Source: Synechococcus sp. UW69 (GTDB lineage Bacteria; Cyanobacteriota; Cyanobacteriia; PCC-6307; Cyanobiaceae). Taken from it: a DNA stretch of 64,000 bases. Positions 1 through 64,000 of this stretch are shown piece after piece. The stretch covers positions 186,001 to 250,000 of the forward strand of contig NZ_UCNW01000009.1 in NCBI RefSeq assembly GCF_900474185.1, read 5' to 3'. The first letter of the stretch is position 1; each line of letters starts with the position of its first letter. The notes under the pieces were generated by a model. It was given only the letters and a program-made list of their open reading frames with translations. It was not told the DNA's origin and made no database searches. The position numbers and the translations under genes were made by a program.

Positions 1-452
1 GGCAGGAGCAAGCCGAAGCCCTGGCTGACTCAACCAGCCCCCTCAGCGACCAGCTCAGAGGCAAGGTGCGTGGGCTGCCGGCCCTCGCTGGAGCGATGAC
101 CATCTCCAAGAAAGCTGCCAAGGCCGGCTTCGAATGGGATGACATGGACGGCGTCTGGGACAAGGTCCATGAAGAGCTTGATGAACTCAAGGAAGCGGTA
201 GCCAGTGGCGATCGGAACCACGCCCAAGAGGAACTGGGCGATGTGCTGTTCACGCTCGTGAACGTGGCCCGTTGGTGCGCGATCGAACCCGAAGAGGGCC
301 TCGCTGGCACCAACCGGCGCTTCCTCGATCGCTTTTCCCGCGTTGAGACCGCTCTGGGTGGGGATCTGCAGGGACGCAGCATCCACGAACTCGAGACCCT
401 GTGGAAACAGGCCAAAGCAGCCATCAGGGCTGAACAGTCTTCGACGTCCTGA
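1..452 (+). CDS. mazG: MazG nucleoside triphosphate pyrophosphohydrolase, C-terminal part (5' end outside window)
   Basis: The reading frame is open from base 3 to the stop at 450-452, so the gene enters the window from the left and only about the last 149 codons are seen. The visible part holds a MazG repeat: VHEELDELKEA followed by an EELGDVLFTLVN helix, the acidic residues that bind Mg2+ in this all-alpha NTP pyrophosphatase family. MazG converts (d)NTPs to (d)NMP plus PPi and is thought to clean the nucleotide pool. A GTG at 66 is in frame but falls inside the domain, so it is not the start. Confidence is high for family and low for the exact role. Confidence 0.85.
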   Translation, partial: QEQAEALADSTSPLSDQLRGKVRGLPALAGAMTISKKAAKAGFEWDDMDGVWDKVHEELDELKEAVASGDRNHAQEELGDVLFTLVNVARWCAIEPEEGLAGTNRRFLDRFSRVETALGGDLQGRSIHELETLWKQAKAAIRAEQSSTS

Positions 453-457
453 TCCGA

Positions 458-889
458 TTAATCGTCCATGGATGGCCGGCTTCGCCGTTGACGCTTGAGG
501 TCACCACGCTTTTTCTTCGTATCCAAACGCCGCTTCACCGCACCGCGGCCAGGCCGAGTTGATTTGCGCGCGCGCGGCGGCGGCTGCAAGCCCTCCCGCA
601 GAAGCTCCGCCATGCGATGCAATGCCTTCTGACGGTTCTGCCATTGGGAGCGTTCTTCAGCGACCACAACTCGCAGACAGCCCTCCACCAACTTTGTCTG
701 AAAATGTTCCACCAGTCGGGCTCGGCGAAACGGACCAAGGCAAGTGCAGTTCTCCACATCCAGTGCCAACTCCACACGGGAATCGGTGGTGTTGACCCCC
801 TGCCCTCCTGGACCGGATGAGCGGCTAAACCGCCAGCGCAGATCCCTGGATGGAATGGTCAACCGCTCATTCACCACCAGGTCTTGCAT
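458..889 (-). CDS. arfB: ArfB/YaeJ-type peptide chain release factor-like protein
   Basis: A 143-residue release-factor-like protein. It has the GGQ catalytic loop (SSGPGGQGVNTTDSRVEL, about residues 25-42) and a basic C-terminal tail (RGAVKRRLDTKKKRGDLKRQ). That combination is the signature of ArfB/YaeJ, which hydrolyses peptidyl-tRNA on stalled ribosomes with its tail in the empty mRNA channel. There is no codon-recognition domain, so it is not RF1 or RF2. I chose ATG at 889 over the adjacent GTG at 892 because AGGAG lies seven bases upstream. It is convergent with mazG, with a 5-base gap. Confidence 0.85.
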   Translation of the reverse strand: MQDLVVNERLTIPSRDLRWRFSRSSGPGGQGVNTTDSRVELALDVENCTCLGPFRRARLVEHFQTKLVEGCLRVVVAEERSQWQNRQKALHRMAELLREGLQPPPRARKSTRPGRGAVKRRLDTKKKRGDLKRQRRSRPSMDD

Positions 890-1156
890 CACGCATCTCC
901 TGGTTCAGGAACGACGGAATACTTTTTACAGCTTGAACTTTCCAGTGCTTTGAAGTCCTGCAACAGGTTGCTAGAGACAACGCGGCAGCTTTGATCTGAT
1001 GAAAATGGCTCTGGAGCTGCCCTCTTCCACAGCAGCTCCCCAACCAAACATATTCAATCAACACATCTTGTGTTAGTCAACAACCAAGACCACTAGATGT
1101 GGTGAATGAAAGCCATTCAACGGCGTCCTTAGCTGGAGAGATGCCCACCGCAGCCC

Positions 1157-1999
1157 ATGAGCAGCTGGATTGATGAAGAACACCGCGGCGTCCGCTACGG
1201 ATTAAAGGGAGAGGTTCTGGTCGAGGAGAGCAGTCCGTTCCAGCGGATCAGCGTGATTCGCAGTGAGCGCTACGGGCGGGGGCTGCTGCTAGATGGCTGC
1301 TGGATGACAGCGGAGCAGCAGGAGCGCCACTACCACGAGGCCTTGGTGCACCCAGCGCTATGCAGTGCCAGCTCGATTGAGCGAATCCTGGTGATCGGCG
1401 GGGGAGACGGCGGCACCGCCCGGGAGTGCCTGCGCCATCCAGGGGTCCAGCGGCTGGACATGGTGGAAATCGACGGGCGGGTGGTGGACCTCAGCCGAGA
1501 ACACCTCCCCGAGATCGGTGGATCCGCCTGGGCCGATCCGCGGTTCCAGCTCACGGTGGGGGATGGCATCGCCTGGGCCGCTGAGGCTGACGACCAGAGC
1601 TATGACGTTGTCTTGGTGGATGGCTCTGACCCCGCCGGACCCGCCGAAGGCCTGTTCAATCGCGCTTTCTTCGACAACTGCCGACGCCTGCTCAAGCCCG
1701 GCGGGGTGTTCGGCACACAGAGCGAGTCTCCAGAAGCCTTCCGTGATGTCCACATCGCCATGATCCGGCTGTTGCGCGAGGTGTTTGACCACGCCGACCC
1801 GCTTTATGGCTGGGTGCCGATGTACCCCAGCGGCTGGTGGAGCTGGACCTTCGCCTCAATGGGAACCCCCCGCTACCGCACTCCCGATCCCGAGCGCACC
1901 AACGCCATCGCCGCAGGCTGTGAAATCTGGTCACCGCGCTGGCAGCGGGGGGGCATGGATGCCATGCCCGCCTTCATCGAACGGGAGTTGCAGTCATGA
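1157..1999 (+). CDS. speE: spermidine synthase
   Basis: A 280-residue aminopropyltransferase that transfers the aminopropyl group of decarboxylated S-adenosylmethionine to putrescine. The Rossmann glycine loop GGGDGG lies near residues 79-84. The acidic VEID, which binds the ribose, follows about 20 residues later. The active-site segment [16 protein letters not shown] follows further on. Its stop overlaps the start of speB (ATGA at 1996-1999), so the two polyamine genes are translationally coupled. About 260 bases of apparently non-coding sequence upstream presumably carry the promoter. Confidence 0.93.
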
Positions 2000-2898
2000 C
2001 TTCAATCACGCCGAGCGGGCTGTTGGACAGTTTGTTTGACGGTTTGTTTGACAGCGACGGAACCATTTTCATGGGCTCCCGACGCGACCCTGCCGGCTGC
2101 CGCGTCGGCATCTTTGGTGTCCCGTACGACGGCACCACCTCCTTTCGCCCGGGCACCCGCTTCGGACCCGCCGCCATTCGGGAGGTCAGCACTGGCCTGG
2201 AGACCTATTGCCCGCAACTCGACCTGGATCTCGATGATCTCGACTTTGCGGATCTTGGTGCCGTTGACATTCCCTTCGGCAACCCTGAGCCCGTTCTGAC
2301 CAAGGTGAAGCAGGCGACCGAAGCCGTGCTTGCTCTGAACCTCAAGCCCCTGATGCTGGGAGGGGAGCATTCGATCAGCTCCGGAGCAGTGGAGGCCGTT
2401 GCCCAACACCACCCCGACCTGGTGCTGGTGCAGCTGGATGCCCATGCAGATCTCAGGGACACCTGGCTGGGGGCGCGCCACAGCCATGCCTGCGCCATGC
2501 GCCGCTGTTTGGACATCCTTCCAAGCCAGACGCTGTTTCAACTCTCGATCCGCAGTGGAACGCGGGAGGAATTCAACGAACTGCATGGGAGCGGACGGCT
2601 GATACCAAACATCGATGCCCTTCAACAGGCGCTCTCTCCCTTAAGGGGAAGGCCCCTGTACCTCACCGTCGACCTGGACTGGTTCGATCCCTCCGTTCTT
2701 CCTGGAACTGGTACACCCGAACCCGGCGGTTACCACTGGTCTGATTTCACCAGCCTTGTGAAGGTCCTCCGAGAGCATCATCTGGTGGCTGCCGATGTTG
2801 TGGAACTGGCCCCACAACTCGACACCAGTGGCATCAGCTCCGTAATGGCCGCCAAGGTGACCCGCAGCCTTCTGCTCCTCCTAGGAGCCGATCAATAG
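1996..2898 (+). CDS. speB: agmatinase (ureohydrolase family)
   Basis: A 300-residue ureohydrolase, the usual family length. The binuclear Mn2+ site is intact: GGEHS (about 117-121), DAHADLRD (about 148-155) and the [20 protein letters not shown] segment near 226-245. Agmatinase splits agmatine into putrescine and urea. Putrescine is the substrate of the overlapping speE product. The urea released can feed the urease encoded further along the window. It converges with the Crp-like gene and overlaps its stop by 7 bases. Arginase is the main alternative reading, but pairing with speE favours agmatinase. Confidence 0.9.
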
Positions 2899-3287
2899 AA
2901 GTGGCGCGCATCAACCCGCTGCTGCCGCAAACGGCTGTGTTGCTTGCTGAGCAGTTGCAGCGCCAGTGTTGGGTGCCGGTGGATGAGCGTCAGAAAGTTG
3001 GAACGACTGAGGCGGAACAGCGAAACCGGTGTCACAGCCGTGGCATCACGGCTGTGACACTCGGTGGGATCCACCAGATCCTCATAGAAAAACAATTCAC
3101 CGCGACCAAACCGAATGCGGTTCAACGGACCACTGCTCAGTTCCATCCATCCACGTTCAATAACATGAATGAACTGCACAGGCTCCCCTGCTCGGAAGAC
3201 GGTTGTGCCGGTCGGCAACATCAGGCGATCCACCTCAGGCTGTTCCTGGATGAGTTCCAAAGGAGTCAGCGGAGCTGAGGCAGACAA
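2892..3287 (-). CDS. Crp/Fnr-like cyclic nucleotide-binding domain protein lacking a DNA-binding domain
   Basis: The protein is a single cNMP-binding beta-roll: LPTGTTVFRAGEPVQFIHVI, then RGWMEL, FGRGELFFYEDL and a C-terminal helix (FLTLIHRHPTLALQLLS). It ends about 15 residues after this helix, so the helix-turn-helix of Crp or NtcA is absent. It could sense a small molecule and act through a partner, or be a remnant. The start is uncertain. TTG at 3287 has AAGG nine bases upstream. A GTG at 3407 would extend the protein but overlap the upstream cysteine-rich ORF. Confidence 0.65.
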   Translation of the reverse strand: MSASAPLTPLELIQEQPEVDRLMLPTGTTVFRAGEPVQFIHVIERGWMELSSGPLNRIRFGRGELFFYEDLVDPTECHSRDATAVTPVSLFRLSRSNFLTLIHRHPTLALQLLSKQHSRLRQQRVDARHFY

Positions 3288-3373
3288 CGTCAAAAACCTT
3301 GAATGAATGGAGTATCCAATGACCTTTTGATGCTGACAGTCAAAGAGGGCACAGCCAATTCTTCGATCCGAGC

Positions 3374-3703
3374 TCAACTCAAGCTGCGATCCAGTTCCAG
3401 CTGACACTCACCAACGCCGATGCTCTGCAGAACCGGAAGGTTGGGGGTACGGGGGGTCCAGTGGTGACAGACCACGAGATCCGCAAGTTCGGCATGCACC
3501 TCCAGCCGACGCAAACGGCACCAGCCTTTCGACCCTGCAGCAAGGCTGCAGTGCTGACAACTGCGACAGCAGGGGCTGTTGGCCAAGGAGGAAATCTGAG
3601 TCCGCCAACAGTAGTGACGGTTTGGGAAACGGACCGCAGCAAAGGGCGGATTTCCGGGTTCCCTTCCGGATGGTGAAGCCCTCCATAAGAATGCGCTTCG
3701 CAA
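3374..3703 (-). CDS. cysteine-rich small protein, possible metal or Fe-S binder
   Basis: An open frame of 109 codons between the Crp-like gene and gcvT. From about residue 28 on it reads like a real protein, with eight cysteines: YCW, CCRSCQHC, GWC, VCHHW and ECQ. CCxxC, CxxC and CHH are common metal-ligand arrangements. Codon usage in this part resembles neighbouring genes. The first 25 codons are less convincing, and the ATG at 3703 lies only 11 bases from the divergent gcvT start, so the start is open. I do not recognise the family. Confidence 0.5.
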   Translation of the reverse strand: MRSAFLWRASPSGREPGNPPFAAVRFPNRHYCWRTQISSLANSPCCRSCQHCSLAAGSKGWCRLRRLEVHAELADLVVCHHWTPRTPNLPVLQSIGVGECQLELDRSLS

Positions 3704-3714
3704 CGGCCGCCTCC

Positions 3715-4818
3715 ATGTCTCTGCAGCGCACTCCCCTATTCGAGCACTGCCGCAGTGTTGGTGGCCGCATGGTGCCGTTTGCCGGCTGGGAGATGCCGGT
3801 TCAATTCAGCGGCCTCATCCAAGAACACAAGGCCGTTCGCGAACGGGTCGGCATGTTCGACATCTCCCACATGGGGGTGCTGCGCCTCGAAGGTGCCAAT
3901 CCCAAGGATGCGCTGCAACGGCTCATCCCCAGCGATCTGCATCGCATCGGTCCCGGCGAAGCCTGCTACTCCGTTCTGCTGAACGAACGCGGCGGCATTC
4001 GCGACGACCTCATCGTTTACGACTGCGGCGCCATCGATGCTGAGCGGGGTGCGTTGGTGCTGGTGATCAATGCCGCCTGCGCCGACAGCGATACCGCCTG
4101 GATCCGTGACCAGATGGAACCTGCTGGCCTGACGGTGACTGACATCAAAAACGGAGGGGTGCTGCTCGCGCTTCAGGGACCTGAGGCCATGCCATTGCTG
4201 CAGGAACTGAGCGGCGAAGACCTCAGCGGCCTGCCCCGCTTTGGCCACCGGATGCTCAACCTCAACGGCCTAAGCCAACCGGTGTTCAGTGCTCGCACCG
4301 GTTACACCGGCGAAGACGGTGCAGAGCTGCTGCTCAACGCCGAGGACGGACAAAAGTTCTGGCAGCTTCTGTTGGATCGCGGCGTTACCCCCTGCGGCCT
4401 GGGAGCACGGGACACCTTGCGCCTGGAGGCCGCCATGCACCTTTACGGCCAGGACATGACCGACGAAACCAACCCCTTCGAGGCAGGGTTGGGTTGGCTC
4501 GTGCACCTCGAAATGCCCATGGATTTTGTGGGCCGACAGGCTCTGGAGCAGGCGGCGGAATCCGGCCCCGCCAAACGCCTGGTGGGCCTCAAGCTTCAGG
4601 GTCGTGCGATCGCCCGCCACGACTACCCCGTCATGCACAACGGGGAGACGGTCGGGATCGTCACGAGTGGAACCTGGTCGCCCACCCTGGAAGAACCGAT
4701 CGCCCTGGCCTACGTACCCCAATCCCTCGCCAAGGTCGGTACTGAACTGAGTGTTGAGATCCGCGGCAAGGCCCAACCGGCAACGGTTGTTCGCAAGCCC
4801 TTCTACAAACGAGCCTGA
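3715..4818 (+). CDS. gcvT: aminomethyltransferase (glycine cleavage T protein)
   Basis: A 367-residue GcvT. It carries out the folate-dependent step of glycine cleavage, releasing ammonia and passing the methylene group from the lipoyl arm of H protein to tetrahydrofolate. Typical motifs are [10 protein letters not shown] and FDISHMG near the N terminus, [11 protein letters not shown] in the middle, [12 protein letters not shown], and the C-terminal [21 protein letters not shown]. The start chosen, ATG 3715 ([12 protein letters not shown]), matches the usual family N terminus. In-frame ATGs further upstream would add atypical residues. In cyanobacteria this complex also serves photorespiration. 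aspS follows after 49 bases. Confidence 0.94.
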
Positions 4819-4867
4819 ACCTCACCGCTGCTGTGGGAAACTCGCTCTTCTCCAGTTGAGACATCCC

Positions 4868-6697
4868 ATGCGCAGCAACGGTTGCGGTGACCTGCGCGAA
4901 CAGAACATCGATCAGCAGGTGCAACTGTGCGGCTGGGTGGATCGACGCCGTGATCACGGTGGGGTGATCTTCATCGACCTGCGGGACCGCAGCGGCACGG
5001 TGCAGATCACGGTGGACCCGGATCTGGGGGCCGACGCCTTCGCCGTCGCCGAGCATCTACGCAGCGAAACCGTGCTGCAGGTTGAAGGAAAAGTTCGAGC
5101 CCGCCCCGACGAATCCCTGAACGACAAGCTGGCCACCGGGGCTGTGGAAGTGCTGGCCAACGGCATCACCGTGCTGAACAGCGTGAAGGGGAATCTGCCG
5201 TTCCCGGTGTCCGTGCACGACGAGGAGAACACCCGCGAGGAACTGCGGCTTCGGCACCGCTATCTGGATCTGCGCCGGACGCGCATGAACGACAACCTGC
5301 GGCTTCGGGCCCAGACGATCCAGGCCGCCCGTCGTTTCCTGGAAAACGAAGGCTTCATCGAGGTGGAAACACCGGTGCTCACCCGCTCCACACCCGAAGG
5401 CGCCCGCGACTACGTGCTGCCCAGCCGAGTCTGCGGCGGTGAATGGTTCGCACTGCCCCAGTCACCCCAGCTGTTCAAACAGTTGTTGATGGTGGGCGGC
5501 ATTGAGCGCTACTACCAGGTGGCCCGCTGTTTCCGCGACGAGGATCTGCGCGCTGACCGCCAGCCGGAATTCACCCAGCTGGACATCGAGATGAGCTTCA
5601 TGGATCAGGAGCAGATCCTGAAGCTGAACGAATCGCTGATCTGCGCCATCTGGAAGGCCGTGAAGGGCATCGAGCTGCCTCGTCCCTTCCCCCGCATGAC
5701 CTGGCATGACGCCATGGAGCGCTACGGCACCGACCGGCCCGACACCCGCTATGGCATGGAGCTCACCAACGTCAGCGACATCGTCAAGGACATGGGCTTC
5801 AAGGTATTCAGCGGTGCCGTCAAGTCCGGCGGCGCGGTGAAGTGCATCGCCGTCCCCGGCGGCAATGACGCCATCTCCAACGTGCGGATCAAGCCCGGCG
5901 GCGATGTGTTCAGCGAAGCTCAGAAAGCCGGTGCCGGTGGCTTGGCCTTCATCCGGGTGCGCGATGGCGGGGAGATCGACACGATCGGTGCGATCAAGGA
6001 CAACCTCAGTGACGAGCAGAAGCAGGAGCTGCTCAGCCGCAGCGGCGCAGAACCCGGCACGCTGCTGCTGTTCGGCGCCGGCGACACCGCCACGGTGAAC
6101 AAGGCCCTGGATCGCGTCCGCCAGTACCTGGCCAAGGAGCTGGGCATGGTCAAGGCCGAGCGCGACAACGACCAGTGGAACTTCCTCTGGGTGGTGGACT
6201 TCCCGATGTTCGAGTTCAACAGCGACGAGAACCGCTACGAGGCGCTGCATCACCCCTTCTGCGCTCCCAACGCCGAAGACCTCGGCAGCGATGCGTCGCA
6301 ATGGGCTGACACCCTCCCGGGTGCTCGGGCCCAGGCCTACGACCTCGTTCTCAATGGTTTGGAGCTCGGGGGTGGATCCCTGCGGATCCACGACTCCGCC
6401 CTGCAGCGCCAGGTGCTGCAGACCGTTGGCCTACCACTCGAGGAAGCCCAGGAGCAGTTCGGCTTCTTGATGGATGCTCTCGATGTGGGCGCACCTCCCC
6501 ACGGCGGCCTGGCCTTCGGTGTGGACCGCATGGTGATGCTGCTGGCCGGCGAGGAATCGATTCGCGACACGATCGCCTTCCCCAAGACCCAGCAAGCCCG
6601 CTGCCTGATGACCAATGCCCCTGGTGGCGTAGCCGACAAGCAGCTGGAGGAACTGCATGTGGCCAGCACCTGGGTGGAGCCCGACCAGGAGGACTGA
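4868..6697 (+). CDS. aspS: aspartyl-tRNA synthetase, bacterial type
   Basis: A class II synthetase of 609 residues. The N-terminal OB-fold anticodon domain includes [20 protein letters not shown]. It is followed by motif 2 ([20 protein letters not shown]), the inserted GAD domain that marks bacterial AspRS, and motif 3 ([13 protein letters not shown]) near the C terminus. The ATG at 4868 gives the canonical [10 protein letters not shown] start. It follows gcvT in the same direction. The next gene, a sigma factor, begins 103 bases downstream. Confidence 0.96.
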
Positions 6698-6800
6698 CCC
6701 CTGAAGCTGAACTGAGCAGATCCCGAAGGGAATCAGCGCATTTGTCGCACCGCGGTCAACGGCGAGGAACCCTGAAGTTGGACTTCACCAAGGCCAGCTT

Positions 6801-7934
6801 TTGCCCAGTAAGCCCCGACGGACAGGGGGAACCCGTGAGCGCCGCAGCAGCGGCACGACGGATCTGCTGCGGCTTTATCTCCAGGACATTGGCCGCGTCG
6901 ACCTTCTCACCAACGAAGAGGAGGTGATGCTGGCGCGTCTGGTGCAACGCCGCGAAGCCCTACTGCACCAGCAAAGGGATCTGGCCGAAAGCCATGCGGC
7001 CATCGGGGAACTGCATCGTCTCGAAGAACTGCAACGCCGCGAAGCGAACCAGCACAGCCACTGGCCGACCAAGCAGGAATGGGCCCGGGCGGCCGGACTG
7101 CCCTTGCCCGAGTTGCAGCAGCGAATCGACATGGGCTACCAGGTCTGGGCTGAGCAGGCACAACTGGAGGCCAAAGACCTGAGAGTTGCCCTCCGCAACG
7201 GTCGGCGGGCCAAAGACCACATGATTCAGGCCAACCTGCGGCTTGTGGTGGCGGTGGCCAAGAAATATCAGCAGCGGGGCATGGAACTCCTGGACCTTGT
7301 GCAGGAAGGGACACTCGGGCTGGAACGGGCGGTGGAAAAGTTCGATCCCACCCGTGGCTTTCGCTTCAGCACTTACGCCTACTGGTGGATCCGTCAGGGG
7401 ATCACCAGGGCCATCGCCACCCAGAGCCGCACCATTCGTTTGCCCGTCCACGTCACCGAAAAACTGAACCGGATCAAGCGGGTTCAGCAAGAAATTGCGA
7501 GCAACGAAGGACGCATCGCCTCCATCGCGGATCTGTCGAGAGAGCTCGGCATCAGTGAGGACACCGTGCGCCAGACCCTGGCCCGGGTGCCCCGCTCGGT
7601 CTCTCTGGACACCCGCGTCGGCCGCGAACAGGACACCCAGCTCGGGGATCTAATCGAAGACGGTCATGCCACCCCTGAGCAGACCCTCACCCATGACGAA
7701 CTCCACAACGATCTGGAACATCTCTTGGATGAACTCACCAGTCGGGAAGCCGCTGTGCTGCGCCGCCGCTTTGGGCTGGAGGACGACACGCCCCAAACGC
7801 TGGCCCAGATCGGAGAAGAACTGAAACTATCCCGGGAGCGCGTTCGTCAGATCGAAACCCGCGCCTTGCTCAAACTGCGACAACCCCAACGACGCAGCAA
7901 AGTCCGCGATTACATCCAGGGCCTGGATTCGTAA
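6801..7934 (+). CDS. RNA polymerase sigma factor, sigma-70 group 2
   Basis: A 377-residue group 2 sigma factor. Region 1.2 is [20 protein letters not shown]. Regions 2.1-2.4 include [20 protein letters not shown] and [17 protein letters not shown]. Region 3 begins [16 protein letters not shown]. Region 4 carries a helix-turn-helix with [17 protein letters not shown]. An insert of about 80 residues lies between regions 1.2 and 2. There is no long region 1.1, so this is an alternative, non-essential-type sigma. The first start in frame is TTG 6801. Cyanobacteria carry several such factors for stress, light and nitrogen responses, and the sequence does not say which this is. Confidence 0.9.
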
Positions 7935-7992
7935 ACCCAAAGCCCATCTGTCCCCACCACTCCAGGGACATGGAGATGGACTCGGCCGGCTT

Positions 7993-8397
7993 TTGGCGGA
8001 TACCTATTTGCTGTACGGAAAAACCCATGGCTTTCACTTGAATGTCACTGGGCCGATGTTCAACACGGTGCACCTGATGTTCATGGAGCAATACACCGAG
8101 CTTTGGACAGCGCTGGATGAGATTGCCGAACGGATCCGAGCCCTTGGCCTGATGGCCCCCCATGGCGGCAGCACCCTTGCGGCCTTGTCATCCATCACTG
8201 AAGCCGAGCAAAATCCAGCTGCCTTGGACGTGGTGCGAGAGCTGGTGGCGGGCCATGAAGCGGTGGCACGAACAGCGCGCAGTGTTTTCGCTCTAGCTGA
8301 CGCGGCAGACGACCAACCCAGTGCAGACCTTTTGACCCAACGCCTCCAGGTGCATGAAAAAACCGCCTGGATGCTGCGGAGTTTGCTCGACAGTTAG
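7993..8397 (+). CDS. dps: Dps-family ferritin-like protein, N-terminally truncated
   Basis: The frame encodes a Dps ferroxidase core. The first ligand lies in [14 protein letters not shown], the second in NTVHLMF, and the acidic pair in ALDEIAERI. Ligands for the inter-subunit iron site are therefore kept, although the usual Trp after GFH is Leu. Dps normally has some 20 further N-terminal residues. Here homologous sequence can be followed upstream only as far as [12 protein letters not shown], and then runs into the sigma gene stop at 7934 with no ATG or GTG in frame. TTG 7993 is the only usual start. It may be a 5'-deleted pseudogene or an unusual start. Confidence 0.7.
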
Positions 8398-8448
8398 AGC
8401 ATTCATCGCCTGGCCTCTGGAGCACACGACCAACGCCAGGTAATTTGA

Positions 8449-10116
<1,668 letters not shown>

Positions 10117-10125
10117 GCCCGATCC

Positions 10126-10743
10126 ATGGCTGATGCCTCGCCCCTCCCTGTGGTGGAGACGTTTCATTCCCTTCAAGGGGAGGGCCACCATGCCGGACGC
10201 AGCGCTTTCTTCATTCGATTAGCCGGCTGCACCGTGGGCTGTCCCTGGTGCGATACCAAGCACTCGTGGCCCACCCAGGGGCACCCTGAGCATCCAATCG
10301 ATGACTTGGCTGAGGCAGCCAAAATGGCCGCCGACAAGGGGGCCAGCTTCGTTGTAATCACTGGTGGGGAACCGTTGCATCACGATCTCCATCCACTCAC
10401 CCAGGCGCTCGATGCCCGATGTGGCCTCCCCCTGCACTTGGAAACCAGTGGGGTGGATCCGCTGAGCGGACGCTTCGACTGGATCACGCTCTCCCCCAAG
10501 CGACACCAGCCCCCCCTGCAGGGAGTGCTGGACAGCATGCAAGAGCTCAAGGTGGTGATCCATGCGCCTGCAGATCTGCACTTCGCTGATGGAATGGCGC
10601 AAGCAGGCCAAGGGGAGGCGCTTCACTACCTTCAACCTGGCTGGGACAGCCCCGAGGGTCAGCAACTCGCGATTGAGCACGTTCGTCAGAACCCAACCTG
10701 GCGCCTGAGCCTGCAAACCCACAAATGGCTGGGGGTTCGTTGA
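10126..10743 (+). CDS. queE: 7-carboxy-7-deazaguanine synthase (radical SAM)
   Basis: A 205-residue compact radical SAM enzyme that rearranges 6-carboxytetrahydropterin to 7-carboxy-7-deazaguanine in queuosine synthesis. The cluster motif is CTVGCPWC (CX3CX2C, the classical spacing). It is preceded by the typical ETFHSLQGEGHHAGRSAFFI substrate segment and followed by VITGGEPLHHD. The partner queC lies 2.7 kb downstream on the same strand. Confidence 0.93.
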   Translation: MADASPLPVVETFHSLQGEGHHAGRSAFFIRLAGCTVGCPWCDTKHSWPTQGHPEHPIDDLAEAAKMAADKGASFVVITGGEPLHHDLHPLTQALDARCGLPLHLETSGVDPLSGRFDWITLSPKRHQPPLQGVLDSMQELKVVIHAPADLHFADGMAQAGQGEALHYLQPGWDSPEGQQLAIEHVRQNPTWRLSLQTHKWLGVR

Positions 10744-10886
10744 TCAACTCCAAAATGATCAGCGAACTCTCAACAAATCCAAGATCTTCATACCCACTCC
10801 TCACACAACTTGATCCAGAATGAACTTATAGGTTGAATTGATCTCCTCCCTTCTCTATCTCGGATTATTCGGTCTATCCCGTAACC

Positions 10887-12575
10887 ATGTCCATGATCCT
10901 CCGCCGCAGACGATCGTCCCGCAGACGCCGGCGAGATGATTTTGGCTCGACCATGGAAAGTTCAGGCCAACTGGACGTTGGTGGACGCAGCCAAGGAAGA
11001 CTGGAACGGCGTGGAGATCGCGATTGGTTCTCCATCGATCTGGACACTGGAAGCAGCTACAGCGTTGACCTGAGGGGGCAATCGCTGCTGGATCCACACC
11101 TGCGACTGCGCGATAGCCGCGGGGAAATTTTGGCGGAGATCGACGACACCCCCACCAGCCTCGACCCGAGCGTCCAATTCAAGGTCTTGCAAGGTGGACG
11201 CTTTTACCTCGATGTGGGCAGTTTCCAGGGACTTTATAGGGGGAGTTACAGCCTCTCCGCCCAACTCTTAAGGCCTGCAGAACCCAGGCCACAAGTCAAA
11301 CCTCGGCGAACATTCAGCCGCTTGGATGGCTACGGCCAGGTGAATGCCAAAGGTGCCTTTGAGGCTCTGCTTAATCGCCCCCTGATAGATCAAGCTCCCC
11401 TCGGAGGCGAGCTCTGGAACCTCGACATGATTGGCGCACCAGAGGTCTGGGCGGCCAGAACAGACGGAACCAGCACGACAGGCAAGGGCGTGACCATCGC
11501 CGTGGTCGACACCGGCATCGACTACAACCATCGCGAGTTTAAGGGGCGCATTGGGGCGGGCTACGACTTCGTTGATGGCGATTCCATCGCCGAAGACGCC
11601 AACGGCCATGGAACCCATGTCGCCGGCACAATCGCAGCGGCCAAGGACGGTCGTGGCATCACCGGAGTCGCGCACGACGCGACGATCATGCCCATTCGCG
11701 TCCTCGATCAGGACGGTGCGGGTTATCTCTCCGATGTCATTCGAGGCATTCGCTGGGCCACGAACAATGGCGCCGATGTCATCAACCTCTCCCTCGGCGG
11801 AGCGGGCTACAGCCAAACCATGGCAGATGCCATCCGCCATGCCTCCCGCCGCGGCACGGTAGTGGTGATGGCTGCTGGCAATTCGGAAGGAGCCTCACCT
11901 GAATATCCAGCCGCCCATTCCATCGAGCACGGAATCGCGGTGGGTGCTGTCCATCGTGATGGGCGCCTCGCCAATTTTTCCAATCGCGCTGGATCACAAC
12001 CTCTTGATTACGTCACGGCTCCCGGCGTCGGAATCGCATCCACGCTGCCCGGTAATCGCTACGGCCGCTTCAGCGGCACCTCCATGGCAGCACCCCATGT
12101 AGCTGGCATTGCAGGGTTGCTGAAAAGCCACAACAGCAAGCTGAGCAGCGATGCCGTTGAAGATTTGATCACTGGTACGACGCAAGGGAGCTCCACCACC
12201 GATGGAAACCAAGCCGGCAATCAGCGCACGGGGCCGAGATCACTCGGGTCACGGGTGATCACATTGGACAACATCGACAGCTTCAGTACTGAAGCTTTGA
12301 CAGACCCTCTGATTGGAAGCCTGAGCGGCAACAGCAAACGTCGGCAAGCAACGACGCGAACCATGAACCGCAGAATTCGACGCGATCAGGGTAACTATGC
12401 AGCCATCGACAACTTCACCAGCCTCGACAAACGAGATCATCTGTTCGCCAGCGTTGACTTCAACAACGCGCCAGTCTCCGATCAACGCGATCTTCTTCGA
12501 GACTTACTCGCCAACAACCACTTCGACTACTTCGAGCTCGATCAAGTGGTCCAGCTTGATGCCGTCCTCGCGTAA
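10887..12575 (+). CDS. subtilisin-like serine protease (S8) with N-terminal PPC-like beta domain
   Basis: A 562-residue protein. It has an Arg-rich start (LRRRRSSRRRRRDD), then a domain of about 95 residues resembling the PPC beta-sandwich (DRDWFSIDLDTGSSYSVDL through GRFYLDVGSFQG). The S8 catalytic domain follows with Asp208 (AVVDTGIDYNH), His241 (NGHGTHVAGT) and Ser399 (FSGTSMAAPHVAG), all intact. The last 130 or so residues are not recognised. No Sec or Tat signal peptide is visible, so the protein is either intracellular or exported by another route. Placing a PPC domain before the catalytic domain is the less common order. Confidence 0.88.
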   Translation: MSMILRRRRSSRRRRRDDFGSTMESSGQLDVGGRSQGRLERRGDRDWFSIDLDTGSSYSVDLRGQSLLDPHLRLRDSRGEILAEIDDTPTSLDPSVQFKVLQGGRFYLDVGSFQGLYRGSYSLSAQLLRPAEPRPQVKPRRTFSRLDGYGQVNAKGAFEALLNRPLIDQAPLGGELWNLDMIGAPEVWAARTDGTSTTGKGVTIAVVDTGIDYNHREFKGRIGAGYDFVDGDSIAEDANGHGTHVAGTIAAAKDGRGITGVAHDATIMPIRVLDQDGAGYLSDVIRGIRWATNNGADVINLSLGGAGYSQTMADAIRHASRRGTVVVMAAGNSEGASPEYPAAHSIEHGIAVGAVHRDGRLANFSNRAGSQPLDYVTAPGVGIASTLPGNRYGRFSGTSMAAPHVAGIAGLLKSHNSKLSSDAVEDLITGTTQGSSTTDGNQAGNQRTGPRSLGSRVITLDNIDSFSTEALTDPLIGSLSGNSKRRQATTRTMNRRIRRDQGNYAAIDNFTSLDKRDHLFASVDFNNAPVSDQRDLLRDLLANNHFDYFELDQVVQLDAVLA

Positions 12576-12578
12576 TCC

Positions 12579-13433
12579 ATGCGCAGCGTTGCTCTGCTAG
12601 GCACCGGTCTGCTCGGCGAAGCCATCGGCCGACGCCTCCTACAACAAGGCGTTTCTCTGTTCGTCTGGAACCGCTCCCAGGAACGCTCCAACGCTTTGAT
12701 CGACGCAGGCGCTCAAGCCCTGAGCAGCCCCTGTGAGGCCCCACACAGTTGCAACAGCGTGATCACTGTGCTGCGCGACGGGCCGGTCACAGCCGCAGTC
12801 TTAAAAGACATCGGACACCTCGATGGCTCCACCTTGATCACGATGGGAACTGTGGGGATCACAGAAAGTCAGTCGCTGGCCAGACAAGCCGCTCAGCAAG
12901 GGGGGCACTATCTCGAGGCCCCGGTACTCGGCAGCAAACCACAAGCGCTCAACGGATCACTGCTGGTGATGGCCGGCGGCGAAGCCCAAGTCTTCGAAGA
13001 ACAACAACCGCTTCTCTCTCATCTATCCCAAGAGCCCCTCCTCGTGGGCCCCGTTGGCAGCGGCGCTGCCACCAAGCTGGCCCTCAATCAATTGATCGCC
13101 AGCCTTACCCATAGCTTTTCCCTTTCCCTTCAACTGATCCAACGGGCCGGTGTCCCTGTGGAGACGTTCATGAATATCTTGCGAACGTCAGCGCTGTACG
13201 CCCCCACCTTCGACAAAAAGCTGCAACGGATGCTTGATCACAATTACGCCGATCCCAACTTCAGCACCGCCTTGCTGCGCAAAGACCTACGCCTGTTCCT
13301 GGAGGAAGCCACAACCGCTGGCCTCCAAGAGCATGGGCTCACCGGTTTGCTCAGCCTGCTTGAGCAAGCCAAGGGCACCGACCTGGACGACCAGGACTAC
13401 TGCGCACTGCACGAGCTCACCGTCTTGCCATGA
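12579..13433 (+). CDS. beta-hydroxyacid dehydrogenase family protein (6PGDH/3-hydroxyisobutyrate type)
   Basis: A 284-residue NAD(P)-dependent enzyme. The dinucleotide loop is [17 protein letters not shown] at the N terminus, followed by WNRS, which suggests an NADP preference. The substrate loop [20 protein letters not shown] matches the family's DAPVSGG region. The catalytic lysine lies in [13 protein letters not shown], about residue 166. Substrates in this family include 3-hydroxyisobutyrate, glyoxylate, succinic semialdehyde and tartronate semialdehyde, and the sequence does not decide. It overlaps queC by four bases. Confidence 0.82.
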
Positions 13434-14110
13434 GTCAACGCACCGCGATTGCTCTGCTCTCAGGAGGGCTGGATTCCGCCACAGCTGCAGCTCTTGCACT
13501 TGAAGCCGGCGATCGTGTCATCGGCCTTTCCTTCGACTATGGCCAGAGGCATCGCCGCGAATTGAACGCCGCCACTGCCGTCGCACAGCACCTTGGATTG
13601 GCGGAACACCACTGCATCGCTGTGAATCTGGCCAGCTGGGGGGGCTCGGCGCTCACCGATGCAACGATCAGCATTCCGACCGAAGGTGTGGAGGAGGGAA
13701 TCATCCCCACCACCTATGTGCCCGGCCGCAATACGGTTTTCATTGCAGTCGGACTCAGCCTGGCCGAAGCCCGGGGCGCCGAACGGCTGGTGCTTGGCGT
13801 GAATGCTGTCGATTACTCCGGCTATCCCGACTGTCGCCCCGACTATCTCGACACGTTCCAGGAGCTGGCGGCTCTGTCAAGCAAATCAGGGCGAGAAGGT
13901 CGTGGCACGAAGCTGTGGGCCCCCTTGGTGCACTGGAGCAAAACGCGCATCGTGGAAGAGGCACTACGCCTGGGCGTGCCGATCGAAACCACATGGAGCT
14001 GCTACGGCGGAGGCAGCTCTCCCTGCGGCGTGTGCGACAGCTGCCGCATCCGTGATGCGGCACTGCGGGAGGCAGGACGGCCGGACCTCTGCAGCCAAGC
14101 GATTGAATGA
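13430..14110 (+). CDS. queC: 7-cyano-7-deazaguanine synthase
   Basis: A 226-residue ATP-dependent enzyme converting carboxydeazaguanine to preQ0. The PP-loop [17 protein letters not shown] is at the N terminus. The C-terminal zinc site is [15 protein letters not shown], with four cysteines spaced as in characterised QueC. It overlaps the preceding dehydrogenase gene at its start and pabB at its end, each by four bases, so this is a tight run. It complements queE at 10126. Confidence 0.95.
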
Positions 14111-15405
14111 TCAGCCCAAAGCGGTGTGAACTGCCCTGGCAGGAGCCCCAAGCCATGGCCCGAATCCTCAGGGCCAAGCATGGAGAACAAGGCCTGGTAT
14201 GGCTGGATGGCGACGGAAGTGAGCTGGGCAGATGGGCAACCCTGGCCGTCGCCCCCCAGGAGATCATCTGCTGCCGGGGCCTCCCCGGAGAACCAGGAGC
14301 GACCAATCCCTTCAACGCTCTGCGTGGACTAGCCCCAGGACATTGGTGCGGCTGGCTGAGCTACGAAGCCGCCGCTTGGGTGGAACCAGGAAACCCCTGG
14401 GCCAGCGATGGCATGGCCACGCTTTGGATCGCCCGCCACGATCCGGTGCTGCGATTTGATCTCCAACAGCGCAAGGTGTGGATCGAAGCCACCAGCACGG
14501 CTGCTCTGGAGAGCCTGGCCCAAGAATTGGTCCCTAGCGCTCAGCAACCCAGGGCCGAGACCGTATCGATTCCGCTCGCAGCATGGCGTCACCACACCAC
14601 AACAGAGCAGTACGCCGCAGGCGTGCAACGCATCCGTGATCTGATCGCAGCCGGCGATCTCTTCCAGGCCAATCTCACGGCGTGTTGCAGCACAGCCTGG
14701 CCCCAGGAAAGCAGTGCCATTGAACTGTTTCTCACCCTGCGGAACGCCTGTCCTGCCCCTTTTGCAGGACTGATCATCAGTGATCAAAACGAAGCGTTGT
14801 TGTCCTCTTCACCGGAGCGATTTCTGCAGGTGAGTGCCCAGGGAGCCGTGCAAACCCGGCCGATCAAAGGCACCAGGCCGCGCCATTCCGAACCCGAACA
14901 GGATGCGAACCTCGCCGCAGAACTTGTCTGCAGCGACAAAGATCGCGCGGAGAACGTGATGATCGTCGACTTGTTGCGGAACGACCTCGGTCGTACCTGC
15001 CAGCCGGGTTCAATCCAGGTTCCCCAACTGGTAGGCCTCGAAAGTTATGCCTCAGTGCATCACCTCACTTCGGTTGTGGAGGGTCAACTGAAAGCCGGGT
15101 TGAGTTGGGTCGATCTCTTGGAAACCTGTTGGCCTGGGGGGTCGATTAGTGGGGCACCCAAACTTCGGGCATGCCAACGTCTGCATGAGCTCGAGCCCAC
15201 CAGTCGCGGTCCTTACTGCGGATCTCTCCTCCGAATCGACTGGGATGGCAGCTTCGACAGCAACATCCTGATCCGATCTCTCCTCCGACAGGGCGACACC
15301 CTCCGAGCCCATGCTGGCTGCGGAATTGTGGCCGACTCGGATCCCCTCGGCGAAGCGGAGGAGTTGATGTGGAAACTGCAGCCGCTGCTGGAGGCACTGA
15401 CATGA
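14107..15405 (+). CDS. pabB: aminodeoxychorismate synthase component I
   Basis: A 432-residue chorismate-using enzyme. The motif [20 protein letters not shown] has Lys where anthranilate synthases have Ala, which marks it as PabB rather than TrpE. The remaining signatures are [18 protein letters not shown] and [12 protein letters not shown]. It adds ammonia to chorismate, giving 4-amino-4-deoxychorismate for folate. The glutaminase partner PabA is not in this window. The next gene, pabC, overlaps by four bases. Confidence 0.9.
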
Positions 15406-16214
15406 CCTCATCCATTGCCTGGATCGATGGCCAATGGGGAACTGCAGCAAGCCTGAAGCTTCCCCTCGACGACAGGGCCCTGCTCCTGGCCGATGGCCTC
15501 TTCGAAACCGTGCTGGTCCGCAACGGCCAGCCACAACTTCTGCAGGAGCACCTGCAGCGATGGAGCGACAGTGCTGCGCGGCTGGGCATGGATGCACCTC
15601 CCGAGCGCGACACGCTGGAGCCTCTGATTGAAGACGCGATTCAACGCAGCAAGCTGAACGCAGCCGATGGAGCCCTGCGGCTCAACTGGAGCCGTGGCAG
15701 CACACCCCAGCGCGGAATCGGGCTTCCAGCCTCAGGACACCACCGCTTTTGGCTCACGCTCCAGCCCTGCACGCCGACGTTTTCACCCGTCAACACCATC
15801 ACCAGTCGCCATGAGCGCCGCAATACCTCCAGCCGGCTGAGCCATTGCAAAACATTCGCCTACGGACAAGCCATTCAGGCCCGTAGGGAAGCGCAGGAGC
15901 AAGGGGCTGACGATGCCCTGCTTTTGAACACTGCTGGGGCCATGTGCTGTGGAACGGCAGCCAACCTGTTGATCCGGCGTCGCGGACAGTGGCTCACACC
16001 AGCACTCAGCAGCGGCTGTCTTCCGGGCGTGATGAGGGGCCGCGCTCTGAGCCAGGGCGTTGCAATGGAAACCGAGCTGGAGGCCGAGTTCGAGGCAGAT
16101 GATCAGGCCGTTCTGATCAACAGCCTCAGCTGTCGACCGATCGCATCCCACAACGGCAAAACCTTGGCTGCAATGACTGGTGCATTGGAGGTATGGCAAT
16201 CCCTGCTCCATTGA
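15402..16214 (+). CDS. pabC: class IV aminotransferase, probable 4-amino-4-deoxychorismate lyase
   Basis: A 270-residue fold-type IV PLP protein. The PLP lysine is expected in HCKTFAYGQAIQARREA, and GADDALLLNTAGAMCCGTAA corresponds to the cofactor phosphate-binding stretch. Its position directly after pabB, with an ATGA overlap at 15402-15405, argues for ADC lyase, releasing p-aminobenzoate and pyruvate, rather than a branched-chain or D-amino acid aminotransferase. The usual ETSxSN motif is degenerate (CCGTAANLL). Confidence 0.85.
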   Translation: MTSSIAWIDGQWGTAASLKLPLDDRALLLADGLFETVLVRNGQPQLLQEHLQRWSDSAARLGMDAPPERDTLEPLIEDAIQRSKLNAADGALRLNWSRGSTPQRGIGLPASGHHRFWLTLQPCTPTFSPVNTITSRHERRNTSSRLSHCKTFAYGQAIQARREAQEQGADDALLLNTAGAMCCGTAANLLIRRRGQWLTPALSSGCLPGVMRGRALSQGVAMETELEAEFEADDQAVLINSLSCRPIASHNGKTLAAMTGALEVWQSLLH

Positions 16215-16241
16215 TCAGGATGAGGCAAACGGCTTGGCGCC

Positions 16242-17798
16242 ATGGCACTGCAACGTGACCTCAGCCTCACCAACCTGATCTTGGCGGTGGTGACTGGCAC
16301 CATCGGTTCCGGTTGGCTGTTCGCGCCTTACTTCACCGCCAAACTCGCGGGGGGAGGAAGCCTGCTGGCGTGGAGTGTCGGCGGATTGATGGCCTTCCTG
16401 CTGGCACTCGTTTTTGCAGAGCTGGGATCGGTTGTCCCCAGTTCCGGGGCACTGGCGCAGATTCCGTTGCTGAGCCACGGCCGCCTGTCTGGATTCATAG
16501 GAGGCTGGGCCGTCTGGCTGTCGTACGTCGCACTTCCAGCGGTTGAACTGCTGGCTCTGCTCGAATACCTCTCATCGAGCCTGCCTTGGCTAACCGTCCA
16601 GCACAACGGTGGCGAAGAACTCAGCCTTGCTGGCCATGCCGTGGCAGTGCTGCTGCTGATCCTGCTCTGCTGGATCAATCTCAACGGCATCCGTAGCCTT
16701 GCGCGGTGGATCGACAACCTCACCTGGTGGAAGCTGATTGTTCCAGTGGGCGTCGCGATCACTCTGATGCTGATTAGCGGTCACTGGGGCAACCTGCGAC
16801 TTCCTGTAGGTGGAACACAGGGCGCCGATGTTGTTCAGGCCGTTGGCAGTGGTGGAGTGCTGTTCAGCCTGCTGGGCTTTCGCACCGCCATGGATCTGGC
16901 CGGGGAAGCGCGCAGGCCCAGTCGCGATGTGCCCCTCGCCATGGGGCTCGGCTTGGGAATTTGTCTGGCGATTTATCTGTTGCTGCAGCTCAGCTTTCTG
17001 GTCAGCGTTCCTCCTGACCAGCTGACTAACGGCTGGCACAGCCTCAGCCTGAGCGCCCATGGAGGCCCCATCGTTGCTCTCGCCATGGGGCTCGGTCTCA
17101 GTTGGATGGTCACCCTGCTGCTGATTGATGCTGTCGTGTCTCCGGGAGCGACAGCCCTCACATATGTCGGTGTCTCAGCCCGAATCAGCTGGATGATGGG
17201 GGAATGCGGCCTCGTCCCTAAAGCTCTAGGGCAGCTGAATCGCCAAGGGGTTCCCCACGTTGCACTGATCCTGAGCACCCTGGTTAGCGCCCTAATGCTG
17301 GCGGTAGGCCCTGGGTGGCAGAGCATCGTGAGCTTTCTCACCTCCACGTTGATCATCGCTCTAGCCACTGGCCCGATCAGCTTGATGGCGTTACGGCGAC
17401 AGCTCCCGAATGCCCCCCGCGGCTACCAACTCCCCATGGCGTCATGGTTGTGCCCCCTGAGTTTTGTGATGGTCACCTGGGCCATCAGCTGGTGTGGACG
17501 AAGCGCCCTTGAAGGAGCTGTGCTCTGCATCGGCATTCCAACGCTGCTGTTCGTCGTCCATCGCCGTTGGACGGGCATCGACATGGACGTTCGTTCGGCT
17601 CTCTGGTGGCCGCTGTACTTAGGACTTCTGGTGGTGAACACCGAGCTCTTTGGCGACGGAGGTCTGCTGCAACTACCGCAGGCGGGGCAACTGCTGGTAC
17701 TGGCGGGCATAGCACTTGGCGTAATGCCCTTAGCGGTCTTCTCCGCCCTGACCGAAGCATCTCCCCACGCCCAGCTGGAAGGCACCTCCACGACCTAG
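16242..17798 (+). CDS. APC-superfamily amino acid permease
   Basis: A 518-residue membrane protein with about 12-14 hydrophobic segments. The N-terminal substrate/ion site of APC transporters is present in helix 1 (AVVTGTIGSGWLFAPYFTAK). GFRTAMDLAGEARRPSRDVP matches the conserved loop after helix 6. It probably moves an amino acid or amine across the inner membrane. The substrate cannot be read from sequence. It converges with gpgP, the two stops overlapping by four bases. Confidence 0.85.
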   Translation: MALQRDLSLTNLILAVVTGTIGSGWLFAPYFTAKLAGGGSLLAWSVGGLMAFLLALVFAELGSVVPSSGALAQIPLLSHGRLSGFIGGWAVWLSYVALPAVELLALLEYLSSSLPWLTVQHNGGEELSLAGHAVAVLLLILLCWINLNGIRSLARWIDNLTWWKLIVPVGVAITLMLISGHWGNLRLPVGGTQGADVVQAVGSGGVLFSLLGFRTAMDLAGEARRPSRDVPLAMGLGLGICLAIYLLLQLSFLVSVPPDQLTNGWHSLSLSAHGGPIVALAMGLGLSWMVTLLLIDAVVSPGATALTYVGVSARISWMMGECGLVPKALGQLNRQGVPHVALILSTLVSALMLAVGPGWQSIVSFLTSTLIIALATGPISLMALRRQLPNAPRGYQLPMASWLCPLSFVMVTWAISWCGRSALEGAVLCIGIPTLLFVVHRRWTGIDMDVRSALWWPLYLGLLVVNTELFGDGGLLQLPQAGQLLVLAGIALGVMPLAVFSALTEASPHAQLEGTSTT

Positions 17799-18586
17799 AT
17801 CCTGAGAATCCGGCGCACAGCCTCATCCCAACCGGTGGCATGGGGGGCGCCGGCCAACTCAAATCGTCCAGCAGCGATGCCGGAACACAACTCCGGGTGA
17901 GGGCCATCGGGCCCTGGAACAACAACAGCGACATCGGCCACCTCGAGCAGCGGCAGATCGTTGGGGGAATCTCCCAAAGCCAAGACCTTCACCTGCTGAG
18001 CACCCAAATGTCGCTTCAGGGTTGCCAAGGCCTTGCCTTTGCTGATGTCAGGGCCCAACAGATGCCCCATGCGATTGCCCTGCACCACCGTGAGATCCAT
18101 CCGCTGCGCTAAGGCTTCAAGTCGGCGCCGCCCCTCCGCCGAGGGCGGAACGAACGGCACACTGCAGCAACGCCGCTGGGCCTGGCGCAAGGACTCGCCG
18201 CCGAGCCCCAACAACTGCTGACCTTCTTCCTCGCTGAGTTCATCCAAGGGACGTAGCGGCTCACCCAACTCACGCTGGAGATGCTGCAACTGGGGTTTCA
18301 GCTCCGTCCAACCAGGGCCCAGCGGCAACTCCCAGGCATCCCCCTCAGGGGTTTCACCGTGCACGGCTCCGCCGTTTTCAACGATGTATGGATCATGAAG
18401 CCCCGCTTCTGCGCGAAAGCCACGCACCTCCTCCGCCGTTTTACTGGTGCACGGAATCACAGGAATCCTGCGCTCTTGCAGCTGGCGGATCAGATCCTTT
18501 GCGGGAGACCAGTCGTAGGTGTGATCCAGCAACGTGCCGTCGAGATCGGTCACCACCCACCACGTCAACTCGACCTTCGCGGTCAT
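17795..18586 (-). CDS. gpgP: glucosyl-3-phosphoglycerate phosphatase (HAD-IIB, MpgP-like)
   Basis: A 263-residue HAD-IIB phosphatase. Motif I is VVTDLDGTLLDHTYDW, motif II falls around IPCTSKTAEEV, and the C-terminal Asp motif is VLALGDSPNDLPLL. This is the mannosyl-3-phosphoglycerate phosphatase family. With gpgS nearby the substrate is probably glucosyl-3-phosphoglycerate, giving glucosylglycerate. The start at ATG 18586 overlaps the stop of the upstream phosphorylase-like gene (ATGA), so translation is coupled. Confidence 0.88.
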   Translation of the reverse strand: MTAKVELTWWVVTDLDGTLLDHTYDWSPAKDLIRQLQERRIPVIPCTSKTAEEVRGFRAEAGLHDPYIVENGGAVHGETPEGDAWELPLGPGWTELKPQLQHLQRELGEPLRPLDELSEEEGQQLLGLGGESLRQAQRRCCSVPFVPPSAEGRRRLEALAQRMDLTVVQGNRMGHLLGPDISKGKALATLKRHLGAQQVKVLALGDSPNDLPLLEVADVAVVVPGPDGPHPELCSGIAAGRFELAGAPHATGWDEAVRRILRI

Positions 18587-20340
18587 GGCTGAACCAACCA
18601 ATGCACCGCATAAGGCTCTAGCGAATGCAACTGATGTGGTGCGAACACATGACCGCTCAGGCAATCGGCCCATGGCTGGTTCACATCACCCCCCAAGCGA
18701 CCGAGGCGCAAGCTCAGCCGCGATGCCGTCATGTTGTGAACAGCCACCAACGTTTCCCCCCCATAGGAACGCTGCAGGATGACGCGATCAAGGCGATCAG
18801 CGCTCAGCACCTGCATAGGGGCATCAGGATGCAAGGCCAGATGAACAGCCCTTTCGGCAAGCGCCCGCTTCAGCACCGGAAGCAGCGCCGATGCATCGGC
18901 ATCAGGATCCGCCAGGCGTCGCTCCAAGGCCTGGGCCGTGAATTGGGGCCGATTGAGATCCCGTCGATGACCCGTCCGACGAAAACGAGTTAGATCATTG
19001 GGAGCCGCCAAAAGAGCCGGCAGATAGAACGCGGGAACCCCTGGCAAGGCCAGGATCATGAGTTGGGTGAGCAGAAACCGCTCCCGTTGGAGATAGGTGG
19101 GATCAATCCCCCCATCCGCCATGGCACTCCACCAACTGATGTTGATCTCGTAGGGAACTTCTTCCCCAGAACTGAGCATCCTGTGGCTGACCAATCCACC
19201 CCGTTGCTCACAGCCGATCAACAGTTGAAGCAAACGTTTCTGGGACATCAGTCCCTCCAGCGGCCTTAAGCCGATGCCGTCATGACAGGCGGTGAAGTTG
19301 AGCAACCCCGTCTGCTGCGGAAGGTCGGGCCATCGACTTAACCAGGCATTCAGGAGATCGGCACGGCCACTGACGCTGGCCTCCAGCAGCAAGGGTGGCA
19401 GTGGAAAGTTGTAGGCCAGATGCGCTTCATCACCACTTCTCAGGTACGAGAGGTTTTCCTGCTCCGGCACGTTGGTCTCGGTGACCACAACGCCATCCGA
19501 TCCCACCTGGTCGAGGAGCAGGCGAAGCACCTGGACCAGTTGATGCGCCTCAGGCAGATGAATGCATGAGGTGTTGGGCTGCTTCCAGACAAAACCCACT
19601 GCATCCAGACGGATCCAACGCACCCCATGCCGGGCCATGCGCTGCATCAGACGGGCAAAGCCCAGCAGCACCTCCGCACTGCGCCAGTTGAGATCCACCT
19701 GATCCGGGCCAAAGGTGGTCCAAACCTGACGCGCACCTTTTGGCCCCCTCAACTGCGTGAACAGATTGGAGCTGCGGGGACGAACGACATCTGACCAACA
19801 CGGGTCGGGCGCAGCCTCCAGCACACAAGAGCGACCGGGATCTTCATCCCGCATGAACTGCTGCACCCAAGGATGAGACGCCGACACATGGTTGAGAACG
19901 AGATCGGCCATGAGCCTTCTCCCCTGGGCCAGGGCGGCCAGGTCGCTCCAATCGCCGAAACGCTTCTCAAGGGACGTGTGACTGGCCACCGCAAACCCTC
20001 CATCACTGGTGGATTGCAGGAACGGCAACACATGAATCACTGCTGCAAAGGGGTGCAGATGGCGATTCACAAAGGACTTCAAGGCTTGAAGACCAGGCAC
20101 ACCGTCATCAACAACCGTGTCGGCATAGGTGATCAAGACCACATCGCGGCCATCCCAACGCTCAACACGTCGCGCCGCATCTGTCTCGATATCGCCATCT
20201 GCAGACGATTCGCTCAAGATCTGCAGCAATTGCGACGACAACTCCTTGCCATCCCCGGAAGAATCGTTCGGGTACAAATTGCCAAGCAGGTTCCGCAGCG
20301 TCTCTTCGCGCGGGGGCTGCATTGCCTTCCTCCTCAACAC
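18583..20340 (-). CDS. GH13_18 sucrose phosphorylase-like enzyme, possible glucosylglycerate phosphorylase
   Basis: A 585-residue (alpha/beta)8 glycoside hydrolase. Signatures are DLVLNHVSASHPWVQQF, WIRLDAVGFVWK with the nucleophile Asp, VVTETNVPEQENLSYL with the acid/base Glu, and FTACHDGIGLRPLEGL with the transition-state Asp. This is the sucrose-phosphorylase subfamily, which also contains glucosylglycerate phosphorylases. Lying between gpgP and gpgS, a role in phosphorolysis of glucosylglycerate is the simplest inference. Sucrose phosphorylase is the alternative. The start is ATG 20340 or 20322. It is divergent from gpgS with about 50 bases between. Confidence 0.82.
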   Translation of the reverse strand: MLRRKAMQPPREETLRNLLGNLYPNDSSGDGKELSSQLLQILSESSADGDIETDAARRVERWDGRDVVLITYADTVVDDGVPGLQALKSFVNRHLHPFAAVIHVLPFLQSTSDGGFAVASHTSLEKRFGDWSDLAALAQGRRLMADLVLNHVSASHPWVQQFMRDEDPGRSCVLEAAPDPCWSDVVRPRSSNLFTQLRGPKGARQVWTTFGPDQVDLNWRSAEVLLGFARLMQRMARHGVRWIRLDAVGFVWKQPNTSCIHLPEAHQLVQVLRLLLDQVGSDGVVVTETNVPEQENLSYLRSGDEAHLAYNFPLPPLLLEASVSGRADLLNAWLSRWPDLPQQTGLLNFTACHDGIGLRPLEGLMSQKRLLQLLIGCEQRGGLVSHRMLSSGEEVPYEINISWWSAMADGGIDPTYLQRERFLLTQLMILALPGVPAFYLPALLAAPNDLTRFRRTGHRRDLNRPQFTAQALERRLADPDADASALLPVLKRALAERAVHLALHPDAPMQVLSADRLDRVILQRSYGGETLVAVHNMTASRLSLRLGRLGGDVNQPWADCLSGHVFAPHQLHSLEPYAVHWLVQP

Positions 20341-20391
20341 CGTTCAGGTATGGGGCAGGACTCTGACCTCTGTTGTTGCATCGAACACCAC

Positions 20392-21642
20392 ATGGATTTT
20401 CAGCAGGGCCTGATCAGCACCGTTCACGACTACAGCTTGGGCAATCTTGATGCAGTTGCCTTTAACCAGGAGCTGAGTCAGCGACCAACCACGCTGCTGA
20501 TCCCCTGCCTGATGGAGGAATTCAGCCGCCCGGCCCTCGGCCTGATCCGAGACACGCTCTCTGGATTAAAAGGCCTCAACGAGCTGGTGGTGGCACTGGC
20601 GGCCAACAGCCCCGAAGACGTCCAATCGGCAGAAAAGTTTTTTGAAGGGATGCCGTTCCCCGTACGGGTGCACTGGACCAACGGCCCCGCGGTTCGGGAG
20701 CTGCTCGAATCCGTCGGCGAGCTGGGGCTCGATGTAACCGGGCCACCAGGCAAAGGATGGGCCGTGTGGCAGGGGCTGGGGGTGGCTTGCCAAAACGCTG
20801 AGGTCGTTGGTCTGTTCGATGCCGACATCAGAACCTTTGGATCGGCGTATCCGGAGCGCATGCTTCGCCCTCTACTGGATCGATCCCACGGCATTGCCTA
20901 CGTCAAAGCCTTTTACAGCCGCCTGTCCCTTGAGACCCAGGCGCTTCAAGGCCGCGCCACACGCTTGTTTGTCGGCCCGTTGCTCGCGAGCCTGGAACAG
21001 ATTTTCGGGCCTCTCCCTTACCTGGCCTATCTGCAGTCGTTCCGTTATCCCCTCGCTGGTGAATTCGCCTTTACGAGCGATTTGGCCATGAATCTGCGCA
21101 TCCCATCGGACTGGGGGCTGGAGGTTGGCCTGCTTTCGGAGGTGTACCGCCATGTGGCCTCCAGCCGAATTGCCCAAGTTGATCTCGGGCTGTTCGACCA
21201 CAAGCACAAGGAGTTGGGCCATCAACCGACGGAAGGCCTGCAACGCATGGCTGGCGAAATCTTCGGCACCGTATTGCGTGGACTGATGGAACACGAAGGC
21301 TGCGTGATGTCGATGGACCAACTTCCAACGTTGGAGGTGCTCTATCGGCGGGTTGGAGAAGATCGGGTCCGTCAGTTCGGCCTCGACTCAGCCATCAACC
21401 GACTGCCCTACGACCGTCATGGCGAAGAACTCGCTGTTCAGAACTTCGCAAGCCTCTTGCGGCCTGGCCTCGCAAAACTGATGCGGGCACCCATTGCGCA
21501 TCAACTGCCCAGCTGGTCACGACTTCGCAGTTGCAATTCAGCTCTACAGGCTGATCTGGCTGAAGCTGGACAAGCTGATCGAAGATCTCTGAAACGACCT
21601 AACCACAACCCACAACGCTTGGCCTCTGAGCTGGCTGCCTAA
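20392..21642 (+). CDS. gpgS: glucosyl-3-phosphoglycerate synthase
   Basis: A 416-residue GT-A glycosyltransferase. It begins MDFQQGLISTVHDYSLGN, has LIPCLMEEFSRPALGLI for nucleotide binding and GLFDADIRTF as the DXD metal motif. These match cyanobacterial GpgS, which joins NDP-glucose to 3-phosphoglycerate, the first step to glucosylglycerate. Upstream in-frame ATGs lie antisense within the neighbouring gene, so ATG 20392 is preferred. The product is a nitrogen-free compatible solute used in salt or nitrogen stress. Confidence 0.9.
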   Translation: MDFQQGLISTVHDYSLGNLDAVAFNQELSQRPTTLLIPCLMEEFSRPALGLIRDTLSGLKGLNELVVALAANSPEDVQSAEKFFEGMPFPVRVHWTNGPAVRELLESVGELGLDVTGPPGKGWAVWQGLGVACQNAEVVGLFDADIRTFGSAYPERMLRPLLDRSHGIAYVKAFYSRLSLETQALQGRATRLFVGPLLASLEQIFGPLPYLAYLQSFRYPLAGEFAFTSDLAMNLRIPSDWGLEVGLLSEVYRHVASSRIAQVDLGLFDHKHKELGHQPTEGLQRMAGEIFGTVLRGLMEHEGCVMSMDQLPTLEVLYRRVGEDRVRQFGLDSAINRLPYDRHGEELAVQNFASLLRPGLAKLMRAPIAHQLPSWSRLRSCNSALQADLAEAGQADRRSLKRPNHNPQRLASELAA

Positions 21643-21659
21643 AGCCAAGCGATACAACT

Positions 21660-21842
21660 TCAGCCCAACTGCTCACGCTGCCGCGTCACCCAGGCCGTAG
21701 CAGCCCGTTGCGAGTGCCAGGCCTGAAGCAATTGCTTAGCCAGTACCTGCAATTGCTGTGCATCAAGCGTTGAATCAATGGCTCGATTCATCCGCTCAAC
21801 ATCGAACTGCTGAGTAACACTCAAGCTGACTTGCTCCTCCAT
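21660..21842 (-). CDS. small 60-residue protein of unknown function, faintly NblA-like
   Basis: A compact helical-looking protein: EEQVSLSVTQQFDVERMNRA, then LDAQQLQVLAKQLLQAWHSQ and a basic end. Length, the LS..QQF start and two predicted helices recall NblA, the phycobilisome-degradation adaptor, but the similarity is weak and only by eye. It stands alone, convergent with gpgS. About 265 bases of non-coding sequence lie upstream. It could equally be an unrelated small cyanobacterial protein. Confidence 0.6.
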   Translation of the reverse strand: MEEQVSLSVTQQFDVERMNRAIDSTLDAQQLQVLAKQLLQAWHSQRAATAWVTRQREQLG

Positions 21843-22107
21843 TTTTCAATCCCTCATATCGACGGAACAATCATGCGCAGGAGCAAGCAAAAGAATTGTT
21901 TCATTTGAAACGGAAGGCCATCTTTGTGTCGATCCAAACGTTGAACAAAATTCTGCAATTCAAAAGGCTTGGGCAGAACGGTGATGGTGGTTACAAAAAT
22001 GACTCGATCTGTATCAACGCATCTGTACCAAATCTAAAGCCGTGCTGATTCGGTGATCAATCAAACACTTTACTTGCGCTAAGAACACGAGATTGGCATG
22101 ATTCAAT

Positions 22108-22362
22108 ATGCTCACAATGATTGAGTGCGTTTATCAAAACGACACCAGCCGAATGGTGATCGTGAAATGCATTGGCAAAGACCACTTCTATCGAGAGAAG
22201 GTGGTGATGCCAACGGAGGTTTTCTGGTTCGAAGCACCTCAGGATGCGCGCTTGGAAATTTGGAAAATGTCGATGACGGGGCAGATGCTGCATGTGCGAG
22301 CCGATGTCAGTGACTACGCCACAGATGAAGAGCCTGCCAGGGAATCCCTCTGGGCCAGCTGA
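22108..22362 (+). CDS. DUF1830 family small protein
   Basis: An 84-residue protein whose core REKVVMPTEVFWFEAPQDAR followed by LEIWKMS matches the cyanobacterial DUF1830 pattern (VVFPG...FEAPPEA.LEI). The function of the family is unknown. The start could be ATG 22108 or 22117. It ends 32 bases before the convergent urtE stop. Confidence 0.75.
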   Translation: MLTMIECVYQNDTSRMVIVKCIGKDHFYREKVVMPTEVFWFEAPQDARLEIWKMSMTGQMLHVRADVSDYATDEEPARESLWAS

Positions 22363-22393
22363 ACTGACCCGGATGAATTCGAGGAAAAGTGAG

Positions 22394-23104
22394 CTAAACG
22401 CTTAGGAACTGGTCGACAACCGCTTGGCTGAGTTCAGTCGTTGAACCACTGGCGACAATTCCGCCGCGTTGCATGGCGTAGTAGCGATCGGCCTGACGCA
22501 CGAAATGGAGATGTTGCTCCACCAACAACACACCAATCCCGGTATCAGCAATAATCCGCCGAACAGCAGCTTCAATATCTTGAACAATATTGGGCTGAAT
22601 GCCTTCAGTGGGCTCATCCAATAGCAGAAGTTTTGGCTTTCCTAGCAACGCTCGGGCAATGGCCAATTGTTGTTGCTGACCACCACTCAGATCCCCTCCC
22701 TTGCGCGGCAGAAACTCCTGCAGAATCGGAAACAGCTCATAGACAAATGGATCAATGTGGCGATGGCGCACCAAGCCACCCGGCAAAGCCTCCATCCCCA
22801 GAAGCAAGTTCTCTTCGACCGTGAGTTGCGGAATGATCTCGCGACCTTGAGGCACATAGCCAATCCCCGCCCGTGCTCGCTGATGGGGAGCCTGACGATC
22901 CAGTTCAGCGCCGTCGAAGGCCATCGTTCCGGAGCGAGGGCGCAACAAGCCGATCAGCGATTTCAGCAACGTGGTTTTTCCCACGCCATTGCGGCCGATC
23001 AAACACACCATCTCCCCCGACTTCACGCTGAGATCAACATCCCGAAGAATGTGACTTTCACCGTAAAAGGTGTTGAGGCCTTGGATCTCCAACAAATTCG
23101 TCAT
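22394..23104 (-). CDS. urtE: urea ABC transporter ATP-binding subunit UrtE
   Basis: A 236-residue ATPase of the branched-chain amino acid/urea (LivF-like) class. Walker A is GRNGVGKTTLLKSLIGL. The signature is LSGGQQQQLAIARALL, and Walker B is LLLLDEPTEGI. Its start overlaps the urtD stop. It is the last gene of urtABCDE and, with UrtD, energises urea import through UrtBC. Confidence 0.93.
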   Translation of the reverse strand: MTNLLEIQGLNTFYGESHILRDVDLSVKSGEMVCLIGRNGVGKTTLLKSLIGLLRPRSGTMAFDGAELDRQAPHQRARAGIGYVPQGREIIPQLTVEENLLLGMEALPGGLVRHRHIDPFVYELFPILQEFLPRKGGDLSGGQQQQLAIARALLGKPKLLLLDEPTEGIQPNIVQDIEAAVRRIIADTGIGVLLVEQHLHFVRQADRYYAMQRGGIVASGSTTELSQAVVDQFLSV

Positions 23105-23856
23105 GGGTTCTCCTCCTCAGTGGTGCCGAGATAAACCTCAATCACCCGGGGATCTGCTTGCACCTGATCCATCGTGCCCTCACAGAGAACATGACCCTGG
23201 TGAAGCACCGTCACCGGACTTTCAAGCCGTCGAATGAATTCCATGTCGTGCTCAATCACCAACACGGTGTGATCCCCTGCCAACGACTTAAGTAGATCCG
23301 CCGTTAGGTCGGTCTCCTCATCCGTGAGCCCAGCCACCGGCTCATCCACCAGCAAGAGCTCGGGATCCTGCCCCACCAACATGGCGATCTCAAGCCACTG
23401 CTTCTGGCCATGGGACAACGACCCTGCAGCCCAATCGGCACGGTTTTGCAGGTTGACGATGCTCATCAAGTGATGAACACGGTCTCGCTGATCCCCATTG
23501 AGGCCGCCCACCAGCAATGACCAGGGCTGCTTCGGCTGGCTCACTGCCAGGGCCAAGTTCTCCTGGACGCTGAGCTTCTCGAAAACGCGGGGGCTCTGAA
23601 ATTTGCGGCCGATGCCCAGGCGAGCAATGCGATGCTCCGCTCGCCCCACGAGGGAACGACCTTGAAACATCACATCGCCTTCCGTGGGAGCCGTTTTGCC
23701 CGTAATCACATCCAGGAACGTGGTTTTTCCGGCCCCGTTGGGGCCAATCACGGCCCGCAGCTCACCAGGCTGCAGGCTGAGGTTGAGATCTCGCAGCGCC
23801 AAAAACCCATCAAAACTGACAGTGATTTGGCGCAATTCCAATAAAGCCGTACTCAT
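23101..23856 (-). CDS. urtD: urea ABC transporter ATP-binding subunit UrtD
   Basis: A 251-residue LivG-like ATPase. Walker A is GPNGAGKTTFLDVITGKT, the linker is LSHGQKQWLEIAMLV, a typical UrtD feature in which SHGQ replaces SGGQ, and Walker B is LLLVDEPVAGL. Overlapping ATGA junctions on both sides couple it to urtC and urtE. Confidence 0.93.
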   Translation of the reverse strand: MSTALLELRQITVSFDGFLALRDLNLSLQPGELRAVIGPNGAGKTTFLDVITGKTAPTEGDVMFQGRSLVGRAEHRIARLGIGRKFQSPRVFEKLSVQENLALAVSQPKQPWSLLVGGLNGDQRDRVHHLMSIVNLQNRADWAAGSLSHGQKQWLEIAMLVGQDPELLLVDEPVAGLTDEETDLTADLLKSLAGDHTVLVIEHDMEFIRRLESPVTVLHQGHVLCEGTMDQVQADPRVIEVYLGTTEEENP

Positions 23857-24980
23857 GACTGAACCTCCTCCTGACCTTCAAGATCGAGACGTGGATAGGT
23901 CTCACTCCGACGGGAGATACCGAATCGGTTGAGCCAATTGCGAGGACCATCTCCTCGGAACCAACCAATGACGCCTTCAGGCAAGGCCGTCACCACGAGG
24001 ATGAACAACCCCCCTTGGATGAACAGCCAACTTTGGGGGAGAGCTTCGCTCACCAAACTCTTGGCGTAGTTGATGGCCACAGCGCCAAGGATGGCTCCCA
24101 CGAGCGTGCCTCGACCACCGACCGCAACCCAGATCACCATCTCAATCGAGAAGGGAACAGTCATGTATTGCGGCGAAACGATGCCCGACTGAACGGTGTA
24201 CAACGCGCCTCCGATTCCAGCCAAACCACCAGCGATGGCAAAGACGATCGTCTTGAACAGGGTTGGGTTGTAACCCGCAAAGCGCAGCCGAGGTTCGTCA
24301 TCGCGAATGGCAATCAACACATCACCGAACCGACCCCGCACCACCCAACGCAAAAACAACCACGCCAGGATCACAACAATTGCGGTCAGCCAGAAAAAAC
24401 TGCGCTGCATCTCTGCCGAACCCACCACCTGACCGAACAACTCCGTGACATCGGTCTTGAGACCATTGGTGCCGTTGATCAGCTTTTGCTGCCCATTGAA
24501 AAAATTGAAAAACACCAGGAGAGCGGCCTGGGTGAGGATCGAAAAGTAGACCCCTTTGATGCGGTTACGAAAGACGAGATTGCCCAGCACCGCTGCCAAA
24601 ACAGCCGGAACCAACCAAATCCCCACCAAGGTGACGAGGGGTGAGTGGAACGGTTGCCAGAACGCGGGCAAACGATCAACCCCATAGAGACTGAAAAATT
24701 CAGGGATGCCATTGGGCAGGTCCGCTGAACTGTTCAGCTGCAAGTACATGGCTGCCACGTAACCGCCAAGCGCGAAAAAGATGCCCTGGCCCAGGCTGAG
24801 CAGACCGGTAAAGCCCCAGATCAAGTCAATACCCAGAGCAACGATCGCCAGGGAGAGGAAGCGACCCAACAAATTCAGCCGAAACACCGGCAGAACAGCA
24901 GGCGCAGCAACGATGGCCGCAACGATCACCACCCAAAGGATGATCAAGGGCCAACGGCGTTGTTGAAATGCTTGGAACAT
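23853..24980 (-). CDS. urtC: urea ABC transporter permease UrtC
   Basis: A 375-residue LivM-type permease. It has an N-terminal hydrophobic helix and the family loop GIDLIWGFTGLLSLGQGIFF. Further on comes AIRDDEPRLRFAGYNPTLFK, the cytoplasmic coupling segment, and later GRGTLVGAILGA. It forms the urea channel with UrtB. It is four bases downstream of urtB. Confidence 0.92.
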   Translation of the reverse strand: MFQAFQQRRWPLIILWVVIVAAIVAAPAVLPVFRLNLLGRFLSLAIVALGIDLIWGFTGLLSLGQGIFFALGGYVAAMYLQLNSSADLPNGIPEFFSLYGVDRLPAFWQPFHSPLVTLVGIWLVPAVLAAVLGNLVFRNRIKGVYFSILTQAALLVFFNFFNGQQKLINGTNGLKTDVTELFGQVVGSAEMQRSFFWLTAIVVILAWLFLRWVVRGRFGDVLIAIRDDEPRLRFAGYNPTLFKTIVFAIAGGLAGIGGALYTVQSGIVSPQYMTVPFSIEMVIWVAVGGRGTLVGAILGAVAINYAKSLVSEALPQSWLFIQGGLFILVVTALPEGVIGWFRGDGPRNWLNRFGISRRSETYPRLDLEGQEEVQS

Positions 24981-24984
24981 CAGA

Positions 24985-26139
24985 TCAAGCCTCCACCATG
25001 CGGCCTTTTTGCGGGAAGAGACCCGCAGGACGGAACTGCAAAAACACCACGATCAGGGCAAACACCATCACTTGAGCCATGCTCGTTGTGGCAAAGAAAT
25101 TGACGGCACCGGCCAGGGGAGCCGGCATGTCGGGCCAAATCGTGAGCAAACGTCCAGCACCGATCAGATCGGTCAGAACGCCAATGGCGAACGAGGCCAG
25201 CACGGTTCCCAGCAAATTGCCGACACCGCCCAGCACCACCACCATGAAACAGCCCACGATGTAAGACCCGCCCACGTTGGGGCCCACCGAACCAAGCAGG
25301 GAAACAGCAACCCCAGCCACACCGGCTAAACCCGAGCCAATGCCAAACGTGAGCACATCAACGGTCTCCGTCGGGATGCCAAGGCAGTCACTCATCGAGC
25401 GGTTCTGAGTGACGGCACGAATGCGCATGCCCCACACACTTTTGTTGAGGAACCAAGTCACCCCAACCACCGCAACGATCGTCAGGACGATGATCACGAG
25501 ACGGGGCACTGGGAAGGTGATATCCATGTATTCGATCCCACCGCGCATCCATTTGGGCGCCGTCACATCCACGTTTCGGGAGGTGGCTCGGGCGATGCGG
25601 CTGATTTGTGAGGCCAAGCCACCAGCCAACAACACACCCGCCAGAGCTGAAACAGCCCAGCTCCCAGCCCGCACCAAGCGGGCTCGCGGCCCCGCCAAGA
25701 GAGACGACGGAAGCAACAGAGGCAGACCAAAACCCAGCACCAAAGCCAGAATCAGGCCGGCAGCGTGAGCCAGAGGGACACTCCGCACAAACTGCTGAAG
25801 AATCAGACTGACACCCCAGGTCGCCAAGAGTGTTTCCAACGGATTGCCGTAAAGACGGCGAATCACGGTGCGCTCTAACAAAATGCCAACAACACCGCTG
25901 ACGATGAACGCCAGGGGAATAGCAACGAGAACGTAGGCGTTGTAAACGGGCTGCAAGGCAGGCAGCTTGAAGACAAGCTGCACCACATACGTGGTGTAGG
26001 CCCCGAGCATGATCAACTCGCCATGGGCGAGGTTGATGACACCCATCAAGCCAAAGACAATGGCCAGTCCAAGGGCAGCCATCAGCAGAACTGAGCCGAT
26101 GGCGACGCCGTTGAACAGGGTTTCAAACAGCAGTTGCAC
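24985..26139 (-). CDS. urtB: urea ABC transporter permease UrtB
   Basis: A 384-residue LivH-type permease. The first segment is GLAIVFGLMGVINLAHGELI, the conserved permease entry motif. It also carries MRIRAVTQNRSMSDCLGIPT and FGIGSGLAGVAGVAVSLLGS. The long central insert after about residue 120 is typical of UrtB against LivH. A strong hairpin separates it from urtA, so it may be expressed below UrtA. Confidence 0.92.
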   Translation of the reverse strand: MQLLFETLFNGVAIGSVLLMAALGLAIVFGLMGVINLAHGELIMLGAYTTYVVQLVFKLPALQPVYNAYVLVAIPLAFIVSGVVGILLERTVIRRLYGNPLETLLATWGVSLILQQFVRSVPLAHAAGLILALVLGFGLPLLLPSSLLAGPRARLVRAGSWAVSALAGVLLAGGLASQISRIARATSRNVDVTAPKWMRGGIEYMDITFPVPRLVIIVLTIVAVVGVTWFLNKSVWGMRIRAVTQNRSMSDCLGIPTETVDVLTFGIGSGLAGVAGVAVSLLGSVGPNVGGSYIVGCFMVVVLGGVGNLLGTVLASFAIGVLTDLIGAGRLLTIWPDMPAPLAGAVNFFATTSMAQVMVFALIVVFLQFRPAGLFPQKGRMVEA

Positions 26140-26172
26140 GGACGTGTGAAACGAAGCGTTCAGTGAAACGAC

Positions 26173-26202
26173 AAAAGGAGGGACCCGTTAACGGGCCCCT
26201 CC
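26173..26202 (-). terminator. intrinsic terminator or attenuating hairpin after urtA
   Basis: On the minus strand an 11-base-pair stem (one G-T pair) with a TTAA loop is followed by TTTT. It lies between urtA and urtB. Such hairpins downstream of binding-protein genes stabilise the first message or stop most transcripts, giving binding protein in excess. There is no separate promoter visible for urtB, so read-through is expected. Confidence 0.7.
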
Positions 26203-26232
26203 CTGAAGAGAAATCAGGCTGTGATCCGTGGA

Positions 26233-27531
26233 TCAGAGCTTGTACTTCTCGCCTTTCGCAGCGTCGGTCCAGTCGCAAGCGAAGCCTTTGGAGCTGGGCT
26301 CGAACTGGTTCCAGGCCTGAGGAGCCACAGGACCATCGGTGGATTCGAGGATCTCGAACTGGCCGTCAGCCGTGATCTGGCCGATGCGGACGGTCTGAGA
26401 CAGGTGATGGTTAGGCATCACCGTCACAGGACCCTGAGGTGCATCAAATTCGATGCCAATCAGAGCTTCACGCACCTTGTCGTCGTCGAAGCTGTTGGCT
26501 TTCTCGACAGCCTTCTTCCAGAGATAGACCATGTTGTAAGCCGACTCCTGAGGGTCAGCCACCTGACGGTCTTCGCCGTACTTGGCCTTGAAGTCAGCAG
26601 CGAACTTCTTGGATGCCGGGGTATCGATCGACATCATGTAGTTCCAAGCGCCGTAGTGGCCCTCGAGGAACTCAGAACCAATGGTGCTGATTTCCTCTTC
26701 CGCGATGGAATAGCTCATCACGTAGTAGCCGTTCTCAGGGGTGATCCCGGCGTCTTGGATCTGCTTGAAGAAGGCAACGTTCTGGTCGCCATTCAGGGTG
26801 TTGATGATCACACCGCCGTCAGGCAGAGCTGTTTTGATCTTGGCGATGATCGGAGCAACTTCGGTGTTACCCAGGGGCAGGTAGTCCTCACCGACCACTT
26901 CACCACCCAGAGACTTGAGCTGCTCTTTGGTGATGGTGTTGGAGGTACGAGGGAAGACGTAGTCCGAACCCACCAGGAAGAAGGGCTTGCCAGCGGCAGG
27001 CGACTTCTCATACATGAACGCGGTGGCAGGCTCTGACTGCTGGTTCGGAGTCGCACCGGTGTAGAAGATGTTGTTGGAACACTCCTGACCCTCGTACTGA
27101 ATCGGGTAGTAGAGGAAAGCGTCCTTCGACTCGTACACAGGCAGCATCGCCTTGCGGCTAGCAGAGGTCCAGCCGCCGAAGACCACGGGCACCTGATCCT
27201 GATCGATCAGTTTCTTGGATTTCTCAGCAAAGGTGGGCCAATCGGAAGCACCGTCCTCGACGATGTACTCGATCTTGTACTTCTTGCCATCGACTTCAAC
27301 GCCACCAGCGGCGTTGATCTCATCGATCGCCATCTTTTCAGTGTCCACCAGGGTGGACTCCGAGATGGCCATGGTGCCGGTCAGCGAATGCAGGATGCCA
27401 ACGGTGACGGTGTCGTCAAAGTCGGTCGCGGGTGCAGAAGCTTTGTCGTCACCACCACAGGCAGTCACGGCAAGACCCAGCGATGCCGCGGCCATGCCAG
27501 CGAACAGGCGCTTAGAGAGAGAAGAGCTCAT
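26233..27531 (-). CDS. urtA: urea ABC transporter substrate-binding lipoprotein UrtA
   Basis: A 432-residue periplasmic binding protein. The signal peptide ends in a lipobox (LGLAVTACGGDD), so the mature protein is tethered as a lipoprotein. The body has VTVGILHSLTGTMAISESTL, IVEDGASDWPTFAEKSKKLI and VFGGWTSASRKAMLPV, all characteristic of UrtA/FmdD. The start at ATG 27531 places the signal peptide correctly. Longer in-frame starts would add a non-signal extension. It leads the urt operon behind an NtcA-type promoter. Confidence 0.94.
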   Translation of the reverse strand: MSSSLSKRLFAGMAAASLGLAVTACGGDDKASAPATDFDDTVTVGILHSLTGTMAISESTLVDTEKMAIDEINAAGGVEVDGKKYKIEYIVEDGASDWPTFAEKSKKLIDQDQVPVVFGGWTSASRKAMLPVYESKDAFLYYPIQYEGQECSNNIFYTGATPNQQSEPATAFMYEKSPAAGKPFFLVGSDYVFPRTSNTITKEQLKSLGGEVVGEDYLPLGNTEVAPIIAKIKTALPDGGVIINTLNGDQNVAFFKQIQDAGITPENGYYVMSYSIAEEEISTIGSEFLEGHYGAWNYMMSIDTPASKKFAADFKAKYGEDRQVADPQESAYNMVYLWKKAVEKANSFDDDKVREALIGIEFDAPQGPVTVMPNHHLSQTVRIGQITADGQFEILESTDGPVAPQAWNQFEPSSKGFACDWTDAAKGEKYKL

Positions 27532-27573
27532 GGTGTTCCACAACACAGGAATGTGCCTGACGGCAGCTGACGG

Positions 27574-27616
27574 AAGGTACGAATCAGCACGCCTTTGCTT
27601 TGGTATCAAGAAGAAC
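27574..27616 (-). promoter_or_regulatory. candidate NtcA-activated promoter of urtABCDE
   Basis: On the minus strand GTT-N8-TAC (27616-27603, fitting GT-N10-AC) is followed 23 bases later by TACCTT (27579-27574), fitting the TA-N3-T -10 box. This is the spacing known for NtcA class II promoters. Transcription would start about 36 bases before the urtA ATG. Nitrogen control of urtA is established in cyanobacteria. A second near-match at 27577-27590 overlaps the -10 box. Confidence 0.6.
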
Positions 27617-27642
27617 TAAATCGCGAGCCCAGCGGCCATGGA

Positions 27643-28248
27643 TCAGCGATTCGGTAGCTGTTGCAACAAGAAGCCCACCACATGCTCCAGGCCCTCGCCG
27701 CTATGGAGGTTGGTGAAACACCACGGCTTGTCTCCACGCATCCGCCGGGTGTCCTGTTCCATCACCGCAAGGTCAGCACCGACCTGCGGAGCCAGATCAA
27801 TCTTGTTGATCACCAAAAGATCAGACCGTGTGATGCCAGGCCCTCCTTTACGGGGGATCTTGTCGCCAGCAGCAACATCGATCACATAGATGCAGAGATC
27901 CACCAACTCTGGGCTGAAGCTCGCCGCCAGGTTGTCGCCGCCACTCTCAACAAGAACAAGATCCAGGTCAGGAAATTGGGCTTCCAGCTCTGCAACAGCT
28001 GCTCTGTTGATCGAGCAGTCTTCGCGGATCGCAGTATGAGGACAACCGCCTGTCTCCACCCCGCGGATCCGCTCTGGATCCAGGGCACCGGCACGGGTGA
28101 GGAACTGGGCATCCTCCTGGGTATAGATGTCATTGGTGACCACCGCGAGCTGCAGGTCGTCGCGCAAGCGGCGACAGAGCGCCTCCACCAGTGCGGTCTT
28201 GCCGGATCCCACGGGACCCGCCACCCCCAGGCGCAGTTTGCTGCTCAT
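27643..28248 (-). CDS. ureG: urease accessory GTPase UreG
   Basis: A 201-residue SIMIBI-class GTPase. The P-loop is [37 protein letters not shown] includes the metal-binding CPH motif. [16 protein letters not shown] gives the guanine specificity NKID. It uses GTP to drive nickel delivery to urease with UreE, UreF and UreD. It abuts ureF (28248) on the leftward strand. Confidence 0.95.
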
Positions 28249-28919
28249 CAGCTTCGAAACAGGCGTGAATACAGCTCAGCATGGGCAAGCTGCGCCATGC
28301 CCGCACCCACACCGCTGCTCCAGAGCTGCTGCGGATCGGCAGCCTGAAGCTGCTGCGCTTGCGAGGCAATCATCGGTAGCAGCCGCTGTTGCAGCACCTG
28401 CGCTCGGGACGGACCCAACGGCAGCAGCCGCACCGACGCACTGAGCTGATTGGCAACCCAGCCATAGAGATATCCCTCCACCATGTCGCACGCTGGAACA
28501 GACAAGCCCACGGCAGCCCAAGCCCAGGCCGCTGGCCAGCTCAGGGGCACAGGTTCGGGCAGGTCCTGTCCCATGTCAGACATCAACTGCACCAGCGACA
28601 TTCCCATCTGACGCTGTTGCGCTCGCAGCTCTGCTGCTTCACGGGTGGCCAACAGCCAACCGTCCAGATCGATCAGGCGCGCTTTGGCCGCGCCATCCGC
28701 CTGGGTTGACCACTCCACCAGGGCCTCTGCAAGGGGCCTCAAGGCAGCGGCCTCCAGTCGCACAGCACCCCGTTGCAATTCGGCCTCCAACCAAGCCTGA
28801 ACGGCCTGCTCATCAGCGATGGAGCCAGCCTGAATCAGCACCTCGAGACCTTCCGAGTAGCTGAAGGCACCAACGGGCAACGCCGGGCTAACCAGTTGCA
28901 ACAACGCCAGGGATGTCAT
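28248..28919 (-). CDS. ureF: urease accessory protein UreF
   Basis: A 223-residue all-helical accessory protein. [20 protein letters not shown] near the N terminus is the family hallmark. It bridges UreD and UreG in the nickel-insertion complex. Its start overlaps the ureE stop and its end touches ureG, so ureEFG form one leftward unit. Confidence 0.92.
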
Positions 28920-29380
28920 CCGTGCTGATGCCCCCCATAGGCGCCACCCTCGGGAGCAAACGGCTGAAGGCAGCGACTGACCGTCAAACCACGCCCTTCC
29001 AGCATCGTGGCCAACACGGAGTCCTCCGGGAGCAACAGCTCCTGCTCATGCAGCTCAAGAGCAACGTGGCGATTGCCCAGGTGATAAGCCGCCTGCAACA
29101 GCTCAAGGGGATGCGAACCCTGCACCCGCAGCAGCGCTTCCGGCGCTGCCGTCACCTCCACCACGGTCGACCCGGACTGATCCCCCAGCAGATCACCAGG
29201 CTGCAGGGATCCCATACGGGGCAACTGAAGAAGAACAAGGCGACCGCAGGAGGTGGTGCGGCGACCGCGCAATACCGTGCGCTCTTCAGCCGTTAACGGC
29301 AAGTGCAGGGTTGCCATGGCACTGCTGTTCTGCAGGCGCTGCTCCAACACCACCACTGCATCTGTCACCACCATCTCCAT
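28916..29380 (-). CDS. ureE: urease nickel metallochaperone UreE
   Basis: About 154 residues. Visible signatures are LTAEERTVLRGRRTTSCGR, the GDLLGDQSG loop, and YHLGNRHVALELHEQELLLP in the C-terminal metal-binding domain. The C-terminal end YGGHQHG carries only a short His tail. It binds nickel for urease. The start is either ATG 29380 or ATG 29374. A much longer open frame continues upstream but is antisense to ureD. ureD diverges from a 63-base gap. Confidence 0.88.
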   Translation of the reverse strand: MEMVVTDAVVVLEQRLQNSSAMATLHLPLTAEERTVLRGRRTTSCGRLVLLQLPRMGSLQPGDLLGDQSGSTVVEVTAAPEALLRVQGSHPLELLQAAYHLGNRHVALELHEQELLLPEDSVLATMLEGRGLTVSRCLQPFAPEGGAYGGHQHG

Positions 29381-29443
29381 TCCAGTTCCACAGAGAAAGC
29401 CTGCCCAGACATCAGCAGCACTTTGGTGTGCGTTGCTACAGAG

Positions 29444-30409
29444 ATGAAGGCGATGGCAGCGGAGCGTGAAGCCATGCAACGTCTCGATCCTTGGCACGGC
29501 CGCTGCGACCTGCAATTTCGTGCAGCCAACGGCAGCACCCGACACCAAGGGGGCTGCACAGCTCCGTTCAAGCTGCTTCGCAGTGAACGCGGTGATGACG
29601 GACGCTGCGAGCTGCCGGTCCTGCACACCGCTGGAGGCCTGGTGGGCGGCGATCAACTCAGCCTCGACATCAAGCTTGAAGCCAGCAGCCGCAGCCTGAT
29701 CACCAGTGTGGCGGCGCAGAAGGTTTACGGGTCCATCGGCCGCAGCCGCTTGCAGCCTGAGGGCTGCTCTGCTCAACAGCACGTGTGCTGCTCGCTGGCC
29801 AGCGGCAGTGATCTCGAATGGCTGCCGCAGGAATTGGTGCTGTACGCCGATGCCTTGTTCGAGCAGCACCTGACGGTGACCCTGCCAATGGATGCCTCCT
29901 TTGTTAGTGCAGAAATCGTGCGCCTGGGTCGAACCGCCGCTGGTGAAACCCTGCAGCAGGGGCGATGGCGGTCCAGCCTCACGATTCAGCGCATCACCTC
30001 AACCGGCTCGACATGGGAGTTGGCTGATCGCGTGGAACTGGGCGGAGCCAGCCTGGAGGGCCCCCATGGCCTAGCTGGTGCACCGGTTTTCGGAACACTG
30101 ATCTGGGCCGCACCCATGGCCATGGGCGCCGAAACAACCGCAACGCTGCTGGACGGAGCGCGGGCCGACCGTGAGGGGCTGACGGGCACGATGCGCTGCG
30201 GGGCCCTCGGGCAAGGGCTGATCGCCCGCTATTCCGGCACTTCCAGCCGCGATGCCCGCTTCTGGTTCAGCCGAATCTGGGAGCGCACACGAAGGCTCCG
30301 GGGCCTGACAACACCTCGCATCCCCAGGGTCTGGCCCCTGCAGGAGCAGCCTCTGCGCCGACAAACGTCCACCGTGAACGCTTTCGAGGCTGCAGCGGAG
30401 ACACACTGA
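29444..30409 (+). CDS. ureD: urease accessory protein UreD
   Basis: A 321-residue urease chaperone. It has LPVLHTAGGLVGGDQLSLDI and ITSVAAQKVYGSIG, conserved in UreD/UreH. It scaffolds UreF and UreG on apo-urease. The start chosen, ATG 29444, is followed by an in-frame ATG at 29453 that could also serve. It heads the rightward ureDABC unit, 18 bases before ureA. Confidence 0.9.
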   Translation: MKAMAAEREAMQRLDPWHGRCDLQFRAANGSTRHQGGCTAPFKLLRSERGDDGRCELPVLHTAGGLVGGDQLSLDIKLEASSRSLITSVAAQKVYGSIGRSRLQPEGCSAQQHVCCSLASGSDLEWLPQELVLYADALFEQHLTVTLPMDASFVSAEIVRLGRTAAGETLQQGRWRSSLTIQRITSTGSTWELADRVELGGASLEGPHGLAGAPVFGTLIWAAPMAMGAETTATLLDGARADREGLTGTMRCGALGQGLIARYSGTSSRDARFWFSRIWERTRRLRGLTTPRIPRVWPLQEQPLRRQTSTVNAFEAAAETH

Positions 30410-30427
30410 AGAAGACCGAGCTTCGCT

Positions 30428-30730
30428 ATGCATCTCAGTCCCCAGGAAAAGGACAAACTCCTGATCGTGACCGCGGCACTGCTTGCGGAACGACGATTGA
30501 ACCGCGGCCTGAAGCTCAACCACCCCGAATCGGTGGCCTGGCTCAGTTTTCTGGTGCTTGAAGGTGCCCGTGACGGCAAGAACGTGGCGGAGCTGATGCA
30601 GGAGGGCACCACCTGGCTGCGTCAGGACCAGGTGATGGACGGCGTGCCCGAGCTCGTGCACGAGGTGCAGATCGAAGCCGTCTTCCCCGATGGCACCAAG
30701 CTCGTCACCCTGCACGACCCAATTCGCTGA
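30428..30730 (+). CDS. ureA: urease gamma subunit
   Basis: A 100-residue protein of the expected size, starting [20 protein letters not shown] and containing [20 protein letters not shown]. It is one of three separate urease subunits, the common bacterial arrangement. It is followed ten bases later by ureB. Confidence 0.97.
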
Positions 30731-30740
30731 GGCAGAACCC

Positions 30741-31061
30741 ATGGCACCTCTCATTCCCGGCGAACTGCTTCCCGAACCGGGTGAACTTGAGCTGAATGCG
30801 GGACGACCCGTCACCACGGTGAGCGTCTCCAACAGTGGCGATCGACCGGTGCAAGTGGGCTCCCACTTCCATTTCGCCGAAGCCAACGCCGCCCTGCAGT
30901 TCGACCGGGCCGCAGCCCGCGGTCATCGTCTCGACATCCCCGCCGGCACCGCCATCCGCTTTGAACCTGGCGACAGTCGCGACGTGAACCTCATTCCCTT
31001 TGCCGGTGCCCGACGCGTCATCGGCTTCAACGGCCAGATCAACGGACCCCTCGACGCCTGA
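30741..31061 (+). CDS. ureB: urease beta subunit
   Basis: A 106-residue beta subunit. It starts at ATG 30741 with [19 protein letters not shown] and contains [19 protein letters not shown] and [17 protein letters not shown]. All are standard. ureC starts three bases after the stop. Confidence 0.97.
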
Positions 31062-31064
31062 CCC

Positions 31065-32774
31065 ATGCCCTACCGCATCTCCCGCCAGGCCTACGCCGAG
31101 ACCTACGGACCCACCACCGGCGACCGGGTTCGCCTTGCGGACACCGAGCTGATCCTCGAAGTCGAGAAGGACTACACCGTCTACGGGGATGAGGTGAAGT
31201 TCGGCGGCGGCAAGGTGATTCGCGATGGCATGGGCCAGTCCCAGACCCCTCGAGCCGAAGGCGCCGTCGACACAGTGATCACCAATGCCTTAATCCTCGA
31301 TTGGTGGGGCATCGTCAAAGCCGATGTCGGCCTCAAAGACGGCCGAATCGTGGGCATCGGCAAAGCCGGCAACCCCGACACCCAGGAAGGGGTCACGATC
31401 GTGGTGGGCCCCGGCACCGAGGCGATCGCTGGGGAAGGTCACATCCTCACGGCCGGTGGCATCGACACCCACATCCACTTCATCTGCCCCCAGCAGATCG
31501 AAACTGCTCTGGCCAGTGGCGTCACCACCCTGATGGGCGGCGGCACCGGACCAGCCACCGGCACCAATGCCACCACCTGCACCCCTGGGGCGTTTCACAT
31601 CGGGCGAATGCTCCAGGCCGCCGAAGGCTTGCCGGTGAACCTGGGCTTCTTTGGCAAGGGCAACGCCAGCACCCCGGAAGCCCTGGAGGAACAGGTGCGC
31701 GCCGGTGCCTGCGGCCTGAAGCTGCATGAAGACTGGGGCACCACGCCGGCCACCATCGATGCCTGTCTGTCGGTGGCCGACCGGATGGATGTGCAGGTGT
31801 GCATCCACACCGACACCTTGAATGAAGCCGGCTTCGTGGAAGACACGATCGCCGCCATCAAGGGACGCACGATCCACACCTTCCACACCGAAGGTGCCGG
31901 CGGCGGCCATGCCCCAGACATCATCAAGATCTGCGGCGAAGCAAATGTGCTGCCGAGCAGCACGAATCCCACCCGGCCCTACACCCGCAACACGCTCGAG
32001 GAGCACCTCGACATGCTGATGGTGTGCCACCACCTCGACCCCAAAATCCCCGAGGACGTGGCTTTTGCCGAATCGCGGATTCGCCGCGAAACGATCGCCG
32101 CCGAAGACATCCTTCACGACCTGGGCGCCTTCTCGATCATCGCCAGCGACTCCCAGGCCATGGGGCGCGTGGGCGAAGTGATCACCCGCACCTTCCAGAC
32201 CGCCCACAAGATGAAGGTGCAGCGCGGTGCGCTCCCGGAAGACTCCAACCGCAACGACAACCATCGGCTGAAGCGCTACATCGCCAAGGTGACAATCAAC
32301 CCCGCTCTTGCCCATGGCATCAGCAGCGAGGTGGGCTCGATCGAAACCGGCAAGCTCGCCGATCTCGTGCTGTGGAAGCCGGGCTTCTTCGGCATTCGCC
32401 CGGAACTGGTGATCAAGGGCGGTTCGATCGTGTGGGCCCAGATGGGGGATGCCAACGCCTCCATTCCCACCCCCGGGCCCGTGCACGGCAGGCCCATGTT
32501 CGGCGCCTTCGGCAAAGCCTTGGCTCCCAGCTGCCTCACCTTCGTGAGCGCAGCCGCCATGGATGCTGATATCCAACGTCAACTGGGTCTGGAGCGCACC
32601 TGCATGGCGGTGAAGGACACCCGCAGCGTGGGCAAAAGCGCTCTCAAACTCAATTCCGCACTGCCGAAGGTGAGCGTGGACCCGCAGACCTATGAGGTGT
32701 TCGCCGACGGTGAACTGCTCACCTGCGAGCCCGCCGAAGTGCTGCCCCTCGCCCAGCGCTATCTGCTGCTTTGA
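31065..32774 (+). CDS. ureC: urease alpha (catalytic) subunit
   Basis: A 569-residue nickel amidohydrolase. Ligand segments are [23 protein letters not shown] with the carbamylated Lys, [24 protein letters not shown] and ASDSQAMGR. The mobile flap segment is [20 protein letters not shown]. All active-site residues I can place are present. It hydrolyses urea to ammonia and carbamate. Its stop overlaps the TTG start of the next gene (TTGA). Confidence 0.97.
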
Positions 32775-33529
32775 CCACCACCCTGCTGGTGATCCAGCAC
32801 GTTGACCACGAAGGGCCCGAACTGGTGGGACAACTGGCACGGGAACGGGGAATGACTCTCCGGACCCTGCGGCCCGACCGAGGCGACCGCCTGCCGCACC
32901 CAAGTGAATGCCCGAACAGCATCGCGCTGGTGCTGGGGGGACCAATGGGGGTGAACGAGCAGCATCATCAAGACCTGCACTGGCTCCAAGCCGAGCTGAA
33001 CTGGTTGACGGCCTGGCACCAGCAGCGTCGACCGGTGCTGGGCATCTGCCTGGGGGCGCAGCTCTTGGCTGTCGCTGCTGGCGGATCCGTGGAACCCCTG
33101 CAGGTTGGAGCGCCACCACAGCAACTCAAGGAACTGGGACTGGGGGCAATCCACTGGGTTGCTGAACGGAGCGATGAGGCCTTACTGCAGGGACAACCGA
33201 GCAGCAGCTTGGTGCTGCATTGGCATGGCGATCGCATCCACCTGCCAGGCGATGCAACCCTTCTTGGTTCCTCGCTGCACTGTGCGGAACAGGTGTTTCG
33301 AATCGGCGATCACGCCATTGGCCTGCAATGCCACCTCGAGATCAACAGAGACGCACTGCAACGCTGGATCGCCAACGACCACACCTATGTGATGAGCGCC
33401 CTTGGGCCTGAAGGGCCCGAACGCCTGATGCGGGAGTGGCGCTGGCTTGGTAACAAGCTGCAGGAGCAAGGTCGACACTTTTTCAATGCTGCGCTCGCTC
33501 AGCTGCAGGAGTGCTGCAAGACCAGGTGA
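32771..33529 (+). CDS. class I glutamine amidotransferase-like protein
   Basis: A 252-residue GATase1 protein. The nucleophile elbow is [12 protein letters not shown], the oxyanion strand is [11 protein letters not shown], and the His/Glu pair is in GLQCHLEI, where most homologues have F-HPE. Related proteins act on free amino-acid amides or glutamine analogues, often in nitrogen scavenging. The start is TTG 32771, overlapping the ureC stop. It keeps the N-terminal [16 protein letters not shown], so the longer start is right. It may be cotranscribed with urease. Confidence 0.8.
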
Positions 33530-33743
33530 TTCACATCAGCAAGGCCAACTAATTTCTACGGATAAAAATAAACAAAAGCAAAAACTTTTCAGATCAAGTG
33601 TCGAACCGAACATCAACACCACGACCGAAAACGCTTCAATAGCTCTGTAGCATCAGCTACCGATCGTTCACTTCGCACCACGCGAAGCGCAGTTCGCCTC
33701 AGGCCATGGAACGGGGACCTGAGCTTGCTTCGAGGACCTTCCA

Positions 33744-33911
33744 ATGACCACCCTTCTCTATCGCGGGCATCAGTACCAGCAAAAGAACGCCACTGAGGGC
33801 AGGCCCGGTGTGCAGCTGGTCTACCGCCGCAACGTGTACCAATCCCGCCAGATCAACAGCCACCGCACTCCGGTGCAGCTCGTGTACCGCGGGGTGGGCT
33901 ACACGCGCTAG
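33744..33911 (+). CDS. DUF4278 family small protein (55 residues)
   Basis: A 55-codon gene starting MTTLLYRGHQYQQK. It consists of three copies of one short unit: LLYRGHQYQQK, LVYRRNVYQSRQ and LVYRGVGYTR. DUF4278 proteins of cyanobacteria are built from the same L.YRG..Y unit, and their function is unknown. The preceding 214 bases hold a small perfect hairpin (CTTCGC/GCGAAG) but no gene I can support. Confidence 0.75.
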   Translation: MTTLLYRGHQYQQKNATEGRPGVQLVYRRNVYQSRQINSHRTPVQLVYRGVGYTR

Positions 33912-33991
33912 GCCAACTTCTCAATCTGTAGCAACTCGAACATTCCAGTTCCGAGGATTAGGGCGTAATAGATCCAGCCTCAGCAACGACG

Positions 33992-34210
33992 TTGGATCTC
34001 ATCACTTCCCGCCTCGACAAAGGCCTTGTGCAGGTGAATCCCTCCAGCGTGCACGGCGTGTTCTGGCTGCAAACCCACTTCCCAGCCAGCGAATGGGATG
34101 CCTTGCTGTCTGGCCAGGCTGCATTTGGAATCGATTGCATCGACGACCTCGTCAATGATGCGCGTCAAGCTGGTTTGAATGTGGAGTGGGAAGCCACAGT
34201 CCCCAGTTGA
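33992..34210 (+). CDS. conserved-looking hypothetical protein (72 residues)
   Basis: A small acidic protein with VHGVFWLQTHFPASEWDALL and GIDCIDDLVNDARQAGLNVE. It appears soluble, with two helices and no signal peptide. The start is taken at TTG 33992. I do not recognise the family. A strong terminator follows directly at 34228. Confidence 0.6.
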   Translation: MDLITSRLDKGLVQVNPSSVHGVFWLQTHFPASEWDALLSGQAAFGIDCIDDLVNDARQAGLNVEWEATVPS

Positions 34211-34227
34211 GCCATTCAGAGTTTTGC

Positions 34228-34265
34228 AAAAAGCCCTCGACACCCAGTGTTGATGGGCTTTTTTT
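34228..34265. terminator. bidirectional intrinsic terminator
   Basis: AAAAAGCCC pairs with GGGCTTTTTTT around an inner stem TCGACAC/GTGTTGA (one G-T pair) and a CCA loop. The total is about 16 base pairs with A and T tracts on either side. It can end both the rightward small gene and the leftward DUF1028 run, whose last stop is 34290. Confidence 0.85.
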
Positions 34266-34289
34266 AATGGCACAAACCAACGCGAATCA

Positions 34290-34964
34290 TTAAGCCACCA
34301 ACCGGTTGAGCATGGGCAACTCTGAGAGTTCATCCCTCCATTCCTGGGCCCAAAGTGCCTGGCTGCGTTCGTAAACCTCCATCAACTGTTCCACCGCACG
34401 CTCATGGAAATCAACCCGTAGGTCCAACAGCGGAAAGGCAGCTTCACCACTCACCTGCACCGCTGCTGAGGTGCAGAAATCGGAGCGGTGATCGCCTCCG
34501 GCAGCCTCCCCCGCCTGCAGTGCAGCCATCAGGCGTCGACCAAGTTTCCAGCTGGGATCGCTGGTGAGATACGCCTGCTCCATCACCTCCACAACACCGT
34601 CGTCGACCAAACAATTGCCGGCGACAGACAGATCACGCCGATGGCGGTGCCCAGCCCAAGCCCCGCAATCCTGCCCCGTCCAACAGGCCGTTCGACCATC
34701 CAGGTCGATCAGATGAAACTGACGCCGATCACGATGCTGATCATCCGCCAGAAGGCTGGCCAAAACATTTTCCGCATCCGCACTCTGCTCCAAGCGTTCA
34801 AGGCCACAGATCCCCAGATAGGGATTGGTGTGGGCCTGGGTCGCCACAGCGCCAACTCCGGCGCGGATGTGGGGCACGGTGGATCCAACGGCCAGATGAC
34901 AGGTGGCAACAGCCACGCCAAAGCGGCCGTTGTTGGGATCACGGGCCAGGATCGAAAAGGTCAC
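34290..34964 (-). CDS. DUF1028 family protein (Ntn-hydrolase-like)
   Basis: A 224-residue protein. VTFSILARDPNNGRFGVAVA begins at the GTG start 34964, and GAVATQAHTNPYLGICGLER follows. These match DUF1028, a family with an Ntn-hydrolase-type fold often found beside amidohydrolases and peptidases. No enzymatic activity is established. The GTGA overlap with the upstream amidohydrolase couples the two, suggesting a joint pathway. Confidence 0.78.
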   Translation of the reverse strand: MTFSILARDPNNGRFGVAVATCHLAVGSTVPHIRAGVGAVATQAHTNPYLGICGLERLEQSADAENVLASLLADDQHRDRRQFHLIDLDGRTACWTGQDCGAWAGHRHRRDLSVAGNCLVDDGVVEVMEQAYLTSDPSWKLGRRLMAALQAGEAAGGDHRSDFCTSAAVQVSGEAAFPLLDLRVDFHERAVEQLMEVYERSQALWAQEWRDELSELPMLNRLVA

Positions 34965-36250
34965 GGCAGCTGACGGTCGAGCCGCAGCAGCGTTTCCAAA
35001 AGCACCGCAGTGCCCGCCCAGCACTCTTCGTCGCTGGTGAACTCCGCAGCGGAGTGACTCAAACCACCCCGACTGGGAACAAAAATCATGCCCATCGGCC
35101 AACGGCGACCAACCTCCTGCGCATCGTGGCTGGCTCGGCTGGGGAGATGGCTGTAAGACAAACCGAGATCGGCCGAGGCCTCAGCAATCGTGGCCATCAC
35201 CACAGCATCAGCAGGGGTGGGATCAACACTGAACTGTGGGTCCACCGAAATCGGGCAGCCCGTTTCAGCACCAATGCTTTCGACCTGCTGCATCAACTCC
35301 TCCACCAATTGATCGAGAACAGTCGGATCAACATCCCTCAGGTCGACCGTCAGGGCGACAGCGCCGGGGACGACATTGGCGGCATTGGGCCAAACCTCCA
35401 GTCGACCCACGGTCGCCACAGGATCTCCTGGATGGCGGGATGCCATGGCCTCGACGGCAAGAACAATGCGCGACGCCGCCACGAGGGCGTCCTGTCGCAG
35501 ACCCATCGGTGTGGTGCCGGCGTGATTGGCCTGTCCCTGCACGTTGATGCTGAAACGACGCTGACCCACAACACCCTCAACAACACCAATGGCATCCCCG
35601 CGTTGCTCGAGAACGCCGCCCTGTTCAACATGCAACTCAAGAAAAGCGGCATAGGCCTCATCGGAGCGTCGGGCCGATGCCAGCGAAGGCCAATGCCCCC
35701 CGATTCGCGCCAGATTCTCCTGAATCGCCTGGCCGTTGCTGGTGACGTAACTCTCCGGGTTATCGGAAGCCGTGCCCGCCAAACCCTTGCAACCCACCAT
35801 GGTCGATTCCTCGTCGGCAAAGGCGATCAACTCAATGCCGTGCCGCAGCCTCATGCCCTGGTCTTGAAGAGCGCGGCAGGCTTCCAGACCTGCAAGAACA
35901 CCCAAGGCCCCATCAAAGCGACCACCGGTGGGGACGGTGTCGAGGTGTGAGCCTGTCACCAGCGCAGGACGGTGTGGCTCGAGGCCTTCAAGACGCCCGA
36001 TCAAATTGCCAGCGGCATCCACACGCACCTGCATGCCCAACTGCTTCATCCAACTGGCCAGCAACTCACGGCCCTGGACGTCTTCCGCTGAAAACCCGCG
36101 TCGACAAACGCTGCCATCCGGCTTCGCGCCAATCCTGGCAAGCTGCTCAATCGTGCCAATCAAACGATTGTGGTTTGGTCGCGCCGCAATTTTGGCTGGC
36201 ACGACCCTCGATGCAGGGGTAGTCGGAAACGCCGAGATGAGCCCTGGCAA
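34961..36250 (-). CDS. M20-family N-carbamoyl-amino-acid hydrolase/allantoate amidohydrolase
   Basis: A 429-residue Zn-dependent carbamoylase-type enzyme. Metal ligands fall in VTGSHLDTVPTGGRFDGALG, AFADEESTMVGCKGLAG, LELHVEQGGVLE and SRASHDAQEVGRRWPMGMIF. The central dimerisation domain is present. Such enzymes remove the carbamoyl group from N-carbamoyl amino acids, ureidoglycolate, allantoate or 3-ureidopropionate, and the substrate is undetermined. It is on the same strand as a carbamoyltransferase and asnB. Confidence 0.85.
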   Translation of the reverse strand: MPGLISAFPTTPASRVVPAKIAARPNHNRLIGTIEQLARIGAKPDGSVCRRGFSAEDVQGRELLASWMKQLGMQVRVDAAGNLIGRLEGLEPHRPALVTGSHLDTVPTGGRFDGALGVLAGLEACRALQDQGMRLRHGIELIAFADEESTMVGCKGLAGTASDNPESYVTSNGQAIQENLARIGGHWPSLASARRSDEAYAAFLELHVEQGGVLEQRGDAIGVVEGVVGQRRFSINVQGQANHAGTTPMGLRQDALVAASRIVLAVEAMASRHPGDPVATVGRLEVWPNAANVVPGAVALTVDLRDVDPTVLDQLVEELMQQVESIGAETGCPISVDPQFSVDPTPADAVVMATIAEASADLGLSYSHLPSRASHDAQEVGRRWPMGMIFVPSRGGLSHSAAEFTSDEECWAGTAVLLETLLRLDRQLP

Positions 36251-36344
36251 TGCCGTGACCTGCAGTTCAAAGGGAAAGACACCTTGACCTGAATCGGCCG
36301 ATTGGCTTGTAGCTAGCGCAACGATTTAACGCTGATCAAAGAAT

Positions 36345-38369
36345 TCAAACGGGCATCAGCACCCGCCACCCCAGGCGGTCGGCCTCCCGACGGGCCAGGG
36401 CTGGCACGTCCTCTGCCACAAACATCCGGTGCAACATCTGCACACCCAGCAGATGATTGATCACGGCATCCATCTGCACACGCTCCGCATCGGTGGTGGC
36501 AGGGTCCGCATGACGTGCAAACAAGGCGCTAACGCCAGCCTTGCTCAATAAACCAGCGGCATCGATCGCCTCATCACTGAGGTAGTCATCGGCGAGTTGC
36601 TTCATCTGCTCCCACTTCTCGGGCTCCGTATGGGCTGGCGGCGCCATGAAGGCGAACTTCTCACGCCGATACAACACCTCCGGCAACAAACCCGCCATGG
36701 CTTCCCGCAACACGTATTTCTCGGTTTTTCCCTTAATCCGCAGTTCGGGAGGCACTTGCACGGCAACAGCGGCCAGATGGTGATCCAGGAAGGCCGGTCG
36801 GGCCTCCATGGAATTGGCCATGTCGACCCGGTCACCGCCCCAGGTCAAGATCTGGCCCTCCAACATGGTCTTGATCCAGACGTACTGGGCCTTGTCCAAG
36901 GCATGGCGCCCTTCAAGTTGATCCGCATCCAATTGCTCAGCAATCGCTTTACCCGGGGAGTAATCCTGCAGGGCTGCAGCATGAGACTCCGCCAGAAGCT
37001 CCGGCACCAAGGGCGCACAGGCCAGCCACGGCTGCAGGCAACTGGGGGTAAAGCCAACCACCGCATCGAGGTCGGGATCGTCCACCTGGTTTTCAGCGAG
37101 CATCGCTCCCTGCACCAGGGCATTGGACTGCTGAAGCAAGGTTTCCCAGCTGGCGCGCTCCTCCTGAGGCAAGTCATCCAGACCGTGGAGGAACATGTCG
37201 CGGCGAAAGGCGGGATAACCGCCGAACAACTCGTCTGACCCTTCACCGGTCATCACGACCTTGTAGTCAACGTTGCTGACATGGCGACTCATCAAGAACT
37301 TCGCCACCGCCAAGGTGTTGTAGATCGTTCGCTCCGCATGCCAGATGGTGCGCTCCATATGGCCATAGAGCTCCTGACCGGAGAGACGCATCAGATCCTG
37401 CTCAGCCCCCGTGGCCTCGGCCATCTCCTGAGCAATCGGCGACTCGTCGTAACGGGCGTCATCGAATCCGATCGTGAACGCCTTCACCGGTGCCTGGCTG
37501 ACAGCTGACGCCAAACCGAGAATCGAACAACTGTCGATGCCACCGGAGAGATAACAGCCCACAGGCACGTCGGCCACCATGCGCAGCTCGACCGCCTCCA
37601 GCAAGGACGCCCGGACAGCAGCGATGTGGTCGGCCTCCGTGAGGCGGCGATCGCGCTGATCCTGACGCGGAAAATCGACATCCCAGTAGGTCGTCTCCGA
37701 CACCTCCAGCCGCCCATTCGCACGTTGCACCTTCAGCACATGGCCAGGCTTCACCTGCTGCACCCCAGCAAAGGCAGTGGTGCCAGGAACCATGGTCTGC
37801 ATCAACTGGTGGAACAGACCCTCCGACGTGAAGCGTCGTTCCACCGCCGGATGCGCGAACAGCACTTTCAACTCGGAACCAAACACCAGACCCTCAGGCG
37901 TCATCACCCAGTACTGCGGTTTGATGCCGAAGCGATCCCGCACCAGGTAAAGGCAATCCTCCGCGCGATCAAACAACGCAAAGGCAAATTCCCCGCGCAA
38001 TAGAGGCAAGGTCGCCTCCAAGCCCTGGCGCTGATAAAGCCGGAGCAGGATCTCGGAATCGCTCTTGCTGCTGAAGCGCACCCCCTGGGCGGTGAGGTCC
38101 GCCCTGATGCGTTGAAAGTCGTAAAACTCACCGTTGTGCGCCATCAGCACCTCACCGTCATCGGTGAGAAAGGGCTGACGGCCACGTGACTCGTTCAGAT
38201 CGATGATCGAGAGGCGGGCATGGCAGAAACCAACACCAGCCTGATCAAGCACCTCCACGCCAAAGCCATCGGGCCCACGATGGGCCTGGATCGCTGCCAT
38301 GTTGACCAGCAGCTGGCGGTCCACCGTCTGACGACGGTCTGCGTTGAAAACACCTCCGATTCCGCACAT
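36345..38369 (-). CDS. asnB: asparagine synthase, glutamine-hydrolysing
   Basis: A 674-residue AsnB. Cys2 of MCGIGGVF is the glutaminase nucleophile. NHGPDG-type recognition is at HRGPDGFGVEVL. The synthetase PP-loop is GCYLSGGIDSCS and ATP binding includes EGSDELFGGYPAF. It converts aspartate, glutamine and ATP to asparagine. It starts nine bases after the upstream carbamoyltransferase stop, so the two are probably cotranscribed. Other members of this class make amide bonds in secondary metabolism, so a non-asparagine substrate is possible. Confidence 0.88.
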   Translation of the reverse strand: MCGIGGVFNADRRQTVDRQLLVNMAAIQAHRGPDGFGVEVLDQAGVGFCHARLSIIDLNESRGRQPFLTDDGEVLMAHNGEFYDFQRIRADLTAQGVRFSSKSDSEILLRLYQRQGLEATLPLLRGEFAFALFDRAEDCLYLVRDRFGIKPQYWVMTPEGLVFGSELKVLFAHPAVERRFTSEGLFHQLMQTMVPGTTAFAGVQQVKPGHVLKVQRANGRLEVSETTYWDVDFPRQDQRDRRLTEADHIAAVRASLLEAVELRMVADVPVGCYLSGGIDSCSILGLASAVSQAPVKAFTIGFDDARYDESPIAQEMAEATGAEQDLMRLSGQELYGHMERTIWHAERTIYNTLAVAKFLMSRHVSNVDYKVVMTGEGSDELFGGYPAFRRDMFLHGLDDLPQEERASWETLLQQSNALVQGAMLAENQVDDPDLDAVVGFTPSCLQPWLACAPLVPELLAESHAAALQDYSPGKAIAEQLDADQLEGRHALDKAQYVWIKTMLEGQILTWGGDRVDMANSMEARPAFLDHHLAAVAVQVPPELRIKGKTEKYVLREAMAGLLPEVLYRREKFAFMAPPAHTEPEKWEQMKQLADDYLSDEAIDAAGLLSKAGVSALFARHADPATTDAERVQMDAVINHLLGVQMLHRMFVAEDVPALARREADRLGWRVLMPV

Positions 38370-38378
38370 AACGCTCGC

Positions 38379-39494
38379 TCAGACGACATCCATGACGCGT
38401 TCGGCCCGGTTCACCATGCAGGTGAGCAGTGCCATCCGCAGGAACACAGCTCCCCTGGCCTGGCTGAAATACCAGTTGTGGGGTGTGTCATCAAGGCAGG
38501 TGCTCAGTTCCGCTCCCCGCGCCAAGGGATGGAGCACGATCGCTTCAGGCTTGAACGGCATGTCGCGGGTGAGGCGAAATCCTCTCCCGTGCACTTCATA
38601 GGTATCGCCAACCCAGGCGATGGCGTTGATGTAAATGACATCCAGATCGGGCACTTCAGCCTGTAGATCGGTGCTGCAGCGCACCTTCATGCCGCAAGCC
38701 TCGAGCTCCTCCAACTGCCCAGGGTCGAACAACTGCAGATCCGACTCCAACCCGGGAGCATGAATCACCACCACCTCATCCACGGTCTGCGGGAATTTGG
38801 CCAGGATCCTCAGCAGTGAGCGAACCGTTCGCATCCGCGATGGAATCCCGACGATTCCGATGCGAATCCGATCAGCCGCAGCCACCTCAACTTCGGCGAG
38901 CTTGGGCCGCCACTTGAAGATGGTGTACAGATCCGCCATTGCCTGAGTCGGATGTTCATCAATGCCGTTGCCTGCATTGATGATGGGAATCCGCAGGGTT
39001 GACGTCATCGCATAAACAGCACCGGGATCGCTGTCCCGAAGCACCACGCAATCGCCGTAGTTGTTGAACATGTGGGCGACATCTTCAAGGGACTCGCCCT
39101 TGGCAATCCCGGTGGTAGCTCTGTCGGTGATGTTGATCGAGCTGCCACCAAGGCGATGCCAGGCACTGTCAAAAGAGAGACGGGTGCGCGTGCTCGGCTC
39201 GTAAAACGCGTTAATCAGAATCTTGCCGGTCAGGGGCGTGTTGTGGCGGCAATACCGATCTGGATTGCTCTCGAATTTCGCCGCCAGCCGAAACACCTGC
39301 AACAAGGCCTCGGGTCGAAACGGTTGGATCGACACCACATGCTGATTCACCAGATCCAGCAACGGCTCTCCGTCCTCGGCAATCGCAGCCAGCAGCTCCT
39401 GGGGTTGGTTCTGGCCATAGACATCGGGACCCATCGGCTGAAACCGAATCTGTACCGACGACGCTTCAACTACTGCTGAATTTGCCTGTGCCAT
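38379..39494 (-). CDS. divergent aspartate/ornithine carbamoyltransferase-family protein
   Basis: A 371-residue transcarbamylase. Carbamoyl-phosphate contacts are kept: STRTR (101-105), AKGES (131-135), HPTQ (181-184). The C-terminal HPLARG (322-327) resembles the ATCase HPLPR loop. The aspartate-specific RVQ of ATCase and the DxxxS/SMG of OTCase are replaced by DVIYINAIAW (285-294). There is a long N-terminal extension of about 50 residues. It is probably not the housekeeping PyrB, and its second substrate is unknown. The neighbours asnB and a carbamoyl-amino-acid hydrolase hint at a carbamoylated nitrogen compound. Confidence 0.8.
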   Translation of the reverse strand: MAQANSAVVEASSVQIRFQPMGPDVYGQNQPQELLAAIAEDGEPLLDLVNQHVVSIQPFRPEALLQVFRLAAKFESNPDRYCRHNTPLTGKILINAFYEPSTRTRLSFDSAWHRLGGSSINITDRATTGIAKGESLEDVAHMFNNYGDCVVLRDSDPGAVYAMTSTLRIPIINAGNGIDEHPTQAMADLYTIFKWRPKLAEVEVAAADRIRIGIVGIPSRMRTVRSLLRILAKFPQTVDEVVVIHAPGLESDLQLFDPGQLEELEACGMKVRCSTDLQAEVPDLDVIYINAIAWVGDTYEVHGRGFRLTRDMPFKPEAIVLHPLARGAELSTCLDDTPHNWYFSQARGAVFLRMALLTCMVNRAERVMDVV

Positions 39495-39655
39495 AGCTAA
39501 ATCGGATCAACACTCTGTTTGCCAAACCGAGTGCTAAGGCCAAGAACTACATCTTTTACCGGTAACAACAACAACACCCCTTCGTCCACGAAGAAACAGC
39601 TTCTTAAGCAAAGATCCGGAAAAAATGTTCAGCTGGTTACTAATACCTGCAGCCG

Positions 39656-39805
39656 TCACCACACACGACCGTTCCGCCACTCAACCCACCAAATCAGTAG
39701 CAACACGAACACAGACAGCACCAAGGCAAGCTGACTGGCCACCAGCAGAAACTGAAAGCCGGAGAGTCCAACAAGGCTGGCCATCAAAAAAAGACTTTGG
39801 ATCAT
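39656..39805 (-). CDS. very small one-helix membrane protein downstream of symporter
   Basis: A 49-codon ORF. MIQSLFLMASLVGLSGFQFL is followed by ASQLALVLSVFVLLLIWWVE and a basic tail (WRNGRVW). It has one or two membrane-spanning stretches and a positive end after them. Its ATG overlaps the symporter stop (ATGA at 39805-39802), which supports translation. It may be an accessory subunit of the symporter, as seen with other two-component SSS carriers. Confidence 0.6.
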   Translation of the reverse strand: MIQSLFLMASLVGLSGFQFLLVASQLALVLSVFVLLLIWWVEWRNGRVW

Positions 39806-41232
39806 CCCTCCTCCTGCAACAAAATGAAGTCAAACCGTTCCGGCCACGTGCGACTGCCGACCAGCATCACGATTGCTGACACACCCGCCGAAAACACAGC
39901 GGCGCAGTAGGGCGCAATCAGCACATAGGCGAGCAGGCCAACAACACTGCCGGCGAGCATGGCCGCAATGGCAGCCCTGCGGTTGGCCGTGCGCCAGTAC
40001 AGGCCGCAGGCCACTGGCCAGACCGTGGAGGCCACCAGGGCACCGGTGAAGAACAGCACCGACGCCAAAGAATCAAGCCGCGGCCATGACAGCGCCAACG
40101 TGACGACCGCCAACCCCACCACCATCAGCCGCGCAGCCTGCTTGAGCTGCACGTCACTGGCCTGGGGCCGCAATAACCGGAAGTACACATCCTCCGCCAG
40201 AAGATCGGCAGTGGATGCCAGCAGCGAATCCAGGGTGGAGGTGAGCGACGCAAACACCACCACAAACACCAGAGCAGCGCCGCCGGCGCCGAGCAGATCA
40301 GCTGCCATCACTGGGAACACCATGTTCACCTGCTCGAGAGGCAACTCACGCGCCAATGCCACCAGCCCGATGGAGCCCGTCACCATCGGCACGCTCATCC
40401 AGGCGACCCCCCCCAACACAAAGGAGGTCATCACCACCGAGCGACGGCTCGCGAAAACCCGAGACCACCAGATGTTGTTGTGAAACACCTCGCCCATCGA
40501 GAAGAGGGCGGAATTCCACGCGATCAACAAACCAGCAGGCAACAGCAGATCAAGCCGATCGGGATGCCGGGCAAGCAACGATGCATGCACCTCGGGCATC
40601 GGGAATTGCCGGAAAGCGAGCACCGCCACCACCGCCAACAACACCATGATCAAGAGCGACTGGATGAAATCGGTGCCGATCACGGCCCGCATCCCCCCGA
40701 ACAGGGTGTAAATCGTGGCGACACCAATGACCACCACCATCCCCACGTGGTAATCGAAGCCTGAAAGGGCCTGCAGCAGCAGTCCGGCACCCATCGCCTG
40801 GGTCATCAGAAAACCCAGGGTGTAAATAGCGGTGATCACCATGAACACCCACCACGCCAGGCGCCCGTAACGCAACCGAATGAAATCGCCGCTGGTGCGC
40901 CCGTTGGGCATCAACTGCTTGATCCGCGAAGCCAGGGGGGCAAACAGGATCAGTCCAAGCCCTGCCAGGGCATAGCTGAACATGCCCCAAAGCCCGGTCT
41001 TGTAGCCGAATTCAGGGGCAAGCAACGTGGTGTTGCCGGTGACCCAGGAAGCCATCAACGTGGCCGTGCTCAGGGCCAGCCCAATGTTGCGCCCCGCCAG
41101 CATGTAGTCATCGGCATTGCCTTGACCACGCCGACCCCAGGCAATCCCGAGGGCAACCCAGAGAACGGAGAACAACACCACCAGCGCCCAGGCAATCCCG
41201 GGCTGGAGGAAGGGAACCGAGTCAGCGGACAT
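39802..41232 (-). CDS. sodium:solute symporter family protein
   Basis: A 476-residue SSS transporter with about 13 helices. DDYMLAGRNIGLALSTATLM and GDFIRLRYGRLAWWVFMV match the family N-terminal region. FGGMRAVIGTDFIQ and the Na+-site stretch FVVVFASLTSTLDSLLASTA follow. The ASWVTGNTTLLAPEFGYKTG portion loosely resembles the urea/polyamine DUR3 branch, so a nitrogenous substrate is plausible. Proline and other organic solutes are not excluded. It is flanked by two tiny membrane ORFs that overlap its ends. Confidence 0.85.
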   Translation of the reverse strand: MSADSVPFLQPGIAWALVVLFSVLWVALGIAWGRRGQGNADDYMLAGRNIGLALSTATLMASWVTGNTTLLAPEFGYKTGLWGMFSYALAGLGLILFAPLASRIKQLMPNGRTSGDFIRLRYGRLAWWVFMVITAIYTLGFLMTQAMGAGLLLQALSGFDYHVGMVVVIGVATIYTLFGGMRAVIGTDFIQSLLIMVLLAVVAVLAFRQFPMPEVHASLLARHPDRLDLLLPAGLLIAWNSALFSMGEVFHNNIWWSRVFASRRSVVMTSFVLGGVAWMSVPMVTGSIGLVALARELPLEQVNMVFPVMAADLLGAGGAALVFVVVFASLTSTLDSLLASTADLLAEDVYFRLLRPQASDVQLKQAARLMVVGLAVVTLALSWPRLDSLASVLFFTGALVASTVWPVACGLYWRTANRRAAIAAMLAGSVVGLLAYVLIAPYCAAVFSAGVSAIVMLVGSRTWPERFDFILLQEEG

Positions 41233-41347
41233 CCGTCGACCCCCTGCGGTTCCAATAAAGATGTCCGCGCAGAATCATCACCACAGTCGCCGCAGTAACA
41301 ACGGCACCGAGGGCAAAGATCAGTCGCGCCCAGAGCAATTCATCCAA
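41222..41347 (-). CDS. very small one-helix membrane protein upstream of symporter
   Basis: A 41-codon ORF. From TTG 41347 it reads as one hydrophobic helix (ARLIFALGAVVTAATVVMIL) and a basic tail (WNRRGSTDVR). AAAGGG lies about seven bases before the TTG. Its stop lies inside the first codons of the symporter gene (11-base overlap), so the two are coupled. In-frame codons further upstream are less protein-like. Confidence 0.5.
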   Translation of the reverse strand: MDELLWARLIFALGAVVTAATVVMILRGHLYWNRRGSTDVR

Positions 41348-41523
41348 AGCGAAGACCCTTTGAACTCCAGAAACAGATAAGCAAAAGAGTCTTCCCCGCC
41401 TGGCCCTTCGCCCTCGATTCAGGTGCCTTCGGATACGCAAACATCAAGCGATCAGCGCCCTGTCACCTGAAATTGCGGAATGTGTAGCAACTACAACCCG
41501 AGGGGGTTGGGGCGACGCCTTGG

Positions 41524-43023
41524 ATGAAATGTGCCCAGACCATCGGAATGTTCACCGACTACAAACCCACGGTCGGCTTCGACGAATATTTCTGCAGTGA
41601 CACGGCGAGGCCTCGCGACGATCTGGCCACCCTGCTTGCATCGCTGGGGCAGATGGGATTGCCCGAGCTCAACCGCAGTCATGCCTCCGCCAGCCAGCTG
41701 CTGCGTCGCCTCGGTGCCACGTTCCGCCTGAACGATTCCGGCCTCAAGGGCAGTGAACGGATTCTTCCTTTCGATCCCTTGCCCCGACTGATCGGCCGCA
41801 GCGACTGGATCAACCTGGAGCGGGGACTGCTGCAACGCCTGGAAGCCATCGACTGCTTCCTCGCCGACATCTACGGCCACCAGCAGATCCTCAACGACGG
41901 TGTGATCCCGCGGGAAGACGTGGAAAGTTCCTCCGGCTGGCGACCTCAGATGCAGGGCATCAGCCTGCCCCTCAACCGCTGGTGCCACATCTCCGGACTC
42001 GACCTGATCCGCGACGGCAATGGCACCTGGCGTGTCCTGGAAGACAACCTGCGCTGCCCGTCAGGGGTGGCCTACTTCCTCGAGAATCGTCGGGTGATGA
42101 AACGGTTGTTCCCTGGCCTGTTCGAGGGCCGTGCCGTTCAACCGATCGACGCCTATCCCTCCCATCTGCTGCGCACCCTTCAGGACCTGGCGCCCTGGAG
42201 TGAAAGCCCTCGCGTGGCAATCCTGACGCCCGGGGTGTTCAACAGCGCCTATTTCGAGCACAGCTATCTGGCCCAGCAGATGGGCATTGCACTGGTTGAG
42301 GGACGGGACCTGGTCTGCGAAGACGGCCGGGTGTGGATGCGCAGCACCAACGGGCTCAAGCCCGTGGATGTGATCTACCGCCGTATCGACGACGATTTTC
42401 TCGATCCCACCGTGTTCCGGCAGGACTCGATGCTGGGGGTGCCGGGCCTGATCAACGTGCTTAGGCAAGGACGGGTCGCCATCGCCAATGCCCCCGGCAC
42501 CGGCGTCGCCGACGACAAGCTGATCTACGCCCATGTGCCGGCAATGATCCGCTACTACCTCGATGAGGAGCCGATCATCGAGAACGTTCCCACCTATCTC
42601 TGTGCCCGGCCCGACGATCAGCGCTATGTGCTCGACCACCTCGAGCAACTGGTGGTGAAATCGGTGGCGGAAGCCGGGGGCTACGGAATGCTGATCGGCC
42701 CCCAGGCCAGCCGATCGGAACTGGCTGACTTCGACACCAAGATCCGTGCGAATCCCCGCAACTTCATCGCGCAGCCCACACTGCAGCTCTCCACCGTGCC
42801 ATCCCTCAGTGATGGTGAGCTGTATCCCTGCCACGTGGATCTGCGCCCCTATGTGCTGCGCGGCTCAAACAGCTGGGTGAGCCCAGGGGGGCTGACGCGG
42901 GTGGCCCTCAAGCGGGGCTCACTGGTGGTGAATTCATCCCAAGGGGGCGGCTGTAAGGACACCTGGATCGTCGACGACCAGCGGATGTCGGCACCGCAAC
43001 CAAAGGAGGCTGTGCCGTGTTGA
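41524..43023 (+). CDS. circularly permuted ATP-grasp protein (type 2, DUF404/DUF407-like)
   Basis: A protein of about 499 residues. Diagnostic segments are FRLNDSGLKGSERILPFDPL, LADIYGHQQIL, GWRPQMQGISLPLNRWCHIS, WRVLEDNLRCPSGVAYFLEN and SVAEAGGYGMLIGP. These permuted ATP-grasp proteins are predicted to ligate a carboxylate to an amine, and no substrate is known. ATG 41524 is used. ATG 41548 (MFTDYKP) is an alternative. It overlaps the alpha-E gene by seven bases in a conserved trio. Confidence 0.88.
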   Translation: MKCAQTIGMFTDYKPTVGFDEYFCSDTARPRDDLATLLASLGQMGLPELNRSHASASQLLRRLGATFRLNDSGLKGSERILPFDPLPRLIGRSDWINLERGLLQRLEAIDCFLADIYGHQQILNDGVIPREDVESSSGWRPQMQGISLPLNRWCHISGLDLIRDGNGTWRVLEDNLRCPSGVAYFLENRRVMKRLFPGLFEGRAVQPIDAYPSHLLRTLQDLAPWSESPRVAILTPGVFNSAYFEHSYLAQQMGIALVEGRDLVCEDGRVWMRSTNGLKPVDVIYRRIDDDFLDPTVFRQDSMLGVPGLINVLRQGRVAIANAPGTGVADDKLIYAHVPAMIRYYLDEEPIIENVPTYLCARPDDQRYVLDHLEQLVVKSVAEAGGYGMLIGPQASRSELADFDTKIRANPRNFIAQPTLQLSTVPSLSDGELYPCHVDLRPYVLRGSNSWVSPGGLTRVALKRGSLVVNSSQGGGCKDTWIVDDQRMSAPQPKEAVPC

Positions 43024-44012
43024 GTCGCGTTGCCGATTCGCTCTACTGGATCAACCGCTATCTGGAACGCGCCGAAAACGTCTCACGTTTTCTGGAAGTG
43101 AGTGAAGCGATGGCGCTGGACTGCCCTCCGGGGAGCGCAGAACCATGGTTGCCGTTGGTGGAGGTGACAGGGGATCGGAACCGCTTCGACGCGGCCTATC
43201 CCGATGCCACTCCCAAACAAGTGGTGCGCTTCCTACTGCTGGACCGCAGCAATCCCAACAGCATCGTGAGCTGCATTGCGATGGCTCGGGAAAATGCAAG
43301 GCAGATCAGGGATGTGATCACCACGGAAATGTGGGAGCAGATCAATGATCTGCATTGGAGCCTGCAAGACGACGAAGACATCTGGCGGGAACCCGTGCAG
43401 GAGCAACTGCAGATCATCCGCCGCGGCTGCCAGCTTGTGTACGGGATCACCGACACCACACTGAGCCGCGATCTGAGCTGGCTGTTCAGCCAGCTGGGAC
43501 GTCTGATCGAACGCGCTGACAAAACCTCCCGCATCCTCGACGTCAAATACTTCCTGCTGCTGCCGTCCACCGAGGAGGTCGGCGGGGTGCTGGATGAACT
43601 GCAGTGGATCACCCTGCTGCGCACAGCGGGCGCGTATCAGATGTACCGCCAAAGCGTCCAACAAGCGATCAGCCCCGCATCGGTGGCCCGCTTTTTGCTG
43701 CTGGATCCATTTTTTCCTCGGTCGGTGCGCTACTGCCTCCAGGGCATCAGCGACACCTTGCAACAGATCCAGCAGCACCCGAGCCAAGACACGCCGGATG
43801 ATCTCGACTGCTTACGCGGCCAGCTCCTGGCCCGCTGGAGCTACGTGCGGATCGACAACCTGATCGAATCCGGTCTGCATCAAGCGATTGACCGGCTTCA
43901 GCAGGACCTCAACCAACTCCACAACCTGATCCAGACCCGCTACTTCACCAGCGCTGACCTCCGTTCCACCCCCACCGATCCCGCATGCGCGCTCTCATCG
44001 TTCACCGCCTGA
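43017..44012 (+). CDS. alpha-E domain protein (DUF403)
   Basis: A 331-residue all-helical protein. It starts LSRVADSLYWINRYLERAEN, the alpha-E hallmark, and has HWSLQDDEDIW and ERADKTSRILDVKYFLLLPS. These proteins always travel with the permuted ATP-grasp protein and usually a transglutaminase, and their biochemical role is not known. The start is GTG 43017. It overlaps genes on both sides, 7 and 28 bases. Confidence 0.88.
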   Translation: MLSRVADSLYWINRYLERAENVSRFLEVSEAMALDCPPGSAEPWLPLVEVTGDRNRFDAAYPDATPKQVVRFLLLDRSNPNSIVSCIAMARENARQIRDVITTEMWEQINDLHWSLQDDEDIWREPVQEQLQIIRRGCQLVYGITDTTLSRDLSWLFSQLGRLIERADKTSRILDVKYFLLLPSTEEVGGVLDELQWITLLRTAGAYQMYRQSVQQAISPASVARFLLLDPFFPRSVRYCLQGISDTLQQIQQHPSQDTPDDLDCLRGQLLARWSYVRIDNLIESGLHQAIDRLQQDLNQLHNLIQTRYFTSADLRSTPTDPACALSSFTA

Positions 44013-44884
44013 CGTATCGGTATGACGCCCCGGTGCATTTGGGGGAGCATCGCCTCTGTCTGAGACCCCGGGGACAAGGGTTCCAGACCCTTCTGGAGCA
44101 TCAACTCAGCGTGCTGCCGGAACCGGAGCAACGTCGGGAACTGGTGGCCGCCAGCGGCGACGAAATCCAACGGCTCCGCTTTCTCGGCAGCACCGATGAA
44201 CTGATCTTTGAAGCCCGCAGCCTGGTGGAGACCCGGCCAGCACCACCGCTGCAGAGCTGCTTCAACGGACTCGAACCACCCTTGCCTTACCCGCAAGGAC
44301 AACTCAACAGCGATCTGCAGGGAGCCTTAGAAGGCTGGTTGCCGAATGGCCAGCATGAACCCGCAGCCATCGACCTCACCCAGGAAGCCCTAATGGGCAG
44401 CAACCAGCAGACCCTGGCCTTTCTGAGGCAACTGATTGACCTGATTCAAGAGCGCGTGAAATACACCCAACGCCATGTGGGGCCGGCCTGGCCAGCGGGC
44501 CGAACCCTGCGCGAGCGGATCGGCTCTTGCCGAGATCTGGCCATGCTGATGGTGGCCTGCAGCCGAGTGGTAGGGCTTCCCGCCCGATTCGTGAGCGGCT
44601 ATCAACTGCAGCAACCTCCCCCGAAGGAATACGACCTGCATGCCTGGGCGGAGGTCTACCTGCCCGGGGCGGGCTGGCGCGGCTTTGATCCCAGTGCCGG
44701 CATGGAAATCAACGAGCGCTATGTGGTGCTGGCCACCTCCTCCAAGCCGGAACTCACCGCGGCCGTGAGCGGCAGCTTCAGCGGTCCTCCCGGAACAGCC
44801 AGTGAACTGAACTGGCAGATTCAGATCACTGAGGAAGCCTCCGGAACGGAAACCTGCTCACGCAACCTCGTTCAGGCCGCCTGA
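43985..44884 (+). CDS. transglutaminase-like family protein
   Basis: A 299-residue protein with an N-terminal beta domain (VHRLTYRYDAPVHLGEHRL) and a transglutaminase-like cysteine protease core. The triad appears as Cys182 (RIGSCRDLAML), His219 (YDLHAWAEVYLPG) and Asp235 (GFDPSAG), all present. It probably cuts or transfers an isopeptide or peptide bond made by the ATP-grasp partner. It overlaps alpha-E by 28 bases and converges with the cupin gene by 13. Confidence 0.88.
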   Translation: MRALIVHRLTYRYDAPVHLGEHRLCLRPRGQGFQTLLEHQLSVLPEPEQRRELVAASGDEIQRLRFLGSTDELIFEARSLVETRPAPPLQSCFNGLEPPLPYPQGQLNSDLQGALEGWLPNGQHEPAAIDLTQEALMGSNQQTLAFLRQLIDLIQERVKYTQRHVGPAWPAGRTLRERIGSCRDLAMLMVACSRVVGLPARFVSGYQLQQPPPKEYDLHAWAEVYLPGAGWRGFDPSAGMEINERYVVLATSSKPELTAAVSGSFSGPPGTASELNWQIQITEEASGTETCSRNLVQAA

Positions 44885-45420
44885 AGCAGAGGTTCCACCC
44901 CATGCAACTGGGGCTTCCGAGCAGAGCTAAGGGTTGCAGCCATCAAGGCCGGGATCTCGGCGCTGTTGTAGACGCGAAATTCCCGCACAAGAGAGACGCC
45001 CTCCTCACGGACCGCCTGGTTCAGAACGACAGAGCCATCGGGATCGGAAATCGAGCGGTGGAAGGTGCCGGGGGGAATGCGAAGGATGTCACCACCACTC
45101 TCCAGCCGAACGATGTGAAACGGCTGCTCCCAGGCCAGATTCACCAAAAAGAAGGTTCTCCCGCCACTAGCCGCCAGCAAATTGTCTTCCTGGTGGGGAT
45201 GCAAATAAAACTGCCAGGCTCCGCTCTCAGGGTCGTTGGGTGGCGACACCGCCGGACCGCTGTGAATCACCAAGTCACGCGCGTTCGAGGTGTCCACAGT
45301 CACGTCGAAAAAACGAACCGATGGGGTGTCGCGAAAGCGCTCGTAGGCCAGCAGTTCGAACATCTCGATGGATCCTTGAAGATCCTTCAGCTGACCTGTT
45401 GTACCGGGAGCCTCACTCAA
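44872..45420 (-). CDS. RmlC-like cupin protein
   Basis: A 182-residue small beta-barrel protein. WQFYLHPHQEDNLLAASGGR and ILRIPPGTFHRSISDP are the two cupin-type motifs and carry several histidines that could bind a metal. I cannot assign a substrate. Sugar epimerases and small-molecule dioxygenases share this fold. ATG 45420 is used, but a start at the internal Met of SIEMFELLAYERF is possible. It converges with and overlaps the transglutaminase gene. Confidence 0.65.
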   Translation of the reverse strand: MSEAPGTTGQLKDLQGSIEMFELLAYERFRDTPSVRFFDVTVDTSNARDLVIHSGPAVSPPNDPESGAWQFYLHPHQEDNLLAASGGRTFFLVNLAWEQPFHIVRLESGGDILRIPPGTFHRSISDPDGSVVLNQAVREEGVSLVREFRVYNSAEIPALMAATLSSARKPQLHGVEPLLQAA

Positions 45421-45442
45421 AAACGGTGACGATCACAACGGT

Positions 45443-46486
45443 TCAGCCCCCCAGATACGCCATCTCCGCATGCGTTGACGCACCGGCCTCTGGATCACGC
45501 TCCTCGCTGTAGCGGTCCTGGCGCCGCTGCCAGAGATCGCGCATGGCCTGCTCGAGGCAAGGCTCCGACGAGAGCACAGGCTTGAGATCCATGCCATGAG
45601 CGGAGAACAAACAGGTGAACGCCTGCCCATCGGCGGTGACACGCAACCGGTTGCAATCTCCACAGAACGGCTCACTGATGGAGGCGATCACACCGATGGA
45701 TCCGGCGCCATCGCGATAGTTCCAACGCTGTGCCGTGCCACCCCTGGGGCGCCCCAGGGGTTCGAGCGGCCAACGGGCGTGAATGCGCTCCACCATCTGC
45801 GCCGCCGGCAGCACCTGGTCCAGCCTCCACTGGTTGCGGTTGCCCACATCCATGAACTCAATCAAGCGCAGCTCCACCCCCTGCTGCCGCGCCAAACCGG
45901 CCAAGGGAAGAAGTTGATCATCATTCATCCCCCGTTGGATGACGGCGTTGAGCTTGAGTTCACCGGCCGAGGGGTCAAAACCAGCGGCACGAGCCGCCGA
46001 AATGCCGTCCTGCACCTTGCGCACCAACCGTTCACCGGCGACAGCGCCACCCTGGAGACCAGCCATGCGCGCTGCTGCCTCCCCTTCTGCTGCATCCAAG
46101 CTGATGGTGATGCGATTCAACCCTGCTGCGCGCAGCGACCGAGCCATCGGTTCCGAAAGCAAAACCCCATTGCTGGTCAGCGCCACCACTTCAAGACCTG
46201 CTAAGGGATCTGATCGACGCCTCCGGGCCTGCGCCACCGCCTCAAGCAAGGGCAACAACCGACGGCTCAACAACGGCTCTCCACCCGTGAGCCGTAGCGT
46301 TTGGGTTCCAAGGCGCGAGGCAACACGAATAACGCGCATTTGCTGCTCAAGCGTGAGCAAGCCAGGGGGATCATCCACATCCGGACGGCAGTACGGACAG
46401 GCGAGATTGCAGCGGGCCGTCAGCGACAGCCGCAGTACTCCGAGGGGCCGGTTGAAACGATCTGCGAGCGGCAGCGAGGTGCTCAT
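45443..46486 (-). CDS. moaA: GTP 3',8-cyclase (molybdenum cofactor step 1)
   Basis: A 347-residue radical SAM enzyme. The N-terminal cluster is SLTARCNLACPYC (CX3CX2C). The second cluster is in EPFCGDCNRLRVTADGQAF followed by TC (CX2CX13C). The protein ends in the required Gly-Gly (YLGG). It makes (8S)-3',8-cyclo-7,8-dihydro-GTP, the MoaC substrate. ATG 46486 overlaps the mobA stop (ATGA). It supplies molybdopterin for NarB nearby. Confidence 0.95.
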   Translation of the reverse strand: MSTSLPLADRFNRPLGVLRLSLTARCNLACPYCRPDVDDPPGLLTLEQQMRVIRVASRLGTQTLRLTGGEPLLSRRLLPLLEAVAQARRRRSDPLAGLEVVALTSNGVLLSEPMARSLRAAGLNRITISLDAAEGEAAARMAGLQGGAVAGERLVRKVQDGISAARAAGFDPSAGELKLNAVIQRGMNDDQLLPLAGLARQQGVELRLIEFMDVGNRNQWRLDQVLPAAQMVERIHARWPLEPLGRPRGGTAQRWNYRDGAGSIGVIASISEPFCGDCNRLRVTADGQAFTCLFSAHGMDLKPVLSSEPCLEQAMRDLWQRRQDRYSEERDPEAGASTHAEMAYLGG

Positions 46487-47067
46487 CCTTCCAACGCTGA
46501 CAGATCTGCTGAGCAATTGGCATTCAGCAGAGCCTCTGCAGGCAACTGCACCGACTGATGAGGAACACGCATCAACCAGTCCATCCAGCGCAACTCTCCA
46601 CGTTGCAATTGCTGATCGAGACAGGAGCGAAAGGGGGAGCCTGAAGGAATCACCGCCAACAACGGCTGCAGCCGCAGACCGTCATGGGCCACCGCTGCTT
46701 GCTCAGGAGCACAGTTCCAGGCCGCGATGAGCTGAAGAAATACAGCCGTCCGCAAGCGCGGCATGTCCACCGGAAGCACCAGCAACGCCTCCCCGGGCGG
46801 AAGCGGCAGCACCCTGGCAAGCGCCTGCAGGGGGCCATTCCAAGGAGGGGGCTCCAACAGCACGGAACATCCGGGTCGGAGCCCCAGCACCTCTGCATGC
46901 TGGCGATGGCGACTCAACACCTGCACCGGATACCCCAAGGGCAGCAGCTGGTCGACCAACGCCGTTAGCCAAACACCACCGGATGGATGGGGCAACAGCG
47001 CTTTGTCACGCCCCATGCGACGGCTGCTACCGCCACTGAGCAAACAAACCCGCAAGCCTTGGTTCAC
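46483..47067 (-). CDS. mobA: molybdenum cofactor guanylyltransferase
   Basis: About 194 residues. The nucleotidyltransferase loop is LLSGGSSRRMGRDKALL, and the metal-binding Asp is in LLVLPVDMPRL. It attaches GMP to molybdopterin to form the MGD cofactor of nitrate reductase. GTG 47067 (after AGAGA) gives the natural N terminus, and upstream in-frame codons look non-coding. It is leftward, cotranscribed with moaA. Confidence 0.88.
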   Translation of the reverse strand: MNQGLRVCLLSGGSSRRMGRDKALLPHPSGGVWLTALVDQLLPLGYPVQVLSRHRQHAEVLGLRPGCSVLLEPPPWNGPLQALARVLPLPPGEALLVLPVDMPRLRTAVFLQLIAAWNCAPEQAAVAHDGLRLQPLLAVIPSGSPFRSCLDQQLQRGELRWMDWLMRVPHQSVQLPAEALLNANCSADLSALEG

Positions 47068-47209
47068 ATCTCTGATCAACAATCTGCACCAGCGAAGTCC
47101 AACAACCCAACAAAGTTGCAACCGCTACCAAATCATCCAGGCACAAGAACACCTGATCCAATCAATCAGCTCCATTGATGTTTGCGGGGGAACACAAAAA
47201 CAGAAATTG

Positions 47210-47252
47210 GTAACCAATCTGACCAAAGAGTGGCCCGACAAATTGATTAACT
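47210..47252 (+). promoter_or_regulatory. possible NtcA site and -10 box upstream of nrtP
   Basis: GTA-N8-GAC (47210-47223), one base from GTA-N8-TAC, is followed 23 bases later by TTAACT (47247-47252). The spacing is right for NtcA activation, but both boxes are imperfect. The 274 bases between mobA and nrtP contain no gene I can support. A GTT-N8-TAC at 47115-47128 fits the NtcA core better but lacks a -10 box. Confidence 0.35.
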
Positions 47253-47341
47253 GCGCGAGTTAAACGGATCTTCTTTTCGACCGTTTTGCCATCCCCGGGC
47301 ACCCTTCGTTTTGACGCCCGAGGTTTCACTTCTTCTTCTCA

Positions 47342-48883
47342 ATGCTTGGCGACCTCTGGTCGTTCCAGGGCAGGTATCGAACCCTCCACCTGACCTGGAT
47401 CGCCTTCTTCCTGACCTTCGTGGTCTGGTTCAACTTGGCCCCTCTGGCCACCACTGTGAAAGCGGACCTCGGATTGACCGTTGGTCAGATCCGCACCGTG
47501 GCCATCTGCAATGTGGCCCTCACCATCCCGGCTCGCGTGCTGATTGGCATGCTTCTGGACAAATTCGGACCCCGGGTCACCTATTCGTCGATCCTGGTCT
47601 TCTCAGCCTTCCCCTGCCTGCTGTTTGCGTCCGCTCAGGACTTCAACCAACTGGTGGTGGCACGTCTGCTGCTCTCCATCGTGGGCGCCGGCTTCGTGAT
47701 CGGCATCCGAATGGTGGCCGAGTGGTTCCCTCCTAAGGAAATCGGCCTCGCGGAAGGGATCTACGGCGGCTGGGGCAACTTCGGCTCCGCCTTCTCCGCC
47801 CTCACGATGGTGGCCCTCGCCGGCTTCCTCTCCTTCTCCGGTGGTTTTGAACTGCCGACCGGTGCTGTTCTGAACTGGCGCGGTGCGATCGCCCTCACCG
47901 GCATCGTTTCGGCTGCCTACGGCTTCTTCTACTTCTTCAACGTCACGGACACACCCCCCGGCAAGACCTACCAGCGGCCTGAGAAGACCGCAGGCCTGGA
48001 AGTCACCTCCATGCGCGACTTCTGGGGCCTGCTCGGCATGAACGTGCCCTTCGCAGCCATCCTCTGTGTTCTCTGCTGGCGCCTGTCGAAAGTTGGCTTC
48101 CTCACCGCAAGCACCTATCCGCTGGCCCTCGGTGCCGTCGCCGTCTGGTTTGCCTTCCAAACCTGGGGAATCATTCGCACCAACCGCGATCTGATTCTTG
48201 GCAACAAGGTTTATCCCAAGGAAGACCGCTACGAGTTCCGCCAGGTGGCGATCCTCGAGCTCACCTACATCGTGAACTTCGGTTCCGAACTGGCCGTGGT
48301 TTCGATGCTGCCCACCTTCTTTGAAACCACCTTCGATCTGCCGAAGGCCACCGCCGGAATCCTGGCCTCCTGCTTCGCTTTCGTGAACCTGGTGGCGCGC
48401 CCTGCCGGTGGTCTGATCTCCGACCGGGTCGGCAGCCGCAAGAACACCATGGGCTTTCTCACCGCTGGTCTCGGCGTGGGCTACCTGGTGATGAGCATGA
48501 TCAAACCAGGCACCTTCACCGGCAGCACCGGCATCGTCGTTGCCGTGGTGATCACCATGCTCGCCTCCTTCTTCGTGCAGTCCGGTGAAGGCGCCACCTT
48601 CGCTTTGGTGCCCCTGGTCAAGCGTCGCGTCACCGGTCAGGTGGCCGGTCTGGTGGGTGCCTACGGCAACGTTGGTGCTGTGACCTACCTGACCATCTTC
48701 AGCCTCCTGCCGATGTGGATGGGCGGCGGCGGCGAACCCACCCCCGAGGTGATTGCTGCCTCCAACAGCGCCTTCTTCCAGATCCTGGGCGTGGCCGGTC
48801 TGATCGTGGCCTTCTTCTGCTTCTTCTTCCTCAAGGAGCCCACAGGGTCCTTCGCAGAGCTGCACGAAGGCGAAACGGCCTGA
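47342..48883 (+). CDS. nrtP: nitrate/nitrite permease, major facilitator type (NrtP)
   Basis: A 513-residue MFS transporter with 12 helices. RVLIGMLLDKFGPRVTYSSI is the loop 2-3 signature. GWGNFGSAFSALTMVALAG carries the NNP family nitrate signature type, and VNLVARPAGGLISDRVGSRK lies in the C-terminal half. It matches NrtP of marine cyanobacteria, which replaces the NrtABCD ABC transporter. It probably imports nitrate and nitrite across the inner membrane. A terminator separates it from narB. Confidence 0.93.
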   Translation: MLGDLWSFQGRYRTLHLTWIAFFLTFVVWFNLAPLATTVKADLGLTVGQIRTVAICNVALTIPARVLIGMLLDKFGPRVTYSSILVFSAFPCLLFASAQDFNQLVVARLLLSIVGAGFVIGIRMVAEWFPPKEIGLAEGIYGGWGNFGSAFSALTMVALAGFLSFSGGFELPTGAVLNWRGAIALTGIVSAAYGFFYFFNVTDTPPGKTYQRPEKTAGLEVTSMRDFWGLLGMNVPFAAILCVLCWRLSKVGFLTASTYPLALGAVAVWFAFQTWGIIRTNRDLILGNKVYPKEDRYEFRQVAILELTYIVNFGSELAVVSMLPTFFETTFDLPKATAGILASCFAFVNLVARPAGGLISDRVGSRKNTMGFLTAGLGVGYLVMSMIKPGTFTGSTGIVVAVVITMLASFFVQSGEGATFALVPLVKRRVTGQVAGLVGAYGNVGAVTYLTIFSLLPMWMGGGGEPTPEVIAASNSAFFQILGVAGLIVAFFCFFFLKEPTGSFAELHEGETA

Positions 48884-48920
48884 TCCATCAGCCTCAGCAG
48901 CAACGCGTTGCTGCGCAACG

Positions 48921-48955
48921 ACCCGGAGCTTCCACTCCGGGTTTTGTTCTTTTTT
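48921..48955 (+). terminator. intrinsic terminator between nrtP and narB
   Basis: ACCCGGAG and CTCCGGGT form a perfect 8-base-pair stem around CTTCCA, followed by a T-rich tract (TTTTGTTCTTTTTT). It begins 37 bases after the nrtP stop and ends 9 bases before the narB ATG, so narB expression relies on read-through or on an internal start. Confidence 0.8.
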
Positions 48956-48964
48956 GGTTCCTGC

Positions 48965-51196
48965 ATGGTCAACTCCCCCCGCAGCGTGCGCAGCCAGTGC
49001 CCCTACTGCGGAGTGGGCTGTGGCCTGGAGCTGCTCCCTCCTGCTGTGAAGGGTCAAGCCGTGAAGCGGGATGCTGAAGGCAATCCAATGTGGACCGCCC
49101 GCGGCGACCGCGAGCATCCCTCCAGTCTTGGTCAGGTCTGCATCAAGGGCGCCACGGTTGGTGAAACCCTGGCCCAAGGGCGACTGCGCCAACCCCTATT
49201 CCGCGAAACGCTCGAGGACGACTTCGCACCGATCAGCTGGGACGAGGCCCTCGACAAAATCACCGGACAGATTCAGGCAAGCGTGACCCAGCGCGGCAAT
49301 GCCGATGGCATCGCCATGTACGGCTCCGGCCAGTTCCACACCGAGGACTACTACCTGGCCCAGAAACTGCTGAAAGGCGCACTGGGCACCAACAATTTTG
49401 ATGCCAACTCGCGGCTGTGCATGAGCTCAGCAGTGGCGGGCTACACCCGCAGCCTGGGCTCCGATGGCCCCCCCTGCAGCTACGAAGACCTCGACCACTG
49501 CACGGTGGCGTTTCTGATCGGCACCAACACTGCCGAGTGCCATCCGGTGCTGTTCCAGCGCCTGCTGAAGCGAAAACGAAAAAACCCCGGCAGCGTCACC
49601 ATCGTGGTGGTGGATCCACGCCGCACCGACACCGCCAAAGCCGCCGACATCCACTTGCCGATTGCACCAGGCAGCGACCTGGCCCTGCTTCACGGCATTG
49701 CCCACCTGGTGCTCCGCGAGAACGGCCAGGACCCAGCTTTCATCGACGACCACACCGAGAATTACGACGCCTTTTTTGACGTCGCCGCCCGCTGGACTCC
49801 AAGGCGGGTTGCCCTGTTCTGCAACATCCCCGAAAAACGCCTGCGGGAAGTGGCCGCTCTGTTCCACCGGCGCGAAAAGGTGCTCAGCCTCTGGTCAATG
49901 GGGGTGAACCAACGCCGGGAAGGAACAGCAGTGGTGCAGGGGTTGATCAATCTGCATCTGCTCACCGGCCAGATCGGCAAGGAAGGAGCAGGCCCGTTTT
50001 CCCTCACCGGCCAACCAAATGCCATGGGCGGGCGTGAGGCTGGAGGGTTGGCGCATCTGCTGCCGGGCTACCGCTTGGTGGCCAACGCGGAGCACCGTGC
50101 CGCAGTGGAACAGGCCTGGCGTCTGCGAGAAGGAAGGATCAACGCCAAGCCTGGATTAGCGGCCTGGCAGCAGATCGAAGCAATGGAACAGGGCGCGCTG
50201 GATCTGTGGTGGGTGGCCGCCACCAACCCCCTGGTCAGCCTCCCGGATCTCGACCGGGTGAAGTCAGCCTTGAACAAGTGCCCGCTGGTGGTGGTGAGCG
50301 AGGCCTATGCCGACTCTGAAACGTCCCATTACGCCCACCTGCTTTTGCCCGCAGCCCAGTGGAGTGAGAAGGCCGGTGCCATGACCAATTCCGAACGACG
50401 GGTGACCTATTGCCCGGCCTATCGACGCCGCTTCGGCGAAAGCCGGCCCGACTGGGAGGTCTTCGCTGACGTGGGACGCCGCTTGGGCTACACCGAACAA
50501 TTCAGCTTCGATTCAGCGGCTGAGGTTTACGCCGAATTCACCGAACTGACCCGAGGGCGCCTCTGTGACGTCAGTGGCCTGAGCCATGCGCTGCTTGAAC
50601 AGGACGGGCCACAGCAGTGGCCGTACCCCCACGGCAGCAGCCCCAGCGCAGCAGCGAAACGCCTCTACGAAGACCATCAGTTCCCCACCCCGAACAAACG
50701 CGCCCGCTTCAGCACCGATCAACCGCTCGGGCTGGCGGAACCCCCCTGCGAGACCTACCCCCTGGTGCTGACGGTGGGCCGCTATCTGGGGCAGTGGCAC
50801 ACCATGACCCGCACAGGGAAGGTGGAACGGCTGATGAAACAGCATCCCGAGCCGCTGCTGGAGATTCACCCCGGTGACGCTCAGGATCTAAAACTGCGCA
50901 ACGGCGAACTGGCAGCGATCAGCTCGCGCCGCGGTCACCTCACCGCGACCGTGAAGGTCACCGATCGCATTCGGCGTGGATCGGTCTTTCTGCCAATGCA
51001 CTGGGGATTCACCCAGGAGAAGGCCTGCGAGGCCAACACCCTGATGCATGACGAGGCCTGCCCGGTATCGAAGCAGCCGGAACTCAAGGCCTGCGCGGTG
51101 ATCGTGGCTCCGGCCGTCTCGGTGGTGAAGCCCGTCGAGCAGCAAAAAGGAAAGCTGGAGGCACTGCGCCGGCTGCTCACACCAGCACTTCGCTGA
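48965..51196 (+). CDS. narB: ferredoxin-nitrate reductase
   Basis: A 743-residue molybdopterin enzyme. The N-terminal 4Fe-4S site is SQCPYCGVGC plus QVCIKG (Cys12, 15, 19, 59). The MGD-binding parts include YGSGQFHTEDYYLAQKLLKG, NFDANSRLCMSSAVAGY with the Mo Cys, and VVDPRRTDTAKAADIHLPI. It reduces nitrate to nitrite with ferredoxin electrons in the cytoplasm. It lacks the NAD- and cytochrome-linked extensions. It overlaps the convergent narM gene by 20 bases. Confidence 0.95.
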   Translation: MVNSPRSVRSQCPYCGVGCGLELLPPAVKGQAVKRDAEGNPMWTARGDREHPSSLGQVCIKGATVGETLAQGRLRQPLFRETLEDDFAPISWDEALDKITGQIQASVTQRGNADGIAMYGSGQFHTEDYYLAQKLLKGALGTNNFDANSRLCMSSAVAGYTRSLGSDGPPCSYEDLDHCTVAFLIGTNTAECHPVLFQRLLKRKRKNPGSVTIVVVDPRRTDTAKAADIHLPIAPGSDLALLHGIAHLVLRENGQDPAFIDDHTENYDAFFDVAARWTPRRVALFCNIPEKRLREVAALFHRREKVLSLWSMGVNQRREGTAVVQGLINLHLLTGQIGKEGAGPFSLTGQPNAMGGREAGGLAHLLPGYRLVANAEHRAAVEQAWRLREGRINAKPGLAAWQQIEAMEQGALDLWWVAATNPLVSLPDLDRVKSALNKCPLVVVSEAYADSETSHYAHLLLPAAQWSEKAGAMTNSERRVTYCPAYRRRFGESRPDWEVFADVGRRLGYTEQFSFDSAAEVYAEFTELTRGRLCDVSGLSHALLEQDGPQQWPYPHGSSPSAAAKRLYEDHQFPTPNKRARFSTDQPLGLAEPPCETYPLVLTVGRYLGQWHTMTRTGKVERLMKQHPEPLLEIHPGDAQDLKLRNGELAAISSRRGHLTATVKVTDRIRRGSVFLPMHWGFTQEKACEANTLMHDEACPVSKQPELKACAVIVAPAVSVVKPVEQQKGKLEALRRLLTPALR

Positions 51197-51644
51197 AGGC
51201 TGCTTCAAGGTTGTGGTGATCGTGCCCCGGCCGGGCCAACTTGCACAACGCAAAGCGATCCAGCTCACTGAGCTGAGCCCATTGCTCCAGGGTCAGCAAC
51301 ACACCTCGCGCCGTGGCCGCCTCCTGCACCGCAGCGGGCAGCTCGGCCAACTGTTGCCAGGGGGCGCCGCTGACCGGTGGAAGATCCTTCGCCATGCCAT
51401 CGGCCATGGTGCTCGTGCAATCGCGCAGGTGTTGGCGAAGCTGCTCAAGGGCGTCGGCCCCATCCGGCCAATCCACCAGGGTTTGACGTTGATCCTTGGA
51501 GAGTTGCAACCAGTGATTGAGCTTTAACTTCACCCCACAGAGATCAAGTTTCCGACGCACACACAGCGGTATGCAGCGCCAGTTGCCGATGAAATCCTGC
51601 TCAAAGGCAAAGCAATGGCTGGCGGAATCACAACGGCTGGACAT
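51177..51644 (-). CDS. narM: nitrate reductase-associated protein NarM
   Basis: About 155 residues. FAFEQDFIGNWRCIPLCVRR then KLDLCGVKLKLNHWLQLSKD match the cyanobacterial nitrate-reductase-associated family (NarM), needed for functional NarB. It is convergent with narB, and their 3' ends overlap by 20 bases. ATG 51644 follows an in-frame ATG at 51647, either of which may be used. Confidence 0.85.
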   Translation of the reverse strand: MSSRCDSASHCFAFEQDFIGNWRCIPLCVRRKLDLCGVKLKLNHWLQLSKDQRQTLVDWPDGADALEQLRQHLRDCTSTMADGMAKDLPPVSGAPWQQLAELPAAVQEAATARGVLLTLEQWAQLSELDRFALCKLARPGHDHHNLEAAFSEVLV

Positions 51645-51727
51645 CAACCAAAGCCTTGATTGGTGTCAATGATGACAACAGAAGACCGCGGAAACAGAGA
51701 TGTTTACGTTGATACAAATCTTGGCCC

Positions 51728-51898
51728 GTGCGCTTCGCCCTATCCCTCGGAATGTTGCTGGGAATGTCCCACGGATGGGTCACAGCTGAAGCTCTCCAGC
51801 AACATCCAATGCAAGACTTTGATTCCATAGGAACTGTTAATTCCACTACACAATTCAGCCCATTCAGTAGTCGTTCACACCAATTCTTTCCATACTGA
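51728..51898 (+). CDS. small secreted-looking protein (56 residues)
   Basis: From GTG 51728, an N-terminal hydrophobic stretch FALSLGMLLGMSHGWVTAEA has a signal-peptide cleavage pattern (VTA-EA). A short Ser/Phe/Gln-rich tail of about 30 residues with no cysteine follows (SPFSSRSHQFFPY). No good ribosome-binding site is visible. The product is not recognised. It may be a small periplasmic peptide. Confidence 0.45.
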   Translation: MRFALSLGMLLGMSHGWVTAEALQQHPMQDFDSIGTVNSTTQFSPFSSRSHQFFPY

Positions 51899-51922
51899 AG
51901 CTCTGTTCTGAGAGTTTCTGCC

Positions 51923-52234
51923 GTGACCAGCAGCATCTCGTCCACTTCCGGCCGCAGCCCCATCACCCTGGCAGCCGGCTTCCTGGGTGCGTTCATCGTT
52001 GGCTCGCTCGCCGTTCAGCTGGTGCGCAGCCAAACGGCTTCCGTCCAGGCCGGCACGGCTGCAGTGGAACCAGTGATTGCCGGGCCAGCTGCTCTCTGGG
52101 CTCCCTTGGCCGAAGCGGATGTCTCCTCCATGAGCGCGAATGTGAGTGCTCAAGCGGCTGCTGCCAGCAAGCCCGCCGTGGAACCCGTGGTCGGCTCCGA
52201 GGCCACGCTCTGGGCCCCCTTCGGCGAGCGCTGA
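51923..52234 (+). CDS. small single-helix protein with duplicated motif (103 residues)
   Basis: From GTG 51923. An N-terminal Ser/Thr region leads into one hydrophobic helix (ITLAAGFLGAFIVGSLAVQL), then an Ala-rich stretch. Two copies of one motif occur: VEPVIAGPAALWAPLAEA and VEPVVGSEATLWAPFGER. It may be an anchored protein whose repeat contacts a partner. I do not recognise the family. It lies 50 bases before the carbonic anhydrase gene. Confidence 0.55.
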   Translation: MTSSISSTSGRSPITLAAGFLGAFIVGSLAVQLVRSQTASVQAGTAAVEPVIAGPAALWAPLAEADVSSMSANVSAQAAAASKPAVEPVVGSEATLWAPFGER

Positions 52235-52284
52235 TCGCACTAGCGCTAATCGCACTTCCCAACAGCCGGCCATAAGGTGCCGGC

Positions 52285-52983
52285 ATGGGGATCCAACGCC
52301 GTCAATTCCTCCACTCAACAGGCGGCATGGCCTTGACCGCCCTAATACAAGCGCGGCCTGTTGATGCTGCCGAAGAAGGGTTCTGCGTTCCCGACGATCC
52401 ACTTCAGGCCCTGATGGCGGGGAACCGCCGTTTTGCAGATGCGTGGCGCCTGGCGCTTCAGGAAAACAGGGCGACGCTGCGGACGACCGATCCTGACCCA
52501 CGCTGCTTCAATTCCCCCAGAGCTTTGGCCACAAGCCAACGTCCTTGGGCGACTGTGCTCACCTGCTCTGATTCACGGGTGTCACCGAGCTGGGTGTTCG
52601 ACACCACCCCTGGCGATCTGTTCGTGATCCGCAACGCCGGCAACAGCGCTTTTGACGAAGCGATTGCCTCGGTGGAGTACAGCGTCAGCGTTCTCAAAAC
52701 GCCGCTGGTGATGGTGATGGGGCATAGCGGCTGCGGAGCTGTCACGGCGGCGATGGACGACAAGCCTTTGACCCCTTCGCTGGAACGGCTGATCCATCCC
52801 ATCGAGGAGACCATTAGCGGCAGCAGCAATCTGGCGGAGGCCGTTAGACGCAATGCCCTTGCCACAGCATCCACGCTGATCCAACGCAGCTCGGCCTTGG
52901 CCGAAGCTAATAGCAGCGGTGCCCTGAAACTGGTGGTGGGTTATTTCGAACTCACTACCGGTGTTGTGACCTTGATCAAATGA
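52285..52983 (+). CDS. beta-carbonic anhydrase with Tat-like signal
   Basis: A 232-residue protein. It begins [20 protein letters not shown], a twin-arginine signal ending near DAAEEG, so it is probably periplasmic. Zinc ligands are Cys94 (CSDSRV), His147 and Cys150 (GHSGCG), and the catalytic Asp-Arg pair is intact. It interconverts CO2 and bicarbonate. Its stop overlaps the moaC start (ATGA), an unusual neighbour. Confidence 0.88.
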
Positions 52984-53456
52984 CGGAAGAGCTAAGTCAT
53001 CTGAACCAACAAGGCGAAGTTCACATGGTGGACGTGGGTGACCGTCCTGCCAGCAAGCGCGAAGCCCATGCCAGTGGAGCCATTCGTATGGCGCCCGCAA
53101 CCCTGACCCTGATCCAGCGGGGAGAGACACCCAAAGGGGATCTTCTGGCGGTCGCCCGGGTGGCTGCCATCCAGGCCGCAAAACGCACTTGGGAATTGAT
53201 TCCCCTGTGCCACCCCCTACCGCTCAGTGGCATGGATGTGTCGATCGACGCGGACGAATCCCTGCCTGGCCTCGTCGTCCACTGCCGTTGCCGGACAACG
53301 GGCCAAACCGGGGTGGAAATGGAAGCAATGACAGCCGTTTCCGTGGGGCTGCTGACCCTTTACGACATGCTCAAGGCGGTCGATCCAGCCATGACGATCG
53401 AGGCCATCCAGCTTCATTTCAAAGAAGGGGGGCGCAATGGTGTTTGGAAGCGCTGA
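52980..53456 (+). CDS. moaC: cyclic pyranopterin monophosphate synthase
   Basis: A 158-residue Moa[36 protein letters not shown] and a C-terminal [20 protein letters not shown] with DMLKAVD are the expected conserved blocks. It rearranges the MoaA product to cPMP. It overlaps moeA by 20 bases. Confidence 0.95.
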
Positions 53457-54690
53457 GCCGTACGGACGCGAAGGTCTACCCCTGGAGGATGCACGCCGAC
53501 GGGTTCTGGCGGCAATCGAGCCGATCACGGCCAGCAGCACGGTGCCCCTCCAGGAGGCCCTCGGCCGCGTGAGCGCAGCAGCTGTGCTGGCCAGCGCGGC
53601 CGTTCCGGGGTTTCCGGCCTCAATTATGGATGGCTATGCCTTGGGGCAGAGCCACCAGCCCAAGCTCGGAGAGACCTGGAAGCTGAAAGGGCGCTCCGCC
53701 GCAGGCCAACCCTTCAACGGAACCCTGGCCAACGGCGATGCGATTCGGATCCTCACCGGAGCTCCACTGCCGGACGGTGCCGGCTGGGTGCTGCCCCAGG
53801 AGCTCATCACAGTGGACGGCAACACCCTCCAGCTGGCGAAAGAAGCGTCGGATCGTCCCTGGATTCGCCCGAAGGACGAGGAATGCCGGCCGGGGGACCT
53901 GCTGCTGGCCGCTGGACAGCGATTGGGGTCCGCCGATCTCGCACGCCTCGCCGGCTGCGGCATCGCCGAATTGGCCGTTGTGCCGCAACCCCGCATCGGG
54001 CTGCTGATCAGCGGGGACGAACTGGTGCCACCCGGAACAGCGCGGCACCCCGGTGCCATCTGGGAGAGCAACGGCACGCTTCTGGAGACGATGCTCCAGG
54101 CCCTCGGGCAGTCGGTGACCCAGCGACGGGTGGTGGCCGATCAACCCAACGCCCTGCGGCAGGCCCTGCTTGATCTGGCCAACGACTGCGACGTGGTGGT
54201 GAGTACCGGAGGCGTCTCCGCCGGCGATACCGACTGGATCCGACCGCTGGTGGCGGAGCTGGGTGCCGTGGACTTCTGGAAACTGTTCCTTCGCCCGGGT
54301 CGCCCCTTCGCCTTTGGAAGCATCGGTGAAGGCGTGCCGTTTTTCGGACTACCGGGCAATCCCGTGGCGGCGGCGGTCACCGCCCTGCAACTGCTCTGGC
54401 CCGCCCTGCAGGCCCTGGAGGGGCAGATCGAACCGGAGCTGTTCCCCCGGGTGATGGTGGAACTCGCCGACCCTTTAAGCCGCCGACCGGGACGGCCGGA
54501 ACTGGCCCGAGCCCGCCTCGACACCAACGCCGCAGGAGCCCTGCTGGCACGGGTGGATGGCTCGCAGGCCTCCTCCCGAATCGGCTCCCTGCAACGGGCC
54601 GATCTTCTGTTGGAACTACCGGCGGAGGCCGGCTCCTTGCAAAGCGGTACGCGCCTCTGGGCCCAGGTGATCCGTCAGCGAATCTTCTGA
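53437..54690 (+). CDS. moeA: molybdopterin molybdenumtransferase
   Basis: A 417-residue Moe[14 protein letters not shown] near residue 60, [10 protein letters not shown], and [12 protein letters not shown] give domain 3. [18 protein letters not shown] and [18 protein letters not shown] follow. It inserts molybdate into adenylylated molybdopterin. It converges with the DUF3598 gene, overlapping by 16 bases. Confidence 0.93.
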
Positions 54691-55484
54691 ACCGTCGCTG
54701 GGCGAAAGCATCGGCGCTCCCAGGCCAAGAGCTGGCCCGATGCATCGAAATGGATGCTGACCTGCTGAAACAACTCAGCGCCGAGACGTCCAGCGATCTC
54801 CAAGCTGAAAGGCTCCGCTGAAATTTCACTGGGCACCGAGAACACCAAGCCATCGGGCATCACGGCTGAGCAGTCATTGTGGAGAAATTGGTGCGCATCA
54901 AACACCACGGGAGCAGCGTCCTCGGCCTCGGCGTTCACCCCCAGCTGAGGTCGCAGCGTCTGCCGCTCACCGCTCCATCCCTTCACCAAATCCAGCAGAG
55001 CCTCGGGTGTCCCGCATGCGGGACGCTCGGGTTCGGGATCGGGGCTCAGACGACAACGAAAGCCCACCGCCCCAACGCGCTGCAAGCGCCAACGGCCGTT
55101 CCGCGGTTCCCAGAGCAGCACCAGCATCGAGCGGGAGCGACCGCAAAACAGGTTGATCTCGTGGCCGAAGCGCGGACGATCGGCATCCAACCCCAGGCTG
55201 GACTGGCCCCCCGCCCCGGGAAACTGCCAACAACCGCCACCGGCGTTGTATTTGGCTCGGCTGATGGGATAGGTGGCATGGCCACCGGGAGCAAACGCCA
55301 GCCCCGACCCATCCCAGACCCCGTGGTCATCATCGGAAAAGGAAATCGCGTATGTGGTGGGGTCAATCCGGCGGGATGGATGCTGTAGGTCCAGCCGATC
55401 GGCGCCGTCGCGTTCAAACCAGTGGCCACAGCCCTGCCAGTGGCCGGCGAAATTGCGACGGTTGAGGGTCCATTGATCAGTCAT
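54675..55484 (-). CDS. DUF3598-like cyanobacterial protein
   Basis: A 269-residue protein. NRRNFAGHWQGCGHWFERDG near the start matches DUF3598, calycin-like beta-barrel proteins found in cyanobacteria. HEINLFCGRSRSMLVLLWEP is another conserved-looking segment. No enzymatic function is established. It is divergent from the epimerase-like gene, with 60 bases between. Confidence 0.68.
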   Translation of the reverse strand: MTDQWTLNRRNFAGHWQGCGHWFERDGADRLDLQHPSRRIDPTTYAISFSDDDHGVWDGSGLAFAPGGHATYPISRAKYNAGGGCWQFPGAGGQSSLGLDADRPRFGHEINLFCGRSRSMLVLLWEPRNGRWRLQRVGAVGFRCRLSPDPEPERPACGTPEALLDLVKGWSGERQTLRPQLGVNAEAEDAAPVVFDAHQFLHNDCSAVMPDGLVFSVPSEISAEPFSLEIAGRLGAELFQQVSIHFDASGQLLAWERRCFRPATVQKIR

Positions 55485-55544
55485 CTCCGTGACGGCATGG
55501 AACGGTCGATCTCCTTAGGGTCGCTGCAACAGCCATCCCCCGCC

Positions 55545-56408
55545 ATGGACCTCACGATCGTTGGCTGCGGGTATGTGGGGCTTGCCCTGGCGGAGCGGCT
55601 GCAACTGAGACGGCCACAGCTAAGGCTGACGCTGACCACCACCAGCAGCGAACGGCTGGAGCACCTCAGCTCCTTGGCGGATCGGGTGAGGGTGTGCGAT
55701 GCCACCAACCCTGCCCAATTGCTGGACGCACTGCAGCAGAGCAGCAGCGCCGTGTTCTGCCTCGGTCCCAAGGGAGATCGCCAGGTGGATGCCGACGGCT
55801 ACCGCCACACCTTCGTCGACAGCTTCCGCTGCCTGAAGTCGCTGTTGCCACAACTGCCGAATCTTCGACAGATTCTCTACACGAGCAGTTGCTCGGTGTA
55901 CGGCGATGCCCAGGGTGACTGGGTGGATGAGCAAACGCCGCCCGACCCGGGCCGCGGCCATAGCGATGTTCTGCTGGAAAGCGAGCAACTGCTCAACAGC
56001 ATCAGCGACCGGCGCGTTTGCATCCTGCGCCTCGGAGCGCTGTACGGCCCCGGCCGCGATCTGGATCGACGTTTGCGCGGACTCGCCGGCCTGGAACGCC
56101 CCGGCAGCGGAGGCTCTTACAGCAACTGGCTGCATGTGGCGGATGCCGCCGGTGCCCTGGAAGCAGCAATGGATGGTGAATGGGCCAGCGTGGTGAATGT
56201 GGTCAACGACGAACCGATCCTGCTGCGGAATCTCGTGGAGCGAAGCCTGCGACGCCAAGGGCTGGCACCGGTGCACTGGCTTGGACAAGACGATCCGAGT
56301 TCAGCGGGCCGACGGATCCGCAACACCCGGCTCAAACAGCTGGGCTACCAACTGCAGCACCCAAGCGTTGATCAGAGCGGCGTATTTGCCGCCAGCCAGG
56401 TTCCCTGA
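55545..56408 (+). CDS. NAD(P)-dependent epimerase/dehydratase family protein
   Basis: A 287-residue extended SDR-like protein. The nucleotide loop is LTIVGCGYVGLALAERLQLR. The strand preceding the active site is ILYTSSCSVYGDAQGDWVDE, and NWLHVADAAGALEAAM matches the lower SDR domain. The YxxxK pair is missing, replaced around RGHSDVLLESEQLL, so it belongs to the atypical, perhaps non-catalytic, YeeZ-like group. It overlaps moaE at its 3' end by 37 bases. Confidence 0.75.
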   Translation: MDLTIVGCGYVGLALAERLQLRRPQLRLTLTTTSSERLEHLSSLADRVRVCDATNPAQLLDALQQSSSAVFCLGPKGDRQVDADGYRHTFVDSFRCLKSLLPQLPNLRQILYTSSCSVYGDAQGDWVDEQTPPDPGRGHSDVLLESEQLLNSISDRRVCILRLGALYGPGRDLDRRLRGLAGLERPGSGGSYSNWLHVADAAGALEAAMDGEWASVVNVVNDEPILLRNLVERSLRRQGLAPVHWLGQDDPSSAGRRIRNTRLKQLGYQLQHPSVDQSGVFAASQVP

Positions 56409-56800
56409 CCGCTGCACCACTCCCGCTTCCAGAACGGGGCCTGATGCTTGAGTTGCTCCAATAACGCGGCAGAGCAGCGCTGCGCCGCGCCGCGCCGATC
56501 CGCCTGGACCGCCACCAGCACAATCGGGTCCCCAGGGGCGAGCCTCCCCACCCGATGCAGCACCAAAATCGGTCCCACCCGGTGCTCCTGCTGCAAACGC
56601 TGTGCCATGGCCGTGATCTGACGTTCGCAAAGGCCGGGGAAGTGCTCCAGCTCAAGCGCCTGCAGAGGCCGGCCATCCATGGTGGTGGGACGCACCCGAC
56701 CAATGAAGATCGCCGCGGCCGCGGCATCCCCACTCCAGTTCGCAAGCTGCTGCCAAGGATCAAAGGGATCCGGGCACACCTCCACACAACAACTGGTCAT
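56372..56800 (-). CDS. moaE: molybdopterin synthase catalytic subunit
   Basis: A 142-residue MoaE. AAIFIGRVRPTTMDGRPLQA, LELEHFPGLCERQI and VLHRVGRLAPGDPIVLV are diagnostic, and HQAPFWKREWCSG holds the catalytic lysine. It uses MoaD thiocarboxylate to make molybdopterin. It is three bases after moaD and overlaps the convergent epimerase gene by 37 bases. Confidence 0.94.
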   Translation of the reverse strand: MTSCCVEVCPDPFDPWQQLANWSGDAAAAAIFIGRVRPTTMDGRPLQALELEHFPGLCERQITAMAQRLQQEHRVGPILVLHRVGRLAPGDPIVLVAVQADRRGAAQRCSAALLEQLKHQAPFWKREWCSGQGTWLAANTPL

Positions 56801-56803
56801 GCT

Positions 56804-57040
56804 TCAACCCCCCGTGAACGGTGGAAGAAAGGCCAGCTCATCACCGGCCTGCAACCGCTGATTCGCACCGACCAACTCCTGATTGACCGCAATGCTGATG
56901 CCCTCGAGCGGGCCAAGATCCAACTGGTTCCAGACCTCACGGGCCGTTGATACCCCTGGCGTGAAGGGGAGGGAACGCTCCGCCCAACCGGCACGTTCTC
57001 GGAGGGAGGCGAACAACAGCACCTTCAGCACCGCGTCCAT
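56804..57040 (-). CDS. moaD: molybdopterin synthase sulfur carrier subunit
   Basis: A 78-residue ubiquitin-like protein that ends in AFLPPFTGG, the Gly-Gly tail needed for adenylation and thiocarboxylation. ATG 57040 yields MDAVLKVLLFASLRERAG, the family start. An in-frame opening further upstream is antisense to moaB and not used. It lies in a leftward moaD-moaE pair. Confidence 0.93.
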   Translation of the reverse strand: MDAVLKVLLFASLRERAGWAERSLPFTPGVSTAREVWNQLDLGPLEGISIAVNQELVGANQRLQAGDELAFLPPFTGG

Positions 57041-57085
57041 GGCAGCTGGAGCGGTTCTAGCGTCCGAAGGCTCCGCCGCTGTGCC

Positions 57086-57583
57086 ATGGGCCTGTCCATC
57101 GCCCTGCTCACCATCTCCGACACACGCACCCTGGCGGACGACAGCAGCGGAGATCAGCTGCTGCGCAGCCTTGAAGCCGCCGACCATCGGCTTCACGAGC
57201 GAAGACTCTGCCCCGATGATCGCTATCAAATCCGCAGTGAACTGAGCCGCTGGATCGCCGATCCCGCGGTTGATGTGGTGATCACCAGTGGGGGTACCGG
57301 TCTGACCGGCCGCGATGGCACCCCCGAAGCCGTGGCACCTCTGCTGGACAAAACAATCGAAGGATTCGGGGAACTGTTTCGCGTGCTCTCCTTCGAGAGC
57401 ATCGGCACCAGCACCCTGCAAAGCCGCTGCCTTGCCGGCGTGGCCAACGGCACCTTTGTGTTTGTGCTGCCGGGTTCTCTGGATGCGGTGACCACGGCTT
57501 GGGACCGGCTCATCCGTGCTCAGCTCGATACCAACACCCGGCCGTGCAACCTGGCCCAGCTCCGGGCTCGCTTGAAGGAATAG
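57086..57583 (+). CDS. moaB: molybdenum cofactor biosynthesis protein B
   Basis: A 165-residue MoaB. ISDTRTLADDSSGDQLLRSL, then VVITSGGTGLTGRDGTPEAV, LFRVLSFESIGTSTLQSR and VFVLPGSLDAV form the molybdopterin-binding fold that adenylylates MPT. It is divergent from moaD with 45 bases between, and convergent with cobA, 11 bases away. Confidence 0.93.
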   Translation: MGLSIALLTISDTRTLADDSSGDQLLRSLEAADHRLHERRLCPDDRYQIRSELSRWIADPAVDVVITSGGTGLTGRDGTPEAVAPLLDKTIEGFGELFRVLSFESIGTSTLQSRCLAGVANGTFVFVLPGSLDAVTTAWDRLIRAQLDTNTRPCNLAQLRARLKE

Positions 57584-57594
57584 AGCGTGGATTG

Positions 57595-58383
57595 TCAGAA
57601 CGGAATCGGCATCGTGACCGCTGCCGGTGTGGGCATGCAGGCCTCAACCTGCTGATCAATCACCTCACCAACCACAACGATCGAGGGTGACTTGAAGGCT
57701 TGCGCTCGGCATTGATCGGCAACGTCAACCAAGGTTGCTTTGAGGCAACGCTGCCCCGCCACCGTGCCCTGCTGGATCACCGCCACGGGAGTTGTCGAAG
57801 CCAAACCACCCGCCATCAGTTCCTCCGCGATCCGGGGCAGATTGTGCAATCCCATGTAAATCACCAAGCCGTCACTGGCAGCGGCCAAGGCACGCCAATC
57901 CACAGAGGGACGGCGCTTGTCGATTTCCTCATGACCGGTGACGAAGGTCACCGATGACCCCGCCCGCCTGTGCGTGACGGGAATTCCGGCATAAGCAGGG
58001 GCAGCGATGCCGGCTGTCACGCCCGGGACCACCTGAACAGAGATGTTCCTTTCCGCCAAGTAAGCCGCTTCTTCACCTCCACGACCAAACAGAAAGGGAT
58101 CACCCCCCTTCAACCGCACCACCGTGCTGTGTTTCTGGGCCATTTCCACGAGCACGGCGTTGGTGCTCGGTTGCGGCACTGAATGATGCCCACGACGCTT
58201 GCCGACAAAACGGCGTTCGCAGGCATCAGGGACAAGATCCAGCACTTCCTCGGGCACCAGCGAGTCGTACACCAGGGCATCGCACTCGCGAAGCAGCCGA
58301 TGCGCCTTCAGCGTGAGCAACTCGGGATCGCCAGGACCGGCTCCCACCAGATAAACGGTTCCGGATTGTTCAGCGATGCTCAC
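57595..58383 (-). CDS. cobA: uroporphyrinogen-III C-methyltransferase
   Basis: A 262-residue SUMT. VYLVGAGPGDPELLTLKAHR at the N terminus and VVRLKGGDPFLFGRGGEEAA are hallmarks, and VPGVTAGIAAPAYAGIPVTH gives the SAM-binding portion. It makes precorrin-2 for siroheme. It overlaps cbiX by four bases. Confidence 0.95.
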   Translation of the reverse strand: MSIAEQSGTVYLVGAGPGDPELLTLKAHRLLRECDALVYDSLVPEEVLDLVPDACERRFVGKRRGHHSVPQPSTNAVLVEMAQKHSTVVRLKGGDPFLFGRGGEEAAYLAERNISVQVVPGVTAGIAAPAYAGIPVTHRRAGSSVTFVTGHEEIDKRRPSVDWRALAAASDGLVIYMGLHNLPRIAEELMAGGLASTTPVAVIQQGTVAGQRCLKATLVDVADQCRAQAFKSPSIVVVGEVIDQQVEACMPTPAAVTMPIPF

Positions 58384-59042
58384 GGCAGAGAAACAAGCAG
58401 ATCGATCAAGGCCTGACGGGTGGGGGGATGCTCCAGCAGAGGAGGCAATCCACCAGCTTCGCTTAACGCCTCCGTCATGCGATTCGGAGCTAGAGCCAAC
58501 GGGAGTGGCCGGGCGCGGGGATGGCGCTGCTGGAACTCCGGCCAGGCATCGAAGGAAACCAACGGCAACGCCAATCGAGACGACAGCATCGTGAGAAACC
58601 GATCCGCCACACCGGGACGGAGAGGATGGTGCACCAGCACGGCATCACGGCGTTCAGGCAGAGGAAGCGCTGACAGCACAGCGTCCCACCAGGAGGTCCA
58701 TGCACCGAGAAAGGGCAGCAAACGCACACTGGCCCCAACTCCATGAAGCCTGTCCCGAATTGCCGGCACGTCCGTTCGGGCGTGAGCTCCAGGCAGCAAC
58801 AGCAAAGGAACGATCCAAGCGGGTTGGAGAGGAGGCGAAACGGCCTGTTCAGCTGTCAGCACCTCGAGCTGTACCGGCGCCGATCGCCGCCTAGCCAGAA
58901 GAGGCGGCAGGGATGCCAAACAGTCGGGAACAGCACCGCCACTGCGGCCATGCACCACGAGATGCAAACCACGCCGTCTCCCATCGGAAGCGTCATTCCG
59001 TAGCAATGGCCACGGATCGATGACCCTGCCGGCTGATGTCAT
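58380..59042 (-). CDS. CbiX/SirB-type sirohydrochlorin chelatase
   Basis: A 220-residue chelatase-like protein. LHLVVHGRSGGAVPDC carries the first His, and VPLLLLPGAHARTDVPAI carries the second, the standard metal-insertion pair. It would add Fe2+ to sirohydrochlorin to complete siroheme for NirA. ATG 59042 is the natural start. Paired translationally with cobA. Cobaltochelatase activity for B12 is the alternative. Confidence 0.82.
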   Translation of the reverse strand: MTSAGRVIDPWPLLRNDASDGRRRGLHLVVHGRSGGAVPDCLASLPPLLARRRSAPVQLEVLTAEQAVSPPLQPAWIVPLLLLPGAHARTDVPAIRDRLHGVGASVRLLPFLGAWTSWWDAVLSALPLPERRDAVLVHHPLRPGVADRFLTMLSSRLALPLVSFDAWPEFQQRHPRARPLPLALAPNRMTEALSEAGGLPPLLEHPPTRQALIDLLVSLP

Positions 59043-59069
59043 CGGGTTGTTCTGAACGTTGAGGAAGTC

Positions 59070-59336
59070 ATGGCGCCCCGCCGTAATTTTGATCGTGCTC
59101 CATTGGACAGCCGCTCCTACCGCGAGCCTCTGGACGGACGCATCGAGCGCTACGACGCCCGGAACGATCGCTACCGCAGGGGATACGACCCCAGGGACGC
59201 CCGCTACGACAGAAGACTCGATCGCGCGGCTGGGCCGTCCGAATTGGACCAAGACTTCGCTGCGATGAAGCGCGTTTGGCAAATGCTCCGGGCCGGAGCA
59301 GTGCGGATGGTTGGCGAAATTGGACGCCAATACTGA
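59070..59336 (+). CDS. Arg/Tyr/Asp-rich small protein (88 residues)
   Basis: Its first half is a low-complexity Arg/Asp/Tyr repeat (RIERYDARNDRYRRGYDPRD then ARYDRRLDR), and it ends with a short amphipathic segment (AAMKRVWQMLRAGAVRMVGE). It has no signal peptide. It is divergent from cbiX, 27 bases away, and upstream of the nirA promoter. I do not recognise the family. A nucleic-acid-binding or condensate-like role is only a guess. Confidence 0.55.
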   Translation: MAPRRNFDRAPLDSRSYREPLDGRIERYDARNDRYRRGYDPRDARYDRRLDRAAGPSELDQDFAAMKRVWQMLRAGAVRMVGEIGRQY

Positions 59337-59381
59337 GGCCTAAGCAGGTTGCCTTTTACGGCCTCACGGGAACCACCAGAT

Positions 59382-59422
59382 GTAGCCGGAATTACAAATT
59401 GGCCAAATCACAGCCCTGCAAT
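59382..59422 (+). promoter_or_regulatory. NtcA binding site and -10 box of nirA
   Basis: A perfect GTA-N8-TAC (59382-59395) is followed after 21 bases by TGCAAT (59417-59422), a passable -10 box. This is the classical NtcA-activated promoter layout. The start of transcription would fall near 59430, leaving a leader of about 160 bases before nirA. The 256 bases between the RY-rich gene and nirA otherwise contain no ORF. Confidence 0.7.
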
Positions 59423-59592
59423 CGATCAACACCAAAAGTGTTCTCTTTGTTACGGACCAGGGCTGCCTTCGCGTTGTTAATTCACTCATCCCAACGCTCC
59501 CTTCATTTTGAAGCGTTGCCGGTCTTCGGGCCATCTCGATTGATTTGCGCCTCGTCTCTGAGCAATCAATCCGCCCACTTTTCAATCGACTT

Positions 59593-61134
59593 ATGACTAT
59601 TAGCTCTCCCTCCAGGCCGTACCTGGATGGCAAGAAGCTCAACAAGATCGAGCAGAACAAGGCGGCCAAAGATGGCCTGTTGGTCGGTAGCGAGATCGAG
59701 AAATTCGCCGAACTTGGCTGGGAAGAGGTTGATGAAACCGACCTTCAACTGCGTTTGAAGTGGTACGGCATGTTCTGGCGTCCGAAAACGCCAGGCAAGT
59801 TCATGCTCCGCCTGCGTGTGCCCAATGGAGTGCTGAACGCAGATCAACTGCGTGTGGTTGGTTCGATCGTCGAGCGCTACGGCGAAAACGGCAGTTGCGA
59901 CATCACCACGCGGCAGAACCTGCAGTTGCGTGGTGTGCTGCTGGGCGACCTGCCAGAGATTCTTAAACGACTAACGGAAGCAGGTCTCAGCACGATTCAA
60001 TCCGGCTTCGACAACCCCCGCAACGTCACTGGCAACCCAATCGCCGGCATCGATCCCAATGAGATCGTCGACACGCGGCCCTACACAACCGAGCTGCAGA
60101 ACTTCCTCACCAACAACTGCCAAGGCAACCCGGAGTATTCCAACTTGCCCCGCAAGTGGAACACCGCCGTTGCAGGGGCGAAGGACAACTTCCTGCTCCA
60201 CAACGACATCGTCTTTCACCCCGTGGAACGGGATGGGGTGATGGGATTTGGCGTGTGGATCGGCGGTGTTCTGTCATCGCAGATGAATGCCTATGCCATT
60301 CCTCTGAATGCCTGGGTGAAGCCTGACGAAATCTGCAAGATGACCGACGCCGTGATCCGGCTCTGGCGCGACAACGGTGAGCGGGACAAGCGCCCCAAAG
60401 GCCGCTTCCGCCTCTATCTGGATCAGGTGGGCCACGACGTGTTCCGCGGCCAAGTGGAAGAACTCTTCGGTCCGCTGACACCGGATCCTGGCTCCGTGTT
60501 CAACACCACGCCGCGCTCCCACTACGGATTCCATCCCCAGAAACAGGAGGGCCTGTCCTACGCCGGTCTGCACGTTCCAGTCGGCCGCCTGACCGCCCAG
60601 GATCTTCAGGATTTGGCCACCGCCAGCCTCAATTACGGCAGCGGCGAAGTGCGTCTCACGGAAGATCAGAACGTCATTCTGGTGGGACTGGCCAACGACA
60701 AACGGGAAGCCTTGAAGGCCGATGCCCTCGTGCAGCGCTTCCCTCTGGAACCCGGTCACATCTCGGCTGGAACGGTGTCCTGCACCGGCAACACCTACTG
60801 CGGCTTTGCCCTGACCAACACCAAAGACCAAGCCCTTGAAGCAGCCAAGGAACTCGACCAGGAACTCAATCTTCCCGACGAGCTGAAAATCCATTGGACC
60901 GGCTGCCCCAACACCTGCGGACAGGCCTACATGGGTGCCATCGGCCTCACCGGCACCAAGGCAAAAAACAGTGAGGGAGTCATGGGTGAGGGCTACACGA
61001 TGACCATCGGCGGTTCCCAAGGCGCCAACCCAAGCATCGGCGAAATCCACCGCAAGGCCATCCCCGCCGATGAGATCAAGGCAGCTCTGAAAGAGGTGTT
61101 GATCGACAAATTCGGGGCCACCCCGAAGGCCTGA
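59593..61134 (+). CDS. nirA: ferredoxin-nitrite reductase
   Basis: A 513-residue siroheme/4Fe-4S enzyme. The cluster and siroheme cysteines are Cys397 and Cys403 (SCTGNTYCG), Cys438 and Cys442 (TGCPNTCG). GSCDITTRQNLQLRGVLLGD and NPIAGIDPNEIVDTRP are family regions. It reduces nitrite to ammonium with six electrons from ferredoxin. ATG 59593 is used, where KLNKIEQNKAAKDG follows. Sulfite reductase is unlikely, given the context. Confidence 0.96.
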   Translation: MTISSPSRPYLDGKKLNKIEQNKAAKDGLLVGSEIEKFAELGWEEVDETDLQLRLKWYGMFWRPKTPGKFMLRLRVPNGVLNADQLRVVGSIVERYGENGSCDITTRQNLQLRGVLLGDLPEILKRLTEAGLSTIQSGFDNPRNVTGNPIAGIDPNEIVDTRPYTTELQNFLTNNCQGNPEYSNLPRKWNTAVAGAKDNFLLHNDIVFHPVERDGVMGFGVWIGGVLSSQMNAYAIPLNAWVKPDEICKMTDAVIRLWRDNGERDKRPKGRFRLYLDQVGHDVFRGQVEELFGPLTPDPGSVFNTTPRSHYGFHPQKQEGLSYAGLHVPVGRLTAQDLQDLATASLNYGSGEVRLTEDQNVILVGLANDKREALKADALVQRFPLEPGHISAGTVSCTGNTYCGFALTNTKDQALEAAKELDQELNLPDELKIHWTGCPNTCGQAYMGAIGLTGTKAKNSEGVMGEGYTMTIGGSQGANPSIGEIHRKAIPADEIKAALKEVLIDKFGATPKA

Positions 61135-61206
61135 TCGCTCCCATCGCCGTGACGCTTCCTTTTGAAGTCACGGCTCCAACGCAACGACCACTCCCCCCTC
61201 ACCGTC

Positions 61207-61341
61207 ATGGCCAACCGCAACGACGTGTTCTCTCGTTTCGTCAACTGGCTTAGCGCCAGTGGTCGCGACGGAGCCGCCATCAACCGTCAGGGCGGCAGCC
61301 CTGATCTGTTCTCCCGCCTGATGAACCGCATCAGCGGCTGA
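61207..61341 (+). CDS. 44-residue protein with internal duplication
   Basis: Starts MANRNDVFSRFVNWLSASGR and ends SPDLFSRLMNRISG. The FSRFVNWLS and FSRLMNRIS stretches are near-copies 27 residues apart, each likely an amphipathic helix. It lies between nirA and the nitrite transporter, 72 bases after nirA and 34 before the transporter, so it is probably cotranscribed. I do not recognise the family. It may modulate one of them. Confidence 0.6.
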   Translation: MANRNDVFSRFVNWLSASGRDGAAINRQGGSPDLFSRLMNRISG

Positions 61342-61375
61342 CATCAAACCTTCGTCCAACTCTCAATCTCAACCG

Positions 61376-62263
61376 ATGGACTACGTCCTACCTAATGAGC
61401 TTGTCGACGGCATGATTGCCGCCGGCGGCAAAAAATCAACGGTCAGCGTGAAGAACCTGCTGATCCGCGGCTTTTACTCCGGAGCCATCCTTGGCCTGGC
61501 AGTGATCCTGGCCCTCACCGTGGGCATCACCGTGAAAGCGCCCTTCGTCGGCTCGCTGCTGTTCCCCTTCGGCTTCGCCAGCATCGTGCTGTTCGGCATG
61601 GAGCTGGTCACCGGTAACTTTGCGCTGCTGCCGATGGCCACCTGGGCTGGCAAAAGCACCTGGGGCGCCACCTTCCGCAATTGGGTCTGGGTCTGGATCG
61701 GGAACTGGATCGGCACCGCAGTTGTGGCCGTGATCATGGCGATCAGCCTCACCAGCGGCACCATGGATGGCGCTGCTGACAATGTCGGCCCGCCGATCTG
61801 GGACGCCGTGGCCCAGAAGATCATGGCTCTCAATCAAATCAACGTTGAGAAGAAGTACGAGGCCCTGGGAAGCATGGGCTTTTTCCTCGCCTTCCTGCGC
61901 GGACTGGTGGCCAACTGGCTGGTCTGCCTTGGCGTAACCATGGCTCTGGTGAGCAAGAGCGTTCCCGGCAAAATCCTGGCCTGCTGGCTTCCGATCACGG
62001 CCTTCCAATCGATGGGCATGGAGCACATCGTGGTGAACCAGTTCCTGCACACCGCTGGGCCGATCCTTGGTTCAGGTGTCCCCTTCACCAAGGTGATCTT
62101 CTGGAACTTCCTGCCGGTCACCCTGGGCAACATCGTGGGCGGCATGGTGTTCATCGGCATGCTCTTCTACAGCACCCATCGCACTCAGATGGAGAACGTG
62201 CTGCCCACCGAGCACGATGAAAAGCTGGAGCGTGAGCTCGCTGCAGAACTGGGTGCCCGCTGA
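61376..62263 (+). CDS. formate/nitrite transporter (FNT) family protein, probable nitrite channel
   Basis: A 295-residue FNT protein with six helices. IRGFYSGAILGLAVILALTV and FPFGFASIVLFGMELVTGNF are the first helix and conserved loop. RGLVANWLVCLGVTMAL and GMEHIVVNQF carry the central gating segments. Placement after nirA favours nitrite over formate. Its stop is seven bases before the HEAT gene. Confidence 0.9.
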   Translation: MDYVLPNELVDGMIAAGGKKSTVSVKNLLIRGFYSGAILGLAVILALTVGITVKAPFVGSLLFPFGFASIVLFGMELVTGNFALLPMATWAGKSTWGATFRNWVWVWIGNWIGTAVVAVIMAISLTSGTMDGAADNVGPPIWDAVAQKIMALNQINVEKKYEALGSMGFFLAFLRGLVANWLVCLGVTMALVSKSVPGKILACWLPITAFQSMGMEHIVVNQFLHTAGPILGSGVPFTKVIFWNFLPVTLGNIVGGMVFIGMLFYSTHRTQMENVLPTEHDEKLERELAAELGAR

Positions 62264-62270
62264 TCCATCC

Positions 62271-62993
62271 ATGAACGACGAAGCCGTTCTCTGGGAACGG
62301 CTCGCTCGATCACGACGCGCTCCTTTGGAGCCCGCTTGGCTGGGGGAGGTCTACTCCCCCAGCCTTTCTGTTGATCTGCGGCGAGCCCTCTGCGAAAAAC
62401 TGGGGATGCAAGCCGAGCGCGGCTGGCCCGTCATCCAAGAACTTCTCGCCAGCCATGGGGTTCTGCCCGATTTAGTCATGGCTGCAGGGCTGTGCCACCA
62501 GAGCGAAGCCCGCGATTGGTTGTTGGTTCAACTCGAGCAAACCTCGGACAACGAGGACGCCAACCTGATGGTGGTTCAGGCTCTGGCCTGCTGGGGAGCC
62601 GACGTTCCAGAATCAGTTGTAGTGAATTGCCTGCATCACCCAGGCCAACTGCACCGCCTCGCCGGTCTGCAACTGCTCAGCTTCCGGTCCCACTGCCTCG
62701 ACGACGGCGAACTGCTGCAGTTCTGCCAAGAGGTCTTGAATGATTTTCGCGATCCAGTCGTTGTGGCTGCCATTCGGGTTCTGCAACGCCGCGATGGCGT
62801 GTTGATCAGCGAAAAGCTGGCAGAACTGTGTCGCAACGGTTCCCTCCCTGTTGCAGAGGCAGCATTCCGCGCGCTGGGTTGCATCGCCACACCTGCCAGT
62901 CAGCGCTGTCTGCTGGAACTGAGCGAAGAACTAAATGACGACACTCGAAGGAAGATGGCAAGCACCCAGCTGAGCCAACAGTTTCGCCAATAA
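62271..62993 (+). CDS. HEAT-repeat-like protein (240 residues)
   Basis: An all-helical repeat protein. Segments such as ANLMVVQALACWGADVPESV, HRLAGLQLLSFRSHCLDDGE, PVVVAAIRVLQRRDGV and PVAEAAFRALGCIATPASQR look like successive HEAT/armadillo units. Such proteins in cyanobacteria serve as adaptors or chromophore lyases. No lyase motif is clear here. The start ATG 62271 is seven bases after the transporter stop, so a nitrite-linked role is possible. Confidence 0.7.
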   Translation: MNDEAVLWERLARSRRAPLEPAWLGEVYSPSLSVDLRRALCEKLGMQAERGWPVIQELLASHGVLPDLVMAAGLCHQSEARDWLLVQLEQTSDNEDANLMVVQALACWGADVPESVVVNCLHHPGQLHRLAGLQLLSFRSHCLDDGELLQFCQEVLNDFRDPVVVAAIRVLQRRDGVLISEKLAELCRNGSLPVAEAAFRALGCIATPASQRCLLELSEELNDDTRRKMASTQLSQQFRQ

Positions 62994-63015
62994 AAAAGCC
63001 CCGCTGTTGCGGGGC
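62992..63015 (-). terminator. intrinsic terminator of cynS
   Basis: On the minus strand GCCCCGC-AACA-GCGGGGC is followed by TTTTTT. It is 32 bases downstream of the cynS stop. The A tract on the other side overlaps the stop of the HEAT gene, so it may also terminate the rightward transcript, less efficiently. Confidence 0.82.
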
Positions 63016-63046
63016 CTTGATGTCTTTAATCAAGACAACTGGTTGT

Positions 63047-63532
63047 TCACCACTTTTTGTAAGGCAGAAACTTGCCGCACATGGTGATTTTGACCCGATC
63101 ACCTTTGGGATCTTCCACTTTGTCGACATCGAGGGTGAAATCGATCGCGCTCATGATGCCATCACCAAAATGCTCCTGGATGACATCCTTCAGAGGCATT
63201 CCATAAACCTGCATGATCTCGTAGAAGCGATAGATCAAGGGATCGGTGGGGATCACAGGATCAAGACTTCCCTTGGTGGGGAACTCCTGCAAAGCCGCAG
63301 TGATGGCCGGATCAAGGGAGAGAAGCGCAGCCAGCTTGTCAGCCTCTTCCTTGGAAGCCGTGGCTTGACCGTAGAACAATGAAGCAATCCAGACCTCATC
63401 AAGGCCCATGGCCGCTTCCAGATCGGCAAAGCTCATTCCCTTGGCTTTCTTGGCAGCCATCAAGCTGGCTGTGACGGTCTCCTGAGAAGGAGCTGACAAC
63501 GACGGGGTCGAAGGAACAGCTGAAACAGTCAT
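63047..63532 (-). CDS. cynS: cyanate hydratase (cyanase)
   Basis: A 161-residue cyanase. The N-terminal helix-turn-helix-like domain is [20 protein letters not shown]. The C-terminal catalytic part is [17 protein letters not shown] with Arg and Glu, and [15 protein letters not shown] with the catalytic Ser. All three residues are present. It converts cyanate and bicarbonate to ammonia and CO2. A TATAAC hexamer lies about 20 bases before the start. It adds cyanate to the nitrogen sources handled by this island. Confidence 0.95.
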
Positions 63533-63562
63533 GATTAAACGAAAAGTTGTTATAGCCGCCTC

Positions 63563-63587
63563 AAAAAAAGCGTCCCGAACCGGAACG
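63563..63587 (-). terminator. hairpin with T-tract upstream of cynS (possible end of a small RNA)
   Basis: On the minus strand CGTTCCG-GTT-CGGGACG (one G-T pair) is followed by CTTTTTTT, an intrinsic terminator pattern. It ends about 30 bases before the cynS start, so it would end a transcript coming from the right or attenuate cynS. No minus-strand gene lies within 320 bases to its right, so a small RNA is one explanation. Confidence 0.5.
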
Positions 63588-63727
63588 TCTCAGCAGCTCA
63601 GAAACTGTTGCGCAAACACTGACTTAACAATGAAGCATCAACTACAAAACAACAGCCTGTTTTGAAGCAATCGGCACAGCCAACAGGCTCGTGGTGCGAG
63701 TGAAATTGGATTCAAAGAAGAATATCG

Positions 63728-63898
63728 ATGAGCCAATTTTTCCAATCCATGGCAACCCTGCTTCAGGGTCAATTCCTCCCAGCAACCACAGCACCCCAAC
63801 TGATGCTGGAACGGCTCTATTACGCCGATGGCCGCCACCACCCGGAGCATCCACGTCATGGCAGCTTCGAGGGGCTATCCCGTCTAGGCGGGCCCTGA
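63728..63898 (+). CDS. 56-residue hypothetical protein
   Basis: Starts MSQFFQSMATLLQGQ and continues LMLERLYYADGRHHPEHPRH, then GSFEGLSRLGGP. The His-rich HHPEHPRH could bind metal. Codon usage looks like neighbouring genes. I do not recognise the family. It is on the strand opposite to cynS and divergent from it, with the 195 bases between them holding the cynS promoter and the hairpin at 63563. Confidence 0.55.
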   Translation: MSQFFQSMATLLQGQFLPATTAPQLMLERLYYADGRHHPEHPRHGSFEGLSRLGGP

Positions 63899-63914
63899 GC
63901 TTTCGTAGCAATTG

Positions 63915-64000
63915 CTACCCCTGCCGGGTGAGTCGCTCCTGAAGACTGGCCACAGCTTGAGGCCGGACCTTTGACGAGCGCAGTTCTCTCCGGCCGCGAC
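63915..64000 (-). CDS. C-terminal end of a minus-strand gene (start outside window)
   Basis: On the minus strand an open frame enters from the right edge and ends at 63915 with the residues RELRSSKVRPQAVASLQERL then TRQG. The basic, helical ending is protein-like, but only about 28 codons are visible. I cannot name it. Other frames here are also open over this short length. Confidence 0.3.
   Translation of the reverse strand, partial: RGRRELRSSKVRPQAVASLQERLTRQG

Follow-up and report, generated by a model that had tools for sequence, protein, structure and literature searches.

Three overlapping genes at the locus

The locus lies within a stretch of 64,000 nucleotides from Synechococcus sp. 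UW69, which is referred to as the window. On its + strand, three overlapping ORFs (41524-43023, 43017-44012, and 43985-44884) were confirmed as the trio described in an earlier sequence-only reading. They encode a circularly permuted ATP-grasp ligase (41548..43023, the longest ORF opening at 41524; assigned by Pfam and its conserved N-terminus), an Alpha-E helical partner protein (43017..44012; Pfam and predicted model), and a transglutaminase-like Cys-His-Asp enzyme with Bact_transglu_N and Transglut_core domains (43985..44884; Pfam and alignment). All Pfam scores were above the curated cut-offs, with 545.1 bits for CP_ATPgrasp_2 (cut-off 32) and 478.1 bits for CP_ATPgrasp_1 in the first protein, 330.6 bits for Alpha-E in the second, and 72.8 and 69.9 bits for Transglut_core and Bact_transglu_N, respectively, in the third. 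The start of the first gene had been placed at 41524, as listed, and was revised. It is probably 41548 (MFTDYKP...), because the N-terminus conserved among relatives begins there and the ATG at 41524 overlaps a -10-like element, TTGGAT (41520..41525, + strand), located 22 bp past the NtcA-like site described below.

The ATP-grasp profile aligned to the solved structure 3n6x with an E-value of 7.8e-204, covering residues 7-473 of 474, and loss of the ATP-binding residues, which had been named in advance as an argument against a ligase, was not observed. The segments VVK, GGYGML, DLRP, and EDN, which we take to form the nucleotide site, are conserved, and by its sequence the first protein qualifies as an ATP-grasp carboxylate-amine ligase, an activity that is predicted. 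While 3n6x is a whole-length homologue, its name, glutathionylspermidine synthase, is the depositors' putative label; it was not adopted for our protein, since CP_ATPgrasp_1 and CP_ATPgrasp_2 were the only Pfam families matched at E ≤0.001, and a distant kinship is possible. In the transglutaminase-like protein, the Cys182/His219/Asp235 triad is intact, as first read, and invariant in all 16 aligned sequences. The dN/dS of the trio genes ranged from 0.055 to 0.167 in nine of 12 comparisons (not estimable in the other three), which shows purifying selection. Amide-bond chemistry, proposed earlier as the function, is the established expectation for these folds, the activity itself being predicted only. 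The Alpha-E protein was modeled with a mean pLDDT of 85.1; its model had no PDB match at E ≤0.001 in Foldseek, and the best VIA-align hit (Z 8.9), as well as the second one, NasR (4akk, Z 8.7), a nitrate regulator, are within the chance range for helical proteins.

Downstream, a convergent gene on the - strand (44872..45420, conserved part from 45363) is a recurrent neighbor of the trio, with complete copies in 12 of 22 family loci and a fragment in a thirteenth. Its convergent orientation was read correctly; the cupin label is weak, as the best Pfam match, ARD, has an E-value of 0.065, below the cut-off. The predicted model of this protein has a mean pLDDT of 33.9. No carrier peptide gene had been seen beside the trio, and a neighborhood comparison of 28 loci recognized none either: within 1.6 kb upstream and 2.5 kb downstream, no independent short ORF family was present in at least four genera (BLASTP, E 1e-4, families judged by eye). 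The short ORFs that do recur were discarded as candidates, as they look like shadows of ureC, of the ATP-grasp N-terminus, of the transglutaminase C-terminus, or of larger genes. An anti-phage role was also discarded, given that PADLOC models matched none of the three proteins.

Nitrogen-assimilation neighborhood and an NtcA-like site

The sequence-only reading had seen no other gene in the unit, and this holds for the immediate unit, but not for its context: the trio sits inside a nitrogen-assimilation cluster, which in the 64-kb window comprises urt/ure, moaA/mobA, nrtP, narB, and nirA genes. Rather than lacking a functional context, the unit is linked to genes for urease and nitrate assimilation, and a conserved candidate NtcA-like promoter precedes it. 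On the + strand, two ORFs with matches beside the trio in relatives (30428..30730 and 30690..31061, the latter a longest ORF) are ureA- and ureB-like, as named from gene order; they are followed by ureC, the urease alpha subunit gene (31065..32774, with a PF00449 match at the same place in the genome). The stop of ureC is 8773 bp from the ATP-grasp start in the window, and the gap between urease and ATP-grasp genes is 77-134 bp in six other genera. Beyond the trio, also on the + strand, are the nitrate/nitrite transporter gene nrtP (47342..48883; TIGR00886, 364 bits, cut-off 311.7), the nitrate reductase gene narB (longest ORF 48908..51196; assigned by order and homology, NCBIfam matches being below the cut-offs), and the ferredoxin-nitrite reductase gene nirA (59545..61134), whose longest ORF has an exact GTAN8TAC 163 bp upstream.

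Among the 95 family genomes in which Alpha-E and ureC share a contig, 82 have the two within 15 kb of each other, and in every one of these Alpha-E follows ureC in the same direction (a further 22 genomes with both genes have them on different contigs and do not count toward the 95). The distance from Alpha-E to narB is at most 25 kb in 51 of 64 genomes, a count that takes one narB place per genome and uses 112 of 115 genomes (G195, G203, and G212, with fragments or distant matches only, were omitted). Both distance counts use 123 of the 126 genomes with Alpha-E, as G128, G164, and G180 had gene pieces only. There are exceptions: where the trio and urease share a contig in g40 and g79, they are far apart, and three near-complete genomes with Alpha-E (G135, G194, and G208) gave no urease match. 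No urease genes were found in 19 stretches of 20 kb around ATP-grasp/Alpha-E in distant cyanobacteria, and in a wider sample, only one of 80 genome loci, that of a cyanobacterium (L211), had them, which suggests that linkage to urease is limited to the window's own family. Judged by sequence, the nitrogen setting of the trio is well supported. An association of the trio's domains with urea-metabolism domains is reported in a 2013 metagenome study (PMC3597751), for which the urease linkage is a likely cause. In the open-licence literature, we found no printed account of the NtcA-like site or of the urease linkage, and the trio names do not occur in the main text of PMC9430850, PMC5451487, PMC6737895, PMC6716455, and PMC4973221.

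The NtcA-like site, GTAGCAACTACAAC (GTA-N8-AAC, 41484..41497, + strand), is one base off GTAN8TAC, with AAC for TAC as the right half. According to PMC3898017, an NtcA site is a GTAN8TAC that precedes the transcription start by about 41.5 bp and is accompanied by a -10 box. In 18 of 22 family loci (0.05 expected), a GTA-N8-HAC is found 58-72 bp ahead of the ATP-grasp start; this count is partly post hoc, since the HAC right half and the distance were picked after inspection of the alignment; the same pattern at the same distance occurs in 16 of 663 control ORFs, which include overlapping and probably spurious ones. A -10-like hexamer follows 22-23 bp past the site in 13 of those 18 loci, scored with a loose pattern and without a control. 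Among the four family loci without GTA-N8-HAC, three (L126, L128, and L133) keep GTAGCAA with GAC as the right half. Only the closest relatives have a TGTAGN3CTACA palindrome there, and it was set aside in favor of GTA-N8-HAC.

Counts of the exact GTAN8TAC are independent of the post hoc choice. Within 300 bp upstream, it is present in six of 22 family loci (0.22 expected) and missing from 16. The corresponding figures are 8/14 in distant cyanobacteria (0.38 expected, six without; 15/237 control ORFs), 14/26 in a second cyanobacterial sample (0.88 expected, 12 without; 11 of 14 when counted by genera), and 3/9 in named cyanobacteria (0.41 expected). For the second sample, none of 104 control windows inside the gene carries the site. 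Outside cyanobacteria, the exact site is not above chance, with 3 of 71 loci and 3.61 expected. On the reading proposed below, NtcA would bind at 41484..41497.

Relation to the Anbu operon and nitrogen control in other bacteria

Three of the four proteins of the Anbu operon are found here, overlapping and in the order given in PMC6376114, while Anbu was not found in the window's genome, where neither PF00227 nor an Anbu alignment (A4) gave a match, and the operon here differs further in its urease/nitrate linkage and NtcA-like promoter. By gene content, the trio is thus an Anbu-operon set without Anbu. A loss of Anbu across the whole family was ruled out, because A4 matches 43 of the 201 genomes of the family, spread over 10 of 59 genera, although A4 may catch other proteasome-like homologues as well. 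PF00227 is weak for Anbu, one run having missed G038, G039, and G043, which were found by another, and matches in other phyla are indicative only, as antisense rows, at least three in number (L036, L042, and L048), had entered the Anbu model used there. Iyer et al. 2009, as cited in PMC5666114, PMC6376114, and PMC3597751, described the set with Anbu as a system for synthesizing or modifying peptides. PMC6376114 and PMC8665760 state that what Anbu and its operon do is not known, and the former reports release of phosphate from ATP by the operon's ATP-grasp from Yersinia.

The earlier statement that the domains travel together was borne out for ATP-grasp and Alpha-E, both of which are present in the same 45 of 59 genomes and absent from the same 14, and trio-type proteins are present across many phyla. 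The S. elongatus control genome carries these two families as well. The set is not always a single operon, since among 18 genomes of distant cyanobacteria with both genes, 11 have ATP-grasp and Alpha-E side by side, the other seven having them apart or on separate contigs, and only seven of the 19 surrounding 20-kb stretches were found to include the transglutaminase-like gene. One locus (L139) has a DUF2126 gene after the trio, and a CP-ATPgrasp fragment was found on one viral contig (L223).

In B. cenocepacia, genes that look like the same set (I35_5080-5083: DUF404/407, DUF403, and a pair of transglutaminase-like genes) show changes of -8.2, -9.4, -9.4, and -6.0 when ntrC is mutated, and are listed in PMC5491218 beside urease, urt, and nitrate reductase genes. 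Control there is by NtrC/sigma54 versus a predicted NtcA here, and the extra large transglutaminase-like gene of that operon was not seen beside the trio in the window. The P. putida genes PP2685, PP2686 (transglutaminase-like), and PP2687 also look like this set and change by 11.1/4.0, 6.6/4.6, and 7.1/2.6 in the two columns tabulated in PMC3325844, which we read as N versus C and CN versus C limitation. Strict sigma54 sites were found upstream of six of 69 non-cyanobacterial loci (0.09 expected; L176 and L190 omitted for short upstream regions) and in none of 207 control windows, and a loose pattern in 10 of 71 versus 1.85 expected. All five alpha- and gammaproteobacterial loci (L197, L200, L204, L205, and L218) lack a sigma54 site; in Bradyrhizobium, one is predicted before a CP_ATPgrasp_1 gene in PMC13207237.

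Proposed role and rival explanations

Taken together, we consider it fairly probable that the trio is an Anbu-independent nitrogen-starvation module, activated by NtcA, which makes and hydrolyses an amide. Under nitrogen shortage, NtcA would activate the promoter just upstream of 41548, so that the three proteins are made together, possibly co-expressed with urease. The ATP-grasp protein would activate a carboxylate with ATP and join it to an amine, Alpha-E would be its constant partner, perhaps holding the substrate, and the Cys-His-Asp enzyme would cleave or transfer the resulting amide, recycling the carboxylate carrier. The net effect would most likely be to bring a source of amine- or amide-bound nitrogen into the ammonium/urea pool, which would explain the place of the trio behind urease. 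Some caution is due, as neighboring genes can share regulation yet not a pathway.

A more specific form of this module, which we put forward tentatively, is a dedicated salvage pathway in which an amine or guanidino compound would be joined to a carrier with ATP and processed on Alpha-E, the amidase then releasing ammonia, or urea for urease. If true, this would be the first physiological role for the Anbu operon, with Anbu as an optional add-on, and the pathway would be one of cyanobacteria and many other bacteria.

Protein tagging, on record as a hypothesis in PMC6376114 and PMC5666114, would have proteins marked with amino acids or peptides by ATP-grasp and Alpha-E for turnover in nitrogen starvation, and these marks removed or cross-linked by the transglutaminase-like enzyme; Anbu, where it occurs, would be the peptidase. 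Nitrogen control would suit protein recycling, Alpha-E is present in 42 of 43 family genomes with an Anbu-like match, and of the 87 cyanobacterial genomes matched by PF00227, 85 have ATP-grasp; however, 84 of 126 family genomes with Alpha-E, including that of the window, have no Anbu match, no conserved small tag gene was recognized in the 28 loci, and in PMC6376114, Anbu showed neither peptidase activity nor a detectable interaction with the other operon proteins, which makes this reading rather unlikely. We find it improbable that the trio makes a storage or stress amide, such as a nitrogen-containing peptide or a polyamine amide, to be mobilized by the transglutaminase-like enzyme. A ligase with a hydrolase has the layout of a store-and-release cycle and the label of 3n6x would agree with a polyamine product, but induction under nitrogen limitation fits release or scavenging better than storage, and the Pfam matches at E 0.001 do not extend beyond the two CP_ATPgrasp families. 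Finally, the trio could be unrelated to nitrogen and merely share its neighborhood, the upstream site being that of another CRP-type regulator. Neighbor sets can indeed descend from one ancestor and distant cyanobacteria carry the trio genes away from urease, yet exact sites also occur in loci without adjacent urease (L122, L124, L125, L127, L130, and L140) and in two samples of other cyanobacteria, while not exceeding chance outside them, and in other phyla there are sigma54 sites along with published responses to NtrC or nitrogen, so that such hitch-hiking appears very unlikely.

Nitrogen control reached along separate routes, through NtcA-like sites in cyanobacteria and through NtrC/sigma54 in one proteobacterium or more, narrows the question of the trio's role to nitrogen starvation. 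Marine Synechococcus, which the window resembles in its gene order, often live nitrogen-limited, and nitrogen control names both a growth condition and a gene partner, urease, for the substrate hunt, whereby a long-unexplained bacterial gene set gains a testable role. The P. aeruginosa Rlo operon described in PMC12239564 likewise combines an ATP-grasp with a transglutaminase-fold protein. It differs in that its ATP-grasp is compared with RimK (24% identity), Alpha-E is not mentioned in the description of Rlo, the transglutaminase fold lacks activity and is bound to the membrane, and a secreted aspartic protease is present.

Urease linkage and a putative NtcA site

The trio (+ strand, 41524-44884; permuted ATP-grasp, alpha-helical partner Alpha-E and transglutaminase-like genes) is real and a variant of an already known set; the sequence makes a case for a nitrogen-starvation module, and a role in nitrogen starvation is very probable. 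The window carries urtA-E, urease, asparagine synthase, carbamoyltransferase-like and sodium:solute symporter genes together with the trio, as well as cupin-like, moaA-like and mobA-like genes, nrtP, narB, further cofactor genes, nirA, a formate/nitrite-family transporter and a cyanase-like gene. UrtA, the asparagine synthase, the NarK-type transporter and the nitrite reductase scored over NCBIfam cut-offs; gene order and translation suggest the presumed identities of urtB-E, ureABC, the cyanase and the other cofactor genes. The asparagine-synthase and carbamoyltransferase-like genes (36345-39494, - strand) lie between urease and the trio. Near the trio, a cupin-like gene (44872-45420, - strand) matched no Pfam family over cut-off and had no solved relatives by sequence; it is found whole in 12/22 family loci, and in L122 and L125 it is co-directional with the trio and directly 3' of it.

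Among 201 genomes of the family, Alpha-E was found in 126 and urease in 150. For 123 genomes the Alpha-E match was complete enough for placing, with urease also placed in 117 of those and both on one contig in 95. In 82 of these, ureC and Alpha-E are no more than 15 kb apart, Alpha-E always being 3' of ureC and on the same strand (82/82), and the linked genomes span 19 of the 24 placed genera; such counts, being of genomes with shared ancestry, overstate independent events, for which the genus spread and replication in other families are a partial guard. In six genera the ureC stop is separated from the ATP-grasp start by 77-134 bp; in the window the distance is 8773 bp, with opposite-strand genes in between. 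Within the source genus, ureC and Alpha-E are 10-12 kb apart in 8 of 11 genomes and 3.9-4.6 kb apart in the other three. Alpha-E and narB share a contig in 64 genomes, and in 51 of these they are within 25 kb of each other (in 36 further genomes they are on different contigs). In genera g40 and g79, where both are on one contig, 60-379 kb separate the trio from urease, and urease genes were not seen in 19 stretches taken from 16 genomes outside the family. Alpha-E is present in 105 of the 131 family genomes with completeness of 90% or more and contamination of 5% or less; a urease match is missing from three of those 105.

Upstream of the trio, GTA-N8-[A/C/T]AC begins 58-72 bp 5' of the start in 18 of the 22 family loci, which represent 20 genera, versus 0.05 expected from order-1 shuffles and 16/663 control ORFs of the same stretches at that distance. 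A -10-like hexamer follows 22-23 bp after the site in 13/18 (TTGGAT, TTTGAT, CATGAT, GATGAT, etc.; a loose pattern without control). This arrangement is similar to the definition of an NtcA-activated promoter in PMC3898017. The exact GTAN8TAC consensus occurs within 300 bp upstream in 6/22 family loci (0.22 expected) and in 8/14 loci of other cyanobacterial families (0.38 expected; control, 15/237 ORFs). A class-wide search supplied a second sample, which has three genera (g4, g6, g18) in common with the first and carries it in 14/26 loci versus 0.88 expected and at most 5 in 2000 shuffles, with at least one such locus in 11/14 genera and none in 104 control windows inside the gene. It was found in 3/9 named cyanobacterial loci (0.41 expected), and the named non-cyanobacterial loci, with 3/71 versus 3.61 expected, are a useful negative control. 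The NtcA-like site seems older than the urease linkage, since it is also found in cyanobacteria where that linkage was not seen.

Integrity and start of the genes

The sequence-only reading had located the ORFs, which overlap by 7 and 28 bases, correctly, and the domains it named all score far over Pfam cut-offs. The Cys182/His219/Asp235 triad that it described as intact is invariant in 16/16 aligned transglutaminase-like proteins, and the ATP-grasp protein keeps its glycine-rich and charged motifs in an alignment of 18 sequences. The loss of ATP-binding residues that it gave as a refuting outcome was not observed: the ATP-grasp profile aligns with the solved protein 3n6x over residues 7-473 of its 474; for Alpha-E, none of the searches made recognised a solved relative. 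Against same-genus relatives, dN/dS is 0.055-0.167 in 9/12 comparisons, the other three having saturated dS. Because of the domain scores, the invariant triad, the kept motifs and the low dN/dS, the trio is a maintained and probably catalytic set.

For the first ORF, the stop end at 43023 stands, but the start at 41524 is probably not the true one. Across 36 rows (the window itself, 14 short-flank loci and 21 family stretches, with the source genome and G020 each counted twice), the conserved reading begins with M/V-F-x-x-Y at 41548, shifted in L123, and the sequence ahead of it varies between rows. Since, in addition, a stop codon separates both candidate starts in L071, L072 and L077 and the ATG at 41524 sits on the -10-like hexamer, the ATP-grasp gene is most likely 41548-43023.

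The published operon and other phyla

According to PMC6376114 and PMC5666114, ATP-grasp, Alpha-E and transglutaminase genes form an operon with that of the proteasome-like peptidase Anbu; the papers cite the prediction of Iyer et al. (2009) of a peptide synthesis or modification system. One of the two reports that the Yersinia ATP-grasp releases phosphate in an ATP-dependent manner, that Anbu showed no peptidase activity and that no interaction between operon proteins was detected. The source genome has no match to PF00227 or to a 13-sequence Anbu profile. With that profile, an Anbu-like match turned up in 43/201 family genomes, and Alpha-E is present in 42 of the 43, whereas the match is missing from 84 of the 126 Alpha-E genomes; class-wide, ATP-grasp is present in 85/87 genomes with a PF00227 match (exceptions G302 and G328). 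All absences depend on how sensitive the search was, and for PF00227 this varied. These counts argue that Anbu is nearly always accompanied by the set, which does not need Anbu.

From a scan of 84,980 species, each represented by one genome, the best 80 of 593 confirmed loci were kept, 71 being non-cyanobacterial by their titles and 69 having enough upstream sequence. Among these 69, a strict sigma54 site occurs in six (0.09 expected; 0/207 control windows), none from alpha- or gammaproteobacteria. Burkholderia cenocepacia I35_5080-5083 depend on NtrC and sigma54, as do genes for urease, urea transport and nitrate reductase (PMC5491218). Expression of PP2685-PP2687 in Pseudomonas putida, which include a transglutaminase-like gene, increases under nitrogen limitation (PMC3325844), and from annotation and PMC6376114 we infer that they are operon homologues. 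A marine metagenome study grouped the trio domains with urea metabolism (PMC3597751). The set thus appears to be under nitrogen control in more than one phylum, via different regulators. The papers on the operon report high Anbu expression under nitrogen starvation (PMC6376114) and unchanged expression of operon proteins under various other conditions (PMC5666114). With the nitrogen-starvation case, the long-standing question of the function of the Anbu-operon proteins becomes directly testable.

Predicted chemistry and gene order

On present evidence the trio does not represent a novel type of chemistry. Its folds are well established as those of ATP-dependent carboxylate-amine ligases and of Cys-His-Asp enzymes that act as amidases or transamidases, and the making and breaking of amide bonds is likely. 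Both enzyme types in one nitrogen-starvation operon suggest a cycle, in which an amine would be conjugated by the ligase and later released by the amidase or transamidase, by analogy only with the gamma-glutamyl polyamine pathways. The placement behind urease suggests that nitrogen set free might enter the urea/ammonium pool, a salvage direction that we regard as tentative and rather doubtful.

Of 59 genomes, 45 have both ATP-grasp and Alpha-E and the other 14 have neither. Read from coordinates, they are adjacent in 11 and apart in 7 of the 18 distant cyanobacterial genomes of this sample with both, and a transglutaminase-like gene is found in 7/19 stretches of 20 kb. All 22/22 family loci keep the three genes together in constant order. 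In five loci of other phyla (L150, L154, L164, L200 and L218), a second, larger set adjoins the first; it consists of two transglutaminase-like genes, one of them long, and a gene in which ATP-grasp and Alpha-E are fused. The transglutaminase-like gene of one family genome is immediately followed by a gene for DUF2126, a putative amidoligase (L139:6537-8681, - strand), and in L132 a large ORF 3' of the trio is glycogen phosphorylase-like by eye, with related ORFs in five genera. A viral contig, IMGVR_UViG_3300034072_001749, encodes a piece of an ATP-grasp protein that is 40% identical (L223:5001-5540).
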